This document shows, in pieces, positions 1 through 64,000 of a stretch of 64,000 nt of DNA (positions are counted from its first letter, which is position 1; each line of letters starts with the position of its first letter). A program made the translations under genes and the position numbers. The stretch covers positions 62,001 through 126,000 of the forward strand of contig NZ_ML133581.1 of the NCBI RefSeq assembly GCF_003985125.1, read 5' to 3'. A model generated the notes under the pieces. It ran no database searches, had not been told where the DNA came from, and was given only the letters and a program-made list of their open reading frames with translations. This stretch comes from Rhizobium phaseoli (GTDB lineage Bacteria > Pseudomonadota > Alphaproteobacteria > Rhizobiales > Rhizobiaceae).

Positions 1-1
1 C

Positions 2-568
2 CGCGTCAAAGCGCTGGAGACGCTGCTGACGGAGAAGGGTTTGATCGATCCGGCGGCGATCGATGCGATTGTCGAGACTTATGAGACGAAGGTGGGGCCG
101 AGGAACGGCGCGCATGTCGTGGCTAAAGCCTGGAGCGATCCTGATTTTGCCGACTGGCTGAAGCGCGATGCGACGGCGGCGATTGCGAGCCTCGGTTATA
201 CCGGCCGGCAGGGCGAGCATATGCGCGCAGTCTTCAACACTGTTGATACCCACAATCTCATCGTCTGCACGCTCTGCTCCTGTTATCCCTGGTCCGTGCT
301 CGGCCTGCCGCCCGTCTGGTATAAGGCGCCGGCCTATCGTTCACGTGCCGTCATCGATCCGCGCGGCGTGCTTGCCGAATTCGGGCTGACGCTGCCGGCG
401 GAGAAGAAGATCCGCGTCTGGGATTCGACGGCGGAGCTGCGTTATCTCGTGGTCCCCGAGCGGCCGGAGGGCACGGACGGAATGGACGACGTTGCACTTG
501 CCGGTCTCGTCAGCCGCGACGCGATGATCGGTACGGCGGTGGCCGGCAGCCCGGAGGCGCTCGCATGA
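2..568 (+). CDS. nthA: Nitrile hydratase alpha subunit, cobalt type (5' partial)
   Basis: Catalyses hydration of nitriles to amides as an alpha/beta heterodimer. The reading frame is open to the left edge, and the residues before the first possible internal start ([13 protein letters not shown]) match the family, so the gene begins outside the window. The metal-binding motif VCTLCSC is clear. Its Thr (CTLC rather than CSLC) is the hallmark of Co3+ enzymes; the Cys residues are normally oxidised to sulfinic and sulfenic acids. The stop overlaps the start of the beta-subunit gene (ATGA), so the two are translationally coupled. Confidence 0.95.
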
Positions 569-1224
569 ACGGACCGCACGATCTCGGCGGGCAGATGGGC
601 TTCGGGCCTGTCGCGCCGGAAAAGGACGAGCCGTATTTCCATGCCGAATGGGAAAAGCGGGCGCTCGGCATCACCCTTTCCTGCGGCGCTTTCGGCGCCT
701 GGACGATCGATGAAAGCCGGCATGCGCGCGAAAACATCCCGCCGGCCGATTACCTCGCCGCGAGCTATTACGAGATCTGGATCCGTGGCGTCGAGACGCT
801 GCTTGCGCGGCACGGCTTTGCGACGCGCGAGGAACTGCTGTCCGGCCACAGGCTGCAGGAAGGTACCGCACCGAAGCGGGTGCTGAAGGCGGAGATGGTG
901 CCGGCCGTGTTGGCAAGAGGCGGGCCTTGCGATCGTCCCGTCGAAACCGCGCCGCGCTTTGCCGTCGGCGAGACGGTGAGGACGAGGAATTTCAATCCGG
1001 CCACCCATACGCGGCTGCCGCGTTATGCGCGCGCCAAGACGGGCGTCGTCGAAGCGGTGCAAGGCTCCTTCGTCTTTCCCGACGACAATGCGCATGGCAA
1101 AGGCGAAAATCCGCAATGGCTCTACACCGTCGTCTTCGACGGCGGCGAGATCTGGGGCGAGGGGGCGGATCCGTCGCTGACGGTCTCGATCGATGCGTGG
1201 GAGAGCTATCTTGAGCGCGTGTGA
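565..1224 (+). CDS. nthB: Nitrile hydratase beta subunit
   Basis: The 219-residue partner of the alpha subunit. The N-terminus [16 protein letters not shown] is the family signature. The C-terminal part, with [19 protein letters not shown], is the SH3-like barrel typical of NHase beta. The start overlaps the alpha stop by 4 bases, and the end overlaps the activator gene. Length is normal for the family. Enzymes of this kind supply nitrogen or detoxify nitriles, including plant-derived ones such as indole-3-acetonitrile; the physiological substrate here is not shown by the sequence. Confidence 0.95.
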
Positions 1225-1582
1225 AGTGCCCTCGCAGCTGGCGCAATCGCCAGGCCTGCCGAAGTCGCCGGAAGGCGCGCCGATCTTTCCCGAGCCCTGG
1301 GCGGCCGAAGCTTTCGCCATGACCGTGCATCTACATGAGAAGGGGCTGTTTGCCTGGAGCGAATGGGCGGAAACGCTTTCGCGGCAATTGCATCAGCCCG
1401 GCCGCGCCGACGACGGCAGCGATTATTTCGACTGCTGGGTGGCGGCCCTCTCCGAATTGCTGGTCAGCCGCGGCATAGCGGATGCCTCCGCCATTCTCGA
1501 CCTGCAGCAAAGCTGGCAGCGGGCGGCCGAAGCGACGCCGCATGGGCAGCCGATCGAGCTCGCCAACGATCCGAAACGCTGA
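1211..1582 (+). CDS. Nitrile hydratase activator / accessory protein (P14K-like)
   Basis: A small protein of about 123 residues resembling the beta-subunit N-terminal fold (FPEPWAAEAFAMTVHLHEKGLFAWSEWAETL). Proteins of this family load cobalt into the alpha subunit by subunit swapping. I prefer the TTG at 1211 (reading [10 protein letters not shown]) because it overlaps the nthB stop in the usual coupled arrangement; an ATG at 1193 would add six unlikely residues. It completes an alpha-beta-activator operon. It ends three bases before the convergent anti-sigma gene. Confidence 0.85.
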   Translation: MSACEVPSQLAQSPGLPKSPEGAPIFPEPWAAEAFAMTVHLHEKGLFAWSEWAETLSRQLHQPGRADDGSDYFDCWVAALSELLVSRGIADASAILDLQQSWQRAAEATPHGQPIELANDPKR

Positions 1583-1585
1583 TCC

Positions 1586-2368
1586 TCAAGAAGGGAACTG
1601 CCGGTAGCATTCCTCGGCGACGCCTCGCAGCGTCTCACGCGAGATTTCGCCGGTGACGGCGTAGCCGAGTTCGCCGTCGATCCAGTAGAAGGTTTCGAGA
1701 TTGCCCGACGAGGCGAAGCGGAAGCTCGTCGTGCGGTTTTCCCTGTTGCGGCCGACAATGACCGTCAGGCGTTCGCCGGCCTGGTTCTCATACATGAACA
1801 TCGCTCCCGGCCTGCCGTCGACCGGCAGCAGGCGGCCGCCGACCAGCTTAAAGCCGAGCGACTGCAGGTCGGGGATCTTCAAATTCTCGATTGCCAGCCG
1901 CTTTCCGAGCCAGGTGGCGAGATGAGCCTCCTCGTCGGCGAAGACCTCGACGGGGTGGCGAACCTCGGCGGCATAGACGGTGAAGGCGGTCGCGGCCTGT
2001 TTCGGCAGAGTCTCGGAGCCTGTAAGCTGCAGGTCCGGCTTCTGAAGAAGTGCGGGACCATAATGGCCGCTGACGGCGCCGAGCGCGAAGACGAGCAGGG
2101 CCGCGGCGGCGGCCATCCAGCGATTCGGCGCGGAGGGGGCCGCGCGTGGCGGGGCGACGAGTAGGGCATCGGTGTCCTTGGCCTTCTCATAGCCTGAAAA
2201 CAGCGTCTTGATGCCGGTATTCTGCCCCTGCCATTCGGCGACCATCGCCGCCTCATCGGGATTGTCGGCAAGGAAGGCCTCGACGCGGGCGCGGGCCGTT
2301 TCCGCTAGCTGGCCATCGGCATAGGCGTGGAGATCGGCTTCGGTGACGATCGGGTTGGTCTCGTTCAT
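1586..2368 (-). CDS. Anti-sigma factor, single-pass membrane protein
   Basis: 260 residues. The N-terminal cytoplasmic part (VTEADLHAYADGQL, then EAAMVAEWQGQN) is the usual anti-sigma domain that holds an ECF sigma factor. One membrane segment lies at about residues 84-103, followed by a periplasmic sensor part of unknown ligand. I see no HxxxCxxC zinc motif, so it is not a ZAS-type anti-sigma. The start codon overlaps the stop of the upstream sigma gene by 4 bases. The pair therefore works as sigma plus cognate membrane anti-sigma. Confidence 0.85.
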   Translation of the reverse strand: MNETNPIVTEADLHAYADGQLAETARARVEAFLADNPDEAAMVAEWQGQNTGIKTLFSGYEKAKDTDALLVAPPRAAPSAPNRWMAAAAALLVFALGAVSGHYGPALLQKPDLQLTGSETLPKQAATAFTVYAAEVRHPVEVFADEEAHLATWLGKRLAIENLKIPDLQSLGFKLVGGRLLPVDGRPGAMFMYENQAGERLTVIVGRNRENRTTSFRFASSGNLETFYWIDGELGYAVTGEISRETLRGVAEECYRQFPS

Positions 2369-2880
2369 TTCGGTCTCCGAAGCGTAATGACGTTATCGGC
2401 CTTCAGCCGCTCGGCGATGCGCTGGCGGGCGCGTGACAGGCGGGACATGACGGTGCCGATCGGGATTTCGAGCGCGGCGGCGACCTCGCTGTAGCTATAT
2501 CCCTCGATGACGACGAGCATCAGCACGGCGCGGTATTCCTCCGAAAGGCTGTTCAGCGCATCGTCGAGCCGCGCGCGCTCCAGCGGATCGGCCGGCGGTT
2601 CGGGCGAGGCCATATCCTCCGCCGCGTCGAGTTCGACCATGCCGTCGCGCGCCCTGCCGCGCCGGCCGTTGCGATAGAGATTGGTCATGATCGTCAGGAC
2701 CCAGCCGCGCAGATTGAGGCCGCGCCACTGGCCGCGGCGCGCCAGCACCTTCTCGACACAATCCTGGAGCAGATCCTCGCCATCGGCATCCGAGCGCGTC
2801 AGGCTGCGCGAATAGCGCCTCAGCGAGGGGAGGAGGGCCAGGACCTGGCCCTCGAAGCTTTCGGGTGCGGGTGTCTTCAC
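2365..2880 (-). CDS. ECF-type RNA polymerase sigma factor
   Basis: 171 residues with sigma region 2 near the N-terminus (RSLTRSDADGEDLLQDCVEKVL, about 25-46) and region 4 (LSEEYRAVLMLVVIEGYSYS, then IPIGTVMSRLSRARQRI). Regions 1 and 3 are absent, as in ECF sigmas. It appears to start with GTG. It lies 30 bp downstream of the secreted-protein gene on the same strand and is coupled to the anti-sigma, so all three probably form one operon. The candidate promoter upstream (3339-3366) is ECF-like, which suggests autoregulation. Confidence 0.92.
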   Translation of the reverse strand: MKTPAPESFEGQVLALLPSLRRYSRSLTRSDADGEDLLQDCVEKVLARRGQWRGLNLRGWVLTIMTNLYRNGRRGRARDGMVELDAAEDMASPEPPADPLERARLDDALNSLSEEYRAVLMLVVIEGYSYSEVAAALEIPIGTVMSRLSRARQRIAERLKADNVITLRRPK

Positions 2881-2910
2881 GCCGGCTCTCTTTGTATCAG
2901 GCTCTGGCCA

Positions 2911-3291
2911 TCAAGGCTTGGCAAGCTCCCAGTTGCCGCCAACGCCGTCGCCGGTAATGTCGCCCATCTTCTTGTCCTTGACCCAGAAATAGAGCGGCAT
3001 GCCGTCCTTGGCCCATTGCTTCGTGCCATCCTTGCGATCGATGATCGAATATGCACCATCGGCCTTGGCATCGCCAGACGCCATCAGCGGCGGCCAGTTC
3101 TTGGCGCAATCGCCGTTGCAGTTGGAAACCCCCTTGGCGTCCTTCTTAAAGGTGTAGAGGGTCATGCCGTTTTCGCCGGCAAGAACCTTGCCCTTGGTGG
3201 ACTCGACTGTCTTGACGGGAGCGGCGGCGAAAGCTGCGGTTGCGGCAAGGGCGCCAGCCGCCACGACGGACAGGAATTTCACGGATTTCAT
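2911..3291 (-). CDS. Secreted protein with two Yx(F/W)xxD-type repeats (COG4315-like)
   Basis: 126 residues. It starts at the ATG at 3291, preceded by GAGGAG, and has a clear signal peptide (MKSVKFLSVVAAGALAATAA, cleavage after AFA). The mature part carries two copies of the family motif, MTLYTFKKD and MPLYFWVKD, and a Cys pair in SNCNGDCAKNWPP. Family members are uncharacterised periplasmic proteins or lipoproteins often linked to ECF sigma factors. It is first in the probable operon with the sigma/anti-sigma pair, and so is a candidate regulon member or part of the sensing circuit. Confidence 0.85.
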   Translation of the reverse strand: MKSVKFLSVVAAGALAATAAFAAAPVKTVESTKGKVLAGENGMTLYTFKKDAKGVSNCNGDCAKNWPPLMASGDAKADGAYSIIDRKDGTKQWAKDGMPLYFWVKDKKMGDITGDGVGGNWELAKP

Positions 3292-3338
3292 GATGTCTCT
3301 CCTCGGGTTGGGGCACGCAATTCTGCGATACCTTTGAT

Positions 3339-3366
3339 GAGACACCGGAGCAGGCGGTTTTATTCC
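3339..3366 (-). promoter_or_regulatory. Candidate ECF sigma promoter
   Basis: On the minus strand GGAATAAA (3366-3359) is followed after 15 bases by GTCTC (3343-3339), about 50 bp upstream of the secreted-protein ATG. A GGAATAAA -35 with a GTC-type -10 resembles promoters described for some ECF groups. I saw no other clear copy in the window. This is inference from one site. Confidence 0.45.
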
Positions 3367-3422
3367 AGGCGGAGGAAAAAGGTCTGATGGCGGGCGCAGC
3401 AACATGCTGCTCTGGCGGTTCA

Positions 3423-3457
3423 TTTACATCAGGCTTATTTGAGGATATTGTGTATCC
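3423..3457 (+). promoter_or_regulatory. Rrf2 gene promoter with GGATA-N5-TATCC operator
   Basis: TTTACA (3423-3428), 17 bases, then TATTGT (3446-3451) form a plausible promoter. The dyad GGATA-TTGTG-TATCC (3443-3457, extended by A/T on each side) covers the -10. Two more copies lie at the promoter of the AhpD-like gene (6617-6650). Covering the -10 is what an autorepressor site would do. Confidence 0.6.
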
Positions 3458-3494
3458 TTAATCTATTCGCAAGCCCAGCCGCACGAGTCGTTGA

Positions 3495-3983
3495 ATGATT
3501 TTGAAAAGCCAGGTCGAGTGGGCGCTTCATTGCTGTGCCATTCTCGCGGGCCTGCCCGAAGGCAGGTATCTCTCCACCAAGGCGCTCGCGGAGCTTCATG
3601 GTCTGCCGAAGGAATATCTCTCCAAGGCGCTGCAGAGCCTGTCGCAGGCGTCCCTCGTCGATACCACGCTCGGCCCGAGCGGCGGCTACAGGCTTGCCAG
3701 GGCCTCGTCCGAAATCAACTTCCTCGACATCGTCGAAGCGGTCGAGGGCAAGGCGCGCAGCTTCACCTGCACGAATATCCGCGAGAACAACCCGTGTCGG
3801 CCGGCCGGCTATTGCGACAGCAAGCCCTGCGCGGTCGCCCGTATCATGTGGGAAGCCGACGAGGCTTGGCAGGAGACGCTGAGGCGTGTGCGGCTTTCCG
3901 ATCTCGTCGATAGCCTGTCGCAAGAGGTACCGCACGACATCTGGCAGAGCACGTTCCAATGGGTTCTCAAACGGGCCGGCTGA
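3495..3983 (+). CDS. Rrf2-family transcriptional regulator
   Basis: 162 residues. The winged helix occupies the first 75 or so (YLSTKALAELHGLPKEYLSK, then GPSGGYRLAR). A Cys-rich stretch follows, with C92, C101, C107 and C112, comparable to the three-Cys Fe-S or redox-sensing loop of IscR/NsrR/RirA proteins; the spacing is looser than in those. It is therefore probably a redox, NO or Fe-S-sensing repressor. Its promoter carries a dyad that recurs upstream of the AhpD-like peroxidase gene 3 kb away, so that gene is the likely target. The stop directly abuts the convergent channel gene. Confidence 0.88.
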   Translation: MILKSQVEWALHCCAILAGLPEGRYLSTKALAELHGLPKEYLSKALQSLSQASLVDTTLGPSGGYRLARASSEINFLDIVEAVEGKARSFTCTNIRENNPCRPAGYCDSKPCAVARIMWEADEAWQETLRRVRLSDLVDSLSQEVPHDIWQSTFQWVLKRAG

Positions 3984-5465
3984 TTATGCTCTGAAGATCG
4001 TCCTGATGGTTTTCAGGATGGCGTGCGCATTGCGCGCCTGTTCGGGCGGTAAAGCCGCGCCGTCACGAAAACGTTCGGCGCGGCCGGCGAGGTCTTCGGC
4101 GATTTCTTCGGCCAGCAGCGGGCGTTCGGCCAGCAGCGGCGCAAAGGCTTCCTGATCGATTTCATAGACCGTCACCGGTGTCAGCGCCTCCAAGGTGCAG
4201 ACTTCCTGCATGCCGGCGAGCAGGCCGGTCTCGCCAAAAAAATCGCCGGGCGCCAGGCGCCCGCGCTCCTCGCCTCGATGCCGCGCGCCGATAACGCCGG
4301 CCCGCAGCATCATCAGCGAGGGCAGCATTTCGCCCTCCCGCACGATCACATCGCCCTTGCGAAACTCCCTGACGGAGGTGGTCTCGGCGAGCTTCTGCTT
4401 CTCATCGACCGTCAGGGCCGCAAAGATCGGAATGGCGTCGATCAGCGCAAGCGGCGTCACGCTCGGCGGCTGCGCGGTTTCTTCCGTCGGCAGGTTGGCA
4501 GTCAGAATCGACGCGGATGCAGGAACGGCCAGAAGCAGGCCTGCCGATTTGCAGTGGCGATAGACGCGATCGAGCACCTCGTTTCGTGCTGCCGCCCGCT
4601 GGCTCGGGCTCGTCACCCGAAACTGCAGCTCGACTTCGAGGGCGGTGGCATCGAGCCCTTTGAATGCGACGACCGGCGGCGGGTCGCGCACGATCGAATT
4701 GCAGCTCGCCAGCGCCGATACCATGACGTGGCGGATCGAGGATGGCATTCTCGTCGGCGCGATGCGGATGGCAAGAATGAGGAGGTGGGTCTCGTCCGGC
4801 CGGCTGACATTGGTCAGGGCGAGCTTGGCCAGAAAGCTGTTCGGCAGGACGACGACATTGTTTCCACCGGTCAGGATATGTGTGGCGCGCCAGTTGCTTT
4901 CGATGACGCGGCCCTCCGTGCCATCGCTCAAAAGGATCCAGTCGCCGATGACATAGGGCCGACCGAGCGTCAGCGCGATGCCGGAGAAGACGTCGGCGAG
5001 AGTGTTCTGCAGCGCCAGGCCGAGAATGATGGCGACCACCCCGGAGGTGGCGACGAGGGTTCCGATCGGTACGCCGAAGACGAAGGCCAGGATCGAGAGC
5101 GCCATGCCGATATAGACGACGCCGATGACGAGGTCCTGCAGCAGGCGCGCTTCTCGCGGGCTGCCCTCCAGCACCAGATAGAGCCTGATGAAGCCGATGA
5201 CGGCCCATGCCAGGTGGACCCACCAGAGCGACTTCGCGAGAATGACAAGCAGGGCCTGCGGATCGCGGGAGTCGTAGCCCTGAAACCTGTGTGGCTCGAT
5301 GCCACTGACGACGAGGATCACTGTCATCACGCCGAAGAACAGGATCTGCACCACCAGCCGCGTCGTCGGCCGCTGGCTGGAGAGGAAAAACCAGACGAGG
5401 ATGCCGGCAAATCCGACTGTTATGAGCGATATCAACGGGTTGCCGAAGAGCGCGTCGTAAATCAT
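3984..5465 (-). CDS. MscS-type mechanosensitive channel with C-terminal cyclic-nucleotide-binding-like domain
   Basis: 493 residues from the ATG at 5465, which has GGAG/AGAGAG upstream. Several membrane helices fill roughly residues 1-160 (ISLITVGFAGILVWFFLSS and others). The MscS pore and beta domain follow, with LGLALQNTLADVFSGIAL and DGTEGRVIESNWRATHI. The last 150 or so residues form a CAP_ED/cNMP-type fold (FRKGDVIVREGEMLPSLMML, then LAPGDFFGETGLLAG). The phosphate-cassette position reads GDFFGETGLLAG, without the canonical RxA, so ligand binding is uncertain. Inner-membrane osmotic safety valve or gated ion channel. It is convergent with the Rrf2 gene with no gap. Confidence 0.9.
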   Translation of the reverse strand: MIYDALFGNPLISLITVGFAGILVWFFLSSQRPTTRLVVQILFFGVMTVILVVSGIEPHRFQGYDSRDPQALLVILAKSLWWVHLAWAVIGFIRLYLVLEGSPREARLLQDLVIGVVYIGMALSILAFVFGVPIGTLVATSGVVAIILGLALQNTLADVFSGIALTLGRPYVIGDWILLSDGTEGRVIESNWRATHILTGGNNVVVLPNSFLAKLALTNVSRPDETHLLILAIRIAPTRMPSSIRHVMVSALASCNSIVRDPPPVVAFKGLDATALEVELQFRVTSPSQRAAARNEVLDRVYRHCKSAGLLLAVPASASILTANLPTEETAQPPSVTPLALIDAIPIFAALTVDEKQKLAETTSVREFRKGDVIVREGEMLPSLMMLRAGVIGARHRGEERGRLAPGDFFGETGLLAGMQEVCTLEALTPVTVYEIDQEAFAPLLAERPLLAEEIAEDLAGRAERFRDGAALPPEQARNAHAILKTIRTIFRA

Positions 5466-5559
5466 CTCTCTGTCTCCGGATGGGCGGCGGCACATGATCC
5501 GGCATGACGGCCGCCCGCGCAAGCATAAGCGCTCGGCGCGGGCGGCCATCGGCCGATCG

Positions 5560-5976
5560 TCACTTCTTCAGCGGGAGTGTCAGCTCTTTCTGCTTGGTGT
5601 CGACGACGAAGATGGCGAGTAGGCGGGCGGGTTTCGTCTTGCTGCCATTGGCACTGACGCCATGGCGGTCGCCCGGCATTTCGGAGAAGCTCTCTCCGGC
5701 CTGATAGACCTTGACCGGGCCGTCATTAACCTGGCTGCGGATCGATCCTTCGAGCACGGTGGCATAGATGAAGGCCGTGTCGGGATGGGTGTGGCCTGCG
5801 GAAAAACCGCCCGGGCCGTATTCGACCAGCACGCCCTTGATGCTCTTGCCCGGCACGTTCGGAAGCTCGTGCTCATAGACGAGCGTGACTTTGGCGGCCT
5901 TGTTGGCGTCATCGGCGCTGGCGCCGGTGGCAGCCAGAAGAGCAAGGCCGGCGGCGAGGATTGTTTGTCTGATCAT
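5560..5976 (-). CDS. Secreted cupin-domain protein
   Basis: 138 residues from the ATG at 5976, chosen because GGAG lies 8 bases upstream; an ATG at 5988 is possible. It has a signal peptide (IRQTILAAGLALLAATGASA) followed by one cupin barrel. The cupin metal-ligand motif is GFSAGHTHPDTAFIYATVLEG, of which the HxH is evident, and PGDRHGVSANGS supplies the later His. This is probably a periplasmic metal-binding cupin of unknown substrate. It is the second gene downstream of the AhpD-like gene on the same strand but is separated from it by about 140 bp. Confidence 0.82.
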   Translation of the reverse strand: MIRQTILAAGLALLAATGASADDANKAAKVTLVYEHELPNVPGKSIKGVLVEYGPGGFSAGHTHPDTAFIYATVLEGSIRSQVNDGPVKVYQAGESFSEMPGDRHGVSANGSKTKPARLLAIFVVDTKQKELTLPLKK

Positions 5977-6117
5977 CAGAATCTCCATGGTTGGGAACGA
6001 CGCGCCCGAGCGGCCGCGTCGGTAGGCCACGTCACCTGGGCTGAGCATGACGGATCTCCGTTCGCTGCCGGGATCCCGGCAGCGTCAAAGTTGAATCTTC
6101 CCAATGAATTGTGCGGT

Positions 6118-6597
6118 TTAGTTCAGGCCGGCCTTGTCGAGGCCATAGGCCTTGTCGGCTGAGCCGGGCACCGTCTTGAAGCCGACATTGACGCGGTTCC
6201 AGGCGTTGATCGCCATGACCACGAAGGTCAGGTCTGAGATTTCCTTTTCCGAAAGCTGGCCGCGAATCCGTTCATAGATCTCATCGGAAATGCCGCCTTC
6301 CGGCAGCTTCGTCAGGGCTTCGGTCCACGCAAGGGCGGCGCGCTCGCGGGGAACGAACAGGTTCGATTCCCGCCAGATGGCGACGTGATGGAGCCGCAAT
6401 TCGCTCTCGCCGAAGATTTTTGCCTGCTTCACATGCATGTCGAGGCAAAAGCCGCATCCGTTGATCTGCGAAGCGCGAATCTCGATGAGGGCCTGAAGCT
6501 TTTCGTCGATCACGCTGCTCTTCAGCGCCATGCTGAATTCCATGAATTTCTTGAAGAGCTCGGGGGACTGCTGGGCGTAATTCAGTCGCTGGGTCAT
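6118..6597 (-). CDS. Carboxymuconolactone decarboxylase / AhpD-like peroxidase
   Basis: 159 residues from the ATG at 6597, preceded by AAGGAG. The AhpD core motif is intact: E39 in ALIEIRAS, then GCGFCLDMH with C48, C51 and H55. Proteins of this type reduce alkyl hydroperoxides or regenerate peroxiredoxins in the cytoplasm. The promoter (TTTACA-N16-TATCTT on the minus strand) is overlapped by two GGATA-N5-TATCC-type dyads that match the one at the Rrf2 promoter, so Rrf2 repression is likely. A LysR gene is divergent and could also act here. Confidence 0.9.
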   Translation of the reverse strand: MTQRLNYAQQSPELFKKFMEFSMALKSSVIDEKLQALIEIRASQINGCGFCLDMHVKQAKIFGESELRLHHVAIWRESNLFVPRERAALAWTEALTKLPEGGISDEIYERIRGQLSEKEISDLTFVVMAINAWNRVNVGFKTVPGSADKAYGLDKAGLN

Positions 6598-6616
6598 AAC
6601 TTTCTCCTTCAATTAA

Positions 6617-6650
6617 GGACACTTTATATCCTTATGGATAAAAGATATCC
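6617..6650 (-). promoter_or_regulatory. Tandem Rrf2-type operators at the AhpD-like promoter
   Basis: Two dyads 19 bp apart: GGACA-CTTTA-TATCC (6617-6631, one mismatch) and GGATA-AAAGA-TATCC (6636-6650, perfect). The second covers the -10 of a minus-strand promoter whose -35 TTTACA is at 6669-6664. It sits at nearly the same distance from the -35 (13 bases) as the dyad at the Rrf2 promoter (14 bases). Confidence 0.6.
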
Positions 6651-6728
6651 GTAATTGCTGGACTGTAAAGCCGTTCTCGCTTAGTCTCACCGCATAAAGC
6701 CTATGCGCAAAAGTATGAGGGGGCAGGG

Positions 6729-7655
6729 ATGGATATTGTTTCGGCATTGCGAACCTTCCAACGCGTCGTCGAGACGGGGTCCTTCTCGGCGGCGGCGCAC
6801 GATCTCGACGTGACGCAGCCGGCGGTCTCGCGGCAGGTCGCAGCGCTGGAAGGCCATTTCAACACGCGCCTCCTGCACCGCACGACGAGCGGCCTGTCGC
6901 TGACGGCGGAAGGGGAGCGCATGTTGCCGATGGCGCTCAGGATACTCGAAGCGGTGGAGGAGCTCGGCGATGCGGCCGGCTCTGAGGGCGCCATGGCTTC
7001 CGGGAAGGTCAGGCTCAGCGTTCCCGCGCCGCTCGGCCTCCATCTCAGCGAGCGACTCGGCGATTTACTTGCCGCCCACCCGAAACTCTCGGTCGAGCTG
7101 CTCTTCAGGGAGGAGAGTTCCGACATGATCGAAGAGCGCCTGGACCTTGAAGTGCGCCTCGGCCCGGTCGCCGACAGCAGCCTCGTCTGCCGGCGGATCG
7201 GCTGGACGACGGCCTTCCTCGTCGCGTCTCCCGCCTATCTCGCGCGCAAGGCGGCTCCGCGTACGCCGCGGGACATCAAGGATCACGAATGCCTGTGGTA
7301 CACCAGGGCAGGCGAGGCCAACAGCTGGTCTTTCTCGAACGGCTCGGAAGACATATCGGTCCGGATCTCGCCGCGGCTGACCGCCTGCAATGCCGTCGCC
7401 ATTCACCGGGCGGCCCTTGCCGGAGCGGGACTCGCAGTGCTCTCGCACATCATCGCGACGCCCGATATCGCTGCCGGCCGGCTGGTTCCGGTCATGAAGG
7501 ATTTCCAGCCGAGCCGGCTGCCGGTGACCGTCGTCTATCCCTCGCGGCGCAACATGCCGCTGCGCGTCAAGACGGTTCTGGATTTTCTCATCGGCGCCAT
7601 GACGCAAGACCCGTCGATGTGTACGAGCGGCATGGAGCGGCCGTGGGAGGGATGA
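6729..7655 (+). CDS. LysR-family transcriptional regulator
   Basis: 308 residues. The N-terminal HTH is MDIVSALRTFQRVVETGSFS followed by TQPAVSRQVAALEGHF. The C-terminal substrate-binding domain has the usual features (RKAAPRTPRDIKDHECLWY and GAGLAVLSHIIATPDIAAGR). GGGGGCAGGG precedes the ATG. It is divergent from the AhpD-like gene with 131 bp between. No other candidate target is adjacent, so the target is unknown. Confidence 0.92.
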   Translation: MDIVSALRTFQRVVETGSFSAAAHDLDVTQPAVSRQVAALEGHFNTRLLHRTTSGLSLTAEGERMLPMALRILEAVEELGDAAGSEGAMASGKVRLSVPAPLGLHLSERLGDLLAAHPKLSVELLFREESSDMIEERLDLEVRLGPVADSSLVCRRIGWTTAFLVASPAYLARKAAPRTPRDIKDHECLWYTRAGEANSWSFSNGSEDISVRISPRLTACNAVAIHRAALAGAGLAVLSHIIATPDIAAGRLVPVMKDFQPSRLPVTVVYPSRRNMPLRVKTVLDFLIGAMTQDPSMCTSGMERPWEG

Positions 7656-7726
7656 TCGCCCGGCCTAAGCGATTTGCCGTTTTCCGCCTTGCCTAAATCA
7701 GGCGAATCCTGCCAAGTCCTGCGATC

Positions 7727-8854
7727 ATGCAATTTGCGCCGCAACAAGATGAAGCCCTGAAGGCCGTTTCGAAATGGCTGAACGAAGGGCGCTCGCCGCT
7801 CTTTCGCCTGTTCGGCTATGCCGGAACGGGCAAGACGACGCTTGCCCGGCATTTCGCCGAGAATGTCGACGGCGATGTCCTGTTTGCCGCCTTTACCGGC
7901 AAGGCCGCGCAGGTGCTGCGCTCGCGCGGCGCCTCCAACGCCAAGACGATCCATTCGCTGATCTACCGCCCGCGCGGCGAAGAAGCGGTGGAGGATGAGG
8001 AGACCGGCAAGACTTCGATCGCGCCGATGTTTTCGATCAACCGGCAAAGCCCGGTCGCGAAAGCCGCGCTGATCATCGTCGACGAATGCTCGATGGTCGA
8101 CGAGGCGCTCGGCAAGGACCTGATGAGCTTCGGCACGCCGATCCTGGTGCTCGGCGATCCCGGCCAGCTGCCGCCGGTCTCGGGCGGCGGTTACTTCACC
8201 AATCAGGAGCCGGATTACCTCCTGACCGATATCCACCGCCAGGCGCGCGACAATCCGATCATCAAGCTCGCCATGCAGGTGCGCGAAGGCAATGAGGTGA
8301 TGTACGGCGACTACGGCACCGCCAAGGTGATCTCGAAGAACGAGGTGACGCAGCAGCTGGTGCTCGATGCCGACCAGGTGCTCGTTGGCACCAACAGGAC
8401 GCGGCGGCGCTACAATCAGCGTCTGCGCGAGCTGAAGGGTTTTAACGCCGATTATCCGCAGACCGGCGACAAGCTCGTCTGCCTCCGGAACGACCCGGCC
8501 AAGGGCCTGCTGAACGGCTCGCTCTGGCAGGTGATGACCTCGTCGAAGGAAACGACGAAGCCCGGCATCAACCTCCTCGTCCGCCCCGAAGACGACGACA
8601 TGGATCGGGGAGCGGCCAAGATCAAGCTTCTGAAGCAGGCCTTCGAGGATGTCGAAGGCGAGATCCCGTGGAACACCCGCAAGCGTTATGACGAGTTCGA
8701 CTACGGCTACGCCCTGACCGTTCACAAGGCGCAGGGCTCGCAGTGGAACGACGTCGTGCTCTTCGACGAGAGCTGGGCCTTTCGCGATACGCGCGAGCGT
8801 TGGCTTTATACCGCGATCACGCGCGCGGCGGAGACGCTGACGATCGTTCGCTGA
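7727..8854 (+). CDS. RecD/Dda-like superfamily 1 DNA helicase
   Basis: 375 residues with SF1B motifs in order: Walker A FGYAGTGKTTLARH (I), FAAFTGKAAQVL (Ia), IIVDECSMVD (II), ILVLGDPGQLPPV (III), TDIHRQARDNPII (IV), YALTVHKAQGSQWNDVV (V) and RWLYTAITRAAETL (VI). This matches short stand-alone helicases annotated as ATP-dependent exonuclease-like or Dda-like. It lacks the N-terminal domain of full-length RecD2. It probably acts in replication or repair on ssDNA. No operon partner is evident. Confidence 0.9.
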   Translation: MQFAPQQDEALKAVSKWLNEGRSPLFRLFGYAGTGKTTLARHFAENVDGDVLFAAFTGKAAQVLRSRGASNAKTIHSLIYRPRGEEAVEDEETGKTSIAPMFSINRQSPVAKAALIIVDECSMVDEALGKDLMSFGTPILVLGDPGQLPPVSGGGYFTNQEPDYLLTDIHRQARDNPIIKLAMQVREGNEVMYGDYGTAKVISKNEVTQQLVLDADQVLVGTNRTRRRYNQRLRELKGFNADYPQTGDKLVCLRNDPAKGLLNGSLWQVMTSSKETTKPGINLLVRPEDDDMDRGAAKIKLLKQAFEDVEGEIPWNTRKRYDEFDYGYALTVHKAQGSQWNDVVLFDESWAFRDTRERWLYTAITRAAETLTIVR

Positions 8855-8904
8855 ACCCGGTTTCGGCGGGGAAGGGGACGGTGGCGGCCGTCGCCTGGCA
8901 GGCG

Positions 8905-9597
8905 TCAGGCTTGCACGATCCCGAGCAGGACAGCCTTGGCGATCGCTTGAAAGCGGTTGTTGGCGCGGAACTTCAGGATGATTCCGGCTTCGAGATCCCT
9001 CGTCTCGTCGTGTTTCAGATCGAGCGCTCGAGCGATGCGCTGGGTGGAATAGCCTTCCGCCATCAGTTCCAGGCAACGTCTTTCCTGCGAGGTCAGACTG
9101 GAGTTATCCTGGTTGTCGTTGAGCGGCTGCGTCTCGACGCTGCCGTCGTAATCGAGAAGATCGCCGACCTGCTGGAGCTGGCGGTGCAGCGTCGACATCT
9201 CCGCCGTCAGTTCGCGCCGGCGCACCTGGAGGGCCTCGCGGAACATTGCCTCGGCTCTTTCCTGCGAATCGGCTTTGCAGAGCTCGTCCATCAATTCCTG
9301 GATCACGGCAATCGGCATGCCCGTCTCGCGGCAGACGGTGATGACAGCCATGCGCATCACGTCGTCCTGGCCGTAGACCCGCATCAGGCCGATGCGGCTG
9401 GCCGAAATCAATCCCTTCTCTTCGTAGAAATGCAGCGTCCTGTGCGTAACGCCGAATGCGTTGGCCATATCGGCAATGGGCACCGGACCCTCCGGCAGAT
9501 CCGGCGGCAGCGCGGCCGAAGGCAGGAACCGGTATTTCGACCGGGCCTCCGAAGCGAAACCGGCGGCAGCAAACAGGCGTTTGGAACCGTCTGGCAT
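8905..9597 (-). CDS. MerR-type regulator fused to a C-terminal LuxR-type helix-turn-helix
   Basis: 230 residues from the ATG at 9597, chosen because AGGAGG lies just upstream. The MerR winged helix (VPIADMANAFGVTHRTLHFY, then YGQDDVMRMAVITVCRETGM) spans about 38-105. A coiled-coil segment follows at 113-148. A second DNA-binding domain of GerE/LuxR type (SLTSQERRCLELMAEGYSTQ, then IARALDL and ending with RFQAIAKAVLLGIVQA) spans 167-228. In ordinary MerR proteins the part after the coil is the effector site. Here a second HTH takes that place and no ligand domain is visible. Target unknown; an inverted repeat 120 bp upstream may be its operator. Confidence 0.85.
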   Translation of the reverse strand: MPDGSKRLFAAAGFASEARSKYRFLPSAALPPDLPEGPVPIADMANAFGVTHRTLHFYEEKGLISASRIGLMRVYGQDDVMRMAVITVCRETGMPIAVIQELMDELCKADSQERAEAMFREALQVRRRELTAEMSTLHRQLQQVGDLLDYDGSVETQPLNDNQDNSSLTSQERRCLELMAEGYSTQRIARALDLKHDETRDLEAGIILKFRANNRFQAIAKAVLLGIVQA

Positions 9598-10051
9598 GAA
9601 CCCTCCTAGGGCACCTTGTTGCACCTCATGCGGATTTGCCAGTTGCTTCCCGGGCGCGGCGAGTGGGGTTTCCTCTAGGCGGTCTTTTCGGTGGGAAAGA
9701 AGCAGTACGCGGCCTACGTTTACGCGACACGATGTCCACGTTATGCGTGAACGATCTATTTTAGAAGTGCTAAAAATAATCTCTTTGAAATGGGATAGCA
9801 ACGGAAAGGCATATTTTGCCGGCATGCCTTCTGTGCTGCAGCATAACATGTGCTGCGCCGCCGCATTAGGCGAACGTCTTCGAAGGCGACGGGAACTACT
9901 GTTTGCGGTACGCCTGCCGCCGAAGTCTGGCTGAAATGCTTGGATTTCATCAACGATCGGCATCGGATGCATCTGCGAATCTCGTTGGCCATTGGAGGGC
10001 TCTTGGCTTAAAAGCAGGGCCTCCCGTTTCCGTGACCGATGGATGCCAGCC
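9598..10051. other. Intergenic region upstream of MerR-LuxR and pdxJ
   Basis: About 450 bp with no convincing gene. The centre (about 9750-9900) is visibly more AT-rich than the surroundings. The one clear structure is an inverted repeat, CGTTTACGC (9717-9725) and GCGTGAACG (9745-9753), 8 of 9 paired with a 19-base spacer. I see no tRNA, riboswitch or transposon end. Confidence 0.5.
9717..9753. promoter_or_regulatory. Inverted repeat, possible operator of the MerR-LuxR regulator
   Basis: Arms CGTTTACGC and GCGTGAACG separated by 19 bases lie 120 bp upstream of the MerR-LuxR start. The symmetry suits a dimeric regulator. The assignment to this protein is inference from proximity only. Confidence 0.35.
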
Positions 10052-10804
10052 ATGCCCGCCAAGCTCTCCGTGAACCTCAATGCCGTCGCCATGCTGCGCA
10101 ACCGGCGCGATTTGCCGTGGCCGTGCGTCGAATCGCTCGGGCGAATCGCCCTTGCCGCAGGCGCCAGCGGCCTGACCGTGCATCCGCGCCCCGACCAGCG
10201 TCACATCCGCTTTTCCGACCTGCCGGTCATCCGCAACCTGATCGACGACGAATTTCCGAATGCCGAGTTCAACATCGAAGGTTATCCGACTGCGGAGTTC
10301 CTCGATCTCTGCGCCGGCGCGGCCCCAGAGCAGGTGACGCTGGTGCCCGACGACCCGTCGCAGGCAACCTCCGACCACGGCTGGGATTTCCGCAAGCACC
10401 AGGCGTTCCTGACCGATGTCGTCGCGCGGCTGAAGACGATGGGATGCCGGGTGTCGCTGTTTGCCGACGGCGACGGTGATGCCCAGGCGGTCGAGATCGC
10501 CAAGGCAGTGGGCGCCGATCGGATCGAGCTTTACACCGGCCCCTATGGCGGCTGCTACGACGCGCCGGAACGGGCAGCGCCGATCCTCGAAGCGCTCGGG
10601 AAGACCGCGGATGCAGCGCTCGCCATCGGCCTAGCCGTCAATGCCGGGCACGATCTAACCGTTGCCAACCTGCCGGCGTTGGTGAAGCGCATTCCAGCGC
10701 TTGCCGAAGTCTCGATCGGCCACGGGCTGACGGCTGATGCGCTGGAATATGGCATGGCCGAGACGGTTCGCCGGTTCTGCCGGGCGTGTGGGCAGAAGGT
10801 TTAA
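10052..10804 (+). CDS. pdxJ: Pyridoxine 5'-phosphate synthase
   Basis: 250 residues. PdxJ condenses 1-deoxyxylulose 5-phosphate with 3-amino-2-oxopropyl phosphate to form pyridoxine 5'-phosphate, the last step of the DXP-dependent vitamin B6 route. It is recognised from the conserved N-terminus ([16 protein letters not shown]), [15 protein letters not shown], the catalytic region FNIEGYP, and [10 protein letters not shown] plus NAGHDLT and [11 protein letters not shown]. Start taken at the ATG giving MPAKLSVN; an upstream TTG would add 20 non-family residues. It stands alone here. Confidence 0.93.
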
Positions 10805-10854
10805 GGACGCAATTGGTCGTCAAGGGGGGTGACCTAACACGGCTCCCAATTGAG

Positions 10855-11760
10855 TTAGTGCCCGCCAGTTCCAGCCGACGTTAAAGCGGCCCTGTGCGCC
10901 ACGAAGAACTCCTTCAGCGGCTGCGGCTGCCTGCCAGTCAGCTTGGTGAAGTCTTCGGTGACGATGTCGAAATTGCCGGCGCGGATGTTGGCGTCGGCGG
11001 AGACCAGCATGTCGGCGACGAAGCCGGGGAGGCCGGCGCCGCGCATGCCCTGGCCAAGCTGTTCGTCATTGACGTCGGCCACTTCGAGTGGCTTGCCTGA
11101 TGCTTCGGAGACGATGGCCGCGATCTCGCGGTTGTTCAGCGACACCGCGCCGGTCAGCGTGTAGGTGGCGCTCTCGGATGTGCCGGCGGCGAGCGCTGCG
11201 GCAATCGCCAGGGCGCAGTCGTCGCGCGAGATGGTCGCGACCTTGCCGGCGCCGGTGGCGCTGTACCATTTGCCGCCCTGCAGGTTGTGCGGCATGCCAT
11301 GCAGATAATTGTCGTGATACCAGGCGTCGCGGATGATCGTGTAGACGATGCCGCTCGCCTTGATGGCGTTTTCAGTGCCGAGATGGTCAGGCGCGAAGGT
11401 GACCAGCGAATTGTCCGGCGCCGGCATCGAGGTGTAGGCGATATGCTTGACGTCAGCCTTGGCGGCAGCGGCAACGGCGGCCTTGTGCTGGGCGAGGCGC
11501 TTGCCGGGGGTATCGAGCGCATCGGTGCTGATGATCAGCAGGCGGTCGATGCCGGCGAAAGCCTGCTCCAGGCCGGCCGCGTCATCGAAATCGGCCTTGC
11601 AGGTGAGAACGCCCTTGCTTGCGAACTCGGCGAGTTTTTCCGGGCTGCGTGTCGCCGCGACGATTTTGCCGGGGGCGACCTTGTAGGTCTCGATAAGGTG
11701 ATGGATGACACGCTGGCCGAGCTGCCCGGCAGCGCCGGTGACCAGGATGGTTTCGCTCAT
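10855..11760 (-). CDS. NmrA-like NAD(P)H:quinone oxidoreductase (QorB/YtfG type)
   Basis: 301 residues from the ATG at 11760. Atypical short-chain fold with ILVTGAAGQLGQ as the NAD(P)-binding glycine motif (residues 5-16). The residues GIDRLLIISTDALDTPGKR and the later DAWYHDNYLHGMPHNLQGGK match the QorB/YtfG family of quinone reductases. It is divergent from an HxlR regulator, the same arrangement as ytfG/ytfH in E. coli and qor2/qorR in Corynebacterium. It probably protects against quinones or electrophiles and is induced through that regulator. Confidence 0.88.
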   Translation of the reverse strand: MSETILVTGAAGQLGQRVIHHLIETYKVAPGKIVAATRSPEKLAEFASKGVLTCKADFDDAAGLEQAFAGIDRLLIISTDALDTPGKRLAQHKAAVAAAAKADVKHIAYTSMPAPDNSLVTFAPDHLGTENAIKASGIVYTIIRDAWYHDNYLHGMPHNLQGGKWYSATGAGKVATISRDDCALAIAAALAAGTSESATYTLTGAVSLNNREIAAIVSEASGKPLEVADVNDEQLGQGMRGAGLPGFVADMLVSADANIRAGNFDIVTEDFTKLTGRQPQPLKEFFVAHRAALTSAGTGGH

Positions 11761-11789
11761 GGATCGTTCCTTCTGCGTCGTGCAAGGTG

Positions 11790-11804
11790 GTCTCAAAAAG
11801 AGAC
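11790..11804. promoter_or_regulatory. Dyad GTCTC-N5-GAGAC, candidate HxlR/QorR operator
   Basis: Perfect 5-bp arms around AAAAA, 30 bp upstream of the quinone reductase start in the divergent intergenic region. HxlR/DUF24 operators such as that of YodB are short dyads around an A/T tract, which this fits. Confidence 0.5.
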
Positions 11805-11883
11805 TAACGCTAGAATAGGAATTGACTTCACCGTGTAAAGGAGGCAGCTTTTCGGCTGTAAGTTACCAAAAGGGAACCGAGAG

Positions 11884-12300
11884 ATGAGCGGCGCAGTCCT
11901 CAGTCTGAAAAACAGGATGCCGGGGGCGCGGCGCGAGATCGACCTTGCTGGCCTCGATTTTTCCAATTGTCCGGTCCGGGACATGATGCAGCAGATCGGC
12001 GGCAAATGGTCGACGCTGCTGCTCGAGGTGCTGGCGGCCGAGCCGCGCCGCTTCGGAGAACTCAGGCGGATGCTTCCCGATATTTCGCAGCGCATGCTGA
12101 CGCAGACGCTGCGTGATCTGCAGAGGGACGGTTATATCGCCCGCGAGGTCTTCCCGACCAAGCCGCCGAGCGTCGAATATTCGATGACCGATCTCGGCCG
12201 TTCGCTCTATCAGCCGCTGTCGCAGCTGTTGAACTGGGCGGAAGCGAACCATGATGCGGTACGCGCCGCCCGTTCGCGTTTCGATTCCGGCGAAGGCTAA
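11884..12300 (+). CDS. HxlR-family (DUF24) redox-type transcriptional regulator
   Basis: 138 residues with the HxlR core: NCPVRDMMQQIGGKWSTLLL, RRFGELRRMLPDISQRMLTQ and EYSMTDLGRSLYQPL. The N-terminal Cys (C29, in NCPV) is the residue that senses quinones or disulfide stress in the YodB/QorR group. It is divergent from the QorB-like reductase, its probable target. It ends three bases before the convergent MFS gene. Confidence 0.9.
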   Translation: MSGAVLSLKNRMPGARREIDLAGLDFSNCPVRDMMQQIGGKWSTLLLEVLAAEPRRFGELRRMLPDISQRMLTQTLRDLQRDGYIAREVFPTKPPSVEYSMTDLGRSLYQPLSQLLNWAEANHDAVRAARSRFDSGEG

Positions 12301-12302
12301 GC

Positions 12303-13511
12303 TTACCTGCTGCGCCCTTCCGTCAGGAACAGCAGGAAGGCGAGCGCCGGGAAGGCGAAGCCGATCCAGGCGGTCATCGACCAGCCGCCGGTGGCATAGG
12401 CCCAGCCGCCGAGTCCCGAGCCGATCGCGCCACCGGTAAAGAAGGTGGCCATGAAGAGGCCGTTCAAGCGGCTGCGATGTTCCGGGTTTAGGCCATAGAT
12501 GGCGCGCTGGCCGCAGACGAGATTGGTGGTGACGCCGAAATCGAGCATGATCGCCGCCACCGTCAGCAGGATCAGGGCGGTGAGCGAGCCGTCGGCGGCG
12601 AAATGGCTAATCAGGAAGGACGCCATGCCGAGCAGCATGGCGATCGTCGAGGCGACCTTCGTCATGCCGCGGTCGGCAAGCCGGCCGGCAATCGGCGAGG
12701 CGATGGCGCCTGAAGCACCGGCAAGTGCGAAGAGGGCGATACCGTTCTGCGTCAGGCCGAAGGCCGGGCTTGCAAGCAGCAGCGGCGTCGTCGTCCAGAA
12801 CAGGCTGAAGGCGCCGAACATGCCGGCCTGGTAGAGGGCGCGGCGCTGCAGCACGCGCGAGGTCAATGCCAGATGCGCCATGGAGGCAAGCAGCTCGCCG
12901 TAGCCGAGCTTCGTCTTCGGCACGCGGACCGGCAGGTTGGCGCGCAGGACGATGGCGAGCACGATCATCAATGCCGCAGTGATGTAGTAGACCATGTGCC
13001 AGGACGACGCCTCGGCGAGAAAGCTCGCGAAGGGGCGGGCGAGCATGATGCCGCAGAGCAGGCCGCTCATGACGTTGCCGACGACCTGGCCGCGCGTCGC
13101 ATCCGGCGCCATGTTGGCGGCGAAGGGCACGAGCACCTGGACGGCGACCGAGGCAAGGCCGATCGACAGCGAGGCGGTGAGGAACATGGCCGGCGTCGAA
13201 GACAGCGCAGCGCCGATCAGGGCGAACGCGGAGACGGAAATCAGCAGCAGCACCAGGCGGCGATTTTCGGTGAGGTCGCCGAGCGGCACGATCAGCAGCA
13301 GGCCGAGGCCATAACCGATCTGCGTCAGCGTGACGATCAGGCCGGTGGCGGCCGGCGTGAAGCCGAGATCAGCGCTGATCGGGCCGGCCAGCGGCTGGCC
13401 ATAATAGAGATTGGCGGCCACCAGCCCGCAGGCGGCGGCGAACAGGAAGGTGAGCCAGGGGGATAGCGCTCGGGGAATGGCATTATCCGGCGTAGTGGCT
13501 GAAATGCTCAT
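12303..13511 (-). CDS. MFS transporter (probable drug/metabolite efflux)
   Basis: 402 residues and about 12 membrane helices. The N-terminal MFS signature is GYGLGLLLIVPLGDLTENRR, and the second half carries IASPIAGRLADRGMTK. Start at the ATG at 13511. An upstream in-frame extension would add 36 hydrophilic residues of non-family type. It lies 120 bp downstream of a TetR gene on the same strand and is probably co-transcribed with it or repressed by it. Substrate not predictable. Confidence 0.88.
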   Translation of the reverse strand: MSISATTPDNAIPRALSPWLTFLFAAACGLVAANLYYGQPLAGPISADLGFTPAATGLIVTLTQIGYGLGLLLIVPLGDLTENRRLVLLLISVSAFALIGAALSSTPAMFLTASLSIGLASVAVQVLVPFAANMAPDATRGQVVGNVMSGLLCGIMLARPFASFLAEASSWHMVYYITAALMIVLAIVLRANLPVRVPKTKLGYGELLASMAHLALTSRVLQRRALYQAGMFGAFSLFWTTTPLLLASPAFGLTQNGIALFALAGASGAIASPIAGRLADRGMTKVASTIAMLLGMASFLISHFAADGSLTALILLTVAAIMLDFGVTTNLVCGQRAIYGLNPEHRSRLNGLFMATFFTGGAIGSGLGGWAYATGGWSMTAWIGFAFPALAFLLFLTEGRSR

Positions 13512-13631
13512 CAGAAACTCCGGTATGATTGAAAGGATTTGTCGCAAATCGTCTTGCCGCCGGCCACCTGTTTCCTGCAGCGGCGTGGTGGAGTGCGTGA
13601 CTCCGGGAGTGCCGAGCACTCCGGGCGAGTG

Positions 13632-14249
13632 TCATGTCACCAGTTTCATCGCGGCTTCGGCGGTGGCCGCCATTTCTTCGCCGCTGCGGCCCGTCTTGCC
13701 GATGACGCGCATGCCCTTGGTGAGGCAGAGCAGCGCCAGCGATGTGGCGGAGACTTCGACATCCGAAGGAATCGAGCCGTCGGCCTGGCCGAGACGGATC
13801 AGGTCGGCCAGAAGCACCTCATCAGTCATGAAGGCGGTGGCGACGCGTTCGGCCGCCTCCTCGTCGAAGAGAGCGAGGTCGCCGGCGCTGCCGACGACCA
13901 GGCAGCCCTGCCTGCCGATTTCACCGTGGGACGAGCCGGCAAAGAAGGTGATCAGTGCGTGGAGCTTGTCGCGGCCGGTCTCGACGCTTGCGAGTTCGGC
14001 GTCGAGCAGGCCGCGGCGCACGGCGCGGTAACGATCGAAGGCGGCGAGGAAGATGCCGCGCTTATCGCCGAAGGCCTTGTAGACACTGCCGGCGGCAAGG
14101 CCCATGGCTTCGGTGAGCTCGCTGATCGAAGCGGCGTGGTAGCCGCGCTTGGAAAAGACGCGCAGGGCGGCATCGAGTGCAGCCTCCGTGTCGAATTCCC
14201 GCGGGCGGCCGCGGCTTCGGGTCTTCTCGTGAAGGGTCGTTGCGTTCAT
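13632..14249 (-). CDS. TetR-family transcriptional repressor
   Basis: 205 residues. The N-terminal HTH is RPREFDTEAALDAALRVFSK, then TEAMGLAAGSVYKAFGDKRG. The C-terminal ligand domain is of the TetR_C group with the motif GCLVVGSAGDLALFDEEAAE. The palindrome AACGATCGTT lies 17 bp upstream of the start and is the probable autoregulatory operator. The downstream MFS gene is the likely regulated function. Confidence 0.9.
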   Translation of the reverse strand: MNATTLHEKTRSRGRPREFDTEAALDAALRVFSKRGYHAASISELTEAMGLAAGSVYKAFGDKRGIFLAAFDRYRAVRRGLLDAELASVETGRDKLHALITFFAGSSHGEIGRQGCLVVGSAGDLALFDEEAAERVATAFMTDEVLLADLIRLGQADGSIPSDVEVSATSLALLCLTKGMRVIGKTGRSGEEMAATAEAAMKLVT

Positions 14250-14263
14250 GCTTGCCTAATTAG

Positions 14264-14278
14264 GGAACGATCGTTTCC
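14264..14278. promoter_or_regulatory. TetR operator candidate
   Basis: The perfect 10-bp palindrome AACGATCGTT (14266-14275), flanked as GGAACGATCGTTTCC, sits immediately upstream of the TetR start. It is a short, centrally symmetric site typical of TetR autoregulation. Confidence 0.55.
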
Positions 14279-14308
14279 AAATCAAGCGAATTTTTGCGAC
14301 GCAGAAAT

Positions 14309-15226
14309 TCAAAGATCAAGCACCCAGGTCTGGCCGTTGGCCTCCGGCCCGAACATCCTATGTCTCTCCTCGGAGACAAGGCGGAAGCCAGCCTTGATAT
14401 AGATGGCGCGGGCGGTCTCAAGCATGTCGTTGGTCCAGAGCGAAAGCTCGCGGTAACCCTTCTGCCCGCAGAAGCGGATGCATTCATCGACCAGCAGCTT
14501 GCCGAGCCCGAGGCCGCGGGCTGATTTGTCGACATAGAGCAGCCGTAGCTTGGCGATGCCATCGCCGCCATTGGTGACGAGGACCGAGCCGACATTGATG
14601 CCGCCACGTTCGGCGATCCAGCAGTATTCCATGGTGGGATCGAAATTGGCGAGGAATTTGCCGGCGACCTCGGCGACCAGCGCCTCGAAGCGCAGGTCCC
14701 AGCCATATTCCTCGGCATAGAAGCGGCCTTGGCTCTGAACGATCCAGCCGATGTCGCCGGCGCGGTGGGGGCGGATGATGGCGGGTGTCGGCTTGGTCGC
14801 CGGGTCGAGCAGCGCGCGGATCGTGTCCATGGCCGAGACGACGGCCTGTGGCTCGCCGGTGGCGAGCATGTCGAAACGGGCGGCGATCTGCGCATTGGCG
14901 CGCCGGCCGAGTTCCTCGAACTCTCTGCGTCCCCGATCGGTGACAGCGATGATCTGGCTGCGCAGATCGGCCGGATCGGGGCTGGTTTCGATCAGCCCTT
15001 CGGCGCGGAAACGCTTGAGGATGCGGCTGAGATAGGCGGGATCGAGATGCAGGTCGCGGACAAGAGTGGCGGCGCTGATGCCCTGATGCGAGCCGATCTC
15101 GAAGAGGATGCGGGCATCCGTCAGCGTATAGGGCGAGTCGAGATAGGCCTTGTTCAGCAGGCCGAGGAAATTCGTGTAGAAGCGGTTGAAATCGCGGGCG
15201 GTTTCGATGAGGGCGATATCGGACAT
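14309..15226 (-). CDS. MarR-type regulator fused to GNAT acetyltransferase
   Basis: 305 residues. Residues 1-140 are a MarR winged helix (FYTNFLGLLNKAYLDSPYTL, then LDPAYLSRILKRFRAEGLIE). Residues 155-305 are a GNAT domain with the acetyl-CoA loop SARGLGLGKLLVDECIRF and the C-terminal ARAIYIKAGFRL. This bifunctional architecture is known in proteobacteria; the acetylation substrate is generally unknown. The 16-bp palindrome ATCTCCGGATGGAGAT lies over its ribosome site and again beside its promoter, so it probably represses itself. Confidence 0.9.
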   Translation of the reverse strand: MSDIALIETARDFNRFYTNFLGLLNKAYLDSPYTLTDARILFEIGSHQGISAATLVRDLHLDPAYLSRILKRFRAEGLIETSPDPADLRSQIIAVTDRGRREFEELGRRANAQIAARFDMLATGEPQAVVSAMDTIRALLDPATKPTPAIIRPHRAGDIGWIVQSQGRFYAEEYGWDLRFEALVAEVAGKFLANFDPTMEYCWIAERGGINVGSVLVTNGGDGIAKLRLLYVDKSARGLGLGKLLVDECIRFCGQKGYRELSLWTNDMLETARAIYIKAGFRLVSEERHRMFGPEANGQTWVLDL

Positions 15227-15230
15227 GGCA

Positions 15231-15246
15231 ATCTCCGGATGGAGAT
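15231..15246. promoter_or_regulatory. Palindrome copy 1 (MarR-type operator candidate) over the ribosome site
   Basis: ATCTCC-GGAT-GGAGAT directly precedes the MarR-GNAT start and contains its Shine-Dalgarno (GGAGA). An identical copy lies at 15394-15409. Confidence 0.5.
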
Positions 15247-15279
15247 CTCACCACCGCTGAAAAGGCTCGCTCCTCGCTC

Positions 15280-15360
15280 GGCGTCATCCTCGGCCTTGTG
15301 CCGAGGATCTGCTGCCCTATTGAATGGAGGCAGATGCTCGGGACAAGCCCGAGCATGACG
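15280..15360. repeat. Palindromic intergenic repeat with two hairpin arms
   Basis: Two inverted arms of about 31 bp, CGTCATCCTCGGCCTTGTGC... (from 15282) and the reverse complement CGTCATGCTCGGGCTTGTCC... (from 15360). They are alike at nearly all positions, and each can fold on itself (CCTCGG/CCGAGG and GCTCGG/CCGAGC). This is the form of the short mobile palindromes common in rhizobia. It sits between the two copies of the MarR-type palindrome, within the probable 5' UTR of the MarR-GNAT gene. Confidence 0.65.
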
Positions 15361-15393
15361 GAAGGAGGGGTGACCGTCTGACAGGCGGACGAC

Positions 15394-15439
15394 ATCTCCG
15401 GATGGAGATATTTGTCATCCATTTAGTGGACTGAGTCAA
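15394..15439 (-). promoter_or_regulatory. Promoter and palindrome copy 2 for MarR-GNAT
   Basis: On the minus strand TTGACT (15439-15434) can act as -35, with a weak -10 (ACAAAT, near 15411-15416). The palindrome ATCTCCGGATGGAGAT (15394-15409) lies just downstream, at the expected transcription start. Confidence 0.5.
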
Positions 15440-15455
15440 GTAAATCGGAGCGCCC

Positions 15456-16175
15456 TCAAGCAGCCTCTTCCGTTTCCTCTTCCTCGCCGCCGAGCGAAAA
15501 TTCGACGGCCGCCCGGGCATGGATCGTGGTGGTGTCGAAGCCCGGCAGCGGCAGGCGGTCGGGATCGAGGATCAGGCAGATCTCGGTGCAGCCGAGGATG
15601 ATGCTGTCGGCGCCGTTCTCGACGGCGCGGTCGATGATGTCGATCAGCTTTTCGCGCGAACGGTCATGCACCCTGCCGGCGCAGAGCTCGTTGAAGATGA
15701 TGTCGTGCACGGTGGTGCGGTCGGCGGCCTCCGGCACCATGATGTCGAGACCGAGGCTCTTCATCCGCTCGGCGTAGAAGCCGTGCTCCATCGTGTAGCG
15801 CGTGGCGAGCAAGAGCGGGCGCTTGCGGCCGGCGGCATGCAGTGATTTCGCCGTCTCGTCGATGATATGGATCAGCGGCACGGAGACCTTGGCGGCGACT
15901 TCATCGGCGATCAGGTGCATGGTGTTGGTGCAGATCAGGATGCAGCCGGCGCCGGCCGCCTGGAGGCGCTCCGCCACATCGCCGAGGCGGCGGGCAGCTC
16001 CAGCCCAGTCGCCGGCTTTCTGAAGAGCGACGATTTCCTCGAAATTGACCGAATGCAGGATGAGTTCGGCTGAGGCAAGGCCGCTCCTGCGGGCACGCAC
16101 CATCTCGTTGACGAGGCGGTAATAGACCGCAGAACTTTCGAAACTCATGCCGCCGATCAGGCCGATCGTTTCCAT
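15456..16175 (-). CDS. Aspartate/glutamate racemase family protein
   Basis: 239 residues from the ATG at 16175. The N-terminal signature is TIGLIGGMSFESSAVYYRLV. The two catalytic Cys motifs are CILICTNTMH (first half) and SIILGCTEICLIL (second half), so the racemase site is complete. The family converts L- and D-aspartate (or Glu) in a PLP-independent way. It is divergent from an AsnC regulator that probably controls it. A longer upstream frame is open but has no family similarity. Confidence 0.9.
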   Translation of the reverse strand: METIGLIGGMSFESSAVYYRLVNEMVRARRSGLASAELILHSVNFEEIVALQKAGDWAGAARRLGDVAERLQAAGAGCILICTNTMHLIADEVAAKVSVPLIHIIDETAKSLHAAGRKRPLLLATRYTMEHGFYAERMKSLGLDIMVPEAADRTTVHDIIFNELCAGRVHDRSREKLIDIIDRAVENGADSIILGCTEICLILDPDRLPLPGFDTTTIHARAAVEFSLGGEEEETEEAA

Positions 16176-16271
16176 CTCTTCATGCTCCCATGCTTCGAGT
16201 TTCGAAAATGATGCCGCAATGCCGGCGCGGCGTGTTTGCGTTGTTTGTTCTTTGCGAGCAATATGTGGTAC

Positions 16272-16305
16272 GATTTTGCGCGGTTTGGCGAAATCGCGCA
16301 AAATC
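16272..16305. promoter_or_regulatory. Inverted repeat, AsnC/Lrp operator candidate
   Basis: Perfect 11-bp arms GATTTTGCGCG (16272-16282) and CGCGCAAAATC (16295-16305) with a 12-base spacer. They lie in the divergent region between the racemase and AsnC genes, 25 bp before the AsnC start. Confidence 0.6.
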
Positions 16306-16329
16306 AGGGCGCAATGTTTAGATCATACA

Positions 16330-16794
16330 ATGCTCGACGATCGTGACAGACGTATTCTCGATATGCTGCAGAAGGATGCGGGCATATCCGTGAGCGATCT
16401 TGCCGAGCGCGTGGCGCTATCGGTTTCGGCCTGCTCGCGGCGCATCCAGCGGCTGGAGGAAAGCGGCCATATTCTTCGGCGCATCGTCGTGCTCGACCGG
16501 GAAAGCATGGGCGTGCCGACGACGGTCTTCGCCCTCGTCAAGACGGCGCACCACTCGGACGACTGGACCGAAACCTTCCGCCGGATCATCAGCGACATCC
16601 CCGAAATCGTCGAGGCGCACCGGCTGACCGGCAATCACGACTACATCCTGAAAATCGTGCTGCCGCGCGTCGAGCATTACGATGTCATCTACAAGCAGAT
16701 CGTGCGCAAGCTGGAACTCTTCGACGTCTCGGCCTCGATCTCGATGGAAGAATTGAAACACGGAATGGCGATACCCGTGGGTTATGCGCGGTAA
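16330..16794 (+). CDS. Lrp/AsnC-family transcriptional regulator
   Basis: 154 residues starting MLDDRDRRILDMLQKDAGIS. The HTH is LAERVALSVSACSRRIQRLE. The C-terminal RAM effector domain carries VEAHRLTGNHDYILKIV, where amino acids bind between dimers. It is divergent from the Asp/Glu racemase, the likely target. The perfect inverted repeat 25 bp upstream supports local autoregulation. Confidence 0.92.
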   Translation: MLDDRDRRILDMLQKDAGISVSDLAERVALSVSACSRRIQRLEESGHILRRIVVLDRESMGVPTTVFALVKTAHHSDDWTETFRRIISDIPEIVEAHRLTGNHDYILKIVLPRVEHYDVIYKQIVRKLELFDVSASISMEELKHGMAIPVGYAR

Positions 16795-16820
16795 GCCGGC
16801 ATTTTGAGGACTGCGATAAT

Positions 16821-17378
16821 ATGAGCATTGGCGATATTCATAGCTATTTCCTGCCCGGAGAAAAGCTTCTTTGGTCCGGCCGTCCCGCACAGGGATTTCG
16901 TCTGACAAGATGGGATTTCGCCCTGGTTCCCTTCTCGCTTTTTTGGGGCGGCTTTGCTCTCTTCTGGGAGACGAGCGTTTGGACGACGCCGGGGACGCCT
17001 GTATTCATGCGCCTATGGGGTATCCCGTTCGTTCTGATAGGACTTTATTTGATTGCCGGACGCTTTGTCGTTGATGCGGCCGTGCGGGCTCGTACGGAAT
17101 ACGCGCTGACCGACCGGCGCGTCATCATTCGCAGAAGCGGTTTGCTTCCGAATTTCTCTGCCACCCAACTCGAGCTGCTGCCGTCGATCAATCTGGAAGA
17201 GGGCCGCTTCGGGACGGGGACGATCACATTCGGCGTGTCTTCCCTGCAGCGGTACAAAACGGCGGGGGTCTGGACGCCCAGCCTGTCGAGGGAGCCTCAG
17301 CTTCTGGGGATCGACAGCGTGCGGCAAGTCTATAACCTCCTGGAGAAAGCAAGGCTCGATTGCCTGAAGAGCCGATGA
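16821..17378 (+). CDS. Membrane protein with bacterial PH-like domain
   Basis: 185 residues with two membrane segments (about 31-49 and 62-84). A soluble part follows (ARTEYALTDRRVIIRRSGLL), which is the start of the bacterial PH / DUF304-like fold found in small inner-membrane proteins. The N-terminal LPGEKLLWSGRPAQGF is a common lead-in for this group. Function unknown. It is 26 bp after the AsnC gene but is probably independent. Confidence 0.7.
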   Translation: MSIGDIHSYFLPGEKLLWSGRPAQGFRLTRWDFALVPFSLFWGGFALFWETSVWTTPGTPVFMRLWGIPFVLIGLYLIAGRFVVDAAVRARTEYALTDRRVIIRRSGLLPNFSATQLELLPSINLEEGRFGTGTITFGVSSLQRYKTAGVWTPSLSREPQLLGIDSVRQVYNLLEKARLDCLKSR

Positions 17379-17417
17379 TTCTTCACGTCGTGGACAGCGA
17401 TTAACTTGCCTCGATAT

Positions 17418-17442
17418 GGAACGTTTTTCGACATACTACGTT
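17418..17442 (+). promoter_or_regulatory. EcfG (RpoE2-type) general stress promoter
   Basis: GGAAC (17418-17422), 16 bases, then CGTT (17439-17442). This is an exact match to the alphaproteobacterial EcfG consensus GGAAC-N16/17-CGTT. It lies 65 bp upstream of the BA14K-like gene. Confidence 0.8.
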
Positions 17443-17459
17443 CACCTTTGGTTCAGGAG

Positions 17460-17500
17460 GAGGGGAGGATAGTCTCTCCTCTTGGAGGAGTAGAGGAGGA
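17460..17500 (+). promoter_or_regulatory. Leader with alternative hairpins near the ribosome site
   Basis: CTCTCCTC (17474-17481) can pair upstream with GAGGGGAG (17460-17467; 8 bp, one G-U). Alternatively its CTCCTC part can pair downstream with GAGGAG (17485-17490; 6 bp, 3-base loop). The two pairings exclude each other. The true Shine-Dalgarno (GAGGAGG, 17493-17499) follows directly. This may be a translational control element or merely purine-rich drift. Confidence 0.4.
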
Positions 17501-17506
17501 ACAGTC

Positions 17507-18022
17507 ATGAGAAAGCTAACCGTCGCCGCGTTAAGCTTGATCATAGGTATCCCCGGCGTCACGCCGGCTCAGGCGTTTCCGGCTATCAACCCGCCCACGA
17601 TCGAACCTCAGCAGCAGATAGAGAACGTGCAATGGCATGGCGGCCACGGCCACTGGCATGGCGGCCATCACGGTGGTTACCATCACGGTCATGGATCGGG
17701 CTGGGGCTGGGCCTTGGGTGGTCTGGCCGTCGGTACGATCATAGGCGGCGCATTGGCCCAGCCCTATTACGGCTCGTACTACGGCTCACCCTATGGCTAT
17801 TACGGCTCGCCTTACGGCTATTATGGTCGGCCCTATGGCTATTACGGCTCGCCTTACCGCTATTATGGCCGGCCTTACCGCGCCTATGCGTCGTCTGCCT
17901 ATTATGGCGGGGGCGGGAGCCACCAGGCCTGGTGCTATGCGCGCTACCGTTCCTACAGGGCATTCGACAATACGTTCCAGCCCTATAACGGACCCCGTCG
18001 CCAGTGCCTCGGTCCCTATTGA
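17507..18022 (+). CDS. Secreted Gly/Tyr-rich protein with BA14K-like C-terminus
   Basis: 171 residues: a signal peptide (about 1-24, ending TPAQA), a His/Gly-rich part ([20 protein letters not shown]), one hydrophobic Gly-rich segment ([16 protein letters not shown]), then tandem YYGSPYG / YYGRPYG repeats. The C-terminus, [20 protein letters not shown] and a final Cys, matches the BA14K family of Brucella and rhizobia, reported as immunoreactive lectin-like envelope proteins. The upstream EcfG promoter places it in the general stress response. The repeats may vary in number between strains. Confidence 0.8.
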
Positions 18023-18266
18023 TAGGCAGGGTACACATCTGATCTGTGAACTGGTTCCAGGCCGCTCCTCATTCGAGGTTTGGCCTGGGCACCGATAACT
18101 GCGTCTCCGCTCCACAACCTCCATCGGGCTCGATCCCCTTGAAAGCCGATAATTCCGAGTGCCCTCGATTGCCGCCAGCGCAAGGCAGGCATGCCGAAAC
18201 GGCGGTTGCAACCTTTGCGGTGAAGGCCACATTGGCTTTCAGCGAAATGGCGCAAAGGGGCAGGTC

Positions 18267-19532
18267 ATGAGCGATCATCATGTCGTGGTTGTCGGCGGCG
18301 GTTTCGGCGGGCTGCAGCTCGTCAACGGGTTGAAGGGCGCAGGCGTGAGGATCACGCTCGTCGACCGGCGCAATCATCATCTCTTCCAGCCGCTGCTCTA
18401 TCAGGTGGCGACGACCATCCTTTCCACCTCGGAGATCGCCTGGCCGATCCGCCGCCTCTATGCCGACCGGCCAGATGTGACGGTGCTGCTCGGCGAGGTC
18501 AACGGTGTCGACAGCAGCACCAAGACGGTATCCCTCCGCAACGGCATGACTCTGAGTTACGACACGCTGGTGGTGGCGACGGGGGCGACGCATGCCTATT
18601 TCGGCCATGACGAATGGGAGCCGGTGGCGCCCGGCCTGAAGACGCTGGAGGATGCGACGACGATCCGCCGGCGCGTGCTGCTCGCCTTCGAGAAGGCGGA
18701 GATGGAGACCGATCCCGCCGTGCGCGACGCGCTTCTGACCTTCACCATCGTCGGCGCGGGGCCGACCGGCGTCGAGCTGGCCGGCATCATCGCCGAGCTT
18801 GCGCATTTCACCCTGCCCAGGGAATTCCGCAACATCGATACGCGCAAGACCCGCGTCGTGCTTGTCGAGGCCGGCCCGCGGGTGCTGCCGGCCTTGGCCG
18901 AGGAGCTTTCGGCCTATGCTGAAAAGGCGCTGAAGAAGCTTGGTGTGGAGATACATCTGGGCAAGCCGGTGACCGAATGCAGCGCCGATGGCGTCCGGAT
19001 CGGCGAGACATTTATCCCCAGCCGCACGATCGTCTGGGCGGCCGGCGTTACCGCTTCGCCGGCGGCCCGCTGGCTTGGCGTGCCGGCCGACCGGGCAGGG
19101 CGCGTCGTTGTCGAAAAGGACCTGAGCGCGCCGGGTCTGCCCGACGTCTTCGTCATCGGCGATACGGCCTCCGTCATGCGCGAGGACGGCAAGCCGGTGC
19201 CGGGTATCGCGCCCGCCGCCAAGCAGCAGGGCGGTTACGTCGCCAAGGTCATCCGTGCCCGCCTGTCCGGCAAGCCGGCGCCCGCGCCGTTCAAATATTG
19301 GCACCAGGGGAGCCTGGCGACGATCGGCCAAAGTGCGGCGATCATCGATTTCGGCCGGATCAAGCTGAAAGGCTGGATCGCCTGGTGGATCTGGGGCCTC
19401 GCCCATATCTACTTCCTGATCGGCACCCGCTCGCGCTTCACCGTCGCCTGGAACTGGCTGTGGATCTATTTGAGCGGCCAGCACAGCGCCCGGCTCATTA
19501 CGCAGCGGGAGACGATGCGGGAGGAGGGGTAG
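18267..19532 (+). CDS. ndh: Type II NADH dehydrogenase (NDH-2)
   Basis: 421 residues. The FAD-binding motif is VVVVGGGFGGLQLV at the N-terminus, the NADH motif FTIVGAGPTGVELAGIIAEL, and the quinone-site region FKYWHQGSLATIG. The C-terminal membrane-associating segment IAWWIWGLAHIYFLIG is present. It transfers electrons from NADH to quinone at the inner membrane without proton pumping. Start at the ATG at 18267 (MSDHHVVVVGG); a longer frame adds non-family residues. Single gene. Confidence 0.93.
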   Translation: MSDHHVVVVGGGFGGLQLVNGLKGAGVRITLVDRRNHHLFQPLLYQVATTILSTSEIAWPIRRLYADRPDVTVLLGEVNGVDSSTKTVSLRNGMTLSYDTLVVATGATHAYFGHDEWEPVAPGLKTLEDATTIRRRVLLAFEKAEMETDPAVRDALLTFTIVGAGPTGVELAGIIAELAHFTLPREFRNIDTRKTRVVLVEAGPRVLPALAEELSAYAEKALKKLGVEIHLGKPVTECSADGVRIGETFIPSRTIVWAAGVTASPAARWLGVPADRAGRVVVEKDLSAPGLPDVFVIGDTASVMREDGKPVPGIAPAAKQQGGYVAKVIRARLSGKPAPAPFKYWHQGSLATIGQSAAIIDFGRIKLKGWIAWWIWGLAHIYFLIGTRSRFTVAWNWLWIYLSGQHSARLITQRETMREEG

Positions 19533-19551
19533 GTTCCTGCGCCGCCTCTCC

Positions 19552-19596
19552 GGCCTCATCCCGAGGTGCCCCGAAGGGGCCTCGAAGGACGAGGCC
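19552..19596. repeat. Dispersed palindromic repeat (member 1)
   Basis: Nested inverted repeat. The outer arms GGCCTCATC / GACGAGGCC match at 8 of 9 positions, and the inner CCCCGAAGGGG is flanked by GAGG and CCTC. The form CCTCAT-GAGGTGC-GCCTCGAAG recurs at 21858-21992 and 60117-60163. Confidence 0.6.
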
Positions 19597-19913
19597 GGCC
19601 ACCGCCGATTTACCTTGCGATATCGGATGCCGCCCAGCCACCCGCCCTCGTGGTTCGAGACGGCCCTCCGTTCATCGCTGCAATCGATTCGCTGGATCGA
19701 TTGCTTTGCTCCTCACCCTCACCATGAGGGCTGATCGGTGTGCCGGGGCGCGCACGCCCAACCTTGACACATCTCCCCACCCGTCCTTAGCATCCCGCCC
19801 GCGTCTCCCCATCACCGGGATGCCGCATGCATCGTAACAACGGACAGAGGTTCCAATGCGCCGAGTCACTTCTCACGAAAATCACATCCGAATTTCTGAG
19901 AAGATGGTGGTTC
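19597..19913. other. Intergenic region with a hairpin
   Basis: No gene seen. It contains a perfect 9-bp hairpin, GCAATCGAT (19680-19688) and ATCGATTGC (19696-19704), followed by TTTGCT, possibly a weak ndh terminator. Further degenerate pieces of palindromic repeat (CCTCGTGGTTCGAGACGG near 19651 and CCTCACCATGAGGG near 19716) are also present. Confidence 0.45.
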
Positions 19914-21869
19914 ATGCGCGCTATGAATTTGGGCATCCTCGCCCATGTGGATGCAGGCAAGACTAGCCTTACCGAAAGACTGCTTTTTAACGCCGGCGTC
20001 ATCGACAAGCCCGGCAGCGTCGATAGCGGCGATACGCAAACGGATACGCTCGAACTCGAACGGCAGCGCGGCATCACGATCCGGGCCGCGGTGGTATCGT
20101 TTGCGATCGGCGGCAGGACCGTCAATCTGATCGATACGCCCGGCCACCCGGATTTCGTCGCCGAGGTGGAGCGGGTGCTCGGATTGCTGGATGCGGCGGT
20201 CGTCGTGGTTTCGGCGGTCGAGGGCGTGCAGGCGCAGACGCGCGTGCTGGTGAGGGCGCTGCGGCGGCTCGGCGTTCCCTTCGTCTTCTTCGTCAACAAG
20301 ATCGATCGCCTCGGCGCCCGCTACGGGGAGGTGATGGAGGCGCTTGCCGCGCAGCTTTCGGTCCGGCCGATACCCATGTCTTCGGTCATCGATGCCGGCG
20401 GCAAGCTTGCCCGGGTGGAAGCGCTGGACCCGGGGAGTGAGCCGCTTTTTTCGGCGCTCTGCGAGGCGCTCGGGGAAAACGACGAGGCGCTGCTCGACGA
20501 TTATGTGCTCGCCCCCGAGCGCCTGACCGGGGAAAGGCTCGGCCGTTCTCTGGCCGATCAGGTGGCGCGCGGTCTGGTGCATCCGGTCTTTGCGGGCGCG
20601 GCGATGACCGGCGCCGGCGTGCCGGCGCTGGCCTCAGCCATCGCGACGATCTTGCCCGAGCGGCATCCCGATCCGGACGGGCCGGTTGCGGGGAAGATCT
20701 TTAAGATCGAGCGCGGCTGGGGCGGCGAGAAGCTGTGTTATGTCTATCTGACATCCGGTACGGTGGGGCTACGGCAATATCTCGATCTGCCGAAAGGCGC
20801 GGATAGAGTGACCGCGATCCAGCTCTTCCAGGGCGGGCGCAGTCATGGCGCCGAGAGCTTCGGCGCCGGGCAGATCGCGCGCGTCAGCGGACTTGCCGGC
20901 GCCCGGATCGGCGATGCGGTGGGCGGCGATCAGGGGGCTACCGGAAGGGCTCACTTCGCGCCGCCGACGCTCGAAACCCGCGTGCTTGCGCGGCGGCCTT
21001 CGGAGAGGGCGGCGCTGTGGATGGCATTGAGAGAGATGGCCGAACAGGATCCCCTGATCAACCTGCATCGGAACGAAGAAGCCGACGAGGTTTTCGTATC
21101 GCTCTACGGCGAGGTGCAGAAGGAGGTCATCCAGGCGACCCTACTGGCGGATTTCGGCCTCGATGCGAGCTTCGAAGAAAGCACGGTCATCCTGGCCGAG
21201 AGGCCGGCGGCAACCGGAAGCGGCCTGCAGATCCTCTTCAAGGAGCCCAATCCGTTTCTCGCCACCATCGGCCTGCGAGTCGAGCCGCGCCCTGCCGGGG
21301 CGGGCAACAGCTTTGCGCTCGAAGTGGATGTCGGCCAGATGCCGGTCGCCTTCTACCGGGCGGTCGAGGAAACCGTGTTCGAAACGCTGAAGCAGGGCAT
21401 TTTCGGCTGGCAGGTCATCGATTGCCATGTGGCGATGACGGCGGCGCGCCACAGCTCGCCCGCCAGCACCGCTGCCGATTTCCGCCAGCTGACGCCCTGG
21501 GTGCTGGCAACGGCGCTTTCTGCCGCGCAAACCGTGCTCTGCGAACCAGTCGACCACTTTCATCTCGAAACCCCGGCCGAAGGCCTCAGCGGCGTACTGG
21601 CCCTGCTGGCGAAATCCGCCGCGACGACGACAGATTCGGTGATCGCCGACGGCGTGGCACGGCTCGAAGGCACGCTGGCGTCTCAGATGGTCCAGAGCGT
21701 CCAGCAGCAATTGCCGGGGCTGACGAGCGGGGCAGGGACGATGGAGACGGCTTTCGATCACTATGCCCCGATATCAGGACCGCCGCGCCTGCGGCCGCGT
21801 TCGGGGCCTGATCCGTTCAATCCGGTGGAGTATTTGTTGCGGTTGCAGACCAGGAGAGCCTCATGCTGA
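19914..21869 (+). CDS. TetM/TetO-like ribosomal protection family GTPase
   Basis: About 651 residues, close to Tet(M) at 639. Translation-factor G motifs are ILAHVDAGKTSLTERLLF (G1), QRGITIRAA (G2), LIDTPGHPDF (G3) and FVNKIDRLGA (G4). EF-G-like domains II to V follow, as in ribosomal protection proteins, which release tetracycline from the 30S A site. The chromosomal, GC-typical copy suggests an old housekeeping-like homologue, and actual resistance is not shown. The start is uncertain between the ATGs at 19914 and 19923. The last codons lie inside a palindromic repeat (from 21858), which may have altered the C-terminus. Confidence 0.85.
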   Translation: MRAMNLGILAHVDAGKTSLTERLLFNAGVIDKPGSVDSGDTQTDTLELERQRGITIRAAVVSFAIGGRTVNLIDTPGHPDFVAEVERVLGLLDAAVVVVSAVEGVQAQTRVLVRALRRLGVPFVFFVNKIDRLGARYGEVMEALAAQLSVRPIPMSSVIDAGGKLARVEALDPGSEPLFSALCEALGENDEALLDDYVLAPERLTGERLGRSLADQVARGLVHPVFAGAAMTGAGVPALASAIATILPERHPDPDGPVAGKIFKIERGWGGEKLCYVYLTSGTVGLRQYLDLPKGADRVTAIQLFQGGRSHGAESFGAGQIARVSGLAGARIGDAVGGDQGATGRAHFAPPTLETRVLARRPSERAALWMALREMAEQDPLINLHRNEEADEVFVSLYGEVQKEVIQATLLADFGLDASFEESTVILAERPAATGSGLQILFKEPNPFLATIGLRVEPRPAGAGNSFALEVDVGQMPVAFYRAVEETVFETLKQGIFGWQVIDCHVAMTAARHSSPASTAADFRQLTPWVLATALSAAQTVLCEPVDHFHLETPAEGLSGVLALLAKSAATTTDSVIADGVARLEGTLASQMVQSVQQQLPGLTSGAGTMETAFDHYAPISGPPRLRPRSGPDPFNPVEYLLRLQTRRASC

Positions 21870-21992
21870 GGTGCGCAGGCCGAAGGCCGGAGCCTCGAAG
21901 CATGGGGCGGGCGCTCCCATGGCGGCGGATTGGAGCGGCGTTGGCGGGCGATGCTTCGAGGCGATCCTGCGGATCGCACCTCAGCATGAGGG
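21858..21992. repeat. Large dispersed palindromic repeat (member 2)
   Basis: Outer arms of about 40 bp: CCTCATGCTGAGGTGCG... from 21859 and ...CGCACCTCAGCATGAGG to 21991. Inner arms GCCTCGAAGCA and TGCTTCGAGGC bracket a 50-bp centre. The left arm carries the last codons and stop of the TetM-like gene. The right arm ends about 60 bp from the convergent dehydrogenase stop. Confidence 0.75.
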
Positions 21993-22053
21993 CCGGTGGC
22001 GGATGCCGGTCGCCAATAAAAAAGCGGCTCCCGAAGGAGCCGCCCTGCATTCC

Positions 22054-23100
22054 TCAAGCCGCCAGCGAGGCGATGTCGATGACGAAGCGGTAGCGGACGT
22101 CGCTCTTGACGACCCGCTCGTAGGCTTCGTTGATATTCTGGATGTCGATCTTCTCGATCTCCGAGACGATGTTGTGCTTGCCGCAGAAGTCGAGCATCTC
22201 CTGGGTTTCCTTGATCGAGCCGATCATCGACCCAGCCAGGCTCTTGCGCCCGCCGATGACGGAGAAGGCGTGGACCGGAACCGGGTGCTCGGGAACGCCG
22301 ACCAGAACCATTGTGCCGTCAGACTTCAACAGGTTGAGATAGGCATTCCAATCGATTGCCGTGCCGACCGTGTTGATGATCAGGTCGAAGGTGCCGGCGA
22401 GCTTGGTGAAGGTCTCGGCGTCGCTCGTTGCATAATAGTCATTGGCGCCGAGCTTGAGACCGTCTTCCTTCTTCGACAGCGACTGGGAAAGGACGGTGAT
22501 GTCGGCACCCATGGCAGCGCCGATCTTCACGCCCATATGGCCGAGACCGCCCATGCCGACAATCGCAATTTTCTTGCCAGGACCGGCTTTCCAATGCGCG
22601 AGTGGCGAGTAGAGCGTGATACCGGCGCAAAGCAGCGGGGCGCCGGAATCGAGCGGAATATTGTCGGGGAAGCGCAGCACATAGCCTTCCTTGACGACGA
22701 TCGAGTCGGAGTAGCCGCCGAAGGTCGGGGTCGTGCCATCGGCTTCATAGCCGTTATAGGTCGGGACTAGTCCCGGCAGGTAGTGTTCGTAATCCAGATC
22801 ACGCGCGGCGCAGCCTACGCAGGAATCGACGAAGCAGCCGACGCCGACGCGGTCGCCGACCTTGAATTTCGTGACCTTGGAGCCGACGGCGGAAACGACG
22901 CCGGCAACCTCGTGGCCCGGTACCATCGGGAATATCGAGTTGCCCCACTCGTTGCGGGCCTGATGAATGTCGGAGTGGCAGACGCCGCAATATTGAACCG
23001 CGATGACGACGTCGTCATCATTGGGCTCGCGGCGTTCGAAGGTAAAGGGGGTCAGCGGTTGCGACGCGTCGGTTGCGGCATAGCCTTTTGCGATAGCCAT
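22054..23100 (-). CDS. Zinc-type NAD(P)-dependent alcohol dehydrogenase (YahK/CAD group)
   Basis: 348 residues. The catalytic zinc site is visible: C38 and H42 region in [11 protein letters not shown], and PGHEVAGVV (H63, E64). The nucleotide motif is [15 protein letters not shown]. At the structural zinc lobe I read [19 protein letters not shown]: only two of the usual four Cys of the C-x2-C-x2-C-x7-C lobe remain. The enzyme reduces or oxidises aldehydes and alcohols in the cytoplasm. It is divergent from an AraC regulator with an AraC_N domain, like yqhD/yqhC, which suggests induction by aldehydes. Confidence 0.9.
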
Positions 23101-23193
23101 CTGAAGCTTCCTTTGGGGTTGGGAGGGGTTGAGCGGGATGGCGCACTATTGCCCGCAACATGGCGAGGGCGTTAGAGCGATCCTCTCGGCTTC

Positions 23194-23209
23194 TTGCACG
23201 ATCCTGCAA
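23194..23209. promoter_or_regulatory. Dyad TTGCA-N6-TGCAA in the divergent ADH/AraC region
   Basis: Perfect 5-bp arms around CGATCC, about midway between the two divergent genes. Candidate regulator site. Confidence 0.4.
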
Positions 23210-23275
23210 AAGTGAGGCGCCCGGCTGTTTGCGAAATGGCAAAGACACTCTAGATAAGGGCGGTATCGCCCGCGC

Positions 23276-23303
23276 CAGACAGCTGACAGTCAGACAGCTG
23301 ACA
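23276..23303. repeat. 13-bp tandem direct repeat before the AraC gene
   Basis: CAGACAGCTGACA occurs twice (23276-23288 and 23291-23303) separated by GT, ending 14 bp before the AraC-type start. AraC proteins bind direct repeats, so this may be an operator, but a simple tandem duplication is equally possible. Confidence 0.5.
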
Positions 23304-23317
23304 AAGAGAGTTGCCGC

Positions 23318-24226
23318 ATGACTTTGCCCTTCAGCCCCTATCAGGAAATCGTCGATATCGCGATGCGCTTTGCGCCAGATGACGGCGAGTTCTCGACTAA
23401 TATCGGCAATCTCCACATCAGCCGCCGGTCCAAGCCCAGCGATCCCTTCCACAGCAGCTATCGGCCCTGTTTTGCCTTCGTGCTGCAGGGGGCCAAGAGC
23501 CTGCAGCTCGGCACGGAACTCATCAGCTACGGGACCGGGGACTATCTGCTGACGTCGCTCGACCTGCCGGTCGCCTGGCGGGTCACGGAGGCAAGCCCCG
23601 AGGTTCCGCATCTCTGCCTGGGGCTGGCGATCGATTCGGAGAAGCTCCTGGAACTGCTCAGCCGCATCGATGTTCCCCGCCCGGCCGCCGATACCGACGG
23701 ACAGCGCGGCATGGTGGTGAACGTCGCGCCGCCGGAGCTGATGGATGCCGCCGTTCGCCTGCTGCGCTTGCTCGATCGTCCAGGCGACATTCCCGCCATG
23801 GCGCCGCTGATCGAGCAGGAGATCCTCTACCGCGTGCTGACTGGGCCGCACGGCGCGCGCCTGATCAACATCGCCACGGCGGACAGCCACAGCAACAGGA
23901 TCGCGCGGGCCGTCGCCTGGCTGAAGGAGAATTTCGCCCGGGCGCTGCGCATTGAGGACCTCGCCGAGCGCGTTAATATGAGCGTGTCGTCCTTCCATCA
24001 CCATTTCAAGTCGGTGACGGCGATGACGCCCGTTCAGTATCAGAAGCAGCTTCGCCTGCACGAGGCGCGCCGGCTGATGCTGGTCGAGCGGCTCGATGCG
24101 GGCACGGCCGGCCACCGCGTCGGCTATCAGAGCCCGTCGCAGTTCAGCCGCGAATACAGCCGCCTCTACGGCGCATCGCCGGCCCGCGACATCGATGGCG
24201 TGCGCGAGATGATGGCGGCGGAATAG
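23318..24226 (+). CDS. AraC-family regulator with AraC_N domain (YqhC-like)
   Basis: 302 residues. The N-terminal AraC_N-type domain (RPCFAFVLQGAKSLQLGTEL, then DYLLTSLDLPVAWRV) precedes two AraC HTHs (IEDLAERVNMSVSSFHHHFK and the second with VGYQSPSQFSREYSRLYGAS). AraC_N proteins such as E. coli YqhC activate a neighbouring aldehyde reductase gene; here the neighbour is the divergent alcohol dehydrogenase. Start at the ATG at 23318. Confidence 0.92.
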   Translation: MTLPFSPYQEIVDIAMRFAPDDGEFSTNIGNLHISRRSKPSDPFHSSYRPCFAFVLQGAKSLQLGTELISYGTGDYLLTSLDLPVAWRVTEASPEVPHLCLGLAIDSEKLLELLSRIDVPRPAADTDGQRGMVVNVAPPELMDAAVRLLRLLDRPGDIPAMAPLIEQEILYRVLTGPHGARLINIATADSHSNRIARAVAWLKENFARALRIEDLAERVNMSVSSFHHHFKSVTAMTPVQYQKQLRLHEARRLMLVERLDAGTAGHRVGYQSPSQFSREYSRLYGASPARDIDGVREMMAAE

Positions 24227-24330
24227 AGCACCGCGCCCGGCGCGATACACTTGCATTGCGCTGTATTAAAGGATGTTTGACCTTTGGCGGCTAGTCTGAC
24301 GCCAAACATCCAGCAGGCACCGACGCGCGC

Positions 24331-25386
24331 ATGACGCAAGCACCACTTCTTTCCATCGTCGCTCCTTGCCATAACGAGGAAGAGGGGCTGCGCGAATTCT
24401 GCCGCCGCGCGGCTGCTGCCGCGCAAAGCGTCGCCGACGATGCCTTCGAGATTATCCTCGTTGACGACGGTTCCTCCGACGGCACCTGGGAGATCATTTC
24501 GGAACTGGCGGCGAAGCTTCCGCAGGTGCTCGGCGTTCGTCTGTTGCGCAATCACGGCCACCAGCTCGCATCGACGGCAGGGCTTTCCGCCTCGCGCGGT
24601 GAGCGCGTGCTCTTGATTGACGCCGATCTTCAGGACCCGCCCGAGCTGCTCTTGATGATGATGCCGATCATGGAGCGCGGGGCCGACGTCGTCTACGGTC
24701 AGCGCACCCGTCGCGAAGGCGAAACCTGGTTCAAGCTCGCCACGGCTTCGCTGTTCTATCGCACGCTCTCCAGGCTCGCTTCCGTGACCATTCCGCGCGA
24801 TACCGGCGATTTCCGGCTGATGCGCCGGCGCGTCGTCGATATCCTGCTGGTGATGCCGGAACGCGACCGCTTCATCCGCGGCATGGTCAGCTGGATCGGC
24901 GGGCGGCAGGTGGCGCTGCCCTATGAGCGCGACGCCCGTTTTGCCGGCACGACCAAATATCCGCTGCGCAAGATGATCAATTTCGCGCTCGATGCGATCA
25001 CCAGCTTCTCGACCACGCCGCTGCGCATCGCCACATGGCTCGGCATGATCAGCGCCGGCGTCGCGATGGCGCTGCTCGTCTATACCTTCGTGCGCTGGCT
25101 GCAGGGCGAAACGGTCACCGGCTGGTCGTCGATCATGGCCGCCGTCAGTGCCTTCAGCGCCATCCAGCTGATCTGCATCGGCATCATCGGCGAATATCTC
25201 GGCCGTCTCGTGCAGGAGAGCAAGAAGCGGCCGATGTTCATGATAGAGACGATCCTGCGCGGCGGCGAACAGGCCGAGCTGCCGACGGCCTTTTCGGAAA
25301 TGGGCACCGGCGACAAGCGCGCCGCGCTAGATGCGGCTTTTGCCTCAGGCGAACCACGCCCGAAGAACAACAGTCGGGCCGGATGA
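24331..25386 (+). CDS. GT2 family glycosyltransferase, DPM1/GtrB/ArnC-like
   Basis: 351 residues. The N-terminal GT2 domain has LLSIVAPCHNEEEGLREF, IILVDDGSSDGTWE and the DxD-type LLIDADLQDPPEL, with PRDTGDFRLMRR further on. Two C-terminal membrane helices (TWLGMISAGVAMALLVYTFV and AVSAFSAIQLICIGIIGEYL) are typical of polyprenyl-phosphate sugar transferases. It probably loads a sugar onto undecaprenyl phosphate on the inner face. It overlaps the next membrane gene (ATGATGA). Confidence 0.92.
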   Translation: MTQAPLLSIVAPCHNEEEGLREFCRRAAAAAQSVADDAFEIILVDDGSSDGTWEIISELAAKLPQVLGVRLLRNHGHQLASTAGLSASRGERVLLIDADLQDPPELLLMMMPIMERGADVVYGQRTRREGETWFKLATASLFYRTLSRLASVTIPRDTGDFRLMRRRVVDILLVMPERDRFIRGMVSWIGGRQVALPYERDARFAGTTKYPLRKMINFALDAITSFSTTPLRIATWLGMISAGVAMALLVYTFVRWLQGETVTGWSSIMAAVSAFSAIQLICIGIIGEYLGRLVQESKKRPMFMIETILRGGEQAELPTAFSEMGTGDKRAALDAAFASGEPRPKNNSRAG

Positions 25387-27068
25387 TGGACCGGATTGCT
25401 GCGCCTGTTCATGCGGCACCCGGGCCTGAGGATCTGACCGCCCGGCAAGATTCCACGGTTGCGATCATTGCTTTCGTGGCGCTTGCCGCGGCCCTGGTGG
25501 TGCTGTTCCGCTTTCCGCCGGTTCTCGATTACGCCAACCACTACGCCCGCATCTGGCTGCTTTCCGGCGGTATCGGCGAGGAGCCGTTTCCCGAGATCTA
25601 CGCGATCGATTGGAACCGCACCTTCACCAATGTCGGGATCGATCTTCTGGCGGCCTGGATAGGCCCGCTTGTCGGCGCCGACCGGCTGGCGCGCGCCTTG
25701 CTTTTCCTGGCGATCGTGCTGCCGCCGCTCGGCGCGATTGCGCTGCACCGGGTGCTGTTCGGCGGCCGGCACTATTGGCAGATCGCCATGCTCTCGCTCG
25801 GCTGGTGCGCGACGATGGTCGGCGGCTTCATCAATTTCCAGATCGGCCTCGGCATGGCCTTGTTCTTCGCCTGCGCCGACCTGCGGCTGCAGCGTGGAAA
25901 TCCGGCATTGCTGTTTGCCTGGCGGCTTGCCGCCGCGCTGATGCTGACGGTGATGCACATCTTCTCCCTCGGCTTCTATATGGTTGTTGTCTGCGGCCTC
26001 GAATTTTCCTGGCGTTTCGACATCTTGCGGTCGAAGGCGGGGCTGATGCGGCTCGCCGGCCGTTTGACGCTGGCGATCGGCGCCTGCGCTCTGCCGCCGC
26101 TTGCGCTCTATCTGCGCACTACCGCCTTGCCGAATGCCGGCGGCGATGGCCTTGGGCTGGTCTGGAACGATGGCATCGTCCCGATCGTCATGAACCTGCT
26201 TTCCGCCATCACCACCTATGTCCCGGTCGTCGATGTCCTGCTGGTTCTGCCGCTGATCCTCATCTGCACGCGTGCCGCACGCGCCGGCGACATCCGCATG
26301 CATGCTGGGCTTGCGGTTGCCGCCTGCGGGCTGCTGCTTCTCTCCTGCATCTCACCGCTCCACATGCTCGGCACCGGATGGATCAGCTGGCGCTTTCCTG
26401 TTATGGCGGCGCTCGTCGCCATGGCAATGGTGTGCCCCTTCGCCAATCTGACGCGCCGCCAGGCGCTGTTGCTGGCGCTTATCGTCAACATCGCGGTTTT
26501 CGGCCGGACCGGCTGGATCGGCTGGAACTGGTGGCTGGCGCAGAAGGACGTCGCTGCCGTCGAGACCGTGCTCAAAAAGGTGCCGGCCGGTGCGGCCATT
26601 CTGCCCCTGGGGAACGAAGCCGAGATCGTCGGCGGCTTTGCCCATTCCAACCGGCATTTTGCCTGGGGACTGGACACTTTCCGGCATCTGCCGACGCTCG
26701 CCGTGCCCTTTTCGCATGCTTTCGTGCCGACGCTGTTCACGGCCAAAGGCAAGCAGCCGCTCACCGTTCTGCCGCCCTGGTCGGAGATCGCGGTTCCCGA
26801 GGGCAATCTCGTGTCGATCGGCGTGCTTTCCTGTCCTGAGATGATGCAGGTATACAAAGCCTATGCGCCTTATCTCTCCGACTGGCGCGGACGTTTCGAT
26901 TTCATCCTCGTCGCCAATGCCGATATTCCCGACCGTTATGTCGGCACCACGATGCCGGCCGGCCTGACGCTGGTCGAGGATGCCGGTTTCGCCAAGCTCT
27001 ACGCGATCGACAAGGCGGCGCCGGCGGAACCTCTTTCGGGGCCTGCCGGTTGCGCGGCGGCTCTATGA
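25383..27068 (+). CDS. Large multi-spanning membrane protein, possible GT-C type transferase
   Basis: 561 residues from the ATG at 25383, overlapping the GT2 stop. About 10 membrane helices are followed by a soluble C-terminal part of about 140 residues. The first loop contains DYANHYARIWLLSGG, where acidic/His residues after helix 1 recall GT-C enzymes, but no firm family motif is seen. Coupling to a GtrB-like transferase suggests it uses or flips the lipid-linked sugar. Its end overlaps the convergent SorC gene by 6 bases. Confidence 0.75.
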   Translation: MMDRIAAPVHAAPGPEDLTARQDSTVAIIAFVALAAALVVLFRFPPVLDYANHYARIWLLSGGIGEEPFPEIYAIDWNRTFTNVGIDLLAAWIGPLVGADRLARALLFLAIVLPPLGAIALHRVLFGGRHYWQIAMLSLGWCATMVGGFINFQIGLGMALFFACADLRLQRGNPALLFAWRLAAALMLTVMHIFSLGFYMVVVCGLEFSWRFDILRSKAGLMRLAGRLTLAIGACALPPLALYLRTTALPNAGGDGLGLVWNDGIVPIVMNLLSAITTYVPVVDVLLVLPLILICTRAARAGDIRMHAGLAVAACGLLLLSCISPLHMLGTGWISWRFPVMAALVAMAMVCPFANLTRRQALLLALIVNIAVFGRTGWIGWNWWLAQKDVAAVETVLKKVPAGAAILPLGNEAEIVGGFAHSNRHFAWGLDTFRHLPTLAVPFSHAFVPTLFTAKGKQPLTVLPPWSEIAVPEGNLVSIGVLSCPEMMQVYKAYAPYLSDWRGRFDFILVANADIPDRYVGTTMPAGLTLVEDAGFAKLYAIDKAAPAEPLSGPAGCAAAL

Positions 27069-28067
27069 ACCGCTGCCTGTCCTGAGATCGAGTGCAAGCT
27101 GTCGCGCCTGGCGGGCCGTGTCCTCGTCGCAGATCAGCACGTTGCCCAGGCCGGACAGCAGCACGGCGGCGATGGCCTGCGCCTTGTTCAGGCCGCCAGA
27201 GGCGAAGATGACGTTCGGAATGGCGCGCAGGGCTTCGAGTTCGGGCGCGATCGCGCATCTGTTGATCGCATGTTCGATCGGCCGCCCTGTCTTGTCGACG
27301 AATTGGCCGAGAACGTCGCCGCAGGCGCCGGCTGCAACCAGTTCCTCGATGTTGATGATGCTCGGCAGGCCATAGCGCATCAGCAGCGAGCGTTCGGTCA
27401 TGTCGCCAATGCTGAGCACGATGACGTCATTGGCCTCGATCTGGCGAAAGGCCGTTTCGAAGACATCCTGGCGGATGATCGCGGTGCGCGACTCGGGGCT
27501 GCCAGCGTAGATCGGCGCTGCCAGATAGGCGCATTCGGCATTGAGTTGGCGGGCGAGATCGCTTGCGATATCGAACGTATTGATTTCGATGCCGTGTGTC
27601 AGCCCGCCCATGACCGAGTTGACGCAGAGATCGGGCCGTCTCAGCGACGGCATGTGGCGCACCATTTCGCGCAGCGTCGCCCCCCAGCCGACGCCGACGC
27701 CGCGGATGTTCCCGCCGTTCAGCAATTGCACGAGATAATCGGCGGCAGCCTGGCCGAGCAGGACGGGGATCAGTTCCGCATCCTCGGGCGTCGGTACGAT
27801 GATCGCGCGATTGAGGTTGAATTCCGCCGCCAGCTGCTGCTCCAGGGCGACGCAGGAGGTCAGCCGGGAATTGAGCGTGATCGTCACGAGGCCGGAGCGG
27901 CGCGCCTCGGCAATGATCTTGTTGACGCGAAGCCGGTTGGTCGACAGCGCTTCGGCGATCTCGCCCTGCGTGCGTCCCTCCATGTAATAGAGCCAGACCA
28001 CGCGTACCTGCATCTGCTCGTCGGGCAGCGCTATGGGCGCGAGAGAAGCACTTCGGTTCTGTGACAT
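27063..28067 (-). CDS. SorC/DeoR-type sugar-responsive transcriptional regulator
   Basis: 334 residues. The N-terminal HTH is VVWLYYMEGRTQGEIAEALS followed by RLRVNKIIAEARRSGLV. The SorC sugar-phosphate-binding domain follows (VGVGWGATLREMVRHMP, then VIFASGGLNKAQAIAAVL). It lies downstream of the ABC ATPase gene on the same strand. It is the natural candidate regulator of the importer and kinase genes on both sides of the 29.2 kb divergent promoter. Confidence 0.9.
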   Translation of the reverse strand: MSQNRSASLAPIALPDEQMQVRVVWLYYMEGRTQGEIAEALSTNRLRVNKIIAEARRSGLVTITLNSRLTSCVALEQQLAAEFNLNRAIIVPTPEDAELIPVLLGQAAADYLVQLLNGGNIRGVGVGWGATLREMVRHMPSLRRPDLCVNSVMGGLTHGIEINTFDIASDLARQLNAECAYLAAPIYAGSPESRTAIIRQDVFETAFRQIEANDVIVLSIGDMTERSLLMRYGLPSIINIEELVAAGACGDVLGQFVDKTGRPIEHAINRCAIAPELEALRAIPNVIFASGGLNKAQAIAAVLLSGLGNVLICDEDTARQARQLALDLRTGSGS

Positions 28068-28148
28068 GCGATAAACTGCGCCTCCGCTTCGACGCCATGG
28101 ATCTCAAATCCCCGGCGCTTGTCAATCGCAGGGGCTCTCGGTCAGCCG

Positions 28149-29183
28149 TCAATCGGTTCGCCGCCCCGTCGTCCTGTTGAAGGGATGCAGGTCATTCTTT
28201 CGCACATGACAGGACATGCGCTCGCCTTCCTGCAGGTGCCGATCGGTGGGGACGCTCGCCACGATGCGCCTATCGCTGCCGTCGATGCGCAGATGCACGT
28301 TGTTCTCGTCGCCGACGGTCTCGATCAATTCGACATAAGCGTCGAACCGAAGATCGTGCGCCGATCCGGCGCCGAGATCGACCGCACCCGGCCTGATGCC
28401 GACGAGATCCGTATCCCTCGGCAGCGGGAGGTCGCAGGGGCCGAGCTCGTCCAGATCGATGAGGTTCATCGGCGGAGAACCGATGAAGCCGGCAACGAAG
28501 ACAGTTTCGGGGCGGCGATAGACCTCGATCGGCGTGCCGATCTGCTCGATCCGGCCGCCATTCATGACGACCAGCCGGTCGGCCAGCGTCATGGCCTCGA
28601 GCTGGTCGTGCGTGACGTAGAGGCTGGTCGTCTTCAGCTGCCGCTGCAACCTGCGGATTTCGACGCGCATCTGCACGCGAAGCTTGGCATCGAGATTGGA
28701 CAGAGGCTCGTCGAACAGGAAGGCGGCGGGATCGCGGACGATGGCGCGGCCCATGGCGACGCGCTGGCGCTGGCCGCCGGAAAGCTGGCGAGGGCGCCGC
28801 TCCAGGAACTCGCCGATCTCCAGAATGCCGGCGGCGTTGGCGATCCGCCGGTCGATCTCGCCGCGTGGCACGCGGCGGTTCTTGAGCCCGTATTCGAGGT
28901 TTTGCCGAACGGTCATGTGGGGATAGAGCGCGTAGTTCTGGAAGACCATGGCGATGTTGCGGTCGGCCGGATCGACATGGCCGACGTCGTTTCCTGCGAT
29001 CCTGAGGTGGCCCGAGCTGATGGCTTCGAGGCCGGCAATCATCCGCAGCAAGGTCGATTTCCCGCATCCCGAAGGCCCGACCAGCACGATCATTTCGCCG
29101 TCGGCAACGCTGAGATTGATCCCCTTTACCGCGGGAACCGCGCCGTAATTCTTCTTCAAGTCGATGAGTTCGATCGCTGCCAT
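28149..29183 (-). CDS. ugpC: ABC importer ATP-binding protein, UgpC/MalK type
   Basis: 344 residues from the ATG at 29183, chosen for the AAGGAGG directly upstream. Walker A is [11 protein letters not shown], the ABC signature [17 protein letters not shown], Walker [16 protein letters not shown] and the switch His [11 protein letters not shown]. The C-terminal regulatory OB domains ([11 protein letters not shown]) are present. It energises the UgpB/A/E-like proteins encoded divergently. That split arrangement (ATPase with SorC on one strand, the rest on the other) differs from the usual single ugpBAEC operon. Confidence 0.92.
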
Positions 29184-29207
29184 GGCATCCTCCTTCGTCG
29201 TCGTCAT

Positions 29208-29239
29208 ACATTTGTAACACGCTATTGACATTTGTAACA
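29208..29239. promoter_or_regulatory. Direct repeat ACATTTGTAACA x2, candidate SorC operator
   Basis: Identical 12-mers at 29208-29219 and 29228-29239, 20 bp start to start, so on nearly the same helix face. They lie in the divergent promoter between the ATPase and solute-binding protein genes. No Pho box (CTGTCAT repeats with 11-bp period) is visible, so control by the neighbouring SorC protein is more likely than PhoB. Confidence 0.55.
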
Positions 29240-29334
29240 AGTAACCCCAACCTTGTTTTATCGCCACTCTGGGAGGGGTTGATCGGCGCTAAGTGCGCTG
29301 GTCGGCGAACAACGGCTATGGAGAGGAAAACGAA

Positions 29335-30693
29335 ATGACGGCAAAGTCTTCGATAGGTGCCAGCATGGGGCGGACGATCCGCTCGTTCGCGGCGGGCGCG
29401 GCTCTGGTGACGCTCGGATTGGCAGCTGCGGGTGACGCCAGCGCGGCCGATCGCGTAAAGATCGAATGGTGGAATGCGGCAGGCGGGCGCCTCGCCGAGA
29501 TCACCAACAAGCTGATTTCGGATTTCAACGCCTCGCAGGACAAATACGAGGTCGTCGGCATCGGCAAAGGCAATTACGAGGAGACCATGGCGGCGATGGT
29601 GGCCGCCTACCGCGTCCACCAGCAGCCGGTGCTGATCCAGGCCGCCGAGCGCGGTTTCCTCACCATGTATAATTCCGGCGCCATCATTCCGGTGCCGCAG
29701 CTGATGGAAAAGGAAGGCTACAAGATCGACTGGAACGATTTCGTCGCGCCGGTCGCCGGTTTTTACCTGGTCGACGGCAAGCCGGCGGCGATGCCCTTCA
29801 ACAGCTCGACGCCGATCTTCTGGTACAATGCCGATCACTTCAAGGCAGCCGGCTTCGACAAGCCGGGCGAGACCTGGCAGGAGCTCGACAAGCAGCTGCG
29901 GGCCATCAAGGAGAAGGGCGTTTCGAAGTGCCAGATGGCGCTTGCGAACGACTTCTACTGGAGCCTGATCGAGAATTATGCGGCGATTCAGGACCAGCCC
30001 TACGGCACCAATGCGAATGGCTTCGGCGGCCTCGACACCGAATTCATCTTCAACAAGAGCCCGCTCGTCGTCGGCCAGGTGACGCGTCTCAAGACCTGGC
30101 TCGACGCCGGCATCCTGCAGATCGCCGGGCAGGGACTCTCGCCCGACCAGCTCTTCACCTCGGGCACCTGCTCGACCTATGTGGCCTCCACCGCGGCGCA
30201 TGCTGCCGTCGAAAGCGGTGCGAAATTCAATTGGAGCGCAACCTTCCTGCCGCATGAGGAGGGTATCCAGCCGAAGAACAGCACCATCGGCGGCGGCGCA
30301 CTCTGGGTCCTGAAAGGCAAGTCGGAGGAGGAATATGCGGGTGCCGCCGCCTTCCTGAACTTCCTCGCCTCACCGAAGACGCAGGTCTGGTGGAGCAAGC
30401 AGACTGGCTATGTGCCGGTGACGAATGCCGCCTACGCACAGGCCAAGTCCGAAGGCTATTTCAAGGATCACCCGACCCGCGAAATCGCCATTCTCCAGCT
30501 GACGCGCGGCACGCCGAGCGATAATTCGCGCGGTTTCCGCTTCGGCAATCATAACCAGTCGATGGCGCTTCTGGTGGAAGAGATCCAGGGTGTGTGGACC
30601 GGCCGGAAGACTCCGCAGCAGGCGCTCGATGCGGCAGCGGCGCGCGGCAACCAGATCCTTCGCCAGTATGAGCAGCTTCATGCAGCAAAGTAG
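29335..30693 (+). CDS. ugpB: ABC importer periplasmic solute-binding protein, UgpB-like
   Basis: 452 residues with a signal peptide ending DASAAD. It follows E. coli UgpB closely along the chain: YEVVGIGKGNYEETMAAMVA, MPFNSSTPIFWYNADHFKAA, NSTIGGGALWVLKGKSEEEY and the C-terminal VWTGRKTPQQALDAAAARGN. The UgpB ligand stretch HSMEG is replaced by NAAGG here, so the substrate may not be glycerol-3-phosphate. Start at the ATG at 29335 with GGAGAGG upstream. Confidence 0.88.
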   Translation: MTAKSSIGASMGRTIRSFAAGAALVTLGLAAAGDASAADRVKIEWWNAAGGRLAEITNKLISDFNASQDKYEVVGIGKGNYEETMAAMVAAYRVHQQPVLIQAAERGFLTMYNSGAIIPVPQLMEKEGYKIDWNDFVAPVAGFYLVDGKPAAMPFNSSTPIFWYNADHFKAAGFDKPGETWQELDKQLRAIKEKGVSKCQMALANDFYWSLIENYAAIQDQPYGTNANGFGGLDTEFIFNKSPLVVGQVTRLKTWLDAGILQIAGQGLSPDQLFTSGTCSTYVASTAAHAAVESGAKFNWSATFLPHEEGIQPKNSTIGGGALWVLKGKSEEEYAGAAAFLNFLASPKTQVWWSKQTGYVPVTNAAYAQAKSEGYFKDHPTREIAILQLTRGTPSDNSRGFRFGNHNQSMALLVEEIQGVWTGRKTPQQALDAAAARGNQILRQYEQLHAAK

Positions 30694-30697
30694 AACC

Positions 30698-31672
30698 ATG
30701 GGAAAGATGGAAGGCGCCGCCCGGCGCCTTCGCATCCCGGATCTTCTGTCGACAGGCCGCTCGGTCGCGCTTCCTTCGGAAGCCGGGTTGAAGTCCGCCC
30801 ATTTCAACAGGCCTTGGCTTGCCTTCGGCCTGGTCGCGCCGCAGCTGCTGATCCTGCTGTTCTTCTTTTTCATCCCGTCCTACAAGGCGCTGTCGCTCGC
30901 CTTCGTTCAGGTCGATCCCTTCGGCGGCACGCAGATTTTCGTCGGGCTCACGAATTTCTACAATCTCTTCGCAAGCCCGGAATATCGTGGCAGCGCGCTG
31001 TTCACGCTCTGGTTCACCGTTGCCCAGAACGCCGCAACGCTTCTGCTTGCCGGTCTCTTTGCCTTTGCGACCGATTTCGTGATCAGGGGCAGGGGGATCT
31101 ACAAGAGCATCATCCTGCTTCCCTATGCGATCGCGCCTGTAATCTCGGGCGTGATCTGGGCCTTCCTGTTCAATCCGGCGGTGGGGCCGGTCGCGCAGCT
31201 TCTGCATGGGTTCGGTTTCGAATGGGACCCGAACCGGCGGCCTTTCGATGCGCAGCTTCTGGTGACGATCGCCTCGGTCTGGAAGAATGTCTGCTACGAC
31301 TACATCTTCCTTGTCGCGGCATTGCTGGCCGTGCCTGCCTCGCTGCTGGAGGCGGCAAAGCTCGATGGCGCAAGACCCGTGCGGCGCTTCTTCACCATTT
31401 CGCTTCCCCTGATCTCTCCGACGATCTTCTTCCTCGTGGTGATGAACTTCGTCTACGGCCTATTCGAAACCTTCGGCATTATCGACGCGGTCACCCGCGG
31501 CGGCCCGGCGGGGGCGACGAACAGCCTGGTTTACAAGGTCTATCAGGACGGTTTCGTTCAGCTCGATCTCGGCTCGTCGGCCGCTCAATCCGTGCTTCTG
31601 ATGCTGATCGCCATCCTCTTCACCATCGTTCAATTCCGTGCGCTCGAGCGCAGGGTAAATTACCAGGTGTAG
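30698..31672 (+). CDS. ugpA: ABC importer permease, UgpA-like
   Basis: About 324 residues, six membrane helices after a longer than usual N-terminal tail. Contains the permease EAA loop (EAAKLDGARPVRRFFTISLP) that contacts the ATPase. Start taken at the ATG five bases after the ugpB stop; ATGs at 30680 and 30707 are alternatives. Three bases separate it from ugpE. Forms the translocation channel with UgpE. Confidence 0.88.
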   Translation: MGKMEGAARRLRIPDLLSTGRSVALPSEAGLKSAHFNRPWLAFGLVAPQLLILLFFFFIPSYKALSLAFVQVDPFGGTQIFVGLTNFYNLFASPEYRGSALFTLWFTVAQNAATLLLAGLFAFATDFVIRGRGIYKSIILLPYAIAPVISGVIWAFLFNPAVGPVAQLLHGFGFEWDPNRRPFDAQLLVTIASVWKNVCYDYIFLVAALLAVPASLLEAAKLDGARPVRRFFTISLPLISPTIFFLVVMNFVYGLFETFGIIDAVTRGGPAGATNSLVYKVYQDGFVQLDLGSSAAQSVLLMLIAILFTIVQFRALERRVNYQV

Positions 31673-31674
31673 CC

Positions 31675-32595
31675 ATGCCCGAACGCCATCTCGGCCTTTC
31701 GATCTTCTGCCACGCCATATTGCTGATCGGCGCAGTTTTCGTCTGCCTGCCGCTCTACTTCGCCTTCGTCGCCGGCTCGCTCACCTTGCAGGAGGTGCAG
31801 CAGGCGCCGTTCCCGGTCTTGCCCGGCTCGCATTTCTTCGAAAATCTCGCCGCCGCCTGGCAGCAGGGCGAGTTCTCCCAACTGTTCCTGAATTCGATCA
31901 TCGTCACCGCCGGCATCGTCGTCGGCAAGCTGGCGATCTCGCTGATCGCCGCATTCGGCGTCACCTATTTCCGCTTCCCGTTCCGGATGACGGCGTTCTG
32001 GCTGATCTTCGTGTCGCTGATGCTTCCGGTCGAGGTCCGCATCATCCCGACCTATGAGGCGGTCGCCGATGCCGCCGGGCCGGTCCGTTGGCTCGCCGGC
32101 ATCATCGGCCTTTCCGGCGTCGTCGAAGGACTGACGGGATACAGCATCGAAGCCTCGTTGAAATGGAACATGGTCAACAGCTATGCCGGCCTGATCCTGC
32201 CGCTGATCGCCTCTGCCTCGGCAACCTTCCTGTTCCGGCAGTTCTTCCTGACTGTTCCCGACGAGCTTTGCGAGGCGGCCAAGCTCGACGGTGCCGGCCC
32301 CTTGAAGTTCTTCAAGGATATCCTGCTGCCGCTGTCGAGCGCCAATATCGCGGCGCTCTCGATCATCCTGTTTCTCTATGGCTGGAATCAGTATTTGTGG
32401 CCGCTGCTCTTCACCACCGACAAGGAGATGGGAACGGCGGTCCTCGGGCTGAAGCAGCTCGTTCCGGTCTCGGACTCCGCGCCTGCCTGGAATATTGCGA
32501 TGAGCGCTGCGCTGCTCGTCATGCTGCCACCGGCCGCCGTCATTCTCTTCATGCAACGCTGGTTCACCAAGGGGCTGGTGGACTCCGGAAAGTAA
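31675..32595 (+). CDS. ugpE: ABC importer permease, UgpE-like
   Basis: 306 residues, six membrane helices, with the EAA loop CEAAKLDGAGPLKFFKDILL. The region AGPVRWLAGIIGLSGVVEGL between helices looks like an insertion longer than in most MalG-type permeases. It follows ugpA by two bases and precedes the phosphodiesterase gene by 27, in one operon. Confidence 0.88.
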   Translation: MPERHLGLSIFCHAILLIGAVFVCLPLYFAFVAGSLTLQEVQQAPFPVLPGSHFFENLAAAWQQGEFSQLFLNSIIVTAGIVVGKLAISLIAAFGVTYFRFPFRMTAFWLIFVSLMLPVEVRIIPTYEAVADAAGPVRWLAGIIGLSGVVEGLTGYSIEASLKWNMVNSYAGLILPLIASASATFLFRQFFLTVPDELCEAAKLDGAGPLKFFKDILLPLSSANIAALSIILFLYGWNQYLWPLLFTTDKEMGTAVLGLKQLVPVSDSAPAWNIAMSAALLVMLPPAAVILFMQRWFTKGLVDSGK

Positions 32596-32622
32596 CACGA
32601 AATTCCCAAGGATATTCAGACG

Positions 32623-33351
32623 ATGGTGCATATCATCGGCCACCGCGGTGGCCGCAATCTCTGGCCCGAAAACAGTCTTTCGGGCTTCCGCAAACTCGCG
32701 CAAATGCCGGTCGATGGCGTGGAATTCGACATCCACCTGACGCGCTCGGGCGAAATGCTGGTCATTCACGACCCGACGCTCGAACGCACGACGGATGCGC
32801 GCGGCCCGGTCGCCGATCTCGGCCCCGGAAAACATCGCGAAGTCCGCCTCAAGGATAGCGACAGGGAGGTGATCCCGACCTTGGAAGAGGTGTTAGCTGT
32901 CTTCAAGGCCACGCCGCTCGAGCTTCATATCGAACTGAAGACCCATGCCGACGGGACGCCTTACGAAGGGCTGGCCGCCAAGGCATTCGCCGCCGTCGAT
33001 CGGCTTGGTCTGATCGAGCGGTCGATCCTGACGAGCTTTCATCCCGATGTGCTTGCCGATATCCGCAAGGCCGCGCCCGGAATTCGCACCCTGTCGTCCT
33101 TCGACGCCAATTCGGCCGAGCGTCTCGGCCTTGCGAGCGGCCTCAGCCTGATGAAGCAGTGCTCGGATATTATCGCAATCGAGAAGTCGCTGCTTCAGGC
33201 GAAGTGGGACGAGATCACCCAACTCGTGCCGCTCGACCGGCTCGGCGCCTGGGTTCCGAACGAGATGAGCGATCTCGAATACTGGCTTGCCAAACCGATC
33301 CGGCAGATCACCACGGACCGGCCGGATCTCGCCTTGCAGGCGCGGAGGTGA
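32623..33351 (+). CDS. ugpQ: Glycerophosphodiester phosphodiesterase
   Basis: 242 residues, TIM-barrel GDPD. The N-terminal HIIGHRGGRNLWPENSLSGF gives the catalytic His and Arg; VEFDIHLTRSGEMLVIHDPT supplies the metal-binding E/D and second His; HIELK supplies the later Glu. No signal peptide, so cytoplasmic. It splits glycerophosphodiesters imported by the transporter into glycerol-3-phosphate and an alcohol, which supports a Ugp-like role for the operon. Confidence 0.92.
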   Translation: MVHIIGHRGGRNLWPENSLSGFRKLAQMPVDGVEFDIHLTRSGEMLVIHDPTLERTTDARGPVADLGPGKHREVRLKDSDREVIPTLEEVLAVFKATPLELHIELKTHADGTPYEGLAAKAFAAVDRLGLIERSILTSFHPDVLADIRKAAPGIRTLSSFDANSAERLGLASGLSLMKQCSDIIAIEKSLLQAKWDEITQLVPLDRLGAWVPNEMSDLEYWLAKPIRQITTDRPDLALQARR

Positions 33352-33354
33352 GGC

Positions 33355-34071
33355 ATGCTCGATAGCCGCATCGATCATCCCGGTACCCGAGGCGCCATGG
33401 ACAGCATCGACCTCGTGATCTTCGATTGCGACGGCGTGCTGATCGACAGCGAGCCGATCGCCAGCCGCACGCTCGCGGAAACGCTGCAAGGCGCGGGCAT
33501 TGCGATCAGCGCGGCGGAGGCCCATGTCAAATTCACCGGCAATTCGGAAAGCATCATCGCCGAAATGTGCCGGCGCGAATACGGCATCGCCGACGTCGCC
33601 GCGCTGTTCGCGAGGTGGCATCGTCATCTGTTCGAGGAATTCGCGCGCTCGCTGACGCCGATTGCCGGCATTGCCGAGGTTGTCAACAGGCTCGACCGCC
33701 CGAAATGCGTCGCCTCGAACAGCACGATGCAGCGGCTGCGCAACAGCCTGGGCAAGCTCGATCTCTGGAGCGCCTTCGAAGAGGGCGTGTTCAGCGCCGA
33801 AGTTGTCTCGCGGCCGAAGCCGGCGCCGGATCTGCTGCTGCATTGCGCCGAGCGTTTCCGGGCCCGCCCGGGCAAGTCAGTCATGATCGACGACAGCGTC
33901 CACGGCGTGGCGGCGGCAATCGCCGCAGGCATGACGGCCATCGGTTTCGTCGATCCGGCCGATCCGAGGCCCGGTCGCCGCGCGGTGCTCGATGCCGCCG
34001 GAGCTGCCGCCGTCGCGACAGGGGCAGGGGAGCTGACCGCCATTCTGGAAAATGTCGGAGGCAGGCTGTGA
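33355..34071 (+). CDS. HAD-superfamily phosphatase (beta-PGM/GPP subfamily)
   Basis: 238 residues with all HAD motifs: VIFDCDGVLIDSEPIA (I), VASNSTMQRLR (II), RPKPAPDLLLH (III, Lys) and VMIDDSVHGVAAAI (IV). The helical cap after motif I marks subclass IA. The start at 33355 has a perfect GGAGGTGA. It follows the phosphodiesterase directly, so a substrate such as glycerol-3-phosphate or another imported sugar phosphate is likely but not proven. Confidence 0.88.
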   Translation: MLDSRIDHPGTRGAMDSIDLVIFDCDGVLIDSEPIASRTLAETLQGAGIAISAAEAHVKFTGNSESIIAEMCRREYGIADVAALFARWHRHLFEEFARSLTPIAGIAEVVNRLDRPKCVASNSTMQRLRNSLGKLDLWSAFEEGVFSAEVVSRPKPAPDLLLHCAERFRARPGKSVMIDDSVHGVAAAIAAGMTAIGFVDPADPRPGRRAVLDAAGAAAVATGAGELTAILENVGGRL

Positions 34072-34224
34072 CGGCGAGCTTGCCAGCGCGCGTTCACCTT
34101 GCCATGTCGCCGCGACCGCGTAATGTCAGCGTCCCCGGAGGCGGCGGTCTTTCCAGGCACAGACTTTGAAATCCGGCCGCAGCTGCCCATCAACCCGATC
34201 CCTGGCGATCTGAAACGAGAGACC

Positions 34225-35856
34225 ATGAGCGACACATCTCATACCCCGGAAGCGGATGCCAAGTATGTCATCGGCGTCGATGTCGGCACCGGTAGCGCCC
34301 GGGCGGGCCTGTTCGATATGGCCGGCAGCATGCTTGCCTCCGCCAAGCGCAATATCAGCCTGTTTCATGAGGCCGGTTCCATCGTCGAGCAATCGAGCAG
34401 CGAGATCTGGCGCGCCGTTTGCGCCGCCGTGCGGGAGGCGGTTGCCACAGCCGGCGTCGAGCCGGCCTCCGTGGTCGGGCTCGGCTTCGACGCCACCTGC
34501 TCGCTCGTCGTCCTCGGCGAAGGCGGCAAGCCGCTGCCCGTCGGACCTTCGGAAGATCCGGACCGGGACATCATCGTGTGGATGGACCACCGCGCCGTCC
34601 CGCAGGCGGAGCGCATCAATGCCTTCGGGCATGACGTGCTGCGTTATGTCGGCGGCCGCATCTCGCCCGAGATGGAAACGCCGAAGCTTCTCTGGCTCCG
34701 GGAAAACCGTCCTCAGGTGTTCGATGCCGCCTGGCAATTCTTCGATCTTGCGGATTTCCTGACCTGGCGGGCGACCGGCGACCTGTCGCGCTCGACCTGC
34801 ACGGTCACCTGCAAGTGGACCTATCTCGCCCATGAGAAGCGCTGGGACGGCAGCTATTTCCATCAGATCGGCCTCGGTGTGCTGGCAGACGAAGGTTTTG
34901 CCCGCATCGGCACGTCCATCGTCGAGCCGGGTTCGGCGCTTGGTCAGGGACTGACCGCTGCTGCGGCTGAAGAGCTCGGCCTGATACCTGGCACGGCCGT
35001 GGCGGCCGGGCTGATTGATGCCCATGCCGGCGGCGTCGGCACCGTCGGTGCCGATCCGCAGGCCAACCTTGCCTATGTTTTCGGGACCTCTTCCTGCACG
35101 ATGACCTCGACGGCGGAACCGTCTTTCGTTTCCGGCGTCTGGGGTCCTTACTATTCGGCGATGGTGCCGGGCCTCTGGCTGAACGAGGGCGGCCAGAGTG
35201 CCGCCGGCGCGGCGATCGACCAGCTGCTCTCCTTCCATCCGGCCGCCGGCGAGGCGAGGGAGCTCGCGACGAGCGCGGGCACCGCGCTGCCGGTCCTGCT
35301 TGCAGACATGGCCGCCGGCAAGGCGGGCCATGCCTCCGATGCCGTCAGGCTGGCGGCCGGCCTGCATATCGTTCCCGAGTTCCTCGGCAACCGCGCGCCC
35401 TTTGCCGATCCGCATGCCCGGGCTGTTATCGCCGGTCTCGGCATGGAGCGGGATATCGACAGTCTGGTTGCGCTCTACATCGCCGGGCTTTCTGGCATCG
35501 GCTACGGCCTCAGGCAGATCATCGAAACGCAGGCCGAGGCGGGCGTCAGCGTCGAAAACATCGTCATCAGCGGCGGCGCCGGCCAGCACGATTTCGTGCG
35601 CCAGGTGCTCGCCGATGCGAGCGGCAAGCCGGTGGTCGCCACGAAGGCCGAAGAGCCGGTGCTGCTCGGGGCAGCCATTCTCGGGGCCGTCGCCGGACGG
35701 CAATTTGCCGATGTGCGCGCGGCGATGAGCGAACTCACCAGGGTGGAAACACGCTTTCAGCCGTCTGGGGGTGAGATTTCCGATCTCCACCGCAAGCGTT
35801 ACGAAGCCTTCAAGGCGCTTCAGACGCTGGCGCGCAAGCTTCGCAGCGATGGCTGA
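34225..35856 (+). CDS. FGGY-family carbohydrate kinase, ribulokinase-like
   Basis: 543 residues. N-terminal phosphate motif YVIGVDVGTGSARAGLFD, central GFDATCSLVVL and IIVWMDHRA as in D-ribulokinase/FGGY-type pentulose kinases, and C-terminal IVISGGAGQHDFVRQVLADA (FGGY signature region). It phosphorylates a pentulose or polyol. Start at the ATG at 34225; an upstream open frame adds 42 residues without family likeness. As the last gene of the operon it shows that the imported compound probably includes a ketose or polyol, which is unusual for a simple ugp operon. Confidence 0.88.
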   Translation: MSDTSHTPEADAKYVIGVDVGTGSARAGLFDMAGSMLASAKRNISLFHEAGSIVEQSSSEIWRAVCAAVREAVATAGVEPASVVGLGFDATCSLVVLGEGGKPLPVGPSEDPDRDIIVWMDHRAVPQAERINAFGHDVLRYVGGRISPEMETPKLLWLRENRPQVFDAAWQFFDLADFLTWRATGDLSRSTCTVTCKWTYLAHEKRWDGSYFHQIGLGVLADEGFARIGTSIVEPGSALGQGLTAAAAEELGLIPGTAVAAGLIDAHAGGVGTVGADPQANLAYVFGTSSCTMTSTAEPSFVSGVWGPYYSAMVPGLWLNEGGQSAAGAAIDQLLSFHPAAGEARELATSAGTALPVLLADMAAGKAGHASDAVRLAAGLHIVPEFLGNRAPFADPHARAVIAGLGMERDIDSLVALYIAGLSGIGYGLRQIIETQAEAGVSVENIVISGGAGQHDFVRQVLADASGKPVVATKAEEPVLLGAAILGAVAGRQFADVRAAMSELTRVETRFQPSGGEISDLHRKRYEAFKALQTLARKLRSDG

Positions 35857-35883
35857 CATCGCCGCACGACAAAGCTTTCGGGG

Positions 35884-36342
35884 CTAATTATTGATGGCGA
35901 TGATCGCCCAATGGCTGTCTTGGCAAGCGTTATCCTCGCAGACCGCGCCCATCCAGACCGCGCCGTTGGCGAGCATGACGCCGTCGCTGTTAACGAAGAG
36001 GTCTTCATATTGCTGTCGGCCGACGGCGCGGCGGGTCTCCGGCGTCACCAGATCATCGAAATTCTCGATGAAATCCTCGGCGTTCTCGACATTGTAGATC
36101 TCACCATTGGCCTTCACTGTCAGCGGATATTCGGCAAGGCCGGCGACGGTCTCGGCATCGCCGGAGCGCATCGCCAGAACGAGCTGGCGCAGTGGCCGGT
36201 CGAAGCCTGCGGCATCGCCGTGCAGTTCCTCGATACGGTCATAGACCTGGTTGTCCGACTGCGCGGCGGCGCGACCGGTTAAGGTCGTTGTGGCGAGGAG
36301 CATCGCTCCGGCCAGGAGAAGGGCAGCAGAAAGGCGCGACAT
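35884..36342 (-). CDS. Small secreted protein of unknown function
   Basis: 152 residues with a signal peptide (SRLSAALLLAGAMLLATTTL, cleavage after AAA). The mature part, with LAEYPLTVKANGEIYNVENA followed by DFIENFDDLVTP, resembles NTF2-like exported proteins. Two Cys in AVCEDNACQ probably form a disulfide. No catalytic motif recognised. Start at the ATG at 36342; the longer open frame upstream is not convincing. It is convergent with the FGGY kinase. Confidence 0.7.
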   Translation of the reverse strand: MSRLSAALLLAGAMLLATTTLTGRAAAQSDNQVYDRIEELHGDAAGFDRPLRQLVLAMRSGDAETVAGLAEYPLTVKANGEIYNVENAEDFIENFDDLVTPETRRAVGRQQYEDLFVNSDGVMLANGAVWMGAVCEDNACQDSHWAIIAINN

Positions 36343-36493
36343 GGAGGCTCCGGCGAATATGTTCCGCAGTATTATGCAATTCCGAGGGGGTGCCCGCCTA
36401 TCCAATTCTGGTGCCGCGCCGGTCTTTCCCGTATAAAAATCTGCCGGGGCTGCTTGACGGCCCAATCGGTTTGACGCATAAAGCTCACGAACC

Positions 36494-36507
36494 GTACCGT
36501 ACGGTAC
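36494..36507. promoter_or_regulatory. TetR operator candidate
   Basis: Perfect 14-bp palindrome GTACCGTACGGTAC, 4 bp before the first possible TetR start. TetR autoregulation sites are often of this type. Confidence 0.6.
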
Positions 36508-36511
36508 GTAT

Positions 36512-37177
36512 ATGGGAGCCGTGACCGTGTCCGTCGATACTGCAGAGCCGAGCGAATTTTCGCCGCGCCAGAACGCTGTTCTGGAACAGGCGCTGCGGCT
36601 GCTCGTCGATGGCGGCGAGAAGGCGCTGACGACCTCGGGTGTCGCGCGCGCCGCCAATTGCTCCAAGGAAAGCCTCTACAAGTGGTTCGGCGACCGTGAC
36701 GGTCTGCTCTCGGCGATGATCGCCTATCAGGCGAGCAAGGTGCGCACCTTCGAGCGCAACGGCGAGCGGCTGACGGCGGCGAGCCTGCACGACCATGTGG
36801 TCATCTTCGCGCGCGACCTGCTCGAGGTGCTCGCCGGCGATGTCTCGCTTGCGTTGAACCGGCTCGCCATCGGCCAGTCGCATCGCGACGGTTCGAAGCT
36901 CGGCAAGCTGCTGCTGGAGCGCGGCCGCCGCCAGATCGACCGGCGCGCCATGGCGCTGATCGATGCCGGCAAGAGGGCAGGGCTGCTGCGCTTTGCCGAT
37001 GCCGACGAAGCCTATCATACGCTATACGGCCTTGTCGTTTCCGATCTGCATGTGCGCATGCTGCTCGGCGAACCCGGCCTCAAGGATACCGCCCGCCAGG
37101 CGGAGAAGGCGGTGACCGCCTTCCTCCGGCTCTACGGCACGGAAAAGGTACTAGCGGAGATGCCGGCTCTCGGCTGA
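36512..37177 (+). CDS. TetR/AcrR-family transcriptional regulator
   Basis: 221 residues. HTH GEKALTTSGVARAANCSKES followed by LYKWFGDRDGLLSAMI; the C-terminal domain resembles the AefR group. The start could be the ATG at 36512 or the GTG at 36527, which has GGGAG 8 bases upstream and would leave the palindrome about 20 bp away. It lies 50 bp upstream of ilvC on the same strand; regulation of ilvC is possible but unusual. Confidence 0.88.
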   Translation: MGAVTVSVDTAEPSEFSPRQNAVLEQALRLLVDGGEKALTTSGVARAANCSKESLYKWFGDRDGLLSAMIAYQASKVRTFERNGERLTAASLHDHVVIFARDLLEVLAGDVSLALNRLAIGQSHRDGSKLGKLLLERGRRQIDRRAMALIDAGKRAGLLRFADADEAYHTLYGLVVSDLHVRMLLGEPGLKDTARQAEKAVTAFLRLYGTEKVLAEMPALG

Positions 37178-37191
37178 TTTCGCTTTAATGA

Positions 37192-38247
<1,056 letters not shown>

Positions 38248-38303
38248 GCTGTTCCAGTGAAGCAAATAGCGAGACCGGAGTAAAAGCTCCTGCCTCCAGA
38301 CTG

Positions 38304-38336
38304 CAGATAACCCCCGGCTGAGCCGGGGGTTATCTG
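38304..38336 (+). terminator. Transcription terminator after ilvC
   Basis: A perfect 15-bp stem, CAGATAACCCCCGGC and its complement, around a TGA loop. No long T tract follows, but stem strength and position 57 bp after the ilvC stop support termination. Confidence 0.8.
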
Positions 38337-38556
38337 ATTCATGGCGACATGCTGAAGAAGCCTGCTCCCGAACAGATGCCAATCGGATACCGGTGGACTG
38401 TGTCCCATCACCACTGACAGGTTTTTCTGGGTTTTATGCGATTAGCGCCCTCAGGAGAACATCTGATCGCGAACGAGGAGGCGAGCTTCGGTTTGTCGGG
38501 AACGGAACTGAAGCTGGTCGGTTAGTGGAATCTATTCGATCTGCTTCAGGGACCAA
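38337..38556. other. Intergenic region, nothing recognised
   Basis: About 220 bp between the ilvC terminator and the pyruvyl transferase gene. I see no gene or repeat. GGAAC at 38499 followed by CGGTT is only a near miss to an EcfG promoter. Confidence 0.4.
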
Positions 38557-39618
38557 ATGCCTAAGGCCGGAATTCTCACCTTCCATCGCTGCATAAATTA
38601 CGGGTCCTACTGGCAGGCACGCTGTCTGGTCGAAGGGCTCGCGTCCATGGGCGTAGAAGCCGTTCTTCTAGAACACATGTCCGATCGCGTGAATCGCGCG
38701 GAATGGCGGTGCGCGCTGCAACCGTTGCTTCCTGCCTCAACGCCGAAGGAAGACTACCCGCTCTACAAAGCGAAGATCCGCAAATTCTTTCACTCGTTTG
38801 CCAGCTTACCTCTTTCGTCGCCTTTTTCCTTGGAGAACCCAGCCGCAATGGACGACTATTCGCTCATAGTCGTTGGCAGTGACGAGGTGTGGAACCTTCG
38901 TCATCCCTGGTATGGCGGGTATCCGGTGTTTTATGGAGAGGGCCTGCGATGCGGGCGTCTTGTCTCCTATGCCGCGACGTTTGGAAGCCTGACATCGTCG
39001 GAGCGATTGGAGGGTTGGGCGGAAAAGCTACGAAAATTCTCTCATATTTCGGTCCGGGACCTCCATTCGGAGCAGATCATTCGCGAGACATTGGGACTGG
39101 AGCCCGAACTGGTTCTCGACCCGTGCCTGCAATTTCCCCAGACGATGAAGGCAAGCAGGGATGACGGGGAGGCGGCACCCTATATAGCCGTCTACGGGCA
39201 CAGTTTTCCCACATGGTTTCAGGATACCGTGCGCCGGTGGGCAGGAGACCGGGACTATCCGCTTGTCAGTATCGGCTATCGGAACGATTGGGCTGATGAG
39301 CAATGGATTGATGCCGGCCCGGAGGACTTCGCCAGCTTCATTTCCGAAGCAAAGGCTGTCGTGACGAACTTTTTCCATGGATGCGTGTTCTCGCTTGTCA
39401 ACGAGAAGCCGTTTGCATGTGTCCTCTCCGATTACCGCTCCAACAAGATTCGCGACCTGACGCGGCTCGTCCGAGCTGAACATCATGTTCTGACCGAAGA
39501 TACCACCCTCTCGCATCTGGATGGTATCCTCGGCAACCCGCTTCCTCCGGGTATTTCGCAGCGGATATCTTCGCTACGCGATACATCCAACGCCTATCTC
39601 AGCCATGCCTTGCAATAG
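38557..39618 (+). CDS. Polysaccharide pyruvyl transferase family protein
   Basis: 353 residues. The family landmarks are KAGILTFHRCINYGSYWQAR at the N-terminus, IVVGSDEVWNL, VSYAATFG, VRDLHSEQIIRE with VLDPCL, and the C-terminal AKAVVTNFFHGCVFSLVNEK. These enzymes add ketal pyruvate from PEP to sugars of surface polysaccharides. Composition looks less GC-biased than the flanking genes, suggesting transfer (by eye). It overlaps the next FrhB-like gene, a pairing often found in exopolysaccharide loci. Confidence 0.88.
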   Translation: MPKAGILTFHRCINYGSYWQARCLVEGLASMGVEAVLLEHMSDRVNRAEWRCALQPLLPASTPKEDYPLYKAKIRKFFHSFASLPLSSPFSLENPAAMDDYSLIVVGSDEVWNLRHPWYGGYPVFYGEGLRCGRLVSYAATFGSLTSSERLEGWAEKLRKFSHISVRDLHSEQIIRETLGLEPELVLDPCLQFPQTMKASRDDGEAAPYIAVYGHSFPTWFQDTVRRWAGDRDYPLVSIGYRNDWADEQWIDAGPEDFASFISEAKAVVTNFFHGCVFSLVNEKPFACVLSDYRSNKIRDLTRLVRAEHHVLTEDTTLSHLDGILGNPLPPGISQRISSLRDTSNAYLSHALQ

Positions 39619-41035
39619 CCCCGGTCAACAGAAACGGCTCACGCCGGGCATCGCTCCCAGCGATATTACAGGCTCCGGTTTCTGCATCGGCTGCGGCACC
39701 TGCGTCGCAAGGTCAGCGAGACCTGATGTGCACATGCAACTAGATCGCTACGGGCAGATGAAGCCGACCGGCCCGAAGACTTGGTTGCGGGGCCGCGATG
39801 AAGAGTTTGCCCGAATCTGCCCGTTTTCGCCGGTGGCTCGGGACGAGGACAAATTAGCGGCCGAGTATTTCTCCCACGCGAAAAACCGAGACTCTTTCTT
39901 GGGGCGCTACGAAGCTGCTTTTGTCGGCCATGTCGAGGAAGGCGGATTTCGTTCGAGCGGCAGTTCCGGCGGCATGGTCACCTGGGTGGCAGCGGAATTG
40001 CTGCGCCTCGGGCTTGTCGACGGTGTTGCTCACGTCAAGGCGAGCGATGATCCGCAATCGGAAGGGCGCCTGTTTCATTATTCGCTGTCACGTAACCTGC
40101 AGGATCTTCAGGCTGGCGCCAAATCCCGATATTACCCCGTCGAGCTTTCCGGAGTCCTTCAGCTCATTCGCGAGGCACCCGGCCGCTATGCCGTTGTTGG
40201 GATTCCCTGTTTCATCAAGGCGGTGCGACTGGCTTGTGCCGATGATCCGATTCTAAAGGAACGAATTGCGTTCACGCTTGGGTTGTTTTGCGGCCATATG
40301 AAAAGTGCACGCATGGCCGAGAGCTTCGCATGGCAGATGGGACAGGACATCGGGAAGGTTAAACGGCTCGACTACAGGAAGAAAGCCCATGATCGGCCTG
40401 CGAACTGGTATCGGGCTGAGCTGACACTCGAAAACGGAGAGACGTGTGCCCAAGACTGGTGGCATCTGGTCGATGGGGACTGGGGTGCGGGCTTTTTTCA
40501 GAACTCTGCCTGCAATTTCTGCGACGACATCGTTGCAGAAACGGCCGATATCGCTTTTGGGGATGCCTGGAAGGAGCCTTACTCCTCTGATGGAAGAGGA
40601 ACGAACGTGGTGATCATTCGCTCAACAGCACTTCTGGACATGATCGATGCGGGGATCGCTGAGAAGAGGATCGTGCTGTCTCATGTCGATTCCGACTTTG
40701 TCGTAGCTACCCAGGCTTCCGGATTCCGCCAGCGTCGCGAAGGTCTCGCATTCCGGCTGACCTGGCCTCGTATGGGTATGCGCCCGCGCAAGCGCGTCCG
40801 TGCAGGCAGCCATGGCCTGTCTCGGCAGCGCATGGGGGTCTACATCATGCGCAATTGGATCAGCTTCTGGAGTCATCGCGTCTTTTTGATCGCCGATTTG
40901 CTGCATAGCCCCAGACTTTACATTCTATGGGCTCGGGCGGCCTTGGCATGCTATCACGGGATCGCTTATTCCCGGGGGCCGATTGGCAGGATCGCCCAGC
41001 GCCTGGGCTTAGCCGGCTCCGAGGGGCGCGCGTGA
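39605..41035 (+). CDS. FrhB-like (F420 hydrogenase beta-type) Fe-S protein
   Basis: About 476 residues, starting at the ATG at 39605 inside the previous gene. A ferredoxin-like motif GFCIGCGTC (C27, C30, C33) with a later ICPF (C72) would bind one 4Fe-4S cluster. The FrhB/FdhB domains follow (SSGSSGGMVTWVAAELL, VVGIPCFIKAVRLAC, CNFCDDIVAETADIAFGDAW). Family members in polysaccharide clusters act as flavin/Fe-S reductases of unknown role; cofactor F420 is not implied. Its 3' end overlaps the convergent glycosidase gene by 27 bp. Confidence 0.85.
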   Translation: MPCNSPGQQKRLTPGIAPSDITGSGFCIGCGTCVARSARPDVHMQLDRYGQMKPTGPKTWLRGRDEEFARICPFSPVARDEDKLAAEYFSHAKNRDSFLGRYEAAFVGHVEEGGFRSSGSSGGMVTWVAAELLRLGLVDGVAHVKASDDPQSEGRLFHYSLSRNLQDLQAGAKSRYYPVELSGVLQLIREAPGRYAVVGIPCFIKAVRLACADDPILKERIAFTLGLFCGHMKSARMAESFAWQMGQDIGKVKRLDYRKKAHDRPANWYRAELTLENGETCAQDWWHLVDGDWGAGFFQNSACNFCDDIVAETADIAFGDAWKEPYSSDGRGTNVVIIRSTALLDMIDAGIAEKRIVLSHVDSDFVVATQASGFRQRREGLAFRLTWPRMGMRPRKRVRAGSHGLSRQRMGVYIMRNWISFWSHRVFLIADLLHSPRLYILWARAALACYHGIAYSRGPIGRIAQRLGLAGSEGRA

Positions 41036-41983
41036 TTCAAGCCCCAGCAGCCGGGCAGCTGACTTGCCAACGCGCGACACATATCCGCTATTCCTGCGCG
41101 GCGCATAGCGTTCGACCATTTCCTCGCAGAACCCGGCGAATTCTTCAGGCACCAGTGGCGCACTGGTATGGTGCGGCGCGATACCTCTATGCTCCGGCGT
41201 GAAGCAGAATGTCACCGTTACGTCGAAATCTTCGAGAGCCTGCATCTGTCGGTCGAACCAATCGAGGGCATTGGGCCGGAACCGATCCGCCCAGGAAAGC
41301 CCGGTGCGCACAGATTTCACGCCCAACCGCTTCATCCAGGCCGCGGCCTCATCCAGCCGCGGGTCTTCGAAATGAAACCATTGCACCAGCCCTAAGTCCG
41401 GCGTGTGTTTGGCAAACTCCTCAAGCGCTGGTTTGGGCGTTCCGTCTTCGCGCAGAATGCCCATATAGTAGTGCCGATAGTAGGAGGAGCCTTCGGCTTC
41501 GCGATGACGCGTCGTCGCCTCCCATGATCGGGGGAGGTCGTAGAGGCTGTACCATTGGCAGCGCTCGATTCTACCCTTGAGCAACTCGGCGGTTCGTTGC
41601 AGACCCCACAACTGCACTTCCTCCGCACCGAAGGTCGAGACACCCACTTCGCTGACCCAGATCGGCAGATCGGTGACAGCGCGGATTTCGTTGATTTTCT
41701 CCGGCCACTCATGAATCTGCCAGAGGTTCCAGTCGAGGGGGAAGCCATGCAGCGCGACGGCATCGAGGTGATCGAGCACGCCGTAATTTTTCATGCGGCT
41801 GATGAAGAAGGGGTCGATCGGCGATATTCCGCCGAGCACCTTCGTTAATTCCGGATTCCTGGCTGCGATGGCGTCGGCCGCGAGGATTGCCATTTGCGCA
41901 AACAGGCTCCATTCAGGATCGATCTCAGGATCCCAGTGCGATTTGTTGTTCGGCTCGTTCCAGATCATTGCAGCTTCGATCAT
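41009..41983 (-). CDS. Clan GH-A glycoside hydrolase with apparently permuted TIM barrel
   Basis: 324 residues from the ATG at 41983 (GGGGAAAT upstream); an ATG at 42010 adds nine residues. The acid/base motif AMIWNEPN (E10) is at the very N-terminus and the nucleophile motif IWVSEVG (E112) follows, as at strands 4 and 7 of clan GH-A enzymes of the GH5/GH39 kind. The region that normally comes first, LDEAAAWMKRLGVKSVRTGL, WADRFRP and DVTVTFCFTPEHRG (strands 1-3), is at the C-terminus (about 198-295). No signal peptide, so a cytoplasmic enzyme. It is probably in one operon with the histidine phosphatase (32 bp apart) and inositol-phosphate synthase. Substrate unknown; beta-xylosidase-type activity is one possibility. 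Confidence 0.8.
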   Translation of the reverse strand: MIEAAMIWNEPNNKSHWDPEIDPEWSLFAQMAILAADAIAARNPELTKVLGGISPIDPFFISRMKNYGVLDHLDAVALHGFPLDWNLWQIHEWPEKINEIRAVTDLPIWVSEVGVSTFGAEEVQLWGLQRTAELLKGRIERCQWYSLYDLPRSWEATTRHREAEGSSYYRHYYMGILREDGTPKPALEEFAKHTPDLGLVQWFHFEDPRLDEAAAWMKRLGVKSVRTGLSWADRFRPNALDWFDRQMQALEDFDVTVTFCFTPEHRGIAPHHTSAPLVPEEFAGFCEEMVERYAPRRNSGYVSRVGKSAARLLGLESRAPLGAG

Positions 41984-42015
41984 TTGATTTCCCCGGGGCA
42001 GGTTTAACAAACGGG

Positions 42016-42615
42016 TTATAAGGTCACTTCGTTGAGCGTCATCACTTTTGCACCCCAGTCGCCGATCACGATTGTCGTGACGGAGGCGGGCGCAATATCA
42101 AATCTGGGCCAAGCGTCGATCGGCAGTCCCAGAACATGACAAACCGCCGACTTGATGACATCGGCATGAGACACAAGCGCTATTCGCCTGTCGTTACCGA
42201 CGCTGGTCAAAGTCTCCATCAGGCCGAAGATCCGTGTCTGGACGTCCAACATCGTCTCGCCCCCTGGCGTGCGGGCGAGGCTGCGCGTGGTATTCCAGCG
42301 GCGCCACAGGGGATCGTCATTGAGAACTTCAAACGTCTTGCCGGACCAGTTGCCGAAATTCACCTCGTCCAAGGCATCGTCTGTTTGCGGCAGAGACAGG
42401 TCGCAGGCCGACGCTATACCGACTGCCGTCTCCCGTGTCCGTTCGCGCGGGCTGGTGTAAATCGCATTGATCTCCTCGCGTCGCAGCCTCTGCGCGAGAC
42501 GCTGAACCTGTGAGCGGCCGGCGTCGCCAAGCGAAATCCCGGCTGTCCGACCCGCCAGGAAAGTGCCGACATTATCATGCGCGGCGTGACGTATCAGGAA
42601 GAACGTCGCCGTCAT
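42016..42615 (-). CDS. Histidine phosphatase superfamily protein
   Basis: 199 residues. The phosphohistidine motif is [10 protein letters not shown] (R9, H10), the second Arg in [12 protein letters not shown], the acid in [11 protein letters not shown] and the second His in IALVSHADV. Resembles phosphoglycerate-mutase-like phosphatases. It overlaps the inositol-phosphate synthase gene by 4 bases, so a natural guess is dephosphorylation of inositol phosphate or of a derivative, in place of an IMPase. Confidence 0.88.
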
Positions 42616-43715
42616 TCCGCGGCTCCGCGCAGAACATCTTCCTGGTCATCGATGAAACTTTGCGTTCGACGGCGGGCCTCATGATCGGTGAATTGTTGCG
42701 GCGGCGATTTCATGAAATAGCTCGACGGCCCGGTCAGGGCTCCGCCCAGGCCTCTGTCAAGCGCCAGCTTCGCGCAGCGTATCGCATCGATCACCACGCC
42801 GGCGGAGTTGGGGGAGTCCCACACCTCGAGCTTGAGCTCTGCATTGAGCGGCACGCCTCCGAAAGTCGTACCCTCGAGACGAATATAGGCCCATTTCCGA
42901 TCGGTGAGCCACGGGACGTGGTCACTTGGCCCGACATGAATATCGTCCGCAGGAAGCGGAATATCCAATTGGCTGGTGACCGACTGGGTCTTGGATATTT
43001 TCTTCGATTCCAGCCGCTCGCGCTCTAGCATATTGAGAAAATCGGTGTTTCCGCCAAAATTGAGCTGATAGGTGCGATCCACACGCACGCCCCGTTCGCG
43101 GAAGAGATTGACCAGCATTCTGTGGACGATCGTTGCCCCCACCTGGCTTTTGATATCGTCGCCGATGAGCGGCAGCTTGCGGGCAGCAAACTTCTGCTGC
43201 CATTCCGGTTTGGAGGCTATGAATACCGGAATGCAATTGATGAAGGCGCAACCAGCCGCCAGCGCCTGTTCGGCGTACCACTTCGTTGCCTGTTCCGAGC
43301 CGACGGGAAGATAGGAAACCAGCACTTCCGTCCGGGTTTTCCTAAGGATTTCCGCCACATCCGCTGAAGGCTCCGTCGATTCCTCGATCCGATCTTGAAG
43401 ATACTTGCCTATCCCATCCAACGTCCTGCCGCGTTTCACCTCGACCCCGATCGGTGCGACATCTGCAAAACGTTGAGTGTTGTTTGGCTCGGCGTAAATC
43501 GCTTCCGCGACATCACGCCCGACCTTTGAAGCCGCGACATCGAAGGCGGAGGATATCGCAATGTCGTGCACGTGATATCCACCGAGGTCAATGTGCATGA
43601 GGCCTGGAACCGGCTCGTTTTCCCGAGCGTTATCATAGTAGGTAAGTCCTTGAACCAATGACGAGGCGCAATTGCCAACTCCCACCAATCCAACGCGAAT
43701 GGATTTTGAACGCAT
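42612..43715 (-). CDS. ino1: Myo-inositol-1-phosphate synthase
   Basis: 367 residues, actinobacterial-type INO1. NAD-binding [17 protein letters not shown], then [20 protein letters not shown], the catalytic region [16 protein letters not shown] and [13 protein letters not shown]. It converts glucose-6-phosphate to L-myo-inositol-1-phosphate. Rhizobia usually catabolise inositol, and de novo synthesis is uncommon, so the gene suggests a special product. It is first in the probable operon ino1-phosphatase-glycosidase. Confidence 0.93.
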
Positions 43716-43861
43716 GGCTCCCTCCAGGGGCTGCTTGCTGCGGCATCTACAAAGCTAACAAGCGGGAACCGCAGCGGTTCCCGGCCTTTCCGATTTTTTC
43801 GAACACGTCCGACGATCTCCAATCAGTTCGGGCAGGCATTGCGGCAAGGAGGGAGGAGTGG

Positions 43862-45610
43862 ATGCTCGTCTATGGTGATGTCGAGCACATCGAGAGCGCG
43901 GCAGCAGTACGCGCATCCATTTCAAGCATGATGATGGCATGCATCGAAATGCAGCCCAGCCGCCAGCGCCACGAAATCCTGGTTCGAGCCTTCATCCTGA
44001 CTGGAGAACTGGTCCAGGGATTGGCCGATCAGGAGTTTGCAAGCAAAGGCGCCGACGACCTGTCCGAGCTTCAGGACGCTGGCGCGAAACTTCTGCTCAT
44101 ACAAGCACGCGCCATTATGCAATCATGGCGAAACGGGTTTGCCGGTATTTTGTCCTTTCCGGATGATTGGGCAGCCGAGCTTGAGTCTCTAGACAGCGTC
44201 GATCCGGTGCGGATGAAGCGTGCAGAGGGTTACGCCTTTTATGCCTTGTATCCCGAGAGCTATATCGAGGCGGCTTCGATCTCAAATCTGACGCCTAGAA
44301 CAGTTGTGATAGGAATAAGAAGCATCGGGACCGGACTTGCTGCCCTGGTTTCCGCAGCCTTGGGTGCCGAGCCTGCCTATTCGCTGCGGCCAACTGGCCA
44401 CCCCTTCCAGCGGCAGCTGCACGTCACACCGGCTCTTTCCGAGCGCATTCTTGCGGAGCCTGAAACCGATTTTGCCATCGTCGATGAAGGGCCGGGGCTG
44501 TCGGGGAGTTCGTTCGGCTGCGTTGGGGATTGGCTGCAGGCAAACGGTGTGACATCTGGTCGACTTCATTTTTTTCCGAGCCACGCAGGTGAACCGGGCC
44601 CCCATGCAAGCGAGCCGCATCGGACCCGTTGGCGAGATCGGCCACGCCATGTCGTCAGCTTCGACGATCTAATGCTCAAGGCCAAAGACCCAAGACGTCG
44701 TCTGCACACATGGGCGGCCGATGCTGTCGGAGTTGCACGATCCTCGTGGCGGGACCTGTCCGGTGGTGCATGGCGAGCTGTTCGTTATCGCGATCCGTCA
44801 CTTTGGCCGCCGAGCTATATGCAGATGGAAAAACGCAAATTCCTGATGGAAGCCGAAGGAGGGGCCTGGCATGTCAAGTTTGCCGGGCTTTGCGGGAGCG
44901 ACGTGGACAAGGCAAGAAGAGGCTCTTTGCTGAGAGAAGCCGGCTTTATTCCGAAGATTGCCGGCACTTGTTACGGATTTATCATCGAGGAATGGCTGGA
45001 TGGAACACCCTTCGACACTAGCGGTCTGAGCAGGCGCCACATCGTGGATCACCTCGGACGTTACCTCGGTTTTCGCGCCCGTCACCTCCCGGCACGAAAC
45101 GGCGGCGCCTCGATCCAGAAACTTTGCGAAATGGCTGTTTTCAATATCGCCGAAGCGGCAGGATCGGATACAGCAGGAAATTTGAGGCGGGTGATAGGTG
45201 CGCCCGAGCGGCTATCACGGCGATTGCGACGCGTCGATACGGATAATCGTCTTCATCCATGGGAATGGCTGACCGCCACGACCGGGCGCATCATGAAGAC
45301 GGATGCGCTCGACCATAATGCGGCCCATGATCTGATCGGCTGCCAGGATATCGCCTGGGACGTCGCGGGCGCCTGTGTGGAATTCCAACTCTCGAGCAAG
45401 GAGCGCGATCGTCTTGCCGATCTCGTCGGTCGGGAAGCGGACTGCGATTTGCGCGACGATGTACTCAGGTTTTTCGAGGCATGTTATCTCGGTTTCCAGA
45501 TAGGTCTGTGGTCGCAGGCGAAAGCCTGCGTCGATTGCGCCGAGATGGAGCGCATCGAAAGCACCATCAAACGTTACCTGGATCGCTTGCCGGGATTGGT
45601 TCGACCCTGA
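43862..45610 (+). CDS. Phosphoribosyltransferase-like plus kinase-like two-part protein
   Basis: 582 residues from the ATG at 43862, which has AGGGAGGAGTGG upstream; a longer frame would run into ino1. The first half has RTVVIGIRSIGTGLAALVSA (148-167) and FAIVDEGPGLSGSSFG (204-219), like the strand and PRPP loop of type I phosphoribosyltransferases (Asp-Glu followed by a Gly/Ser loop). The second half has KFLMEAEGGAWHVKFAGLCG (about 327-345), a hinge-like GFIIEEWLDG (372-381) and HNAAHDLIGCQDIAWDVAGA (485-504). These recall the Lys strand, hinge and HxD/DxD parts of aminoglycoside-phosphotransferase-like kinases. I do not recognise the whole protein. It is divergent from ino1 by about 150 bp and probably works in the same pathway. 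Confidence 0.65.
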   Translation: MLVYGDVEHIESAAAVRASISSMMMACIEMQPSRQRHEILVRAFILTGELVQGLADQEFASKGADDLSELQDAGAKLLLIQARAIMQSWRNGFAGILSFPDDWAAELESLDSVDPVRMKRAEGYAFYALYPESYIEAASISNLTPRTVVIGIRSIGTGLAALVSAALGAEPAYSLRPTGHPFQRQLHVTPALSERILAEPETDFAIVDEGPGLSGSSFGCVGDWLQANGVTSGRLHFFPSHAGEPGPHASEPHRTRWRDRPRHVVSFDDLMLKAKDPRRRLHTWAADAVGVARSSWRDLSGGAWRAVRYRDPSLWPPSYMQMEKRKFLMEAEGGAWHVKFAGLCGSDVDKARRGSLLREAGFIPKIAGTCYGFIIEEWLDGTPFDTSGLSRRHIVDHLGRYLGFRARHLPARNGGASIQKLCEMAVFNIAEAAGSDTAGNLRRVIGAPERLSRRLRRVDTDNRLHPWEWLTATTGRIMKTDALDHNAAHDLIGCQDIAWDVAGACVEFQLSSKERDRLADLVGREADCDLRDDVLRFFEACYLGFQIGLWSQAKACVDCAEMERIESTIKRYLDRLPGLVRP

Positions 45611-45636
45611 CTGCGGAAGCAATCTGGCGTGAAATT

Positions 45637-46383
45637 CTATTGGCAAAGTGATGGAGGCGGTTCCGCCATCTGGTGGCGGGTTCCATGTTCTACCAGATAA
45701 ACTTCCGGTTCCGGATTGGCACGAATGACAAACCCGGCGCTTCTTAGCATCGCTTCGACCGCCGCCTTGTTCGGAATGAACCAGTTGGTGGGGTCGCCAG
45801 CGTAACGTTCTTCCACAAAATAAAGCTTCGGAAAGCCGCGCTGCTCAAATATCGCCGTGTCGGAGAAATCGTAATTTTTGCTGAGCGCCGCGACTTGCTC
45901 TTCACCTCGCTGCATGCATTGAAACAGCATCTTTCCACCAACGACATGCTCATGCAGAAGGTCGAGCGCCAGTAGCGGATGCCGCAGGTGATAAAGGACA
46001 CCCATGAAAAGGACCAGGTCGAATTTCTCCTTGAGTTTTTCAACCTCATAGACCGACATCAGCTTGAACTCGATATCCTCACCTGTCTGTGTGGCTGCGA
46101 ACTCGGCTTGCCGGAGATAATGGGGGTCGGAATCGATTCCGACGACCCGCCCGGCATTTCTTCTCTTCATTTCAAGCGAGTAGAACCCGGCGTTGCAGCC
46201 GATGTCCAGAACGCTGCACCCGCGGAGATCTTCAGGCACAACCTGCTGAAAGTGGGCCCATTTGAAGGACGGGTAGTCGCCAAGGAAATGATCGGGCGCG
46301 GTCTGAACGCCGTTAATTCGCAGATTGTGAAACCATGGGCCCAGGGCTGCGATGTCGCTTTCCAGTCGAGCCTTCTCGTTCAT
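45637..46383 (-). CDS. SAM-dependent methyltransferase, CmoB-like group
   Basis: 248 residues. SAM motif CSVLDIGCNAGFYSLEMKRR, acidic VVGIDSDPHYLRQAEFA, and FDLVLFMGVLYHLRHPLLAL. The N-terminal GPWFHNLRINGVQTAPDHFL is as in the CmoB/TIGR04290-like group, from memory. Such methyltransferases occur in sugar or surface-polymer gene cassettes of undefined function. Start at the ATG at 46383 with GGAGTAGGG. It is convergent with the two-part protein. Its substrate may be the product of this cluster. Confidence 0.88.
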   Translation of the reverse strand: MNEKARLESDIAALGPWFHNLRINGVQTAPDHFLGDYPSFKWAHFQQVVPEDLRGCSVLDIGCNAGFYSLEMKRRNAGRVVGIDSDPHYLRQAEFAATQTGEDIEFKLMSVYEVEKLKEKFDLVLFMGVLYHLRHPLLALDLLHEHVVGGKMLFQCMQRGEEQVAALSKNYDFSDTAIFEQRGFPKLYFVEERYAGDPTNWFIPNKAAVEAMLRSAGFVIRANPEPEVYLVEHGTRHQMAEPPPSLCQ

Positions 46384-46409
46384 TCCCTACTCCAATCCGC
46401 ACGCCTCGA

Positions 46410-46673
46410 TCATTCTTTCGAATGCGTCGACGAGACGTGTGTTCGGTTACGTTTAAATCTTCTAATCGCCGACCGTATCTGCTCGACGGATCGAGGGCCA
46501 ATCCCCGGGAGCTGGAGGAGTTCAGCGTTCTTCATGTCTGCCAATTGGCTCATCCGATGAATTCCACTTCTGGCAAGGGAACGGGCAATCCATCCAGGGA
46601 GACAGGTGGTCAATAAGAGATCTTCGGTATCTCCCCCACCAATCTTCGTCCGCTTTTGAGATACCTGCGGCAT
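46410..46673 (-). CDS. Small helix-hairpin-helix protein (RNAP alpha-CTD-like)
   Basis: 87 residues. The core TTCLPGWIARSLARSGIHRM followed by LLQLPGIGPRSVEQIRSAI resembles the C-terminal domain of RNA polymerase alpha and other HhH nucleic-acid-binding modules. No strong ribosome site is visible before the ATG at 46673, so the start is uncertain. It is upstream of the methyltransferase on the same strand. It could be a regulator or a remnant. Confidence 0.5.
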   Translation of the reverse strand: MPQVSQKRTKIGGGDTEDLLLTTCLPGWIARSLARSGIHRMSQLADMKNAELLQLPGIGPRSVEQIRSAIRRFKRNRTHVSSTHSKE

Positions 46674-46896
46674 GTTCAGCTTTAGCCGGCTTTGTCAGAT
46701 TGTGATCGAACCCTCTTGATGGTTTTCGGTTCCCGCTGAAGAAGAAAAATCCCAAACCACCTTGTCGCCATGGAGTCGACATGATCGGGCAGCGGGTGAA
46801 ATCCTTCGCCGCGACGTCAACTCACCGGTCTGGTCGCGAGCCCGGACGATAGGCACGTCGCCGTTGACAGGGTATCGGCCGCACACGGGGCCACCG
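46674..46896. other. Intergenic region, right border of the accessory stretch
   Basis: About 220 bp without a convincing gene, tRNA or repeat. No transposase remnant is visible. Confidence 0.35.
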
Positions 46897-47484
46897 TTAT
46901 CGTTGCGCACTCACCGTCAGCCAGCGTGTTGGCTTGCCGTCATATCCGCCGCCTTCGCTTTCCCCGACGGCGAAGTTGCGCCAGCCGCCCGCGGTCAGAA
47001 GCGCCGACAGCCAATCGGCGGAGGGATAGTTGTAATAGCGTCCGAAGCCGTCATGACCTTCGGCTTCTCCCGCCTTGAAGCTTGCGTGGAGGATGCCGTC
47101 GGGTCTGAGCGCATTGCGAACACGGGCGAAAACGTTCGGAAGTTCGGATCTCGGAACATGGAGCAGGCTCGCATGCGCCCAGACGCCGTCGTAGGCGCTG
47201 TCGGCGTCGAGCTGCTGGAAGAGCATGACCCTGACAGGCCTTCCGATCAGCATCTCCGCCTTTCTTGCAAGCTCGGCCGAGCCATCCGTGGGTGTCACGT
47301 CGAAACCCTGCGACAGCATATAGGCGCTGTCCTGCCCACCACCGCAGCCGAGTTCGAGGATTGCGGCACCTGGTGCGAGCCGCGCGAGGAAGGCGTCGAG
47401 CTGTTGCTTTGGCAGGCTACGTGCCCGGTTCGCGTATGTCTCGGCGTTTTCCTTGTAAAAGGCTGAGGTACGGTCAGGAGACAT
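46897..47484 (-). CDS. Class I SAM-dependent methyltransferase
   Basis: 195 residues from the ATG at 47484 (MSPDRTSAFYKENAETYANR); ATGs at 47532 and 47562 are alternatives. SAM motif AAILELGCGGGQDSAYML, VTPTDGSAELARKAE, and AYDGVWAHASLLHVPRSELP. Similar to small-molecule methyltransferases such as TehB/UbiE-like proteins. The substrate is not predictable, and it stands between ilvE and the accessory cluster. Confidence 0.85.
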   Translation of the reverse strand: MSPDRTSAFYKENAETYANRARSLPKQQLDAFLARLAPGAAILELGCGGGQDSAYMLSQGFDVTPTDGSAELARKAEMLIGRPVRVMLFQQLDADSAYDGVWAHASLLHVPRSELPNVFARVRNALRPDGILHASFKAGEAEGHDGFGRYYNYPSADWLSALLTAGGWRNFAVGESEGGGYDGKPTRWLTVSAQR

Positions 47485-47571
47485 GTGGGTTGGCCGCTCG
47501 GGGATGTCGGTTAGCGTAGCGGCGCCCGGCATATCGATGCTGACGCCGCCGTTCGCGTACAACGTCCGAGT

Positions 47572-48672
47572 TCAGGCCGGGACTAGGCGCGTCCAGCCGT
47601 GCTCATCGTTCGTTACGCCCTTCTGCAGACTGACGAGCTGCTGGCGCAGTTCGCTGGTCAATTTGCCGGTCTGGCCGTCTCCGACCAGGAATTCGCCGCC
47701 GGCATGTCGAACCAGGCCGATGCCCGCCAGGACGGCGGCAGTGCCGCAGGCGAACGCTTCGGCGAGCCTGCCGCTGGCAGCGTCGTCTTGCCATTCTGCG
47801 AACGAGTAGGGGCGCTGCTCGACGCGCAAGCCCCTTTCTTCGGCGAGCACGATCACGGAAGCTCGGGTGATGCCCGGCAGGATTGTGCCGCCAAGGGGCG
47901 GGGTTACCACCGATCCATCGTTCATCACGAAAAAGACGTTCATGCCGCCGAGTTCTTCGACCCAGCGATGCTCTGCGGCATCAAGGAAGACGACCTGATC
48001 GCAACCCTTCTTCGACGCCTCGGCCTGCGCCACGAGGCTTGCGGCGTAGTTTCCGCCGCATTTTGCGGCACCGGTGCCGCCGGCGGCTGCGCGGGTGTAT
48101 TCGGTCTCGACCCAAAGGGAGACGGCCTTCGCGCCGCCCTTGAAGTAGGCGCCGACCGGAGAGGCGATGATGCAGAAGACATATTCCTGAGCCGGACGAA
48201 CCCCGAGAAACGCCTCGTTGGCGAACATGAAGGGGCGAAGGTAGAGGCTGGCGTCGCCGGAGGGTATCCACGCCTTGTCGACGCGGACCAGTTCTTCGAC
48301 CGCCTTCAGGAAGAGTTCTTCGGGCACGGGAGGCATCGCCATGCGGGTTGCCGACTGCGCGAAGCGGCGTGCATTCTCCTCAGGCCGAAAGAGCAGAATC
48401 CGGCCATCGTCCGCCTTGTAGGCTTTCATGCCCTCGAAGATCTCCTGCGCGTAGTGCAGCACGGCGCTCGCAGGATCGAGTTCCAGGGGCCGCCGGGGCG
48501 TAACCTTCGCATCGTGCCAGCCCTTCTCGGCCGTCCAGCGTGCCAGGACCATATGATCCGTGAAGAGCTTGCCGAAGCCGGGCGCCTCCAGTGCCTGAAT
48601 ACGGTCGGCGTCCGATACGGGAGACTTGTGGAGTTCGATTTTGATTTCAGGAGAGGCCGACGTCACGGTCAT
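47572..48672 (-). CDS. ilvE: Branched-chain amino acid aminotransferase
   Basis: 366 residues, fold-type IV PLP enzyme of the BCAT group II. Landmarks are YAQEIFEGMKAYKADDGRIL, the substrate loop YLRPFMFANEAFLGVRPA, and the PLP-Lys region GTGAAKCGGNYAAS. It catalyses the last step of Val/Leu/Ile synthesis. The ATG at 48672 is preferred over the GTG at 48681 because AAGG lies about 9 bases upstream. Confidence 0.95.
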   Translation of the reverse strand: MTVTSASPEIKIELHKSPVSDADRIQALEAPGFGKLFTDHMVLARWTAEKGWHDAKVTPRRPLELDPASAVLHYAQEIFEGMKAYKADDGRILLFRPEENARRFAQSATRMAMPPVPEELFLKAVEELVRVDKAWIPSGDASLYLRPFMFANEAFLGVRPAQEYVFCIIASPVGAYFKGGAKAVSLWVETEYTRAAAGGTGAAKCGGNYAASLVAQAEASKKGCDQVVFLDAAEHRWVEELGGMNVFFVMNDGSVVTPPLGGTILPGITRASVIVLAEERGLRVEQRPYSFAEWQDDAASGRLAEAFACGTAAVLAGIGLVRHAGGEFLVGDGQTGKLTSELRQQLVSLQKGVTNDEHGWTRLVPA

Positions 48673-48991
48673 TGCTGGCACCTTGATAGTAAATTGAATA
48701 GTGGCGGCGACACTACCGCCGCCGAGCTGGTCTTGGAAAGGTCTGAATCAGCCGGTTTCGGTTTTGAACAGAGGAATAATCCTTGGATGTGGCTGCCGTC
48801 GAGCAGCAAATTCGGGACCGAGCGGCTTCGATACCGGATGGCGTCTGCACCAAGTGAAATCCCGAACATCCAAAAACCTTGGAGGACAAGATTTCCCACA
48901 TGTCACTGTGACAAGAAAATAGGTCAGTATTGTTGACATAATTTCCGCCGCATGGTTTGTCGGCGGTATAGAAAAAATATGAGGAAACTCC
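48673..48991. promoter_or_regulatory. Divergent promoter region ilvE / aminotransferase with palindrome
   Basis: About 320 bp. It contains the perfect palindrome TGTCAC-T-GTGACA (48901-48913), 90 bp before the aminotransferase start. TTGACA (48933-48938) and a hairpin, CCGCCG/CGGCGG (near 48946-48967), lie closer to that gene. The palindrome is a good operator candidate for a dimeric regulator not encoded nearby. Confidence 0.5.
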
Positions 48992-50212
48992 ATGCTGAAC
49001 TGGGACACCATGTTTGCATCGCGCTCGTCGCGCATGCGCGCATCCGAAATTCGCGAGCTCCTGAAGCTTCTCGACCGGCCCGACATCATCTCCTTCGCCG
49101 GCGGCATTCCGGATCCGGCGCTGTTTCCCGATCAGCAATTCAAGCAGGCCTATGCCGATATTTTCGCCGGCGCTGCCGTCAATTCGGCGCTGCAATATTC
49201 GGTCAGCGAAGGCTACAAACCATTGCGCGAATGGCTGGTCCGGCAGATGGCCGATCTCGGCATCCCCTGCGAACTCGACAACGTCTTCATCGTTTCCGGC
49301 TCGCAGCAGGGTCTCGATTATCTCGGCAAGCTGTTCCTGTCGCCGAACGATACGGCGCTGGTGACATGGCCGACCTATCTCGGCGCGCTGCAGGCCTTCA
49401 ACGCCTATGAGCCGGCCTATGACCAACTGACGCCCGGCGGCAACCGGACGCCGGAATCCTATCGCGCGGCGGCTGCCGCCGCCGGCGGCAAGGTGAAATT
49501 CGCCTATCTCTCCGCCGATTTCTCCAATCCGACCGGTGAAACGGTCGATCTCGCCGGCCGCAAGCAGGTGCTGGCACTTGCCGAGGAGCTCGACGTCGCC
49601 GTCATCGAAGATGCGGCCTATCAGTCGCTGCGCTACGATGGCGAGCCGATCCCGCCGATTCTGGCGCTGGAGATCGCCGAAAAGGGCCATATCAACGAGA
49701 CCCGCACGATTTATTGCGGCAGCTTCTCCAAGACTTTGGCGCCTGGTCTACGCGTCGGCTTCGTCGTCGCCAATGCGCCGGTCATTCGCAAGCTGGTGCT
49801 GATGAAGCAGGCGGCCGATCTGCACTCGTCGACGATCAACCAGATGGCCATCGCCGATGTCGCCGAGCGCGGTTTCGATGCGCAGGTGGCCAAGATCAAG
49901 GCCGCCTACAGCCATCGGCGCAACTGCATGCTGGCGGCACTTGAGAAATACATGCCCGAGGGCACGAGCTGGACGAAGCCGGAAGGCGGCATGTTCATTT
50001 GGATCACGCTGCCGGAAGGCATGGATGGCGCCAAGCTCCTGGCGAAATCGCTCGACACCGCCAAGGTCGCCTTCGTGCCCGGCAAGGCCTTCTTCGCCGA
50101 CGGCTCCGGCGCCAACACCTTCCGCGTCAGCTTCTCGTGCGCCAACGAGCAGATGATCGAGGACGGGATCGGCCGGTTGGGCAAGCTGATTACCGACGAG
50201 ATCGGCGGGTGA
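48992..50212 (+). CDS. PLP-dependent aminotransferase, LysN/2-aminoadipate transaminase-like
   Basis: 406 residues, fold type I class I/II. The N-terminal SEIRELLKLLDRPDIISFAG, then GGIPDPALFP, is typical of LysN/MocR-domain aminotransferases without the GntR domain. It continues with SGSQQGLDYLGKLFL, FSNPTG and the PLP-Lys motif YCGSFSKTLAPGLRVGF. A multi-substrate aminotransferase for aromatic amino acids, 2-aminoadipate or branched-chain amino acids. It is divergent from ilvE. Confidence 0.93.
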   Translation: MLNWDTMFASRSSRMRASEIRELLKLLDRPDIISFAGGIPDPALFPDQQFKQAYADIFAGAAVNSALQYSVSEGYKPLREWLVRQMADLGIPCELDNVFIVSGSQQGLDYLGKLFLSPNDTALVTWPTYLGALQAFNAYEPAYDQLTPGGNRTPESYRAAAAAAGGKVKFAYLSADFSNPTGETVDLAGRKQVLALAEELDVAVIEDAAYQSLRYDGEPIPPILALEIAEKGHINETRTIYCGSFSKTLAPGLRVGFVVANAPVIRKLVLMKQAADLHSSTINQMAIADVAERGFDAQVAKIKAAYSHRRNCMLAALEKYMPEGTSWTKPEGGMFIWITLPEGMDGAKLLAKSLDTAKVAFVPGKAFFADGSGANTFRVSFSCANEQMIEDGIGRLGKLITDEIGG

Positions 50213-50236
50213 TGGTTTGAGAGACGAGGGGTGTTT

Positions 50237-50373
50237 GCCCCTCACCCTAACCCTCTCCCCGTAAAAACGGGGAGAGGACGTGCCAAACGCAAGCTTGAGG
50301 GTGACGAGGTCGGTGCGGCATATCTCCTTCTCGCCGCAGGCGGGGAGAAGGTGGCGGCAGCCGGATGAGGGGC
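50237..50373. repeat. Rhizobial RIME-like palindromic element
   Basis: Outer arms GCCCCTCA and TGAGGGGC, each next to an inner hairpin: CCTCTCCCCG-TAAAAA-CGGGGAGAGG (50252-50277), and CCTTCTC paired with GAGAAGG (about 50322-50351). The size and plan resemble the RIME elements described from rhizobia. It sits between convergent genes and may act as a terminator for both. Confidence 0.75.
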
Positions 50374-50383
50374 GGTGCGCCAA

Positions 50384-51427
50384 TCAAAAAATCGTCGTCC
50401 AGCCCTCGTTCGCCGTCTCGCTCTTGCCGTAGCCGACGCGGTCGGCCACGGCGCCGTCGGCGTTGCGCAGGATGATGTCGCCGCCCTTGTTGGCGAGCTG
50501 CGGGCCACCGGATGCGGCATTGAGCGCGATCGTGCGCAGCTCGCCGGCGGCAAGCGTTCCCGCCAGCGTCTGCGTCCGGCCGTTTTCGTCTTCCAGCTTC
50601 CAGCCGTCGAGCGATGCCGACATGTCGGAGCGGTTGATCAGCGTCACCGTTTCGGCTTCCGCGCCGCCTGCGCCGTTCACCGGGTTGATCAGTGCGGCGA
50701 TGATGCGCAGCGACGAGGCGACGACCGGCTGTGGGCGGCGCGTGCCTTCGCCGCGGCCCTGGCCGCCGCGGTTTTCGGAGACGGGATGGCCGGTCTCCGC
50801 GTCGGTGTTCCAGTTCTGCGACTGGAAGCAGAGGAAGATCGCCGCCCATTCGTCGGTATCGGTGAAATGGACGAGCAGCGCCCCGTCCTGGTTCGGGCCG
50901 TTGGTGGCCTTGAAGCTGCCGCCGTCGCCCTGGTTCATGTGGATGTCGTGGATGCCGTTGCCCGGCTCGAAATCGAAATATTGATCGGGCTTGCCGTGCT
51001 CCGGCCCCCAGGCCTCGCCGAAGGCATAGAAATGGATGTCGGGATCGGCGATGCCTTCCTCGACGATCGGCTCGATGAATTCTCTGAGATCGTTCTTCGG
51101 GCCGGAGAGCTGGAAGGGCGCGACGTCCATGTCCTCGCGCTCGATCAGGCCGCCGCGGACATAATCGATCGCAAGCTCCGGGCGGTCCTTGCGAATGTCG
51201 GTCAGGCCCATCGGCAGGGCTTCGAGCGCCTCGGTCAGCGCCTGGTGCTTGAAATCGACGATATTGGCGTAGAGCAGGTCGTGCGGCGACGTCTTGGAGC
51301 GGACGTTGAGCGCAATGCGGTAGCTGACGCCGTCCGCCTCGATGCGGATCTCAATATGGGGATCGTTGTCGTCATCGAGGGCGAGCGCGCTCGCCGTACC
51401 CTTCAGGACCGTGTAATTCTTCAGCAT
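50384..51427 (-). CDS. DUF2278 (YukJ-like) protein with C-terminal lamin-tail-like domain
   Basis: 347 residues. Residues 1-215 fit the DUF2278 family (YTVLKGTASALALDDDNDPH, HIHFYAFGEAWG-like DIHFYAFGEAWGPE, GIHDIHMNQGD). Residues about 240-347 form a lamin-tail-like beta domain (VTLINRSDMSASLDGWKLED, then ALNAASGGPQLANKGGDIIL). Function unknown; no signal peptide. Single gene. Confidence 0.85.
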   Translation of the reverse strand: MLKNYTVLKGTASALALDDDNDPHIEIRIEADGVSYRIALNVRSKTSPHDLLYANIVDFKHQALTEALEALPMGLTDIRKDRPELAIDYVRGGLIEREDMDVAPFQLSGPKNDLREFIEPIVEEGIADPDIHFYAFGEAWGPEHGKPDQYFDFEPGNGIHDIHMNQGDGGSFKATNGPNQDGALLVHFTDTDEWAAIFLCFQSQNWNTDAETGHPVSENRGGQGRGEGTRRPQPVVASSLRIIAALINPVNGAGGAEAETVTLINRSDMSASLDGWKLEDENGRTQTLAGTLAAGELRTIALNAASGGPQLANKGGDIILRNADGAVADRVGYGKSETANEGWTTIF

Positions 51428-51529
51428 GGCGAGCCTCCCTGGCGATGGCGGGATCTCACGATAGCACTGATAAAGTGCATCTTTTGTGACGCTTATATTT
51501 CACCGTGCAATCCCGTATCCGCCCTTGCT

Positions 51530-52588
51530 CTATTGCTGGAGATGCGGGCCCAAGAGTTCGAGATCGGCTTCGCTCAACCGGTCGCTTGCCGTGTTCAGCT
51601 GGTGCCAATAGGGGTAGAGGATCGGCGGCAGGCTGACGGCGTCGAGGCGCTTGCGCTCTTCTTCCGTGAGCTTGAGTTCGGCGGCGGCGATGTTGTCGCG
51701 GAACTGGGCTTTGGTGCGCCCGCCGATGATAACCGAGGTGACCGCCTTGCGGCCGATCAGCCAGGCAAGCGCAATTTGCGCGGCCGAGACGCCGCGCTCT
51801 TCGCCGATCGCGACCAGCGTCTCGACGATGTTCCAGAGGCGATTTTCGTCGCGGATCGGCGGTTCGGTCCAGCCGGCGAACTGGCGGGTGCCTTCGGGCG
51901 CTGCCTGGTTGCGGCGGTGCTTGCCGGAAAGCAGGCCGCCGGCGAGCGGGCTCCAGACAAGTACGCCGAGGCCCTGGTCGATCGCGATCGGCAGCAGCTC
52001 GTATTCGGCGTCGCGGGCTTCGAGCGTATAGTGGATCTGCTGGCTGACGAAGCGCTGGTATTTGTGTTCGTTGGCGATGCCGAGCGCCTTCATGATGTGC
52101 CAGCCGGAATAGTTCGAGCAGCCGACATAACGCACCTTGCCCTGCCGGATCAGCGTGTCGAGCGCTTCCATCGTCTCTTCGAGCGGCGTCTGGCCGTCCC
52201 ATTCATGCACCTGGTAGAGGTCGATGACATCGGTCTTCAGCCGCTTCAGGCTCGCTTCACATTCGCGGATCAGGTGGTAGCGCGAAAGACCGCGGTCGTT
52301 CGGGCCGTCGCCCATGCCGAAGCGGGCCTTGGTGGCCAGAAGCACGCCCTGCGGCCGCTTGCCGGCGAGCGCCTCACCGATGATGTTTTCGCATTCGCCC
52401 GATGAATAGACATTGGCGGTGTCGATCAGGTTGATGCCGGCATCGATGCACATGTCGATCATCTTCTTGGCTTCGGAGACGCCGAGATCGCCGACCATCT
52501 TCGCCCAACCGACGCCGCCGAAGGTCATCGTGCCCATGGTCAATGTCGAGATTTTCAGGCCGGAGCGGCCGAGCAGACGATATTCCAT
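51530..52588 (-). CDS. Aldo/keto reductase (YajO-like)
   Basis: 352 residues from the ATG at 52588 with GGAGGAG. The catalytic set is present: INLIDTANVYSSGECE (Asp, Tyr), LLATKARFGMG (Lys) and LYQVHEWDG (His). NADPH-binding C-terminal region TSVIIGGRTKAQFRDN. Reduces carbonyl compounds; substrate not defined. Confidence 0.92.
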   Translation of the reverse strand: MEYRLLGRSGLKISTLTMGTMTFGGVGWAKMVGDLGVSEAKKMIDMCIDAGINLIDTANVYSSGECENIIGEALAGKRPQGVLLATKARFGMGDGPNDRGLSRYHLIRECEASLKRLKTDVIDLYQVHEWDGQTPLEETMEALDTLIRQGKVRYVGCSNYSGWHIMKALGIANEHKYQRFVSQQIHYTLEARDAEYELLPIAIDQGLGVLVWSPLAGGLLSGKHRRNQAAPEGTRQFAGWTEPPIRDENRLWNIVETLVAIGEERGVSAAQIALAWLIGRKAVTSVIIGGRTKAQFRDNIAAAELKLTEEERKRLDAVSLPPILYPYWHQLNTASDRLSEADLELLGPHLQQ

Positions 52589-52786
52589 GAAAACTCCTCC
52601 TTCATCGAAACCGGATTGACGTACCTCAGCGCGGCCGAATGGCAATGGCGGTGTGGTTCACGCCTGCGTGAGGCTTAGACAAGAGTGCGGGTGCCGGGCA
52701 TCGTGCCGGCGACAGACGGATCGTACAATATGCCGCCGGCTTGTCGAACGAAAATCGTCGCAGCGGTGCGGGGAGGTGGCCTCGCG

Positions 52787-53257
52787 TCAGGCCTCGTCCT
52801 TGTCCTTGCCGTGAATGTTGTCCCGGATCGAAGCGATCGTGTCCCGGATCTTGCCGACGGTCTCGGCGTCGAGACCGACAGCCTTGCCGATGCAGTCGAA
52901 CACATGGGCGGCGCGGCTCTTCAGGGCCAGGCCCTTGCTTGTCAGCCGCAACAGCACCTGGCGTTCATCGGCGGGATTTCGGTTGCGGGTGACGAGGCCG
53001 ACATTTTCCAGCCGCTTCAGCAGCGGGGTGAGGGTGCTGGAGTCGAGGAAAAGCGTCTCGCCGAGATCCTTCACCGTGCGGTCGTCACGCGCCCACAAAG
53101 CGGTCATGACGAGGAACTGCGGATAGGTGAGTTCCATTTCGTCGAGCAGGGGGCGGTAAAGCTGGTTGAAGGCGTGGCCGGCCGAATAGATTGAAAAGCA
53201 TAGCATTTCATCGATCTGGGGCACGCCGGCGAGATCATTCGATGGGGTATTTTTCAT
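52787..53257 (-). CDS. MarR-family regulator, OhrR-like peroxide sensor
   Basis: 156 residues from the ATG at 53257 (AGGAG upstream; a GTG three bases earlier is too close). The N-terminal MLCFSIYSAGHAFNQLYRPL carries C20, the reactive Cys of OhrR proteins. The winged helix has DLGETLFLDSSTLTPLLKRL and NPADERQVLLRLTSKG. OhrR normally represses ohr, but the divergent neighbour here is an exported alpha/beta hydrolase. The shared intergenic region holds near-perfect inverted repeats suited to a MarR dimer. Confidence 0.9.
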   Translation of the reverse strand: MKNTPSNDLAGVPQIDEMLCFSIYSAGHAFNQLYRPLLDEMELTYPQFLVMTALWARDDRTVKDLGETLFLDSSTLTPLLKRLENVGLVTRNRNPADERQVLLRLTSKGLALKSRAAHVFDCIGKAVGLDAETVGKIRDTIASIRDNIHGKDKDEA

Positions 53258-53277
53258 CACGCTCTCCTATGGCTCCA

Positions 53278-53372
53278 ATATAATTTGTGCGCGATCTGTT
53301 TGCAAGCTATTGACGCTGCGACCGAGACGGACTAACTAGATCGCGTACAAAGAAATCGCTTGCAAATTATAT
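53278..53372. promoter_or_regulatory. Paired inverted repeats between OhrR-like and hydrolase genes
   Basis: Two nested pairs: TTTGTGCGCGATC (53284-53296) with GATCGCGTACAAA (53339-53351), 12 of 13 matching; and ATATAATTTG (53278-53287) with CAAATTATAT (53363-53372), perfect. Each half lies near one of the divergent promoters. A/T-rich AATTTG/CAAATT halves resemble OhrR boxes. Confidence 0.6.
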
Positions 53373-53446
53373 GCCGAACACGAGAGCTCGTGAACGCGAA
53401 CCCGGTTCGGCGCCTGTGACACTCAACCGACGAAAGGAAATGACCA

Positions 53447-54214
53447 ATGTTCAAATTTGCTGCTGCCGTCGCCCTGGCGGGCGCTCTGTTCTCCGGTGCT
53501 GCCGTTGCCGAGCCGGCCAAGCCGACCGTCGTCCTCGTCCATGGCGCCTTTGCGGATTCCTCCAGCTGGAACGGCGTCGTCGAAATCCTGCGCAAGGACG
53601 GCTTCCCGGTCGTGGCGGCCGCCAATCCGCTGCGCAGCGTTTCCAGTGACGCCGCCTATGTCTCCGACGTCGTCGGCAGCATCACCGGCCCCGTGGTCCT
53701 CGTCGGCCATTCCTATGGAGGGCAGGTGATCTCGGCCGCTGCAAACGGCCACGGCAACGTCAAGTCGCTGGTCTATGTCGCGGCCTTCGCGCCCGATGCC
53801 GGTGAAGCGGTTGCCGATCTCGCCGGCAAGTTTCCAGGCGGCACGCTGAGCGGAGCGCTGGCGGCCCCGGTAAAGCTCAGCACCGGCGGCGTCGATCTCT
53901 ATATCGACCAGGCGAAATTCCATGATCAGTTCGCCAGCGACGTGCCGGCTGAACAGGCCGCTCTGATGGCGGCTGTCCAACGGCCGATCACCGAAGCGGC
54001 GCTCACCGAAAAATCCGGCGAGCCCGCTTGGAAGAAGCTGCCGTCCTGGTTCGTCTACGGCACCGGCGACAAGAACATCCCGGCCGCAGCCCTCGGCTTC
54101 ATGGCCGAGCGGGCAGGGTCGAAGCGCACCGTCGTGGTCGACGGCGCCTCGCACGTCGTGATGGTGTCGCATCCCGAGAAGGTTGCCGAACTGATCGAAG
54201 AGGCCGCGAAGTAA
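53447..54214 (+). CDS. Exported alpha/beta hydrolase
   Basis: 255 residues with a signal peptide (FKFAAAVALAGALFSGAAVA). VVLVHGAFADSSSWNGV gives the oxyanion region, LVGHSYGGQV the nucleophile elbow (S89), YGTGDKNIP the acid and DGASHVVMVSHP the His. Matches the esterase/haloperoxidase-like group found in many soil bacteria. Probably periplasmic and controlled by the divergent OhrR-like regulator. Confidence 0.9.
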   Translation: MFKFAAAVALAGALFSGAAVAEPAKPTVVLVHGAFADSSSWNGVVEILRKDGFPVVAAANPLRSVSSDAAYVSDVVGSITGPVVLVGHSYGGQVISAAANGHGNVKSLVYVAAFAPDAGEAVADLAGKFPGGTLSGALAAPVKLSTGGVDLYIDQAKFHDQFASDVPAEQAALMAAVQRPITEAALTEKSGEPAWKKLPSWFVYGTGDKNIPAAALGFMAERAGSKRTVVVDGASHVVMVSHPEKVAELIEEAAK

Positions 54215-54345
54215 TAGTCGACCCAAGGCCGCGGCGCGCAAGTGCCGTGGCCCGAATGCCGGCAAGCGGCGCCTGTCACCGCCTGTCACATCTCTGTCAA
54301 CGACCCCTAATAAGGGAGGGGTGACGCAATCCGAGGACTCCTCCC

Positions 54346-55323
54346 ATGAAAACGATCGTTTCCGCCGCAGCCCTTCTCGCCGCGAGCCTGTTTGCCGTTC
54401 CGGCTTCGGCCGCAAACCTCGTTCTCTACACTAGCCAGCCGAACGAAGACGCGCAGGCGACGGTCGATGGCTTCATGGCCGCCAATCCCGATATCAAGGT
54501 CGACTGGGTGCGCGACGGCACGCCGAAGATCATCGCCAAGCTGCAGGCCGAGATCCAGGCCGGCAACCCGGTCGCCGACCTTCTGCTGATCGCCGACATG
54601 GTGACGCTGGAGCGTCTCAAGGAAGAGGGCAAGCTGCTCGCCTACAAGTCGCCGGAAGCCGCCCAATACGACGCCACCCTCTATGACGCCGACGGCTACT
54701 ATTACTCGACCAAGCTGATCACCACCGGCATCATGTACAACACCGCGGCCGGCATGAAGCCTGCGAGCTGGAAGGATCTGACCAAGCCGGAAGCCAAGGG
54801 GCTCGTCACCATGCCGAGCCCGCTTGCTTCGGGCGCGGCCCTCATCCACGCCCAGACGCTGGCCGCCGTGCCCGGCCTCGGCTGGGATTATTACAAGGCG
54901 CTTGCCGAAAACGGCGCGATTGCGGCCGGCGGCAATGGCGCCGTGCTGAAGTCGGTCGCCTCGGGCGAGAAGGCCTATGGCGTAGTCGTCGACTACCTGC
55001 CGATCCGCGAGAAGGCCAAGGGCGCTCCCGTCGAGTTCGTCTTTCCGAGCGAAGGTGTCTCTGCCGTCACCGAGCCGGTCGGCATCCTGGCGAGCAGCAA
55101 GAATGCCGAGGCCGCCAAGAAGTTCGTCGATTACGTGCTCTCCGAAAAGGGCCAGGAAGGCTTCCTCAAGCTCGGCTATATCCCGGCCCGCAACGGCATG
55201 AAGCTGCCGGAAGGCTTCCCGGCGCGCGACAGCATCAAGGTCCTGCCGATTAAGGCCGCTGAAGCCCTGAAGAATACCGACCAGGATCTGAAGACCTTCT
55301 CGGGCATCTACGGCTCGAACTGA
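54346..55323 (+). CDS. ABC transporter periplasmic binding protein (Fbp/PhnS-like)
   Basis: 325 residues with a signal peptide ending PASAA. NLVLYTSQPNEDAQATVDGF, then VADLLLIADMVTLERLKEEG and ITTGIMYNT, is the plan of the Fe3+/2-aminoethylphosphonate/thiamine-type binding proteins (cluster D). The two adjacent Tyr that bind Fe in FbpA are not clearly placed, so a substrate other than iron, such as an aminophosphonate, is possible. First gene of a three-gene transporter operon. Confidence 0.88.
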   Translation: MKTIVSAAALLAASLFAVPASAANLVLYTSQPNEDAQATVDGFMAANPDIKVDWVRDGTPKIIAKLQAEIQAGNPVADLLLIADMVTLERLKEEGKLLAYKSPEAAQYDATLYDADGYYYSTKLITTGIMYNTAAGMKPASWKDLTKPEAKGLVTMPSPLASGAALIHAQTLAAVPGLGWDYYKALAENGAIAAGGNGAVLKSVASGEKAYGVVVDYLPIREKAKGAPVEFVFPSEGVSAVTEPVGILASSKNAEAAKKFVDYVLSEKGQEGFLKLGYIPARNGMKLPEGFPARDSIKVLPIKAAEALKNTDQDLKTFSGIYGSN

Positions 55324-55330
55324 TCTCTTC

Positions 55331-57025
55331 ATGCCAGGCGATGTCAGAGCAGGAAACAGCCAGCCCGCCTGGCTGTTTCCTTTTATCGTCATTACCGTGC
55401 TCGTCCTTAGCGTGCTGCCGCTCGCCCGCCTTGCCATGGCGGGGATCGCGGCGCTTGCCAGCGGCGGCGTCATCGATGTGCTGAGCGAGCCGTCGCTCTG
55501 GCAGGCGACCTATTACACGCTCGTCACCTCGGTTCTCGGCACGATCTTCTCGCTTCTGATCGGCTGCCTCTTCGCCTTCCTGCTGACGCTGACGGACCTT
55601 CCGGGGAAGGGGCCGCTCAGCTTCTTCTTCGTGCTGCCGATGATGATCCCACCGCAGGTGACGGCCCTTGCCTGGGTGCAGATGTCGGGACCGTCAAGTC
55701 CGCTGCTGAAGGCGCTTTCGCTTGCGCCGCCGCTCGGTTCGCCGCAGCCGCTCTATTCGGTCGGCGGCATTGCGCTGCTCTACGGCGTGCAGCATGCGCC
55801 GCTCGTCTATCTCGCGCTCCGGGCCGGGCTGATGACGCTGCCGCGCGACGGCGTCGAGGCCGCGCGGCTTTCCGGCGCTTCCAGCTTTCGGGTCTTCCTC
55901 GACATCATCGTGCCTCTGTCGCTGCCGGGCATCATCGCAGGCGCGGCGATCTCCTTCGTCTCCTGCACCGGCAATTTCGGCATTCCCGCCATTCTCGGCA
56001 TTCCCGCCTCGATCTTCACCTTGCCGACGCTGATCTTCACCAAGTTTTCCGCTTTCACCAGCCGTACCTTCGGCGATGTCGCCGTGCTCTCGGCGATCAT
56101 CGCGATGATCTCGGTGGCGGGCTTGATGATCCAGGAGCGGGCGCTCAGAGGCCGCGATTACCGCGTCATCGGACTGTCCGGGGCGAGCGCTGCCTTCGAT
56201 CTCGGCGCCTGGTGGTTTCTCTTCACGCCGCTCCTCTGGGCAATTCTGTTCGTCATGCTCGCCGCACCCTTCTTCGCGCTCGTCGCCGGCGCGCTGGTTC
56301 CGGCTTACGGCGTGCCGCTGACCTTCAAGACCATGTCGCTGCATGCCTTCCAGGAGATCCTCTTCCGGCAGGCTGTGACGCGCACGGCCTTCGTCAATTC
56401 GATCTCGCTTGCCGGCGCCACCGCCGTGTGTCTCCTGGTGGTGACCGTGCTTGCCGCCTATATCCTGACGCGGCGCAAGGATGCGGCGTCCCGCATCATC
56501 GCGAGCCTGATCGAGATACCCTATTCGCTGCCCGGCATCGTCATGGCAGTCTGCTTCATCCTTGTCTTCGCCGCGCCCATTCCCGTCCTCCACATCTCGC
56601 TCTACGGCACGATCTGGATCATTCTCATCGCCTATTTCTCCTCCTTCTTCGCCGTCAGCCTGAAACCCGTGGTCAGCGCCTTCCATCAGCTCGATCCGGC
56701 GCTGGAGGAGGCAGCGCGGCTTTCCGGCGCCGGCTTCTTCCGGCGGCTTTCCGATATCGTCGTGCCGCTGATTGCGCCCGCCGCCGGCGCTTCGGTCATC
56801 CTCGTCTTCCTGATTGCCTGCAACGAGCTGACGATCTCCGCGCTGCTCTGGTCGGCCGGCACGCAGACGCTCGGTGTCGCCATCTACAATCTCGACGACA
56901 GCGGCAGCTCCGACCTTGCCTCGGCGCTGTCGGTCCTCGTCGTCCTGATGGTCGTCATCATGATGCTGCTGCTTGAACTCCTGGCGAAACGCCTGCCGAA
57001 AGGGGTGGTGCCATGGCGCAACTGA
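55331..57025 (+). CDS. ABC transporter double permease (FbpB/PhnV type)
   Basis: 564 residues with two fused permease halves, each of about six membrane helices with its own EAA-type loop (VEAARLSGASSFRVFLDIIV and EEAARLSGAGFFRRLSDIVV). This fusion is typical of Fe3+ and aminoethylphosphonate/thiamine importers. Begins 7 bp after the binding-protein stop and overlaps the ATPase gene by 13 bp. Confidence 0.92.
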   Translation: MPGDVRAGNSQPAWLFPFIVITVLVLSVLPLARLAMAGIAALASGGVIDVLSEPSLWQATYYTLVTSVLGTIFSLLIGCLFAFLLTLTDLPGKGPLSFFFVLPMMIPPQVTALAWVQMSGPSSPLLKALSLAPPLGSPQPLYSVGGIALLYGVQHAPLVYLALRAGLMTLPRDGVEAARLSGASSFRVFLDIIVPLSLPGIIAGAAISFVSCTGNFGIPAILGIPASIFTLPTLIFTKFSAFTSRTFGDVAVLSAIIAMISVAGLMIQERALRGRDYRVIGLSGASAAFDLGAWWFLFTPLLWAILFVMLAAPFFALVAGALVPAYGVPLTFKTMSLHAFQEILFRQAVTRTAFVNSISLAGATAVCLLVVTVLAAYILTRRKDAASRIIASLIEIPYSLPGIVMAVCFILVFAAPIPVLHISLYGTIWIILIAYFSSFFAVSLKPVVSAFHQLDPALEEAARLSGAGFFRRLSDIVVPLIAPAAGASVILVFLIACNELTISALLWSAGTQTLGVAIYNLDDSGSSDLASALSVLVVLMVVIMMLLLELLAKRLPKGVVPWRN

Positions 57026-58032
57026 TCCTCAACCGGGTGGCCAAGGATTTCGGCACCGGGCGCGCGGCCGTCAGCGATTTTTCGCTCGATGTCCGAGAGG
57101 GCGGTTTCCTGGCGCTGCTTGGGCCTTCCGGCTGCGGCAAGACGACGGTTCTGCGCATGATCGCCGGCTTCGAGACGCCCTCCGACGGCTCGATCCATCT
57201 CGGCGAGCGGCTGCTTGCTGATGCCGCCCAATCGCTGCCGCCCGAGAAGCGCAACATGGCGATGGTGTTCCAGTCCTATGCCCTCTGGCCGCACATGAGC
57301 GTTGCCGACAATGTCGGCTATCCCCTGAAGGTGCGCGGCGTCTCGGGCGAGGCATACCGGGTGAAGGTCGGCGAGGCGCTTTCCACCGTCCGGCTTGCCG
57401 ACTATGCCGGCCGGCGGCCGGCCGATCTCTCCGGCGGCCAGCGCCAGCGCGTGGCGCTCGCCCGCTGCCTGGTGACCGCGCCCGATGTCGTGCTGCTCGA
57501 CGAGCCGCTCGCCAATCTCGACCGGCACCTGAAGCAGGAGATGGAGGAGACTTTCCGCGAATTTCACCAGCGCTCCGGTGCGACGATGATTTACGTCACC
57601 CACGACCAGAGCGAGGCGATGGCGCTGGCGACCGATGTCGCCGTGATTTCCGAAGGCCGCGTGCTGCAGGTGGCGCCGCCGGCTGAGATCTATGCACGCC
57701 CGGAGGGCCGTATCGTCGGCGGCCTGATCGGACGCGGCGCGATCCTGACGCTGCCTGTCATGGGCGGCGAACGCCATCTGGAATGGGATGAACTGCAGGA
57801 CGCGCTGCAGGCGGCTAACACCGATGGCGCCGACATTCTCGTGCGGCCGGAAGATGTCATCATCGGCGGCGAGGGGGCTCCGGCAACCGTCGAATCCGTG
57901 CTGTTCGAGGGAGAGCGTTACGCCGTGAAGCTGACGCTCGGCAACGGCCAGACACTGCGCGCCTACAGCCGCGTGGCCGTCGTGCCTGGTGAAACGCTTC
58001 GCGTCGTGATCCGCGCCGCCTGGCGGCTTTGA
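57013..58032 (+). CDS. ABC transporter ATP-binding protein (FbpC/PotA type)
   Basis: 339 residues. Walker A GPSGCGKTTVLR, signature [17 protein letters not shown], Walker B VVLLDEPLANLDRHLK, switch YVTHDQSEAMAL, and a C-terminal TOBE-like domain. Coupled to the double permease. Its substrate follows that of the binding protein. Confidence 0.93.
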   Translation: MAQLILNRVAKDFGTGRAAVSDFSLDVREGGFLALLGPSGCGKTTVLRMIAGFETPSDGSIHLGERLLADAAQSLPPEKRNMAMVFQSYALWPHMSVADNVGYPLKVRGVSGEAYRVKVGEALSTVRLADYAGRRPADLSGGQRQRVALARCLVTAPDVVLLDEPLANLDRHLKQEMEETFREFHQRSGATMIYVTHDQSEAMALATDVAVISEGRVLQVAPPAEIYARPEGRIVGGLIGRGAILTLPVMGGERHLEWDELQDALQAANTDGADILVRPEDVIIGGEGAPATVESVLFEGERYAVKLTLGNGQTLRAYSRVAVVPGETLRVVIRAAWRL

Positions 58033-58152
58033 TGGAACACAGTCAATCGCATTCCGGTTCAAAGAGGGCGGTTGTCCGCATCTTTCTTGGCCCAAGCATC
58101 TTTCCCTGTGGCAATTGCCGGGTAAGGTGCTGCCCGCAACCGGACTCTCGCC

Positions 58153-59262
58153 ATGTCGCTTCGCCTCGCCACCTTCAATGTCGAAAACCTGCTGACCCGT
58201 TTTGATTTCACCGGCTTCCGCAACCAGCTGCGCCAGGACCGCGTCATCAAGCTTTTCGAGGTATCGAGCGAGGGCGTCTATCAGCAGCTCGAGCAGGCAC
58301 GGGTGATCGCCGCCACAGACGACACCAGGCAAATGACGGCGCTGGCGATCGCCGATGCGGATGCCGATATTCTTTGCCTGCAGGAAATTGACAATATGGC
58401 CGCCCTGCAGGCCTTCGAATACGGCTATCTCTTCCGCATGGTCGGAAACGGCTACCGGCAGAAATTCCTGGTCGAGGGCAATGACAGCCGCGGCATCGAT
58501 GTCGCCGTCTTGATGCGCGAGGAAACGCGCGACGGCCAGAAGATCGAGCTCAGGGACATCAGAAGCCATGCGATGACGACCTATCGCGACTTCGATCTCT
58601 TCGATGAGGACCTGGCGCTCACCAACCGCATCGACGACAAGATCTTCAAGCGCGATTGCCTGGAGCTCGATCTTCTGATCGGCGGCCGACCGCTCTCGCT
58701 CTATGTCGTGCATTTCAAATCGATGGGCAACCCGCGCGACGGATTGGACGGGCGGCAATCGACACTGCCGCTCCGTCGCGCCGAGGCGCGCGCCGTGCGC
58801 CGCATCATCGAGGAGAGGTTCGGCGCCGGCCACACCGCCAAGAAGAGCTTCGCCATTTGCGGTGATATGAACGATTATCAGGAGCGCGTCGACGTTGTCG
58901 GCCGGCGCGGCGCCGGTTATCGTTTCGAGCATCAGCCGGAGGCCGAAAGCGCACTCGACGTGTTCAGTCATGACGGCTTTGTCGAGAACGTCATGGCCCG
59001 TCGCCAGCCCCTCGACCGCTGGACGCTCTATCATGCGCGCGGACCGCAGGAGCAGCACCTTTGCCAGCTCGATTATATCTGGCTTTCGCCCGCGCTTGCC
59101 GCCCACAATAGCGGCCGTCTGCCCGAAATCATCCGCAACGGCCAACCCTACCGCACCGTCTTTCCGCCAGGCCAGGAGGTGGAGCGATATCCACGCACTG
59201 GCTGGGACCGTCCGAAAGCATCCGATCACTGCCCCGTCGTCATGACACTGGATCTCCCATGA
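58153..59262 (+). CDS. Endonuclease/exonuclease/phosphatase (EEP) family protein
   Basis: 369 residues. LRLATFNVENLLTRFD (Asn), DILCLQEIDNM (metal Glu), FAICGDMNDY (Asp, Asn) and the terminal SDHCPVVMTL (Asp, His) complete the EEP active site. No signal peptide, so probably cytoplasmic, acting on nucleic acid or a phosphoester. Overlaps the Nudix gene by 4 bases. Confidence 0.9.
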   Translation: MSLRLATFNVENLLTRFDFTGFRNQLRQDRVIKLFEVSSEGVYQQLEQARVIAATDDTRQMTALAIADADADILCLQEIDNMAALQAFEYGYLFRMVGNGYRQKFLVEGNDSRGIDVAVLMREETRDGQKIELRDIRSHAMTTYRDFDLFDEDLALTNRIDDKIFKRDCLELDLLIGGRPLSLYVVHFKSMGNPRDGLDGRQSTLPLRRAEARAVRRIIEERFGAGHTAKKSFAICGDMNDYQERVDVVGRRGAGYRFEHQPEAESALDVFSHDGFVENVMARRQPLDRWTLYHARGPQEQHLCQLDYIWLSPALAAHNSGRLPEIIRNGQPYRTVFPPGQEVERYPRTGWDRPKASDHCPVVMTLDLP

Positions 59263-60029
59263 AAACCAATTTGAGCATAAAATTTCCGACGAGCGATATT
59301 TCCGATGATTTCGCGGGTTGGCCGCCGGAAGCGACGGTTTTCCCGATCGCCGGCGTCGACCTGCGAGTGCTGCCCGGCGCCCATCCCTTCGTCATCGCCG
59401 AGGAAGCCGCAATCCGTGAAAACTGGGCGAAGGAAACCGCCGCCAATCCGGCGCTGTTCGACGGCCGCCTGGTGTTCCAGCAGCGGCTGTGGTTCAGCGA
59501 AGAGCGGATTGCGGGCGAGGGCTACGTCACTCCATTTTCCGCTTTCATGTGGTGGCGCCGGCAGCCGCAGCGCCAGGGCGGCCTGCACATCTTCGCCTAT
59601 CCCGTGCTCGAAAGCTCGGACGGCGCGCTCGTGGCGATCCGCATGGGCGCACATACCGCCAATCCCGGCCAAGTCTATTTCGCGGCCGGCTCGCTGGAAC
59701 CGGAGGACATCGTCGATGGGCGCTGCGACATCGAGGCCAATATGCGCCGCGAAGTTCACGAGGAGACCGGACTGGATCTGGCCGACGCGGTCGCGGGGGA
59801 AGGCCTCTTTGCCAGCCATGCCAGGCGCACGGTGACGCTGCTGAGGCTCTTCCGCTTCGACATGACGGCGGACGAGATGGTGAAGCGGATCGAAGCCCAC
59901 ATGCTGGTCGCAGAAGACAAGGAGATCGCCGGGGCAGCCGCTATCCGCTCGGCCGATCCTTCTGCCCATCCGTACAACGTCGCCATGCTGCCGGTGATTG
60001 AGTGGTATTTCGGCAAGGCCGGCGTATAG
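59259..60029 (+). CDS. Nudix-like hydrolase with irregular Nudix box
   Basis: 256 residues. The Nudix helix NMRREVHEETGLDL is clear. However, the Gly of the box (AAGSLEPEDIVDG) lies too far upstream for the strict G-x5-E-x7-REV spacing, as if the loop has an insertion. N-terminal 130 residues form an extra domain of unknown role. Probably hydrolyses a nucleoside-diphosphate derivative. Translationally coupled to the EEP protein. Confidence 0.8.
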   Translation: MKTNLSIKFPTSDISDDFAGWPPEATVFPIAGVDLRVLPGAHPFVIAEEAAIRENWAKETAANPALFDGRLVFQQRLWFSEERIAGEGYVTPFSAFMWWRRQPQRQGGLHIFAYPVLESSDGALVAIRMGAHTANPGQVYFAAGSLEPEDIVDGRCDIEANMRREVHEETGLDLADAVAGEGLFASHARRTVTLLRLFRFDMTADEMVKRIEAHMLVAEDKEIAGAAAIRSADPSAHPYNVAMLPVIEWYFGKAGV

Positions 60030-60116
60030 GAGGGGTGAGGGCGGGGCAGCCTCGCCCTTCGGGGCCGCTACAGGGCACCTCACGACGAGGCTGGACAGAG
60101 CGCGGCATTCTAAACC

Positions 60117-60163
60117 TCCCTCATCGTCAGGCGCGCAGGCCACGGCCGGAGCCTCGAAGGACA
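60117..60163. repeat. Dispersed palindromic repeat (member 3, one arm)
   Basis: CCCTCATCGTCAGGCGCGCAG... to GAGCCTCGAAGGAC. It matches the left arm of the repeat at 21859 (GCGCAGGCC, GGCCGGAGCCTCGAAG) with one small gap. The partner arm is degenerate. Confidence 0.6.
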
Positions 60164-60265
60164 AGCTCCAACTGTCCTCCTTGCATCCATCCTGCGTTAG
60201 CGCCTTGCACTCGACCGCGCGGTCGGGCAGGTTGACGGCGCGATGATCGATTCAAGGAGGCCGAT

Positions 60266-61177
60266 GTGGCGCGAAGCTACAGCGTCTATGACGTGTTCAC
60301 CGATCGAAAGCTTGCAGGTAACCCGCTGGCGGTGGTCTTCGACGGAGACAATCTCAGCGACGAGGCGATGCAGGCGATCACCCGGGAGATCAATCTCTCC
60401 GAGACGGTTTTCGTGCAGCCTTCGACCAATCCCGCCTATGCGGCGAAGCTTCGGATCTTTACGCCGGGCCGCGAGCTGCCCTTTGCCGGCCATCCGACCG
60501 TCGGCACGGCAATTGCGCTGGCCGAGCGTGCCCATGGCGCAGCGGCGCTCGACCTCGTTACGGTGCTCGAAGAAAATGTCGGGCCGGTGCGTTGCGCCGT
60601 GCGGCTGAGGGAGGGCGAGGCGAGCTTTGCCGAATTCGACCTGCCGCGCAAATCGCAGCAGGCCGTCATGCCGCTCGACAAGCTCGGTATCGCCGATGCT
60701 CTATCATTGAAGATCACCGAGATCGGCTTTGAAAATCACGTCCCCTCCGTCTGGAGCGCCGGCGTTCCGTTCCTGCTCATTCCGGTGCACGATGTCGGGG
60801 CCGCGCAGCGGGTGGAATTCGACCCGCAGCTCTGGGAAAAGATCGTGCCCTTCGTCGATGGCGCGCTTGCTTCGGCCTATGTCTATTGCCGCGGCGGCGT
60901 CAATCATGTGGCGAAGTTTCATGCACGCATGTTCGCCAGTGGCATGGGCATTGTCGAAGACCCGGCCACCGGCGCGGCGGCAGCCGCCCTCTCCGGCGCC
61001 ATCCGCCATTTCGACCGGCTGACGGACGGGCACCATCCGATCATGATCGAGCAGGGCCTCGAGATGGGCCGCCCCTCTTTCATCCATCTGCATATCGATG
61101 TCGACGGCGGGGCGATTTCCAACGCGCGGATCGGCGGCCAGGCGGTGCGGCTGGCGAGCGGTACGCTCGACCTCTGA
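60266..61177 (+). CDS. PhzF-family isomerase/epimerase
   Basis: 303 residues, starting with GTG (AAGGAGG upstream). SYSVYDVFTDRKLAGNPLAV, the catalytic Glu in NLSETVFV (E46), ELPFAGHPTVGTAIAL and EDPATGAAAAALSGAI are all diagnostic. The family includes the phenazine enzyme PhzF, but most members are stand-alone isomerases of unknown substrate. No phenazine genes are nearby. Confidence 0.92.
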   Translation: MARSYSVYDVFTDRKLAGNPLAVVFDGDNLSDEAMQAITREINLSETVFVQPSTNPAYAAKLRIFTPGRELPFAGHPTVGTAIALAERAHGAAALDLVTVLEENVGPVRCAVRLREGEASFAEFDLPRKSQQAVMPLDKLGIADALSLKITEIGFENHVPSVWSAGVPFLLIPVHDVGAAQRVEFDPQLWEKIVPFVDGALASAYVYCRGGVNHVAKFHARMFASGMGIVEDPATGAAAAALSGAIRHFDRLTDGHHPIMIEQGLEMGRPSFIHLHIDVDGGAISNARIGGQAVRLASGTLDL

Positions 61178-61242
61178 TTTTATTGCATTTCAGCCATGCG
61201 CAAAAATCTTTGAGATTAACCAAAGAATTTTCGCCGATGCGC

Positions 61243-61271
61243 TGGACAAGCCTGCCGATCGTGTTTATACG
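61243..61271 (+). promoter_or_regulatory. Promoter of tRNA-Lys
   Basis: TGGACA (61243-61248), 17 bases, TATACG (61266-61271); transcription would start about 25 bp before the tRNA. Confidence 0.6.
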
Positions 61272-61301
61272 CCCCGTCACACCGCGCAGCCAAGCGCGAA
61301 C

Positions 61302-61377
<76 letters not shown>

Positions 61378-61409
61378 TCATTTCACTTCACCAAGATTTC
61401 AGGACAGCG

Positions 61410-61440
61410 GTTTCCAACTAATTGGAAACGGTTTCCAATT
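61410..61440. repeat. Three alternating half-sites downstream of tRNA-Lys
   Basis: GTTTCCAA (61410-61417), TTGGAAAC (61422-61429) and GTTTCCAA (61431-61438) alternate. The last two form a perfect palindrome with 10-bp arms AATTGGAAAC and GTTTCCAATT around a single G. It lies 33 bp after the tRNA. It may be a LacI-like operator, a recombinase arm site or a replication/partition remnant. Confidence 0.5.
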
Positions 61441-61549
61441 CACATTCCGTTCCTGTTCCAAAAAGCGGCCGACTCGATCTTTCTCCATCGGGCCTCCATA
61501 AGCTCCTGAATTCCGGCACCGTCACGCCGAACACTGGGTATCCAACGGC

Positions 61550-61596
61550 GTCACGCCTCGCCTGACGACCGCATCGACCGTCACCGAAGACTGATC
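61550..61596 (+). pseudogene. 3' remnant of a small phage-type gene (direct-repeat copy 1)
   Basis: These 47 bp match 63237-63283 at 43 positions and read VTPRLTTASTVTED-stop in frame. That is the C-terminus of the 50-residue gene at 63129 (VTPHLTTATTVTED). No matching N-terminal part lies upstream, so the copy is truncated. The stop lies against the 3' end of the convergent methyltransferase-like gene. Confidence 0.7.
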
Positions 61597-62278
61597 ATCC
61601 AGTTGTGGCAGCGCGTTTGCTGCGCTTGTGCAAAAACGGGATCACCTTGGGGACGCGCTCTGCATATGACCGGTAGTCCGGAAATGCCGCCCAGAGCACT
61701 GTCTCTTCGTTACTCATCCGGCGAAGCTGCAGGCACCAATGCACGACCCCGAGAAATACCGTCCACGGAGAAAAGCTGAACAGGATCATTCCGATAATGA
61801 ATATCTCCTCGGTCAGGTAGAGCGGGTGCCGGACAATGGAATAGGGCCCCGTTGTGACCAGAGCTCTTGCGCCCGGTGCTATGCTGAAACTGCGGCCGAG
61901 GATAGCAAGCATATATGCCGATGAAAGGAAGCCAATGATCATCAAAACCATTGCGGCAATGCGCACAGCGTCCGGCAACACCATTGGCGGAGGCAGGAAG
62001 GCGATTAGCAGGAAGAGGAATGTGCCTCCCATCGCCGTCAGGTATGGTTCAACGCCGCGCGCAGACCGCACTTGGGGCATTCTCGTCAGGGTCACGACGC
62101 ACATCATGCCGATAAATAAGATCGCGGCGATCTCAGCTATTATGAATACGACGCCGTGGGAGGAATAGTCGCCGGTCGTCATCGTCCGCGCGATCTTGGT
62201 CCACACAACCAGTATTGAATAGGTGCAGATGCCAATCCGGCCGATGACGTCTGCAATAAACAAGTGTCGATTGCCCAT
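61595..62278 (-). CDS. Isoprenylcysteine carboxyl methyltransferase-like membrane protein
   Basis: 227 residues from the ATG at 62278 (GGGGGA upstream; an ATG at 62305 is possible). About five membrane helices, with the ICMT/PEMT motif ALVTTGPYSIVRHPLYLTEE and the C-terminal EETVLWAAFPDYRSYAERVP. Bacterial members methylate lipids or are of unknown substrate. Bracketed by the 47-bp direct repeat. Confidence 0.85.
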   Translation of the reverse strand: MGNRHLFIADVIGRIGICTYSILVVWTKIARTMTTGDYSSHGVVFIIAEIAAILFIGMMCVVTLTRMPQVRSARGVEPYLTAMGGTFLFLLIAFLPPPMVLPDAVRIAAMVLMIIGFLSSAYMLAILGRSFSIAPGARALVTTGPYSIVRHPLYLTEEIFIIGMILFSFSPWTVFLGVVHWCLQLRRMSNEETVLWAAFPDYRSYAERVPKVIPFLHKRSKRAATTG

Positions 62279-62410
62279 AGGTTCCCCCGCGTTGTTTAAA
62301 CGCATCTTCGCACGGTTGCGGAAAATAACAATCGCAACCGCTTAAATTGGTGAATACCAACTATTGGGGATGTGACCTACACCGGCGCGCCGCCATCGGA
62401 GTACGTCAAT

Positions 62411-62941
62411 TCAACCACGGCGATACGCCAGCAGCCGACCCATGTTGGCCCGGATGCGGATGCGCCGGATGATCTCGGCATGTGTGGAAACGCAGGCGAG
62501 GGCGGCCCAGATGATCAACGCGGTTCCGAGCAGCGCTGTAGGCAACGGCAGTGACCAGTCGACGTAACCGGGGAGTGATGATGCCCCAATGCGACCTGCT
62601 TCGGATGTGCTTGCCGCTGCATTGGAAAGCACCAGCCCGAGCAGCGCAACATGAGCATGAACGAAGCGTGCCCTAAGAAACCGTTTCGGATGAAAAGAAA
62701 GATAGATGCCGAAAATCACCAGCGATGCAAACGCAGCGAGAAGCTCCCACGCCCCCATCCCCGCAGCGCTCAGCAACATAAGGGGTAGGCGCAACACCGG
62801 CAGCATCGTCAGGTACAGCTCCCAAGCAAACGGGCGTGACGGATACATGGCCAGCAGTAGCATGCTGGCGGCAAATACTGCGCCGATGGCATAGACCAAT
62901 GCAGGCCCGAGACGAACAAACGTCAGAACCAAGACTCGCAT
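62411..62941 (-). CDS. Membrane protein of unknown function
   Basis: 176 residues from the ATG at 62941, chosen for GGAGGAGGAAAG upstream. About five membrane helices (LGPALVYAIGAVFAASMLLL, AAFASLVIFGIYLSF, HVALLGLVLSNAA, TALLGTALIIWAALACV). No family recognised. Same strand as the ICMT-like gene 130 bp downstream. Confidence 0.65.
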   Translation of the reverse strand: MRVLVLTFVRLGPALVYAIGAVFAASMLLLAMYPSRPFAWELYLTMLPVLRLPLMLLSAAGMGAWELLAAFASLVIFGIYLSFHPKRFLRARFVHAHVALLGLVLSNAAASTSEAGRIGASSLPGYVDWSLPLPTALLGTALIIWAALACVSTHAEIIRRIRIRANMGRLLAYRRG

Positions 62942-63128
62942 TCGCTTTCCTCCTCCGGCAGGCCTCGTGGTTCTTGGCAGAATATTCGAAAATGCTTGAG
63001 CAGGGCTTACCGCTCGATCAGCGCCACATGCCGGTGGACGACCATCATTGCTCAACCACAGCCATGACTCCGACTGTGGAAAATTTCAACCTTCCTACGC
63101 TCGTGATCCCCAACAAGGATACCAGCTC

Positions 63129-63281
63129 ATGAAACTCATTGCCGGTTGGCGACGGATGCTTCTCCGCGTGTGGAGCATTCGACTGCTGCTGCTGGCCGGC
63201 GCTCTGTCCGGTCTCGAATTCGCTCTTCCGTATCTCGTCACGCCTCACCTGACCACCGCAACTACCGTCACCGAAGACTGA
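63129..63281 (+). CDS. Small phage-type membrane protein (DUF7940-like)
   Basis: 50 residues: KLIAGWRRMLLRVWSIRLLL followed by LAGALSGLEFALPYLV, with one membrane segment. From memory this N-terminal pattern is that of a small prophage-associated family (DUF7940), usually somewhat longer. AAGGA lies about 9 bases upstream of the ATG. Its last 45 bp are duplicated at 61550-61594. Probably a remnant of an integrated phage. Confidence 0.6.
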   Translation: MKLIAGWRRMLLRVWSIRLLLLAGALSGLEFALPYLVTPHLTTATTVTED

Positions 63282-63294
63282 TCGACGACGTCGA

Positions 63295-64000
63295 CTACTG
63301 GCGGGCGCTCTGTCGGGTCTCGATGAATATTCTCAGGAGCGGCTTCTCGAACTTCTCATGGATGCGCCAGGAGAACAGCAGGGATGCCGCGACACCGATC
63401 GCGATGATGATATCCGCCTGCAACGGGTAGAATATCCAAAGCGTAAGAAGCGCTGAAATCGGGACCGTGTGGAAGAGGTAGAGCGTGTAGGATGCATCTC
63501 CGAGATAGGTCCAGACGCTCTTTCCTGCATTGACCTGCATCGTGCCGTAAACGACCAGGCCGGCGGGAATGCCGTAGGCGGCAACGCGCTGCAAGGCATC
63601 CTGGCCGATCAGGAAGTCCAGCGTGTTGCCGATGGGTGCGATGCCGAGCGGACCGGCGAGGAGAATGGCGATCGCGCCGACCGGTATGCCCCATCTCGCC
63701 GCCTTGATCGACGGCGCGTAGGCGAGGGCGACGCCGATCATGAACTCGAGGATGATCGGGTTTCCGAGAAACTGGAAGATCGGGACCGTCGACCGGAACG
63801 CCATCGACACGGCGAAGAGCCCGAGGATCGCCGGCAGGAAGCGCCGATCGACGAGCACAAGCGTCGCCGCGCCATAGAACAGCATTTCGAAACAGAGTGT
63901 CCATGCGGCAGGAAGGAGGGGCGCGGCCATCTGGTCAAACGCCGGCCAAAGGGTGATCGTCGCGATTGTCTCCCGCCAGCCGAACCCGGTTTTTGCCGCG
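63295..64000 (-). CDS. Acyltransferase family 3 membrane protein (5' partial)
   Basis: At least 235 residues; the frame stays open to the right edge, so the N-terminal part including the catalytic His-Arg motif is outside. LLPAAWTLCFEMLFYGAATL is the typical AT3 motif, and DASYTLYLFHTVPISALL near the C-terminus is also diagnostic. These inner-membrane enzymes O-acylate sugars of surface polymers or Nod-like factors. It is convergent with the small phage-type gene. Confidence 0.88.
   Translation of the reverse strand, partial: AAKTGFGWRETIATITLWPAFDQMAAPLLPAAWTLCFEMLFYGAATLVLVDRRFLPAILGLFAVSMAFRSTVPIFQFLGNPIILEFMIGVALAYAPSIKAARWGIPVGAIAILLAGPLGIAPIGNTLDFLIGQDALQRVAAYGIPAGLVVYGTMQVNAGKSVWTYLGDASYTLYLFHTVPISALLTLWIFYPLQADIIIAIGVAASLLFSWRIHEKFEKPLLRIFIETRQSARQ

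Follow-up and report, generated by a model that had tools for sequence, protein, structure and literature searches.

The hydrolase gene and its neighbours

The window analysed here, a stretch of 64,000 nucleotides from Rhizobium phaseoli, carries at 41009..41983 on the minus strand a gene for a protein of 324 aa which, from homology, profile comparison and a structural model, appears to be a circularly permuted glycoside hydrolase of clan GH-A type. The original prediction gave these coordinates correctly and omitted the strand; the plus-strand frame over the same interval holds 5 stops, while the minus strand reads as 324 codons from an ATG at 41981-41983, with a GGGGA resembling a ribosome-binding site before it (41990..41994, minus strand, direct reading). 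Of 457 stretches on genome contigs that matched the search pattern, 451 code for a relative of this protein; the order of the parts was examined in the best 80 of these. Several relatives carry the annotation ‘beta-xylosidase’ or ‘glycosyl hydrolase’.

The histidine phosphatase gene upstream (42016..42615, minus strand) ends at 42016 and the longest possible start of the hydrolase is a TTG at 42010, leaving the 5-bp gap that had been described. The ATG at 41983 is more likely to be the start than this TTG, to judge from the alignment, because in 106 permuted rows (100 distinct proteins, the protein's own copy and the doubles of some genomes being included) the aligned codon is ATG in 104, TTG in one and GTG in one, and is thus a start codon in every row. 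In five plasmid records the annotated permuted gene begins at the same place. In 47 of the 80 genome loci (58 of 106 rows) no other in-frame start separates the aligned codon from the stop before it, and in 6 rows a stop stands directly before the start codon or one codon off; in the other 33 loci (48 rows) the open frame extends further back and includes possible starts, so that there the frame alone would also permit a longer protein. Row starts were set by the match to residue 1 of the 324-aa protein, which puts WNEPN near the start partly by construction, and it is therefore the start-codon check that counts as a test. With the start codon kept in 106 of 106 rows and the upstream genes varying among loci, a strand 1-3 piece that is missing, or separately encoded upstream, is very unlikely, and the earlier argument against a simply missing N-terminus stands. 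Over codons 1-180 in 80 relatives, differences at codon positions 1, 2 and 3 number 1926, 1372 and 6564 (20, 14 and 67%); judged by this sequence pattern, the frame is coding and under purifying selection.

Upstream on the same strand, the histidine phosphatase is present at 80 of 80 related loci, an inositol-3-phosphate synthase (42612..43715, minus strand; mycothiol-type INO1 model, below cutoff) at 77 and a TIGR04290 family methyltransferase (45637..46383, minus strand) at 56. The plus strand carries a conserved protein without Pfam or NCBIfam match and with a C-terminal choline/aminoglycoside-kinase fold (43862..45610; 57 of 80 loci), an FrhB/FdhB-domain protein converging on the hydrolase gene (39521..41035; 36 of 80) and a polysaccharide pyruvyl transferase family protein (38557..39618; 34 of 80). 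A glycosyltransferase is found in 38 of the 80 loci and a nucleotidyltransferase in 35. Among 14 partner proteins sought in the 80 loci, the nearest upstream is the methyltransferase in 45, the phosphatase in 31 and the nucleotidyltransferase in 4; of the 45 methyltransferase genes, 44 run 4 or 8 nt past the start of the hydrolase gene. All six annotated plasmid loci place two NAD-epimerase genes with the permuted gene. The cluster of a Mesorhizobium locus (L044) adds a PIG-L-type deacetylase, a GT4 glycosyltransferase, a GNAT-type transferase and a methyltransferase, and a TIGR04295 radical SAM protein is annotated in Azospirillum and Bradyrhizobium clusters, with a model match for the Bradyrhizobium one. 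The product of the pathway is likely to contain inositol and modified sugars.

Strand order and predicted catalytic residues

Residues 1-190 (41414..41983, minus strand) correspond, by profile and model, to the C-terminal part of a normal-order barrel, namely strands 4-8 with their helices, including both the acid/base and the nucleophile. Residues 191-296 (41096..41413, minus strand) correspond on the same grounds to its N-terminal part, strands 1-3 with helices 1-3, and residues 297-324 (41012..41095, minus strand) form a variable C-terminal tail of low confidence (pLDDT < 50 for 299-324). Numbered from the ATG, WNEPN occupies residues 8-12, E112 follows within IWVSEVG, and the segments likened to strands 1-3, GVKSVRTGLSWADRF and DVTVTFCFTPEHRG, both come last in the chain, the order that the original prediction had described.

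The comparison that we take as decisive for the swapped order is with a normal-order relative from the same genome (L102:8093-10135), found on another contig in a search of the protein's own genome, whose product of 680 aa joins a barrel to an NAD-epimerase. In a one-sequence comparison by blastp, residues 7-184 align with 124-299 of this barrel (E 1e-23) and residues 192-294 with 12-116 (E 1e-8); the C-terminal segment thus represents strands 1-3 of the same barrel. Against a profile of 17 normal-order relatives, residues 5-184 fall on profile positions 123-300 (105.0 bits) and residues 192-294, the weaker half, on 13-117 (37.3 bits). When 99 rotations of the sequence were tried, the best cuts, at 186-195, turned the two pieces into a single continuous match of 153-155 bits from profile position 13-18 to 300, while 200 composition shuffles reached a maximum of 9.2 bits. 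The same profile finds the swapped order in all 106 permuted rows, and in each of them the rotated sequence scores above the natural one (median 158.5 vs 105.35 bits). Between 30 rotated permuted and 17 normal-order rows (the Xanthomonas row and eight outgroup rows excluded), 56 columns are occupied by one residue in 90% or more of the rows of either set, at a median identity of 32%; these columns are spread over the whole barrel, and E10, E112, N9, H79, W144, Y145 and R226 are among them.

The swapped order, its conservation and the homology of both halves to normal-order relatives are thereby shown. The order 4-5-6-7-8-1-2-3 had been proposed as a real permutation on internal evidence, and the two swapped pieces, together with a homologue search in which 106 of 106 rows (100 distinct proteins) keep the order, bear this out. 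Neither of the outcomes that the original prediction named as refuting it was observed: homologues of normal order do exist, yet the gene is no rearranged fragment of one, the permuted order being common to all 106 rows and to five plasmid copies. Strands 1 to 8 in sequence are usual in clan GH-A, though not strictly defining, and here the chain runs 4-8 and then 1-3.

E10 (41954..41956, minus strand), in WNEPN at the end of strand 4, is the predicted acid/base, and E112 (41648..41650, minus strand), in WVSEVG at the end of strand 7, is the predicted nucleophile; both assignments come from conservation and from alignment with PslG of Pseudomonas aeruginosa. E10 aligns with PslG chain position 139 and E112 with position 250, taken as the published Glu165 and Glu276, and the two aligned positions are 111 residues apart, as are Glu165 and Glu276. 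In PslG, Glu165 is given as acid/base and Glu276 as nucleophile (PMC11912335). Both E10 and E112 are invariant in 54 proteins. In the model N9-E10 comes after the strand 2-8 and E112 ends the strand 108-113, the places expected of the acid/base and nucleophile of a clan GH-A enzyme, and from these alignments we infer that E10 and E112 carry out catalysis.

Assignment to a family is a different matter. The only Pfam match is Glyco_hydro_cc (E 0.0042, below cutoff), no GH70 model is among the Pfam matches up to E 1, and NCBIfam gives no match to the 324-aa protein. When the single sequence is used to query the PDB sequences with a limit of E 10, two PslG sequences (E 0.0037) are all that match; residues 3-193 align with chain 132-331, and residues 201-236 with chain 26-60 at -2.0 bits, a score that is meaningless alone. 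A profile of 54 relatives improves the match to E 1e-4 at best, with residues 4-192 on PslG 133-330 (17.4 bits) and residues 200-295 on 25-130 (6.3 bits, not significant alone). The strands 1-3 half also matches the N-terminal parts of beta-glucosidases weakly (E 0.038-0.35); weak PDB matches to a prion chain and to an antibody heavy chain were taken as chance. The similarity to PslG is remote, and so membership of family GH39 is not established. Profile annotation can miss permuted proteins: neither Pfam nor NCBIfam matches this one above cutoff, and several records call such proteins ‘beta-xylosidase’.

That name leads to the rival account that survives best, in which the protein is a beta-xylosidase of the ordinary degradative sort and only incidentally permuted. 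It is so annotated in Sinorhizobium, Azospirillum, Roseomonas and Bradyrhizobium records, and its catalytic pair is GH39-like, but a specificity for xylosides finds no support in any curated family model, and the name is database annotation only. The neighbours also speak against it, with a histidine phosphatase at 80 and an inositol-phosphate synthase at 77 of the 80 loci, and with sugar epimerases in the six annotated plasmid loci, most of which have glycosyltransferases and a methyltransferase as well. Among the annotated neighbours in the six plasmid records, whose gene tables are incomplete, there is neither a sugar transporter nor another glycosidase, and we regard a degradative xylosidase as unlikely. 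A potassium channel lies near the permuted gene in one of these six records.

A permuted glycosidase with a cytosolic role, in the synthesis or editing of an oligosaccharide derived from inositol or nucleotide sugars and with a job like that of the epimerase-fused normal-order domain, is a real possibility to which we would give a little under even odds. It is suggested by the neighbouring inositol-phosphate synthase, phosphatase, methyltransferase, sugar epimerases and glycosyltransferases, and by the 324-aa protein showing no signal peptide by eye. In two genomes (G059 and G001) the distance between the normal-order and the permuted gene is about 15 and 18 kb, and we infer that the two kinds of barrel do related jobs in the same kind of pathway.

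Predicted fold, distribution and origin

An AlphaFold2 model built from a 54-sequence alignment (pLDDT 79.7, pTM 0.80) has eight strands alternating with helices, at residues 2-8, 47-53, 75-79, 108-113, 141-145, 197-200, 224-230 and 254-260, with a helix at 279-293 after the last strand; in chain order the predicted strands can be read as 4-8 and then 1-3. Two regions are modelled with low confidence, residues 11-15 next to the acid/base and residues 156-166. VIA-align 2 aligns the model with known (beta/alpha)8 barrels over residues 1-298 (best Z 14.4, 3.5 A, 245 residues), which would make the first and last strands neighbours. Eight strands with their helices, aligned over 1-298, agree with the (beta/alpha)8 barrel of clan GH-A, by prediction only, and a closed barrel is predicted. 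As the original prediction had anticipated of a modelled fold, the C-terminal strands 197-200, 224-230 and 254-260 and their helices lie within the barrel. Sequential matching by Foldseek was poor (TM about 0.2-0.5 among the 50 matches listed), which would be expected of a rotated barrel, yet is no proof of one. A choice of family from the Foldseek and VIA-align 2 matches (GH20, GH84, sugar epimerases, and GH5 at Z 12.7) was rejected: ties within 1 Z unit and the rotational symmetry of the barrel make structural matches useless for this purpose, and the assignment rests on sequence. PslG/GH39 is not among the structural matches listed, which was not counted against kinship with PslG/GH39.

The model also bears on a second rival account, by which the C-terminal segment would be a domain of its own, and the N-terminal part only a portion of a barrel that another protein, or a swapped dimer, makes whole. 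Cut barrels are tolerated in some GH-A enzymes, e.g. processed heparanase, and domain swapping is compatible with the prediction for a monomer. However, the C-terminal half is homologous to normal-order strands 1-3, with the position and length expected of them, and the model is one barrel with a short linker, so that this account seems very improbable.

In the picture that we propose instead, the gene would encode a complete (beta/alpha)8 glycoside hydrolase whose chain begins at strand 4 and runs through 4-5-6-7-8; helix 8 would pass into strand 1 by way of a short linker at about residues 190-196, and the chain would end after helix 3 and the variable tail. Folding would then bring the first strand (4) next to the last (3), which would leave the acid/base E10 and the nucleophile E112 in their usual places, and the enzyme should act as a retaining beta-glycosidase by the two-step GH-A mechanism. 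We put the probability that the protein is a naturally circularly permuted barrel of clan GH-A type, with catalysis assigned to E10 and E112, at roughly 0.93.

The permuted form is found in four alphaproteobacterial orders, as the records name them (Hyphomicrobiales, Rhodospirillales, Rhodobacterales and Sphingomonadales). Counting the protein's own genome each time, permuted copies occur in 10 of 100 near relatives, in 8 of 385 genomes sampled from the class and in 12 of 398 sampled from the phylum, all 12 inside the class. The nearest named relatives, 94-97% identical, are from Rhizobium esperanzae, sophoriradicis, lentis and aethiopicum. Plasmids of Azospirillum, Roseomonas, Paracoccus, Sphingobium and Bradyrhizobium carry permuted copies, each annotated as one gene. 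Plasmids also carry the normal-order fusion relatives (Rhizobium, Agrobacterium, Geminicoccaceae and Xanthomonas), and those of Rhizobium phaseoli and R. etli CIAT 652 hold copies with 99.7% identity to the normal-order gene of the present genome.

In a tree of 56 rows, for which the 106 permuted rows and five plasmid copies (111) were thinned to the 30 that also served for the column counts, the permuted rows fall on one side of a branch with support of 94/92, just under the threshold of 95, and the normal-order relatives on another branch (100/99), with eight remote rows outside. Because of long branches, the normal-order groups are placed with less certainty, and the Xanthomonas row, taken from its annotated start, is missing some of strands 1-2. 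Each of the eight remote rows is matched in one piece by the normal-order profile, some only partly. The simplest account is that the permutation arose once.

A third rival account makes the gene a pseudogene left by rearrangement or truncation of a normal-order glycosidase, to which the presence of such a relative in the same genome and internal stops in the aligned stretch of three members (G017, G583 and G424) might point. It has next to no probability: the order and the start codon are common to 106 of 106 rows, the catalytic and surrounding residues do not vary among 54 proteins, most differences fall at third codon positions, and the overlap with the upstream methyltransferase is conserved. 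In the flanks beside the permuted genes, as far as they were available, a tblastn search with the normal-order barrel as query (E up to 1e-3) turned up no leftover strand 1-3 or 4-8 copies and no duplication-fusion intermediates. The predicted proteins of G017, G583 and G424 (296, 310 and 311 aa) still hold the core.

Relation to known barrels

The closest system for comparison is the normal-order fusion of glycoside hydrolase and NAD-epimerase, which has the same catalytic barrel by the common columns and identity given above, and whose cluster holds a methyltransferase of the same TIGR04290 family and homologous epimerases. In the fusion, strands 1-8 run ahead of the epimerase, whereas in the six permuted plasmid loci epimerase and barrel are separate genes; of the two epimerases in these loci, one is 56-68% identical to the epimerase half of the fusion, yet free-standing. 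The coexistence of permuted and normal forms in one genome, at 32% identity and with matching catalytic sites, makes possible a direct test of how a barrel withstands cutting and rejoining, and of whether this is favoured in the strand 3/4 region. Among characterised enzymes, PslG, a retaining endo-beta-glucosidase of GH39, resembles the protein in its aligned pair of catalytic glutamates and in being a glycosidase encoded inside a polysaccharide synthesis cluster (PMC11912335). It differs in its normal order and in an extra C-terminal beta-sandwich (PMC6933502), and the similarity is remote (E 0.0037).

A literature search, with most subscription papers outside its scope, found no published report of a permuted GH-A barrel or of the present cluster. 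Two papers considered as possible reports of permutation were set aside, since they only cite papers on other proteins (PMC12137362, PMC4981690), and a third concerns NlpC/P60 enzymes (PMC6403190). Two more deal with the esterase domain of PgaB (PMC13366581, PMC10967932). This carbohydrate esterase 4 domain is described as another circularly permuted carbohydrate-active barrel (PMC13366581), but it is a 7-fold one belonging to a deacetylase and not a glycosidase.

Among catalytic (beta/alpha)8 barrels, natural circular permutation is not known to be common, and the present case may be the first in clan GH-A. The fullest reading, in which this first GH-A permutation reached the strand order of GH70 independently, as a free-standing version of the epimerase-fused barrel that acts in the cytosol as a trans- or editing glycosidase, on a pathway of inositol-linked oligosaccharides in Alphaproteobacteria, is offered tentatively, as more doubtful than probable. 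The glycosidase case of natural permutation that the literature search documented is GH70 (PMC11046441, PMC6274110), which relative to GH13 is arranged as N-alpha3-beta4 ... beta8-alpha8-beta1-alpha1-beta2-alpha2-beta3-C (PMC11046441). Compared by this description, GH70 has the same strand order, 4-5-6-7-8-1-2-3, as the 324-aa protein. GH70 starts with helix 3, whereas here helix 3 is C-terminal, so the cut lies one element further on. The catalytic triad of GH13 and GH70 consists of two Asp and one Glu (PMC6274110), whereas the 324-aa protein has two Glu of GH-A type and, in Pfam up to E 1, no match to a GH70 model. With the strand order shared, but helix 3, the clan and the catalytic residues different, the permutation described here would be the same kind of event as that in GH70, in an unrelated place.

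Neighbours of the permuted hydrolase gene in the window

The gene for the permuted hydrolase, whose barrel strands run in the order 4–8 and then 1–3, is accompanied in the window by a gene pair on the forward strand (38557–41035) that encodes a polysaccharide pyruvyl transferase followed by an FrhB/FdhB-domain protein, the latter gene overlapping the hydrolase gene by 27 bp at their 3' ends. In the 80 best of 451 stretches encoding relatives, the pyruvyl transferase was found in 34 loci and the FrhB/FdhB-domain protein in 36. A third forward-strand gene (43862–45610), present in 57 of these 80 loci, encodes a 582-residue protein that matched nothing in Pfam or NCBIfam. Its predicted model is confident (pLDDT 89.8), and the C-terminal half (~266–582) is predicted to have a choline/aminoglycoside kinase fold, with a structural match of the model to LicA (Z 18.2, 4.5 Å over 255 residues).

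A second glycan-type cluster

The same genome carries a second glycan-type cluster on another contig (L102:4782–16373), which includes a barrel of normal strand order fused to an NAD-epimerase, glycosyltransferase-like genes, a UDP-glucuronate-decarboxylase-like gene and a TIGR04290 methyltransferase. Four glycosyltransferase genes are annotated in its R. etli p42b counterpart.

Irregular records and a Mesorhizobium locus

On Sinorhizobium meliloti RCAM1750 plasmid p_2, the inositol-3-phosphate synthase gene (INO1) was detected by tblastn (L170:7230–8330) but is missing from the plasmid gene table, a listing with known gaps. The match to the normal-order barrel of a Xanthomonas sacchari plasmid (L176:6001–6899) is split near 6204 into two pieces whose frames apparently differ, and the annotated protein starts within the barrel; this is apparently a frameshift or sequencing error. 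One permuted gene is interrupted by the ends of its contig (G041:C3), with residues 1–257 at one end (L092) and 258–304 at the other (L101), which looks like a contig artefact rather than a split gene.

One Mesorhizobium locus (L044:3335–12088) groups the permuted hydrolase with INO1 and with genes for a PIG-L deacetylase, a GT4 glycosyltransferase weakly similar to MshA, a GNAT-type transferase and a methyltransferase. It also encodes an ECF/PhyR-type sigma factor, and the gene set is reminiscent of a glucosaminyl-inositol (mycothiol-like) route with stress control.
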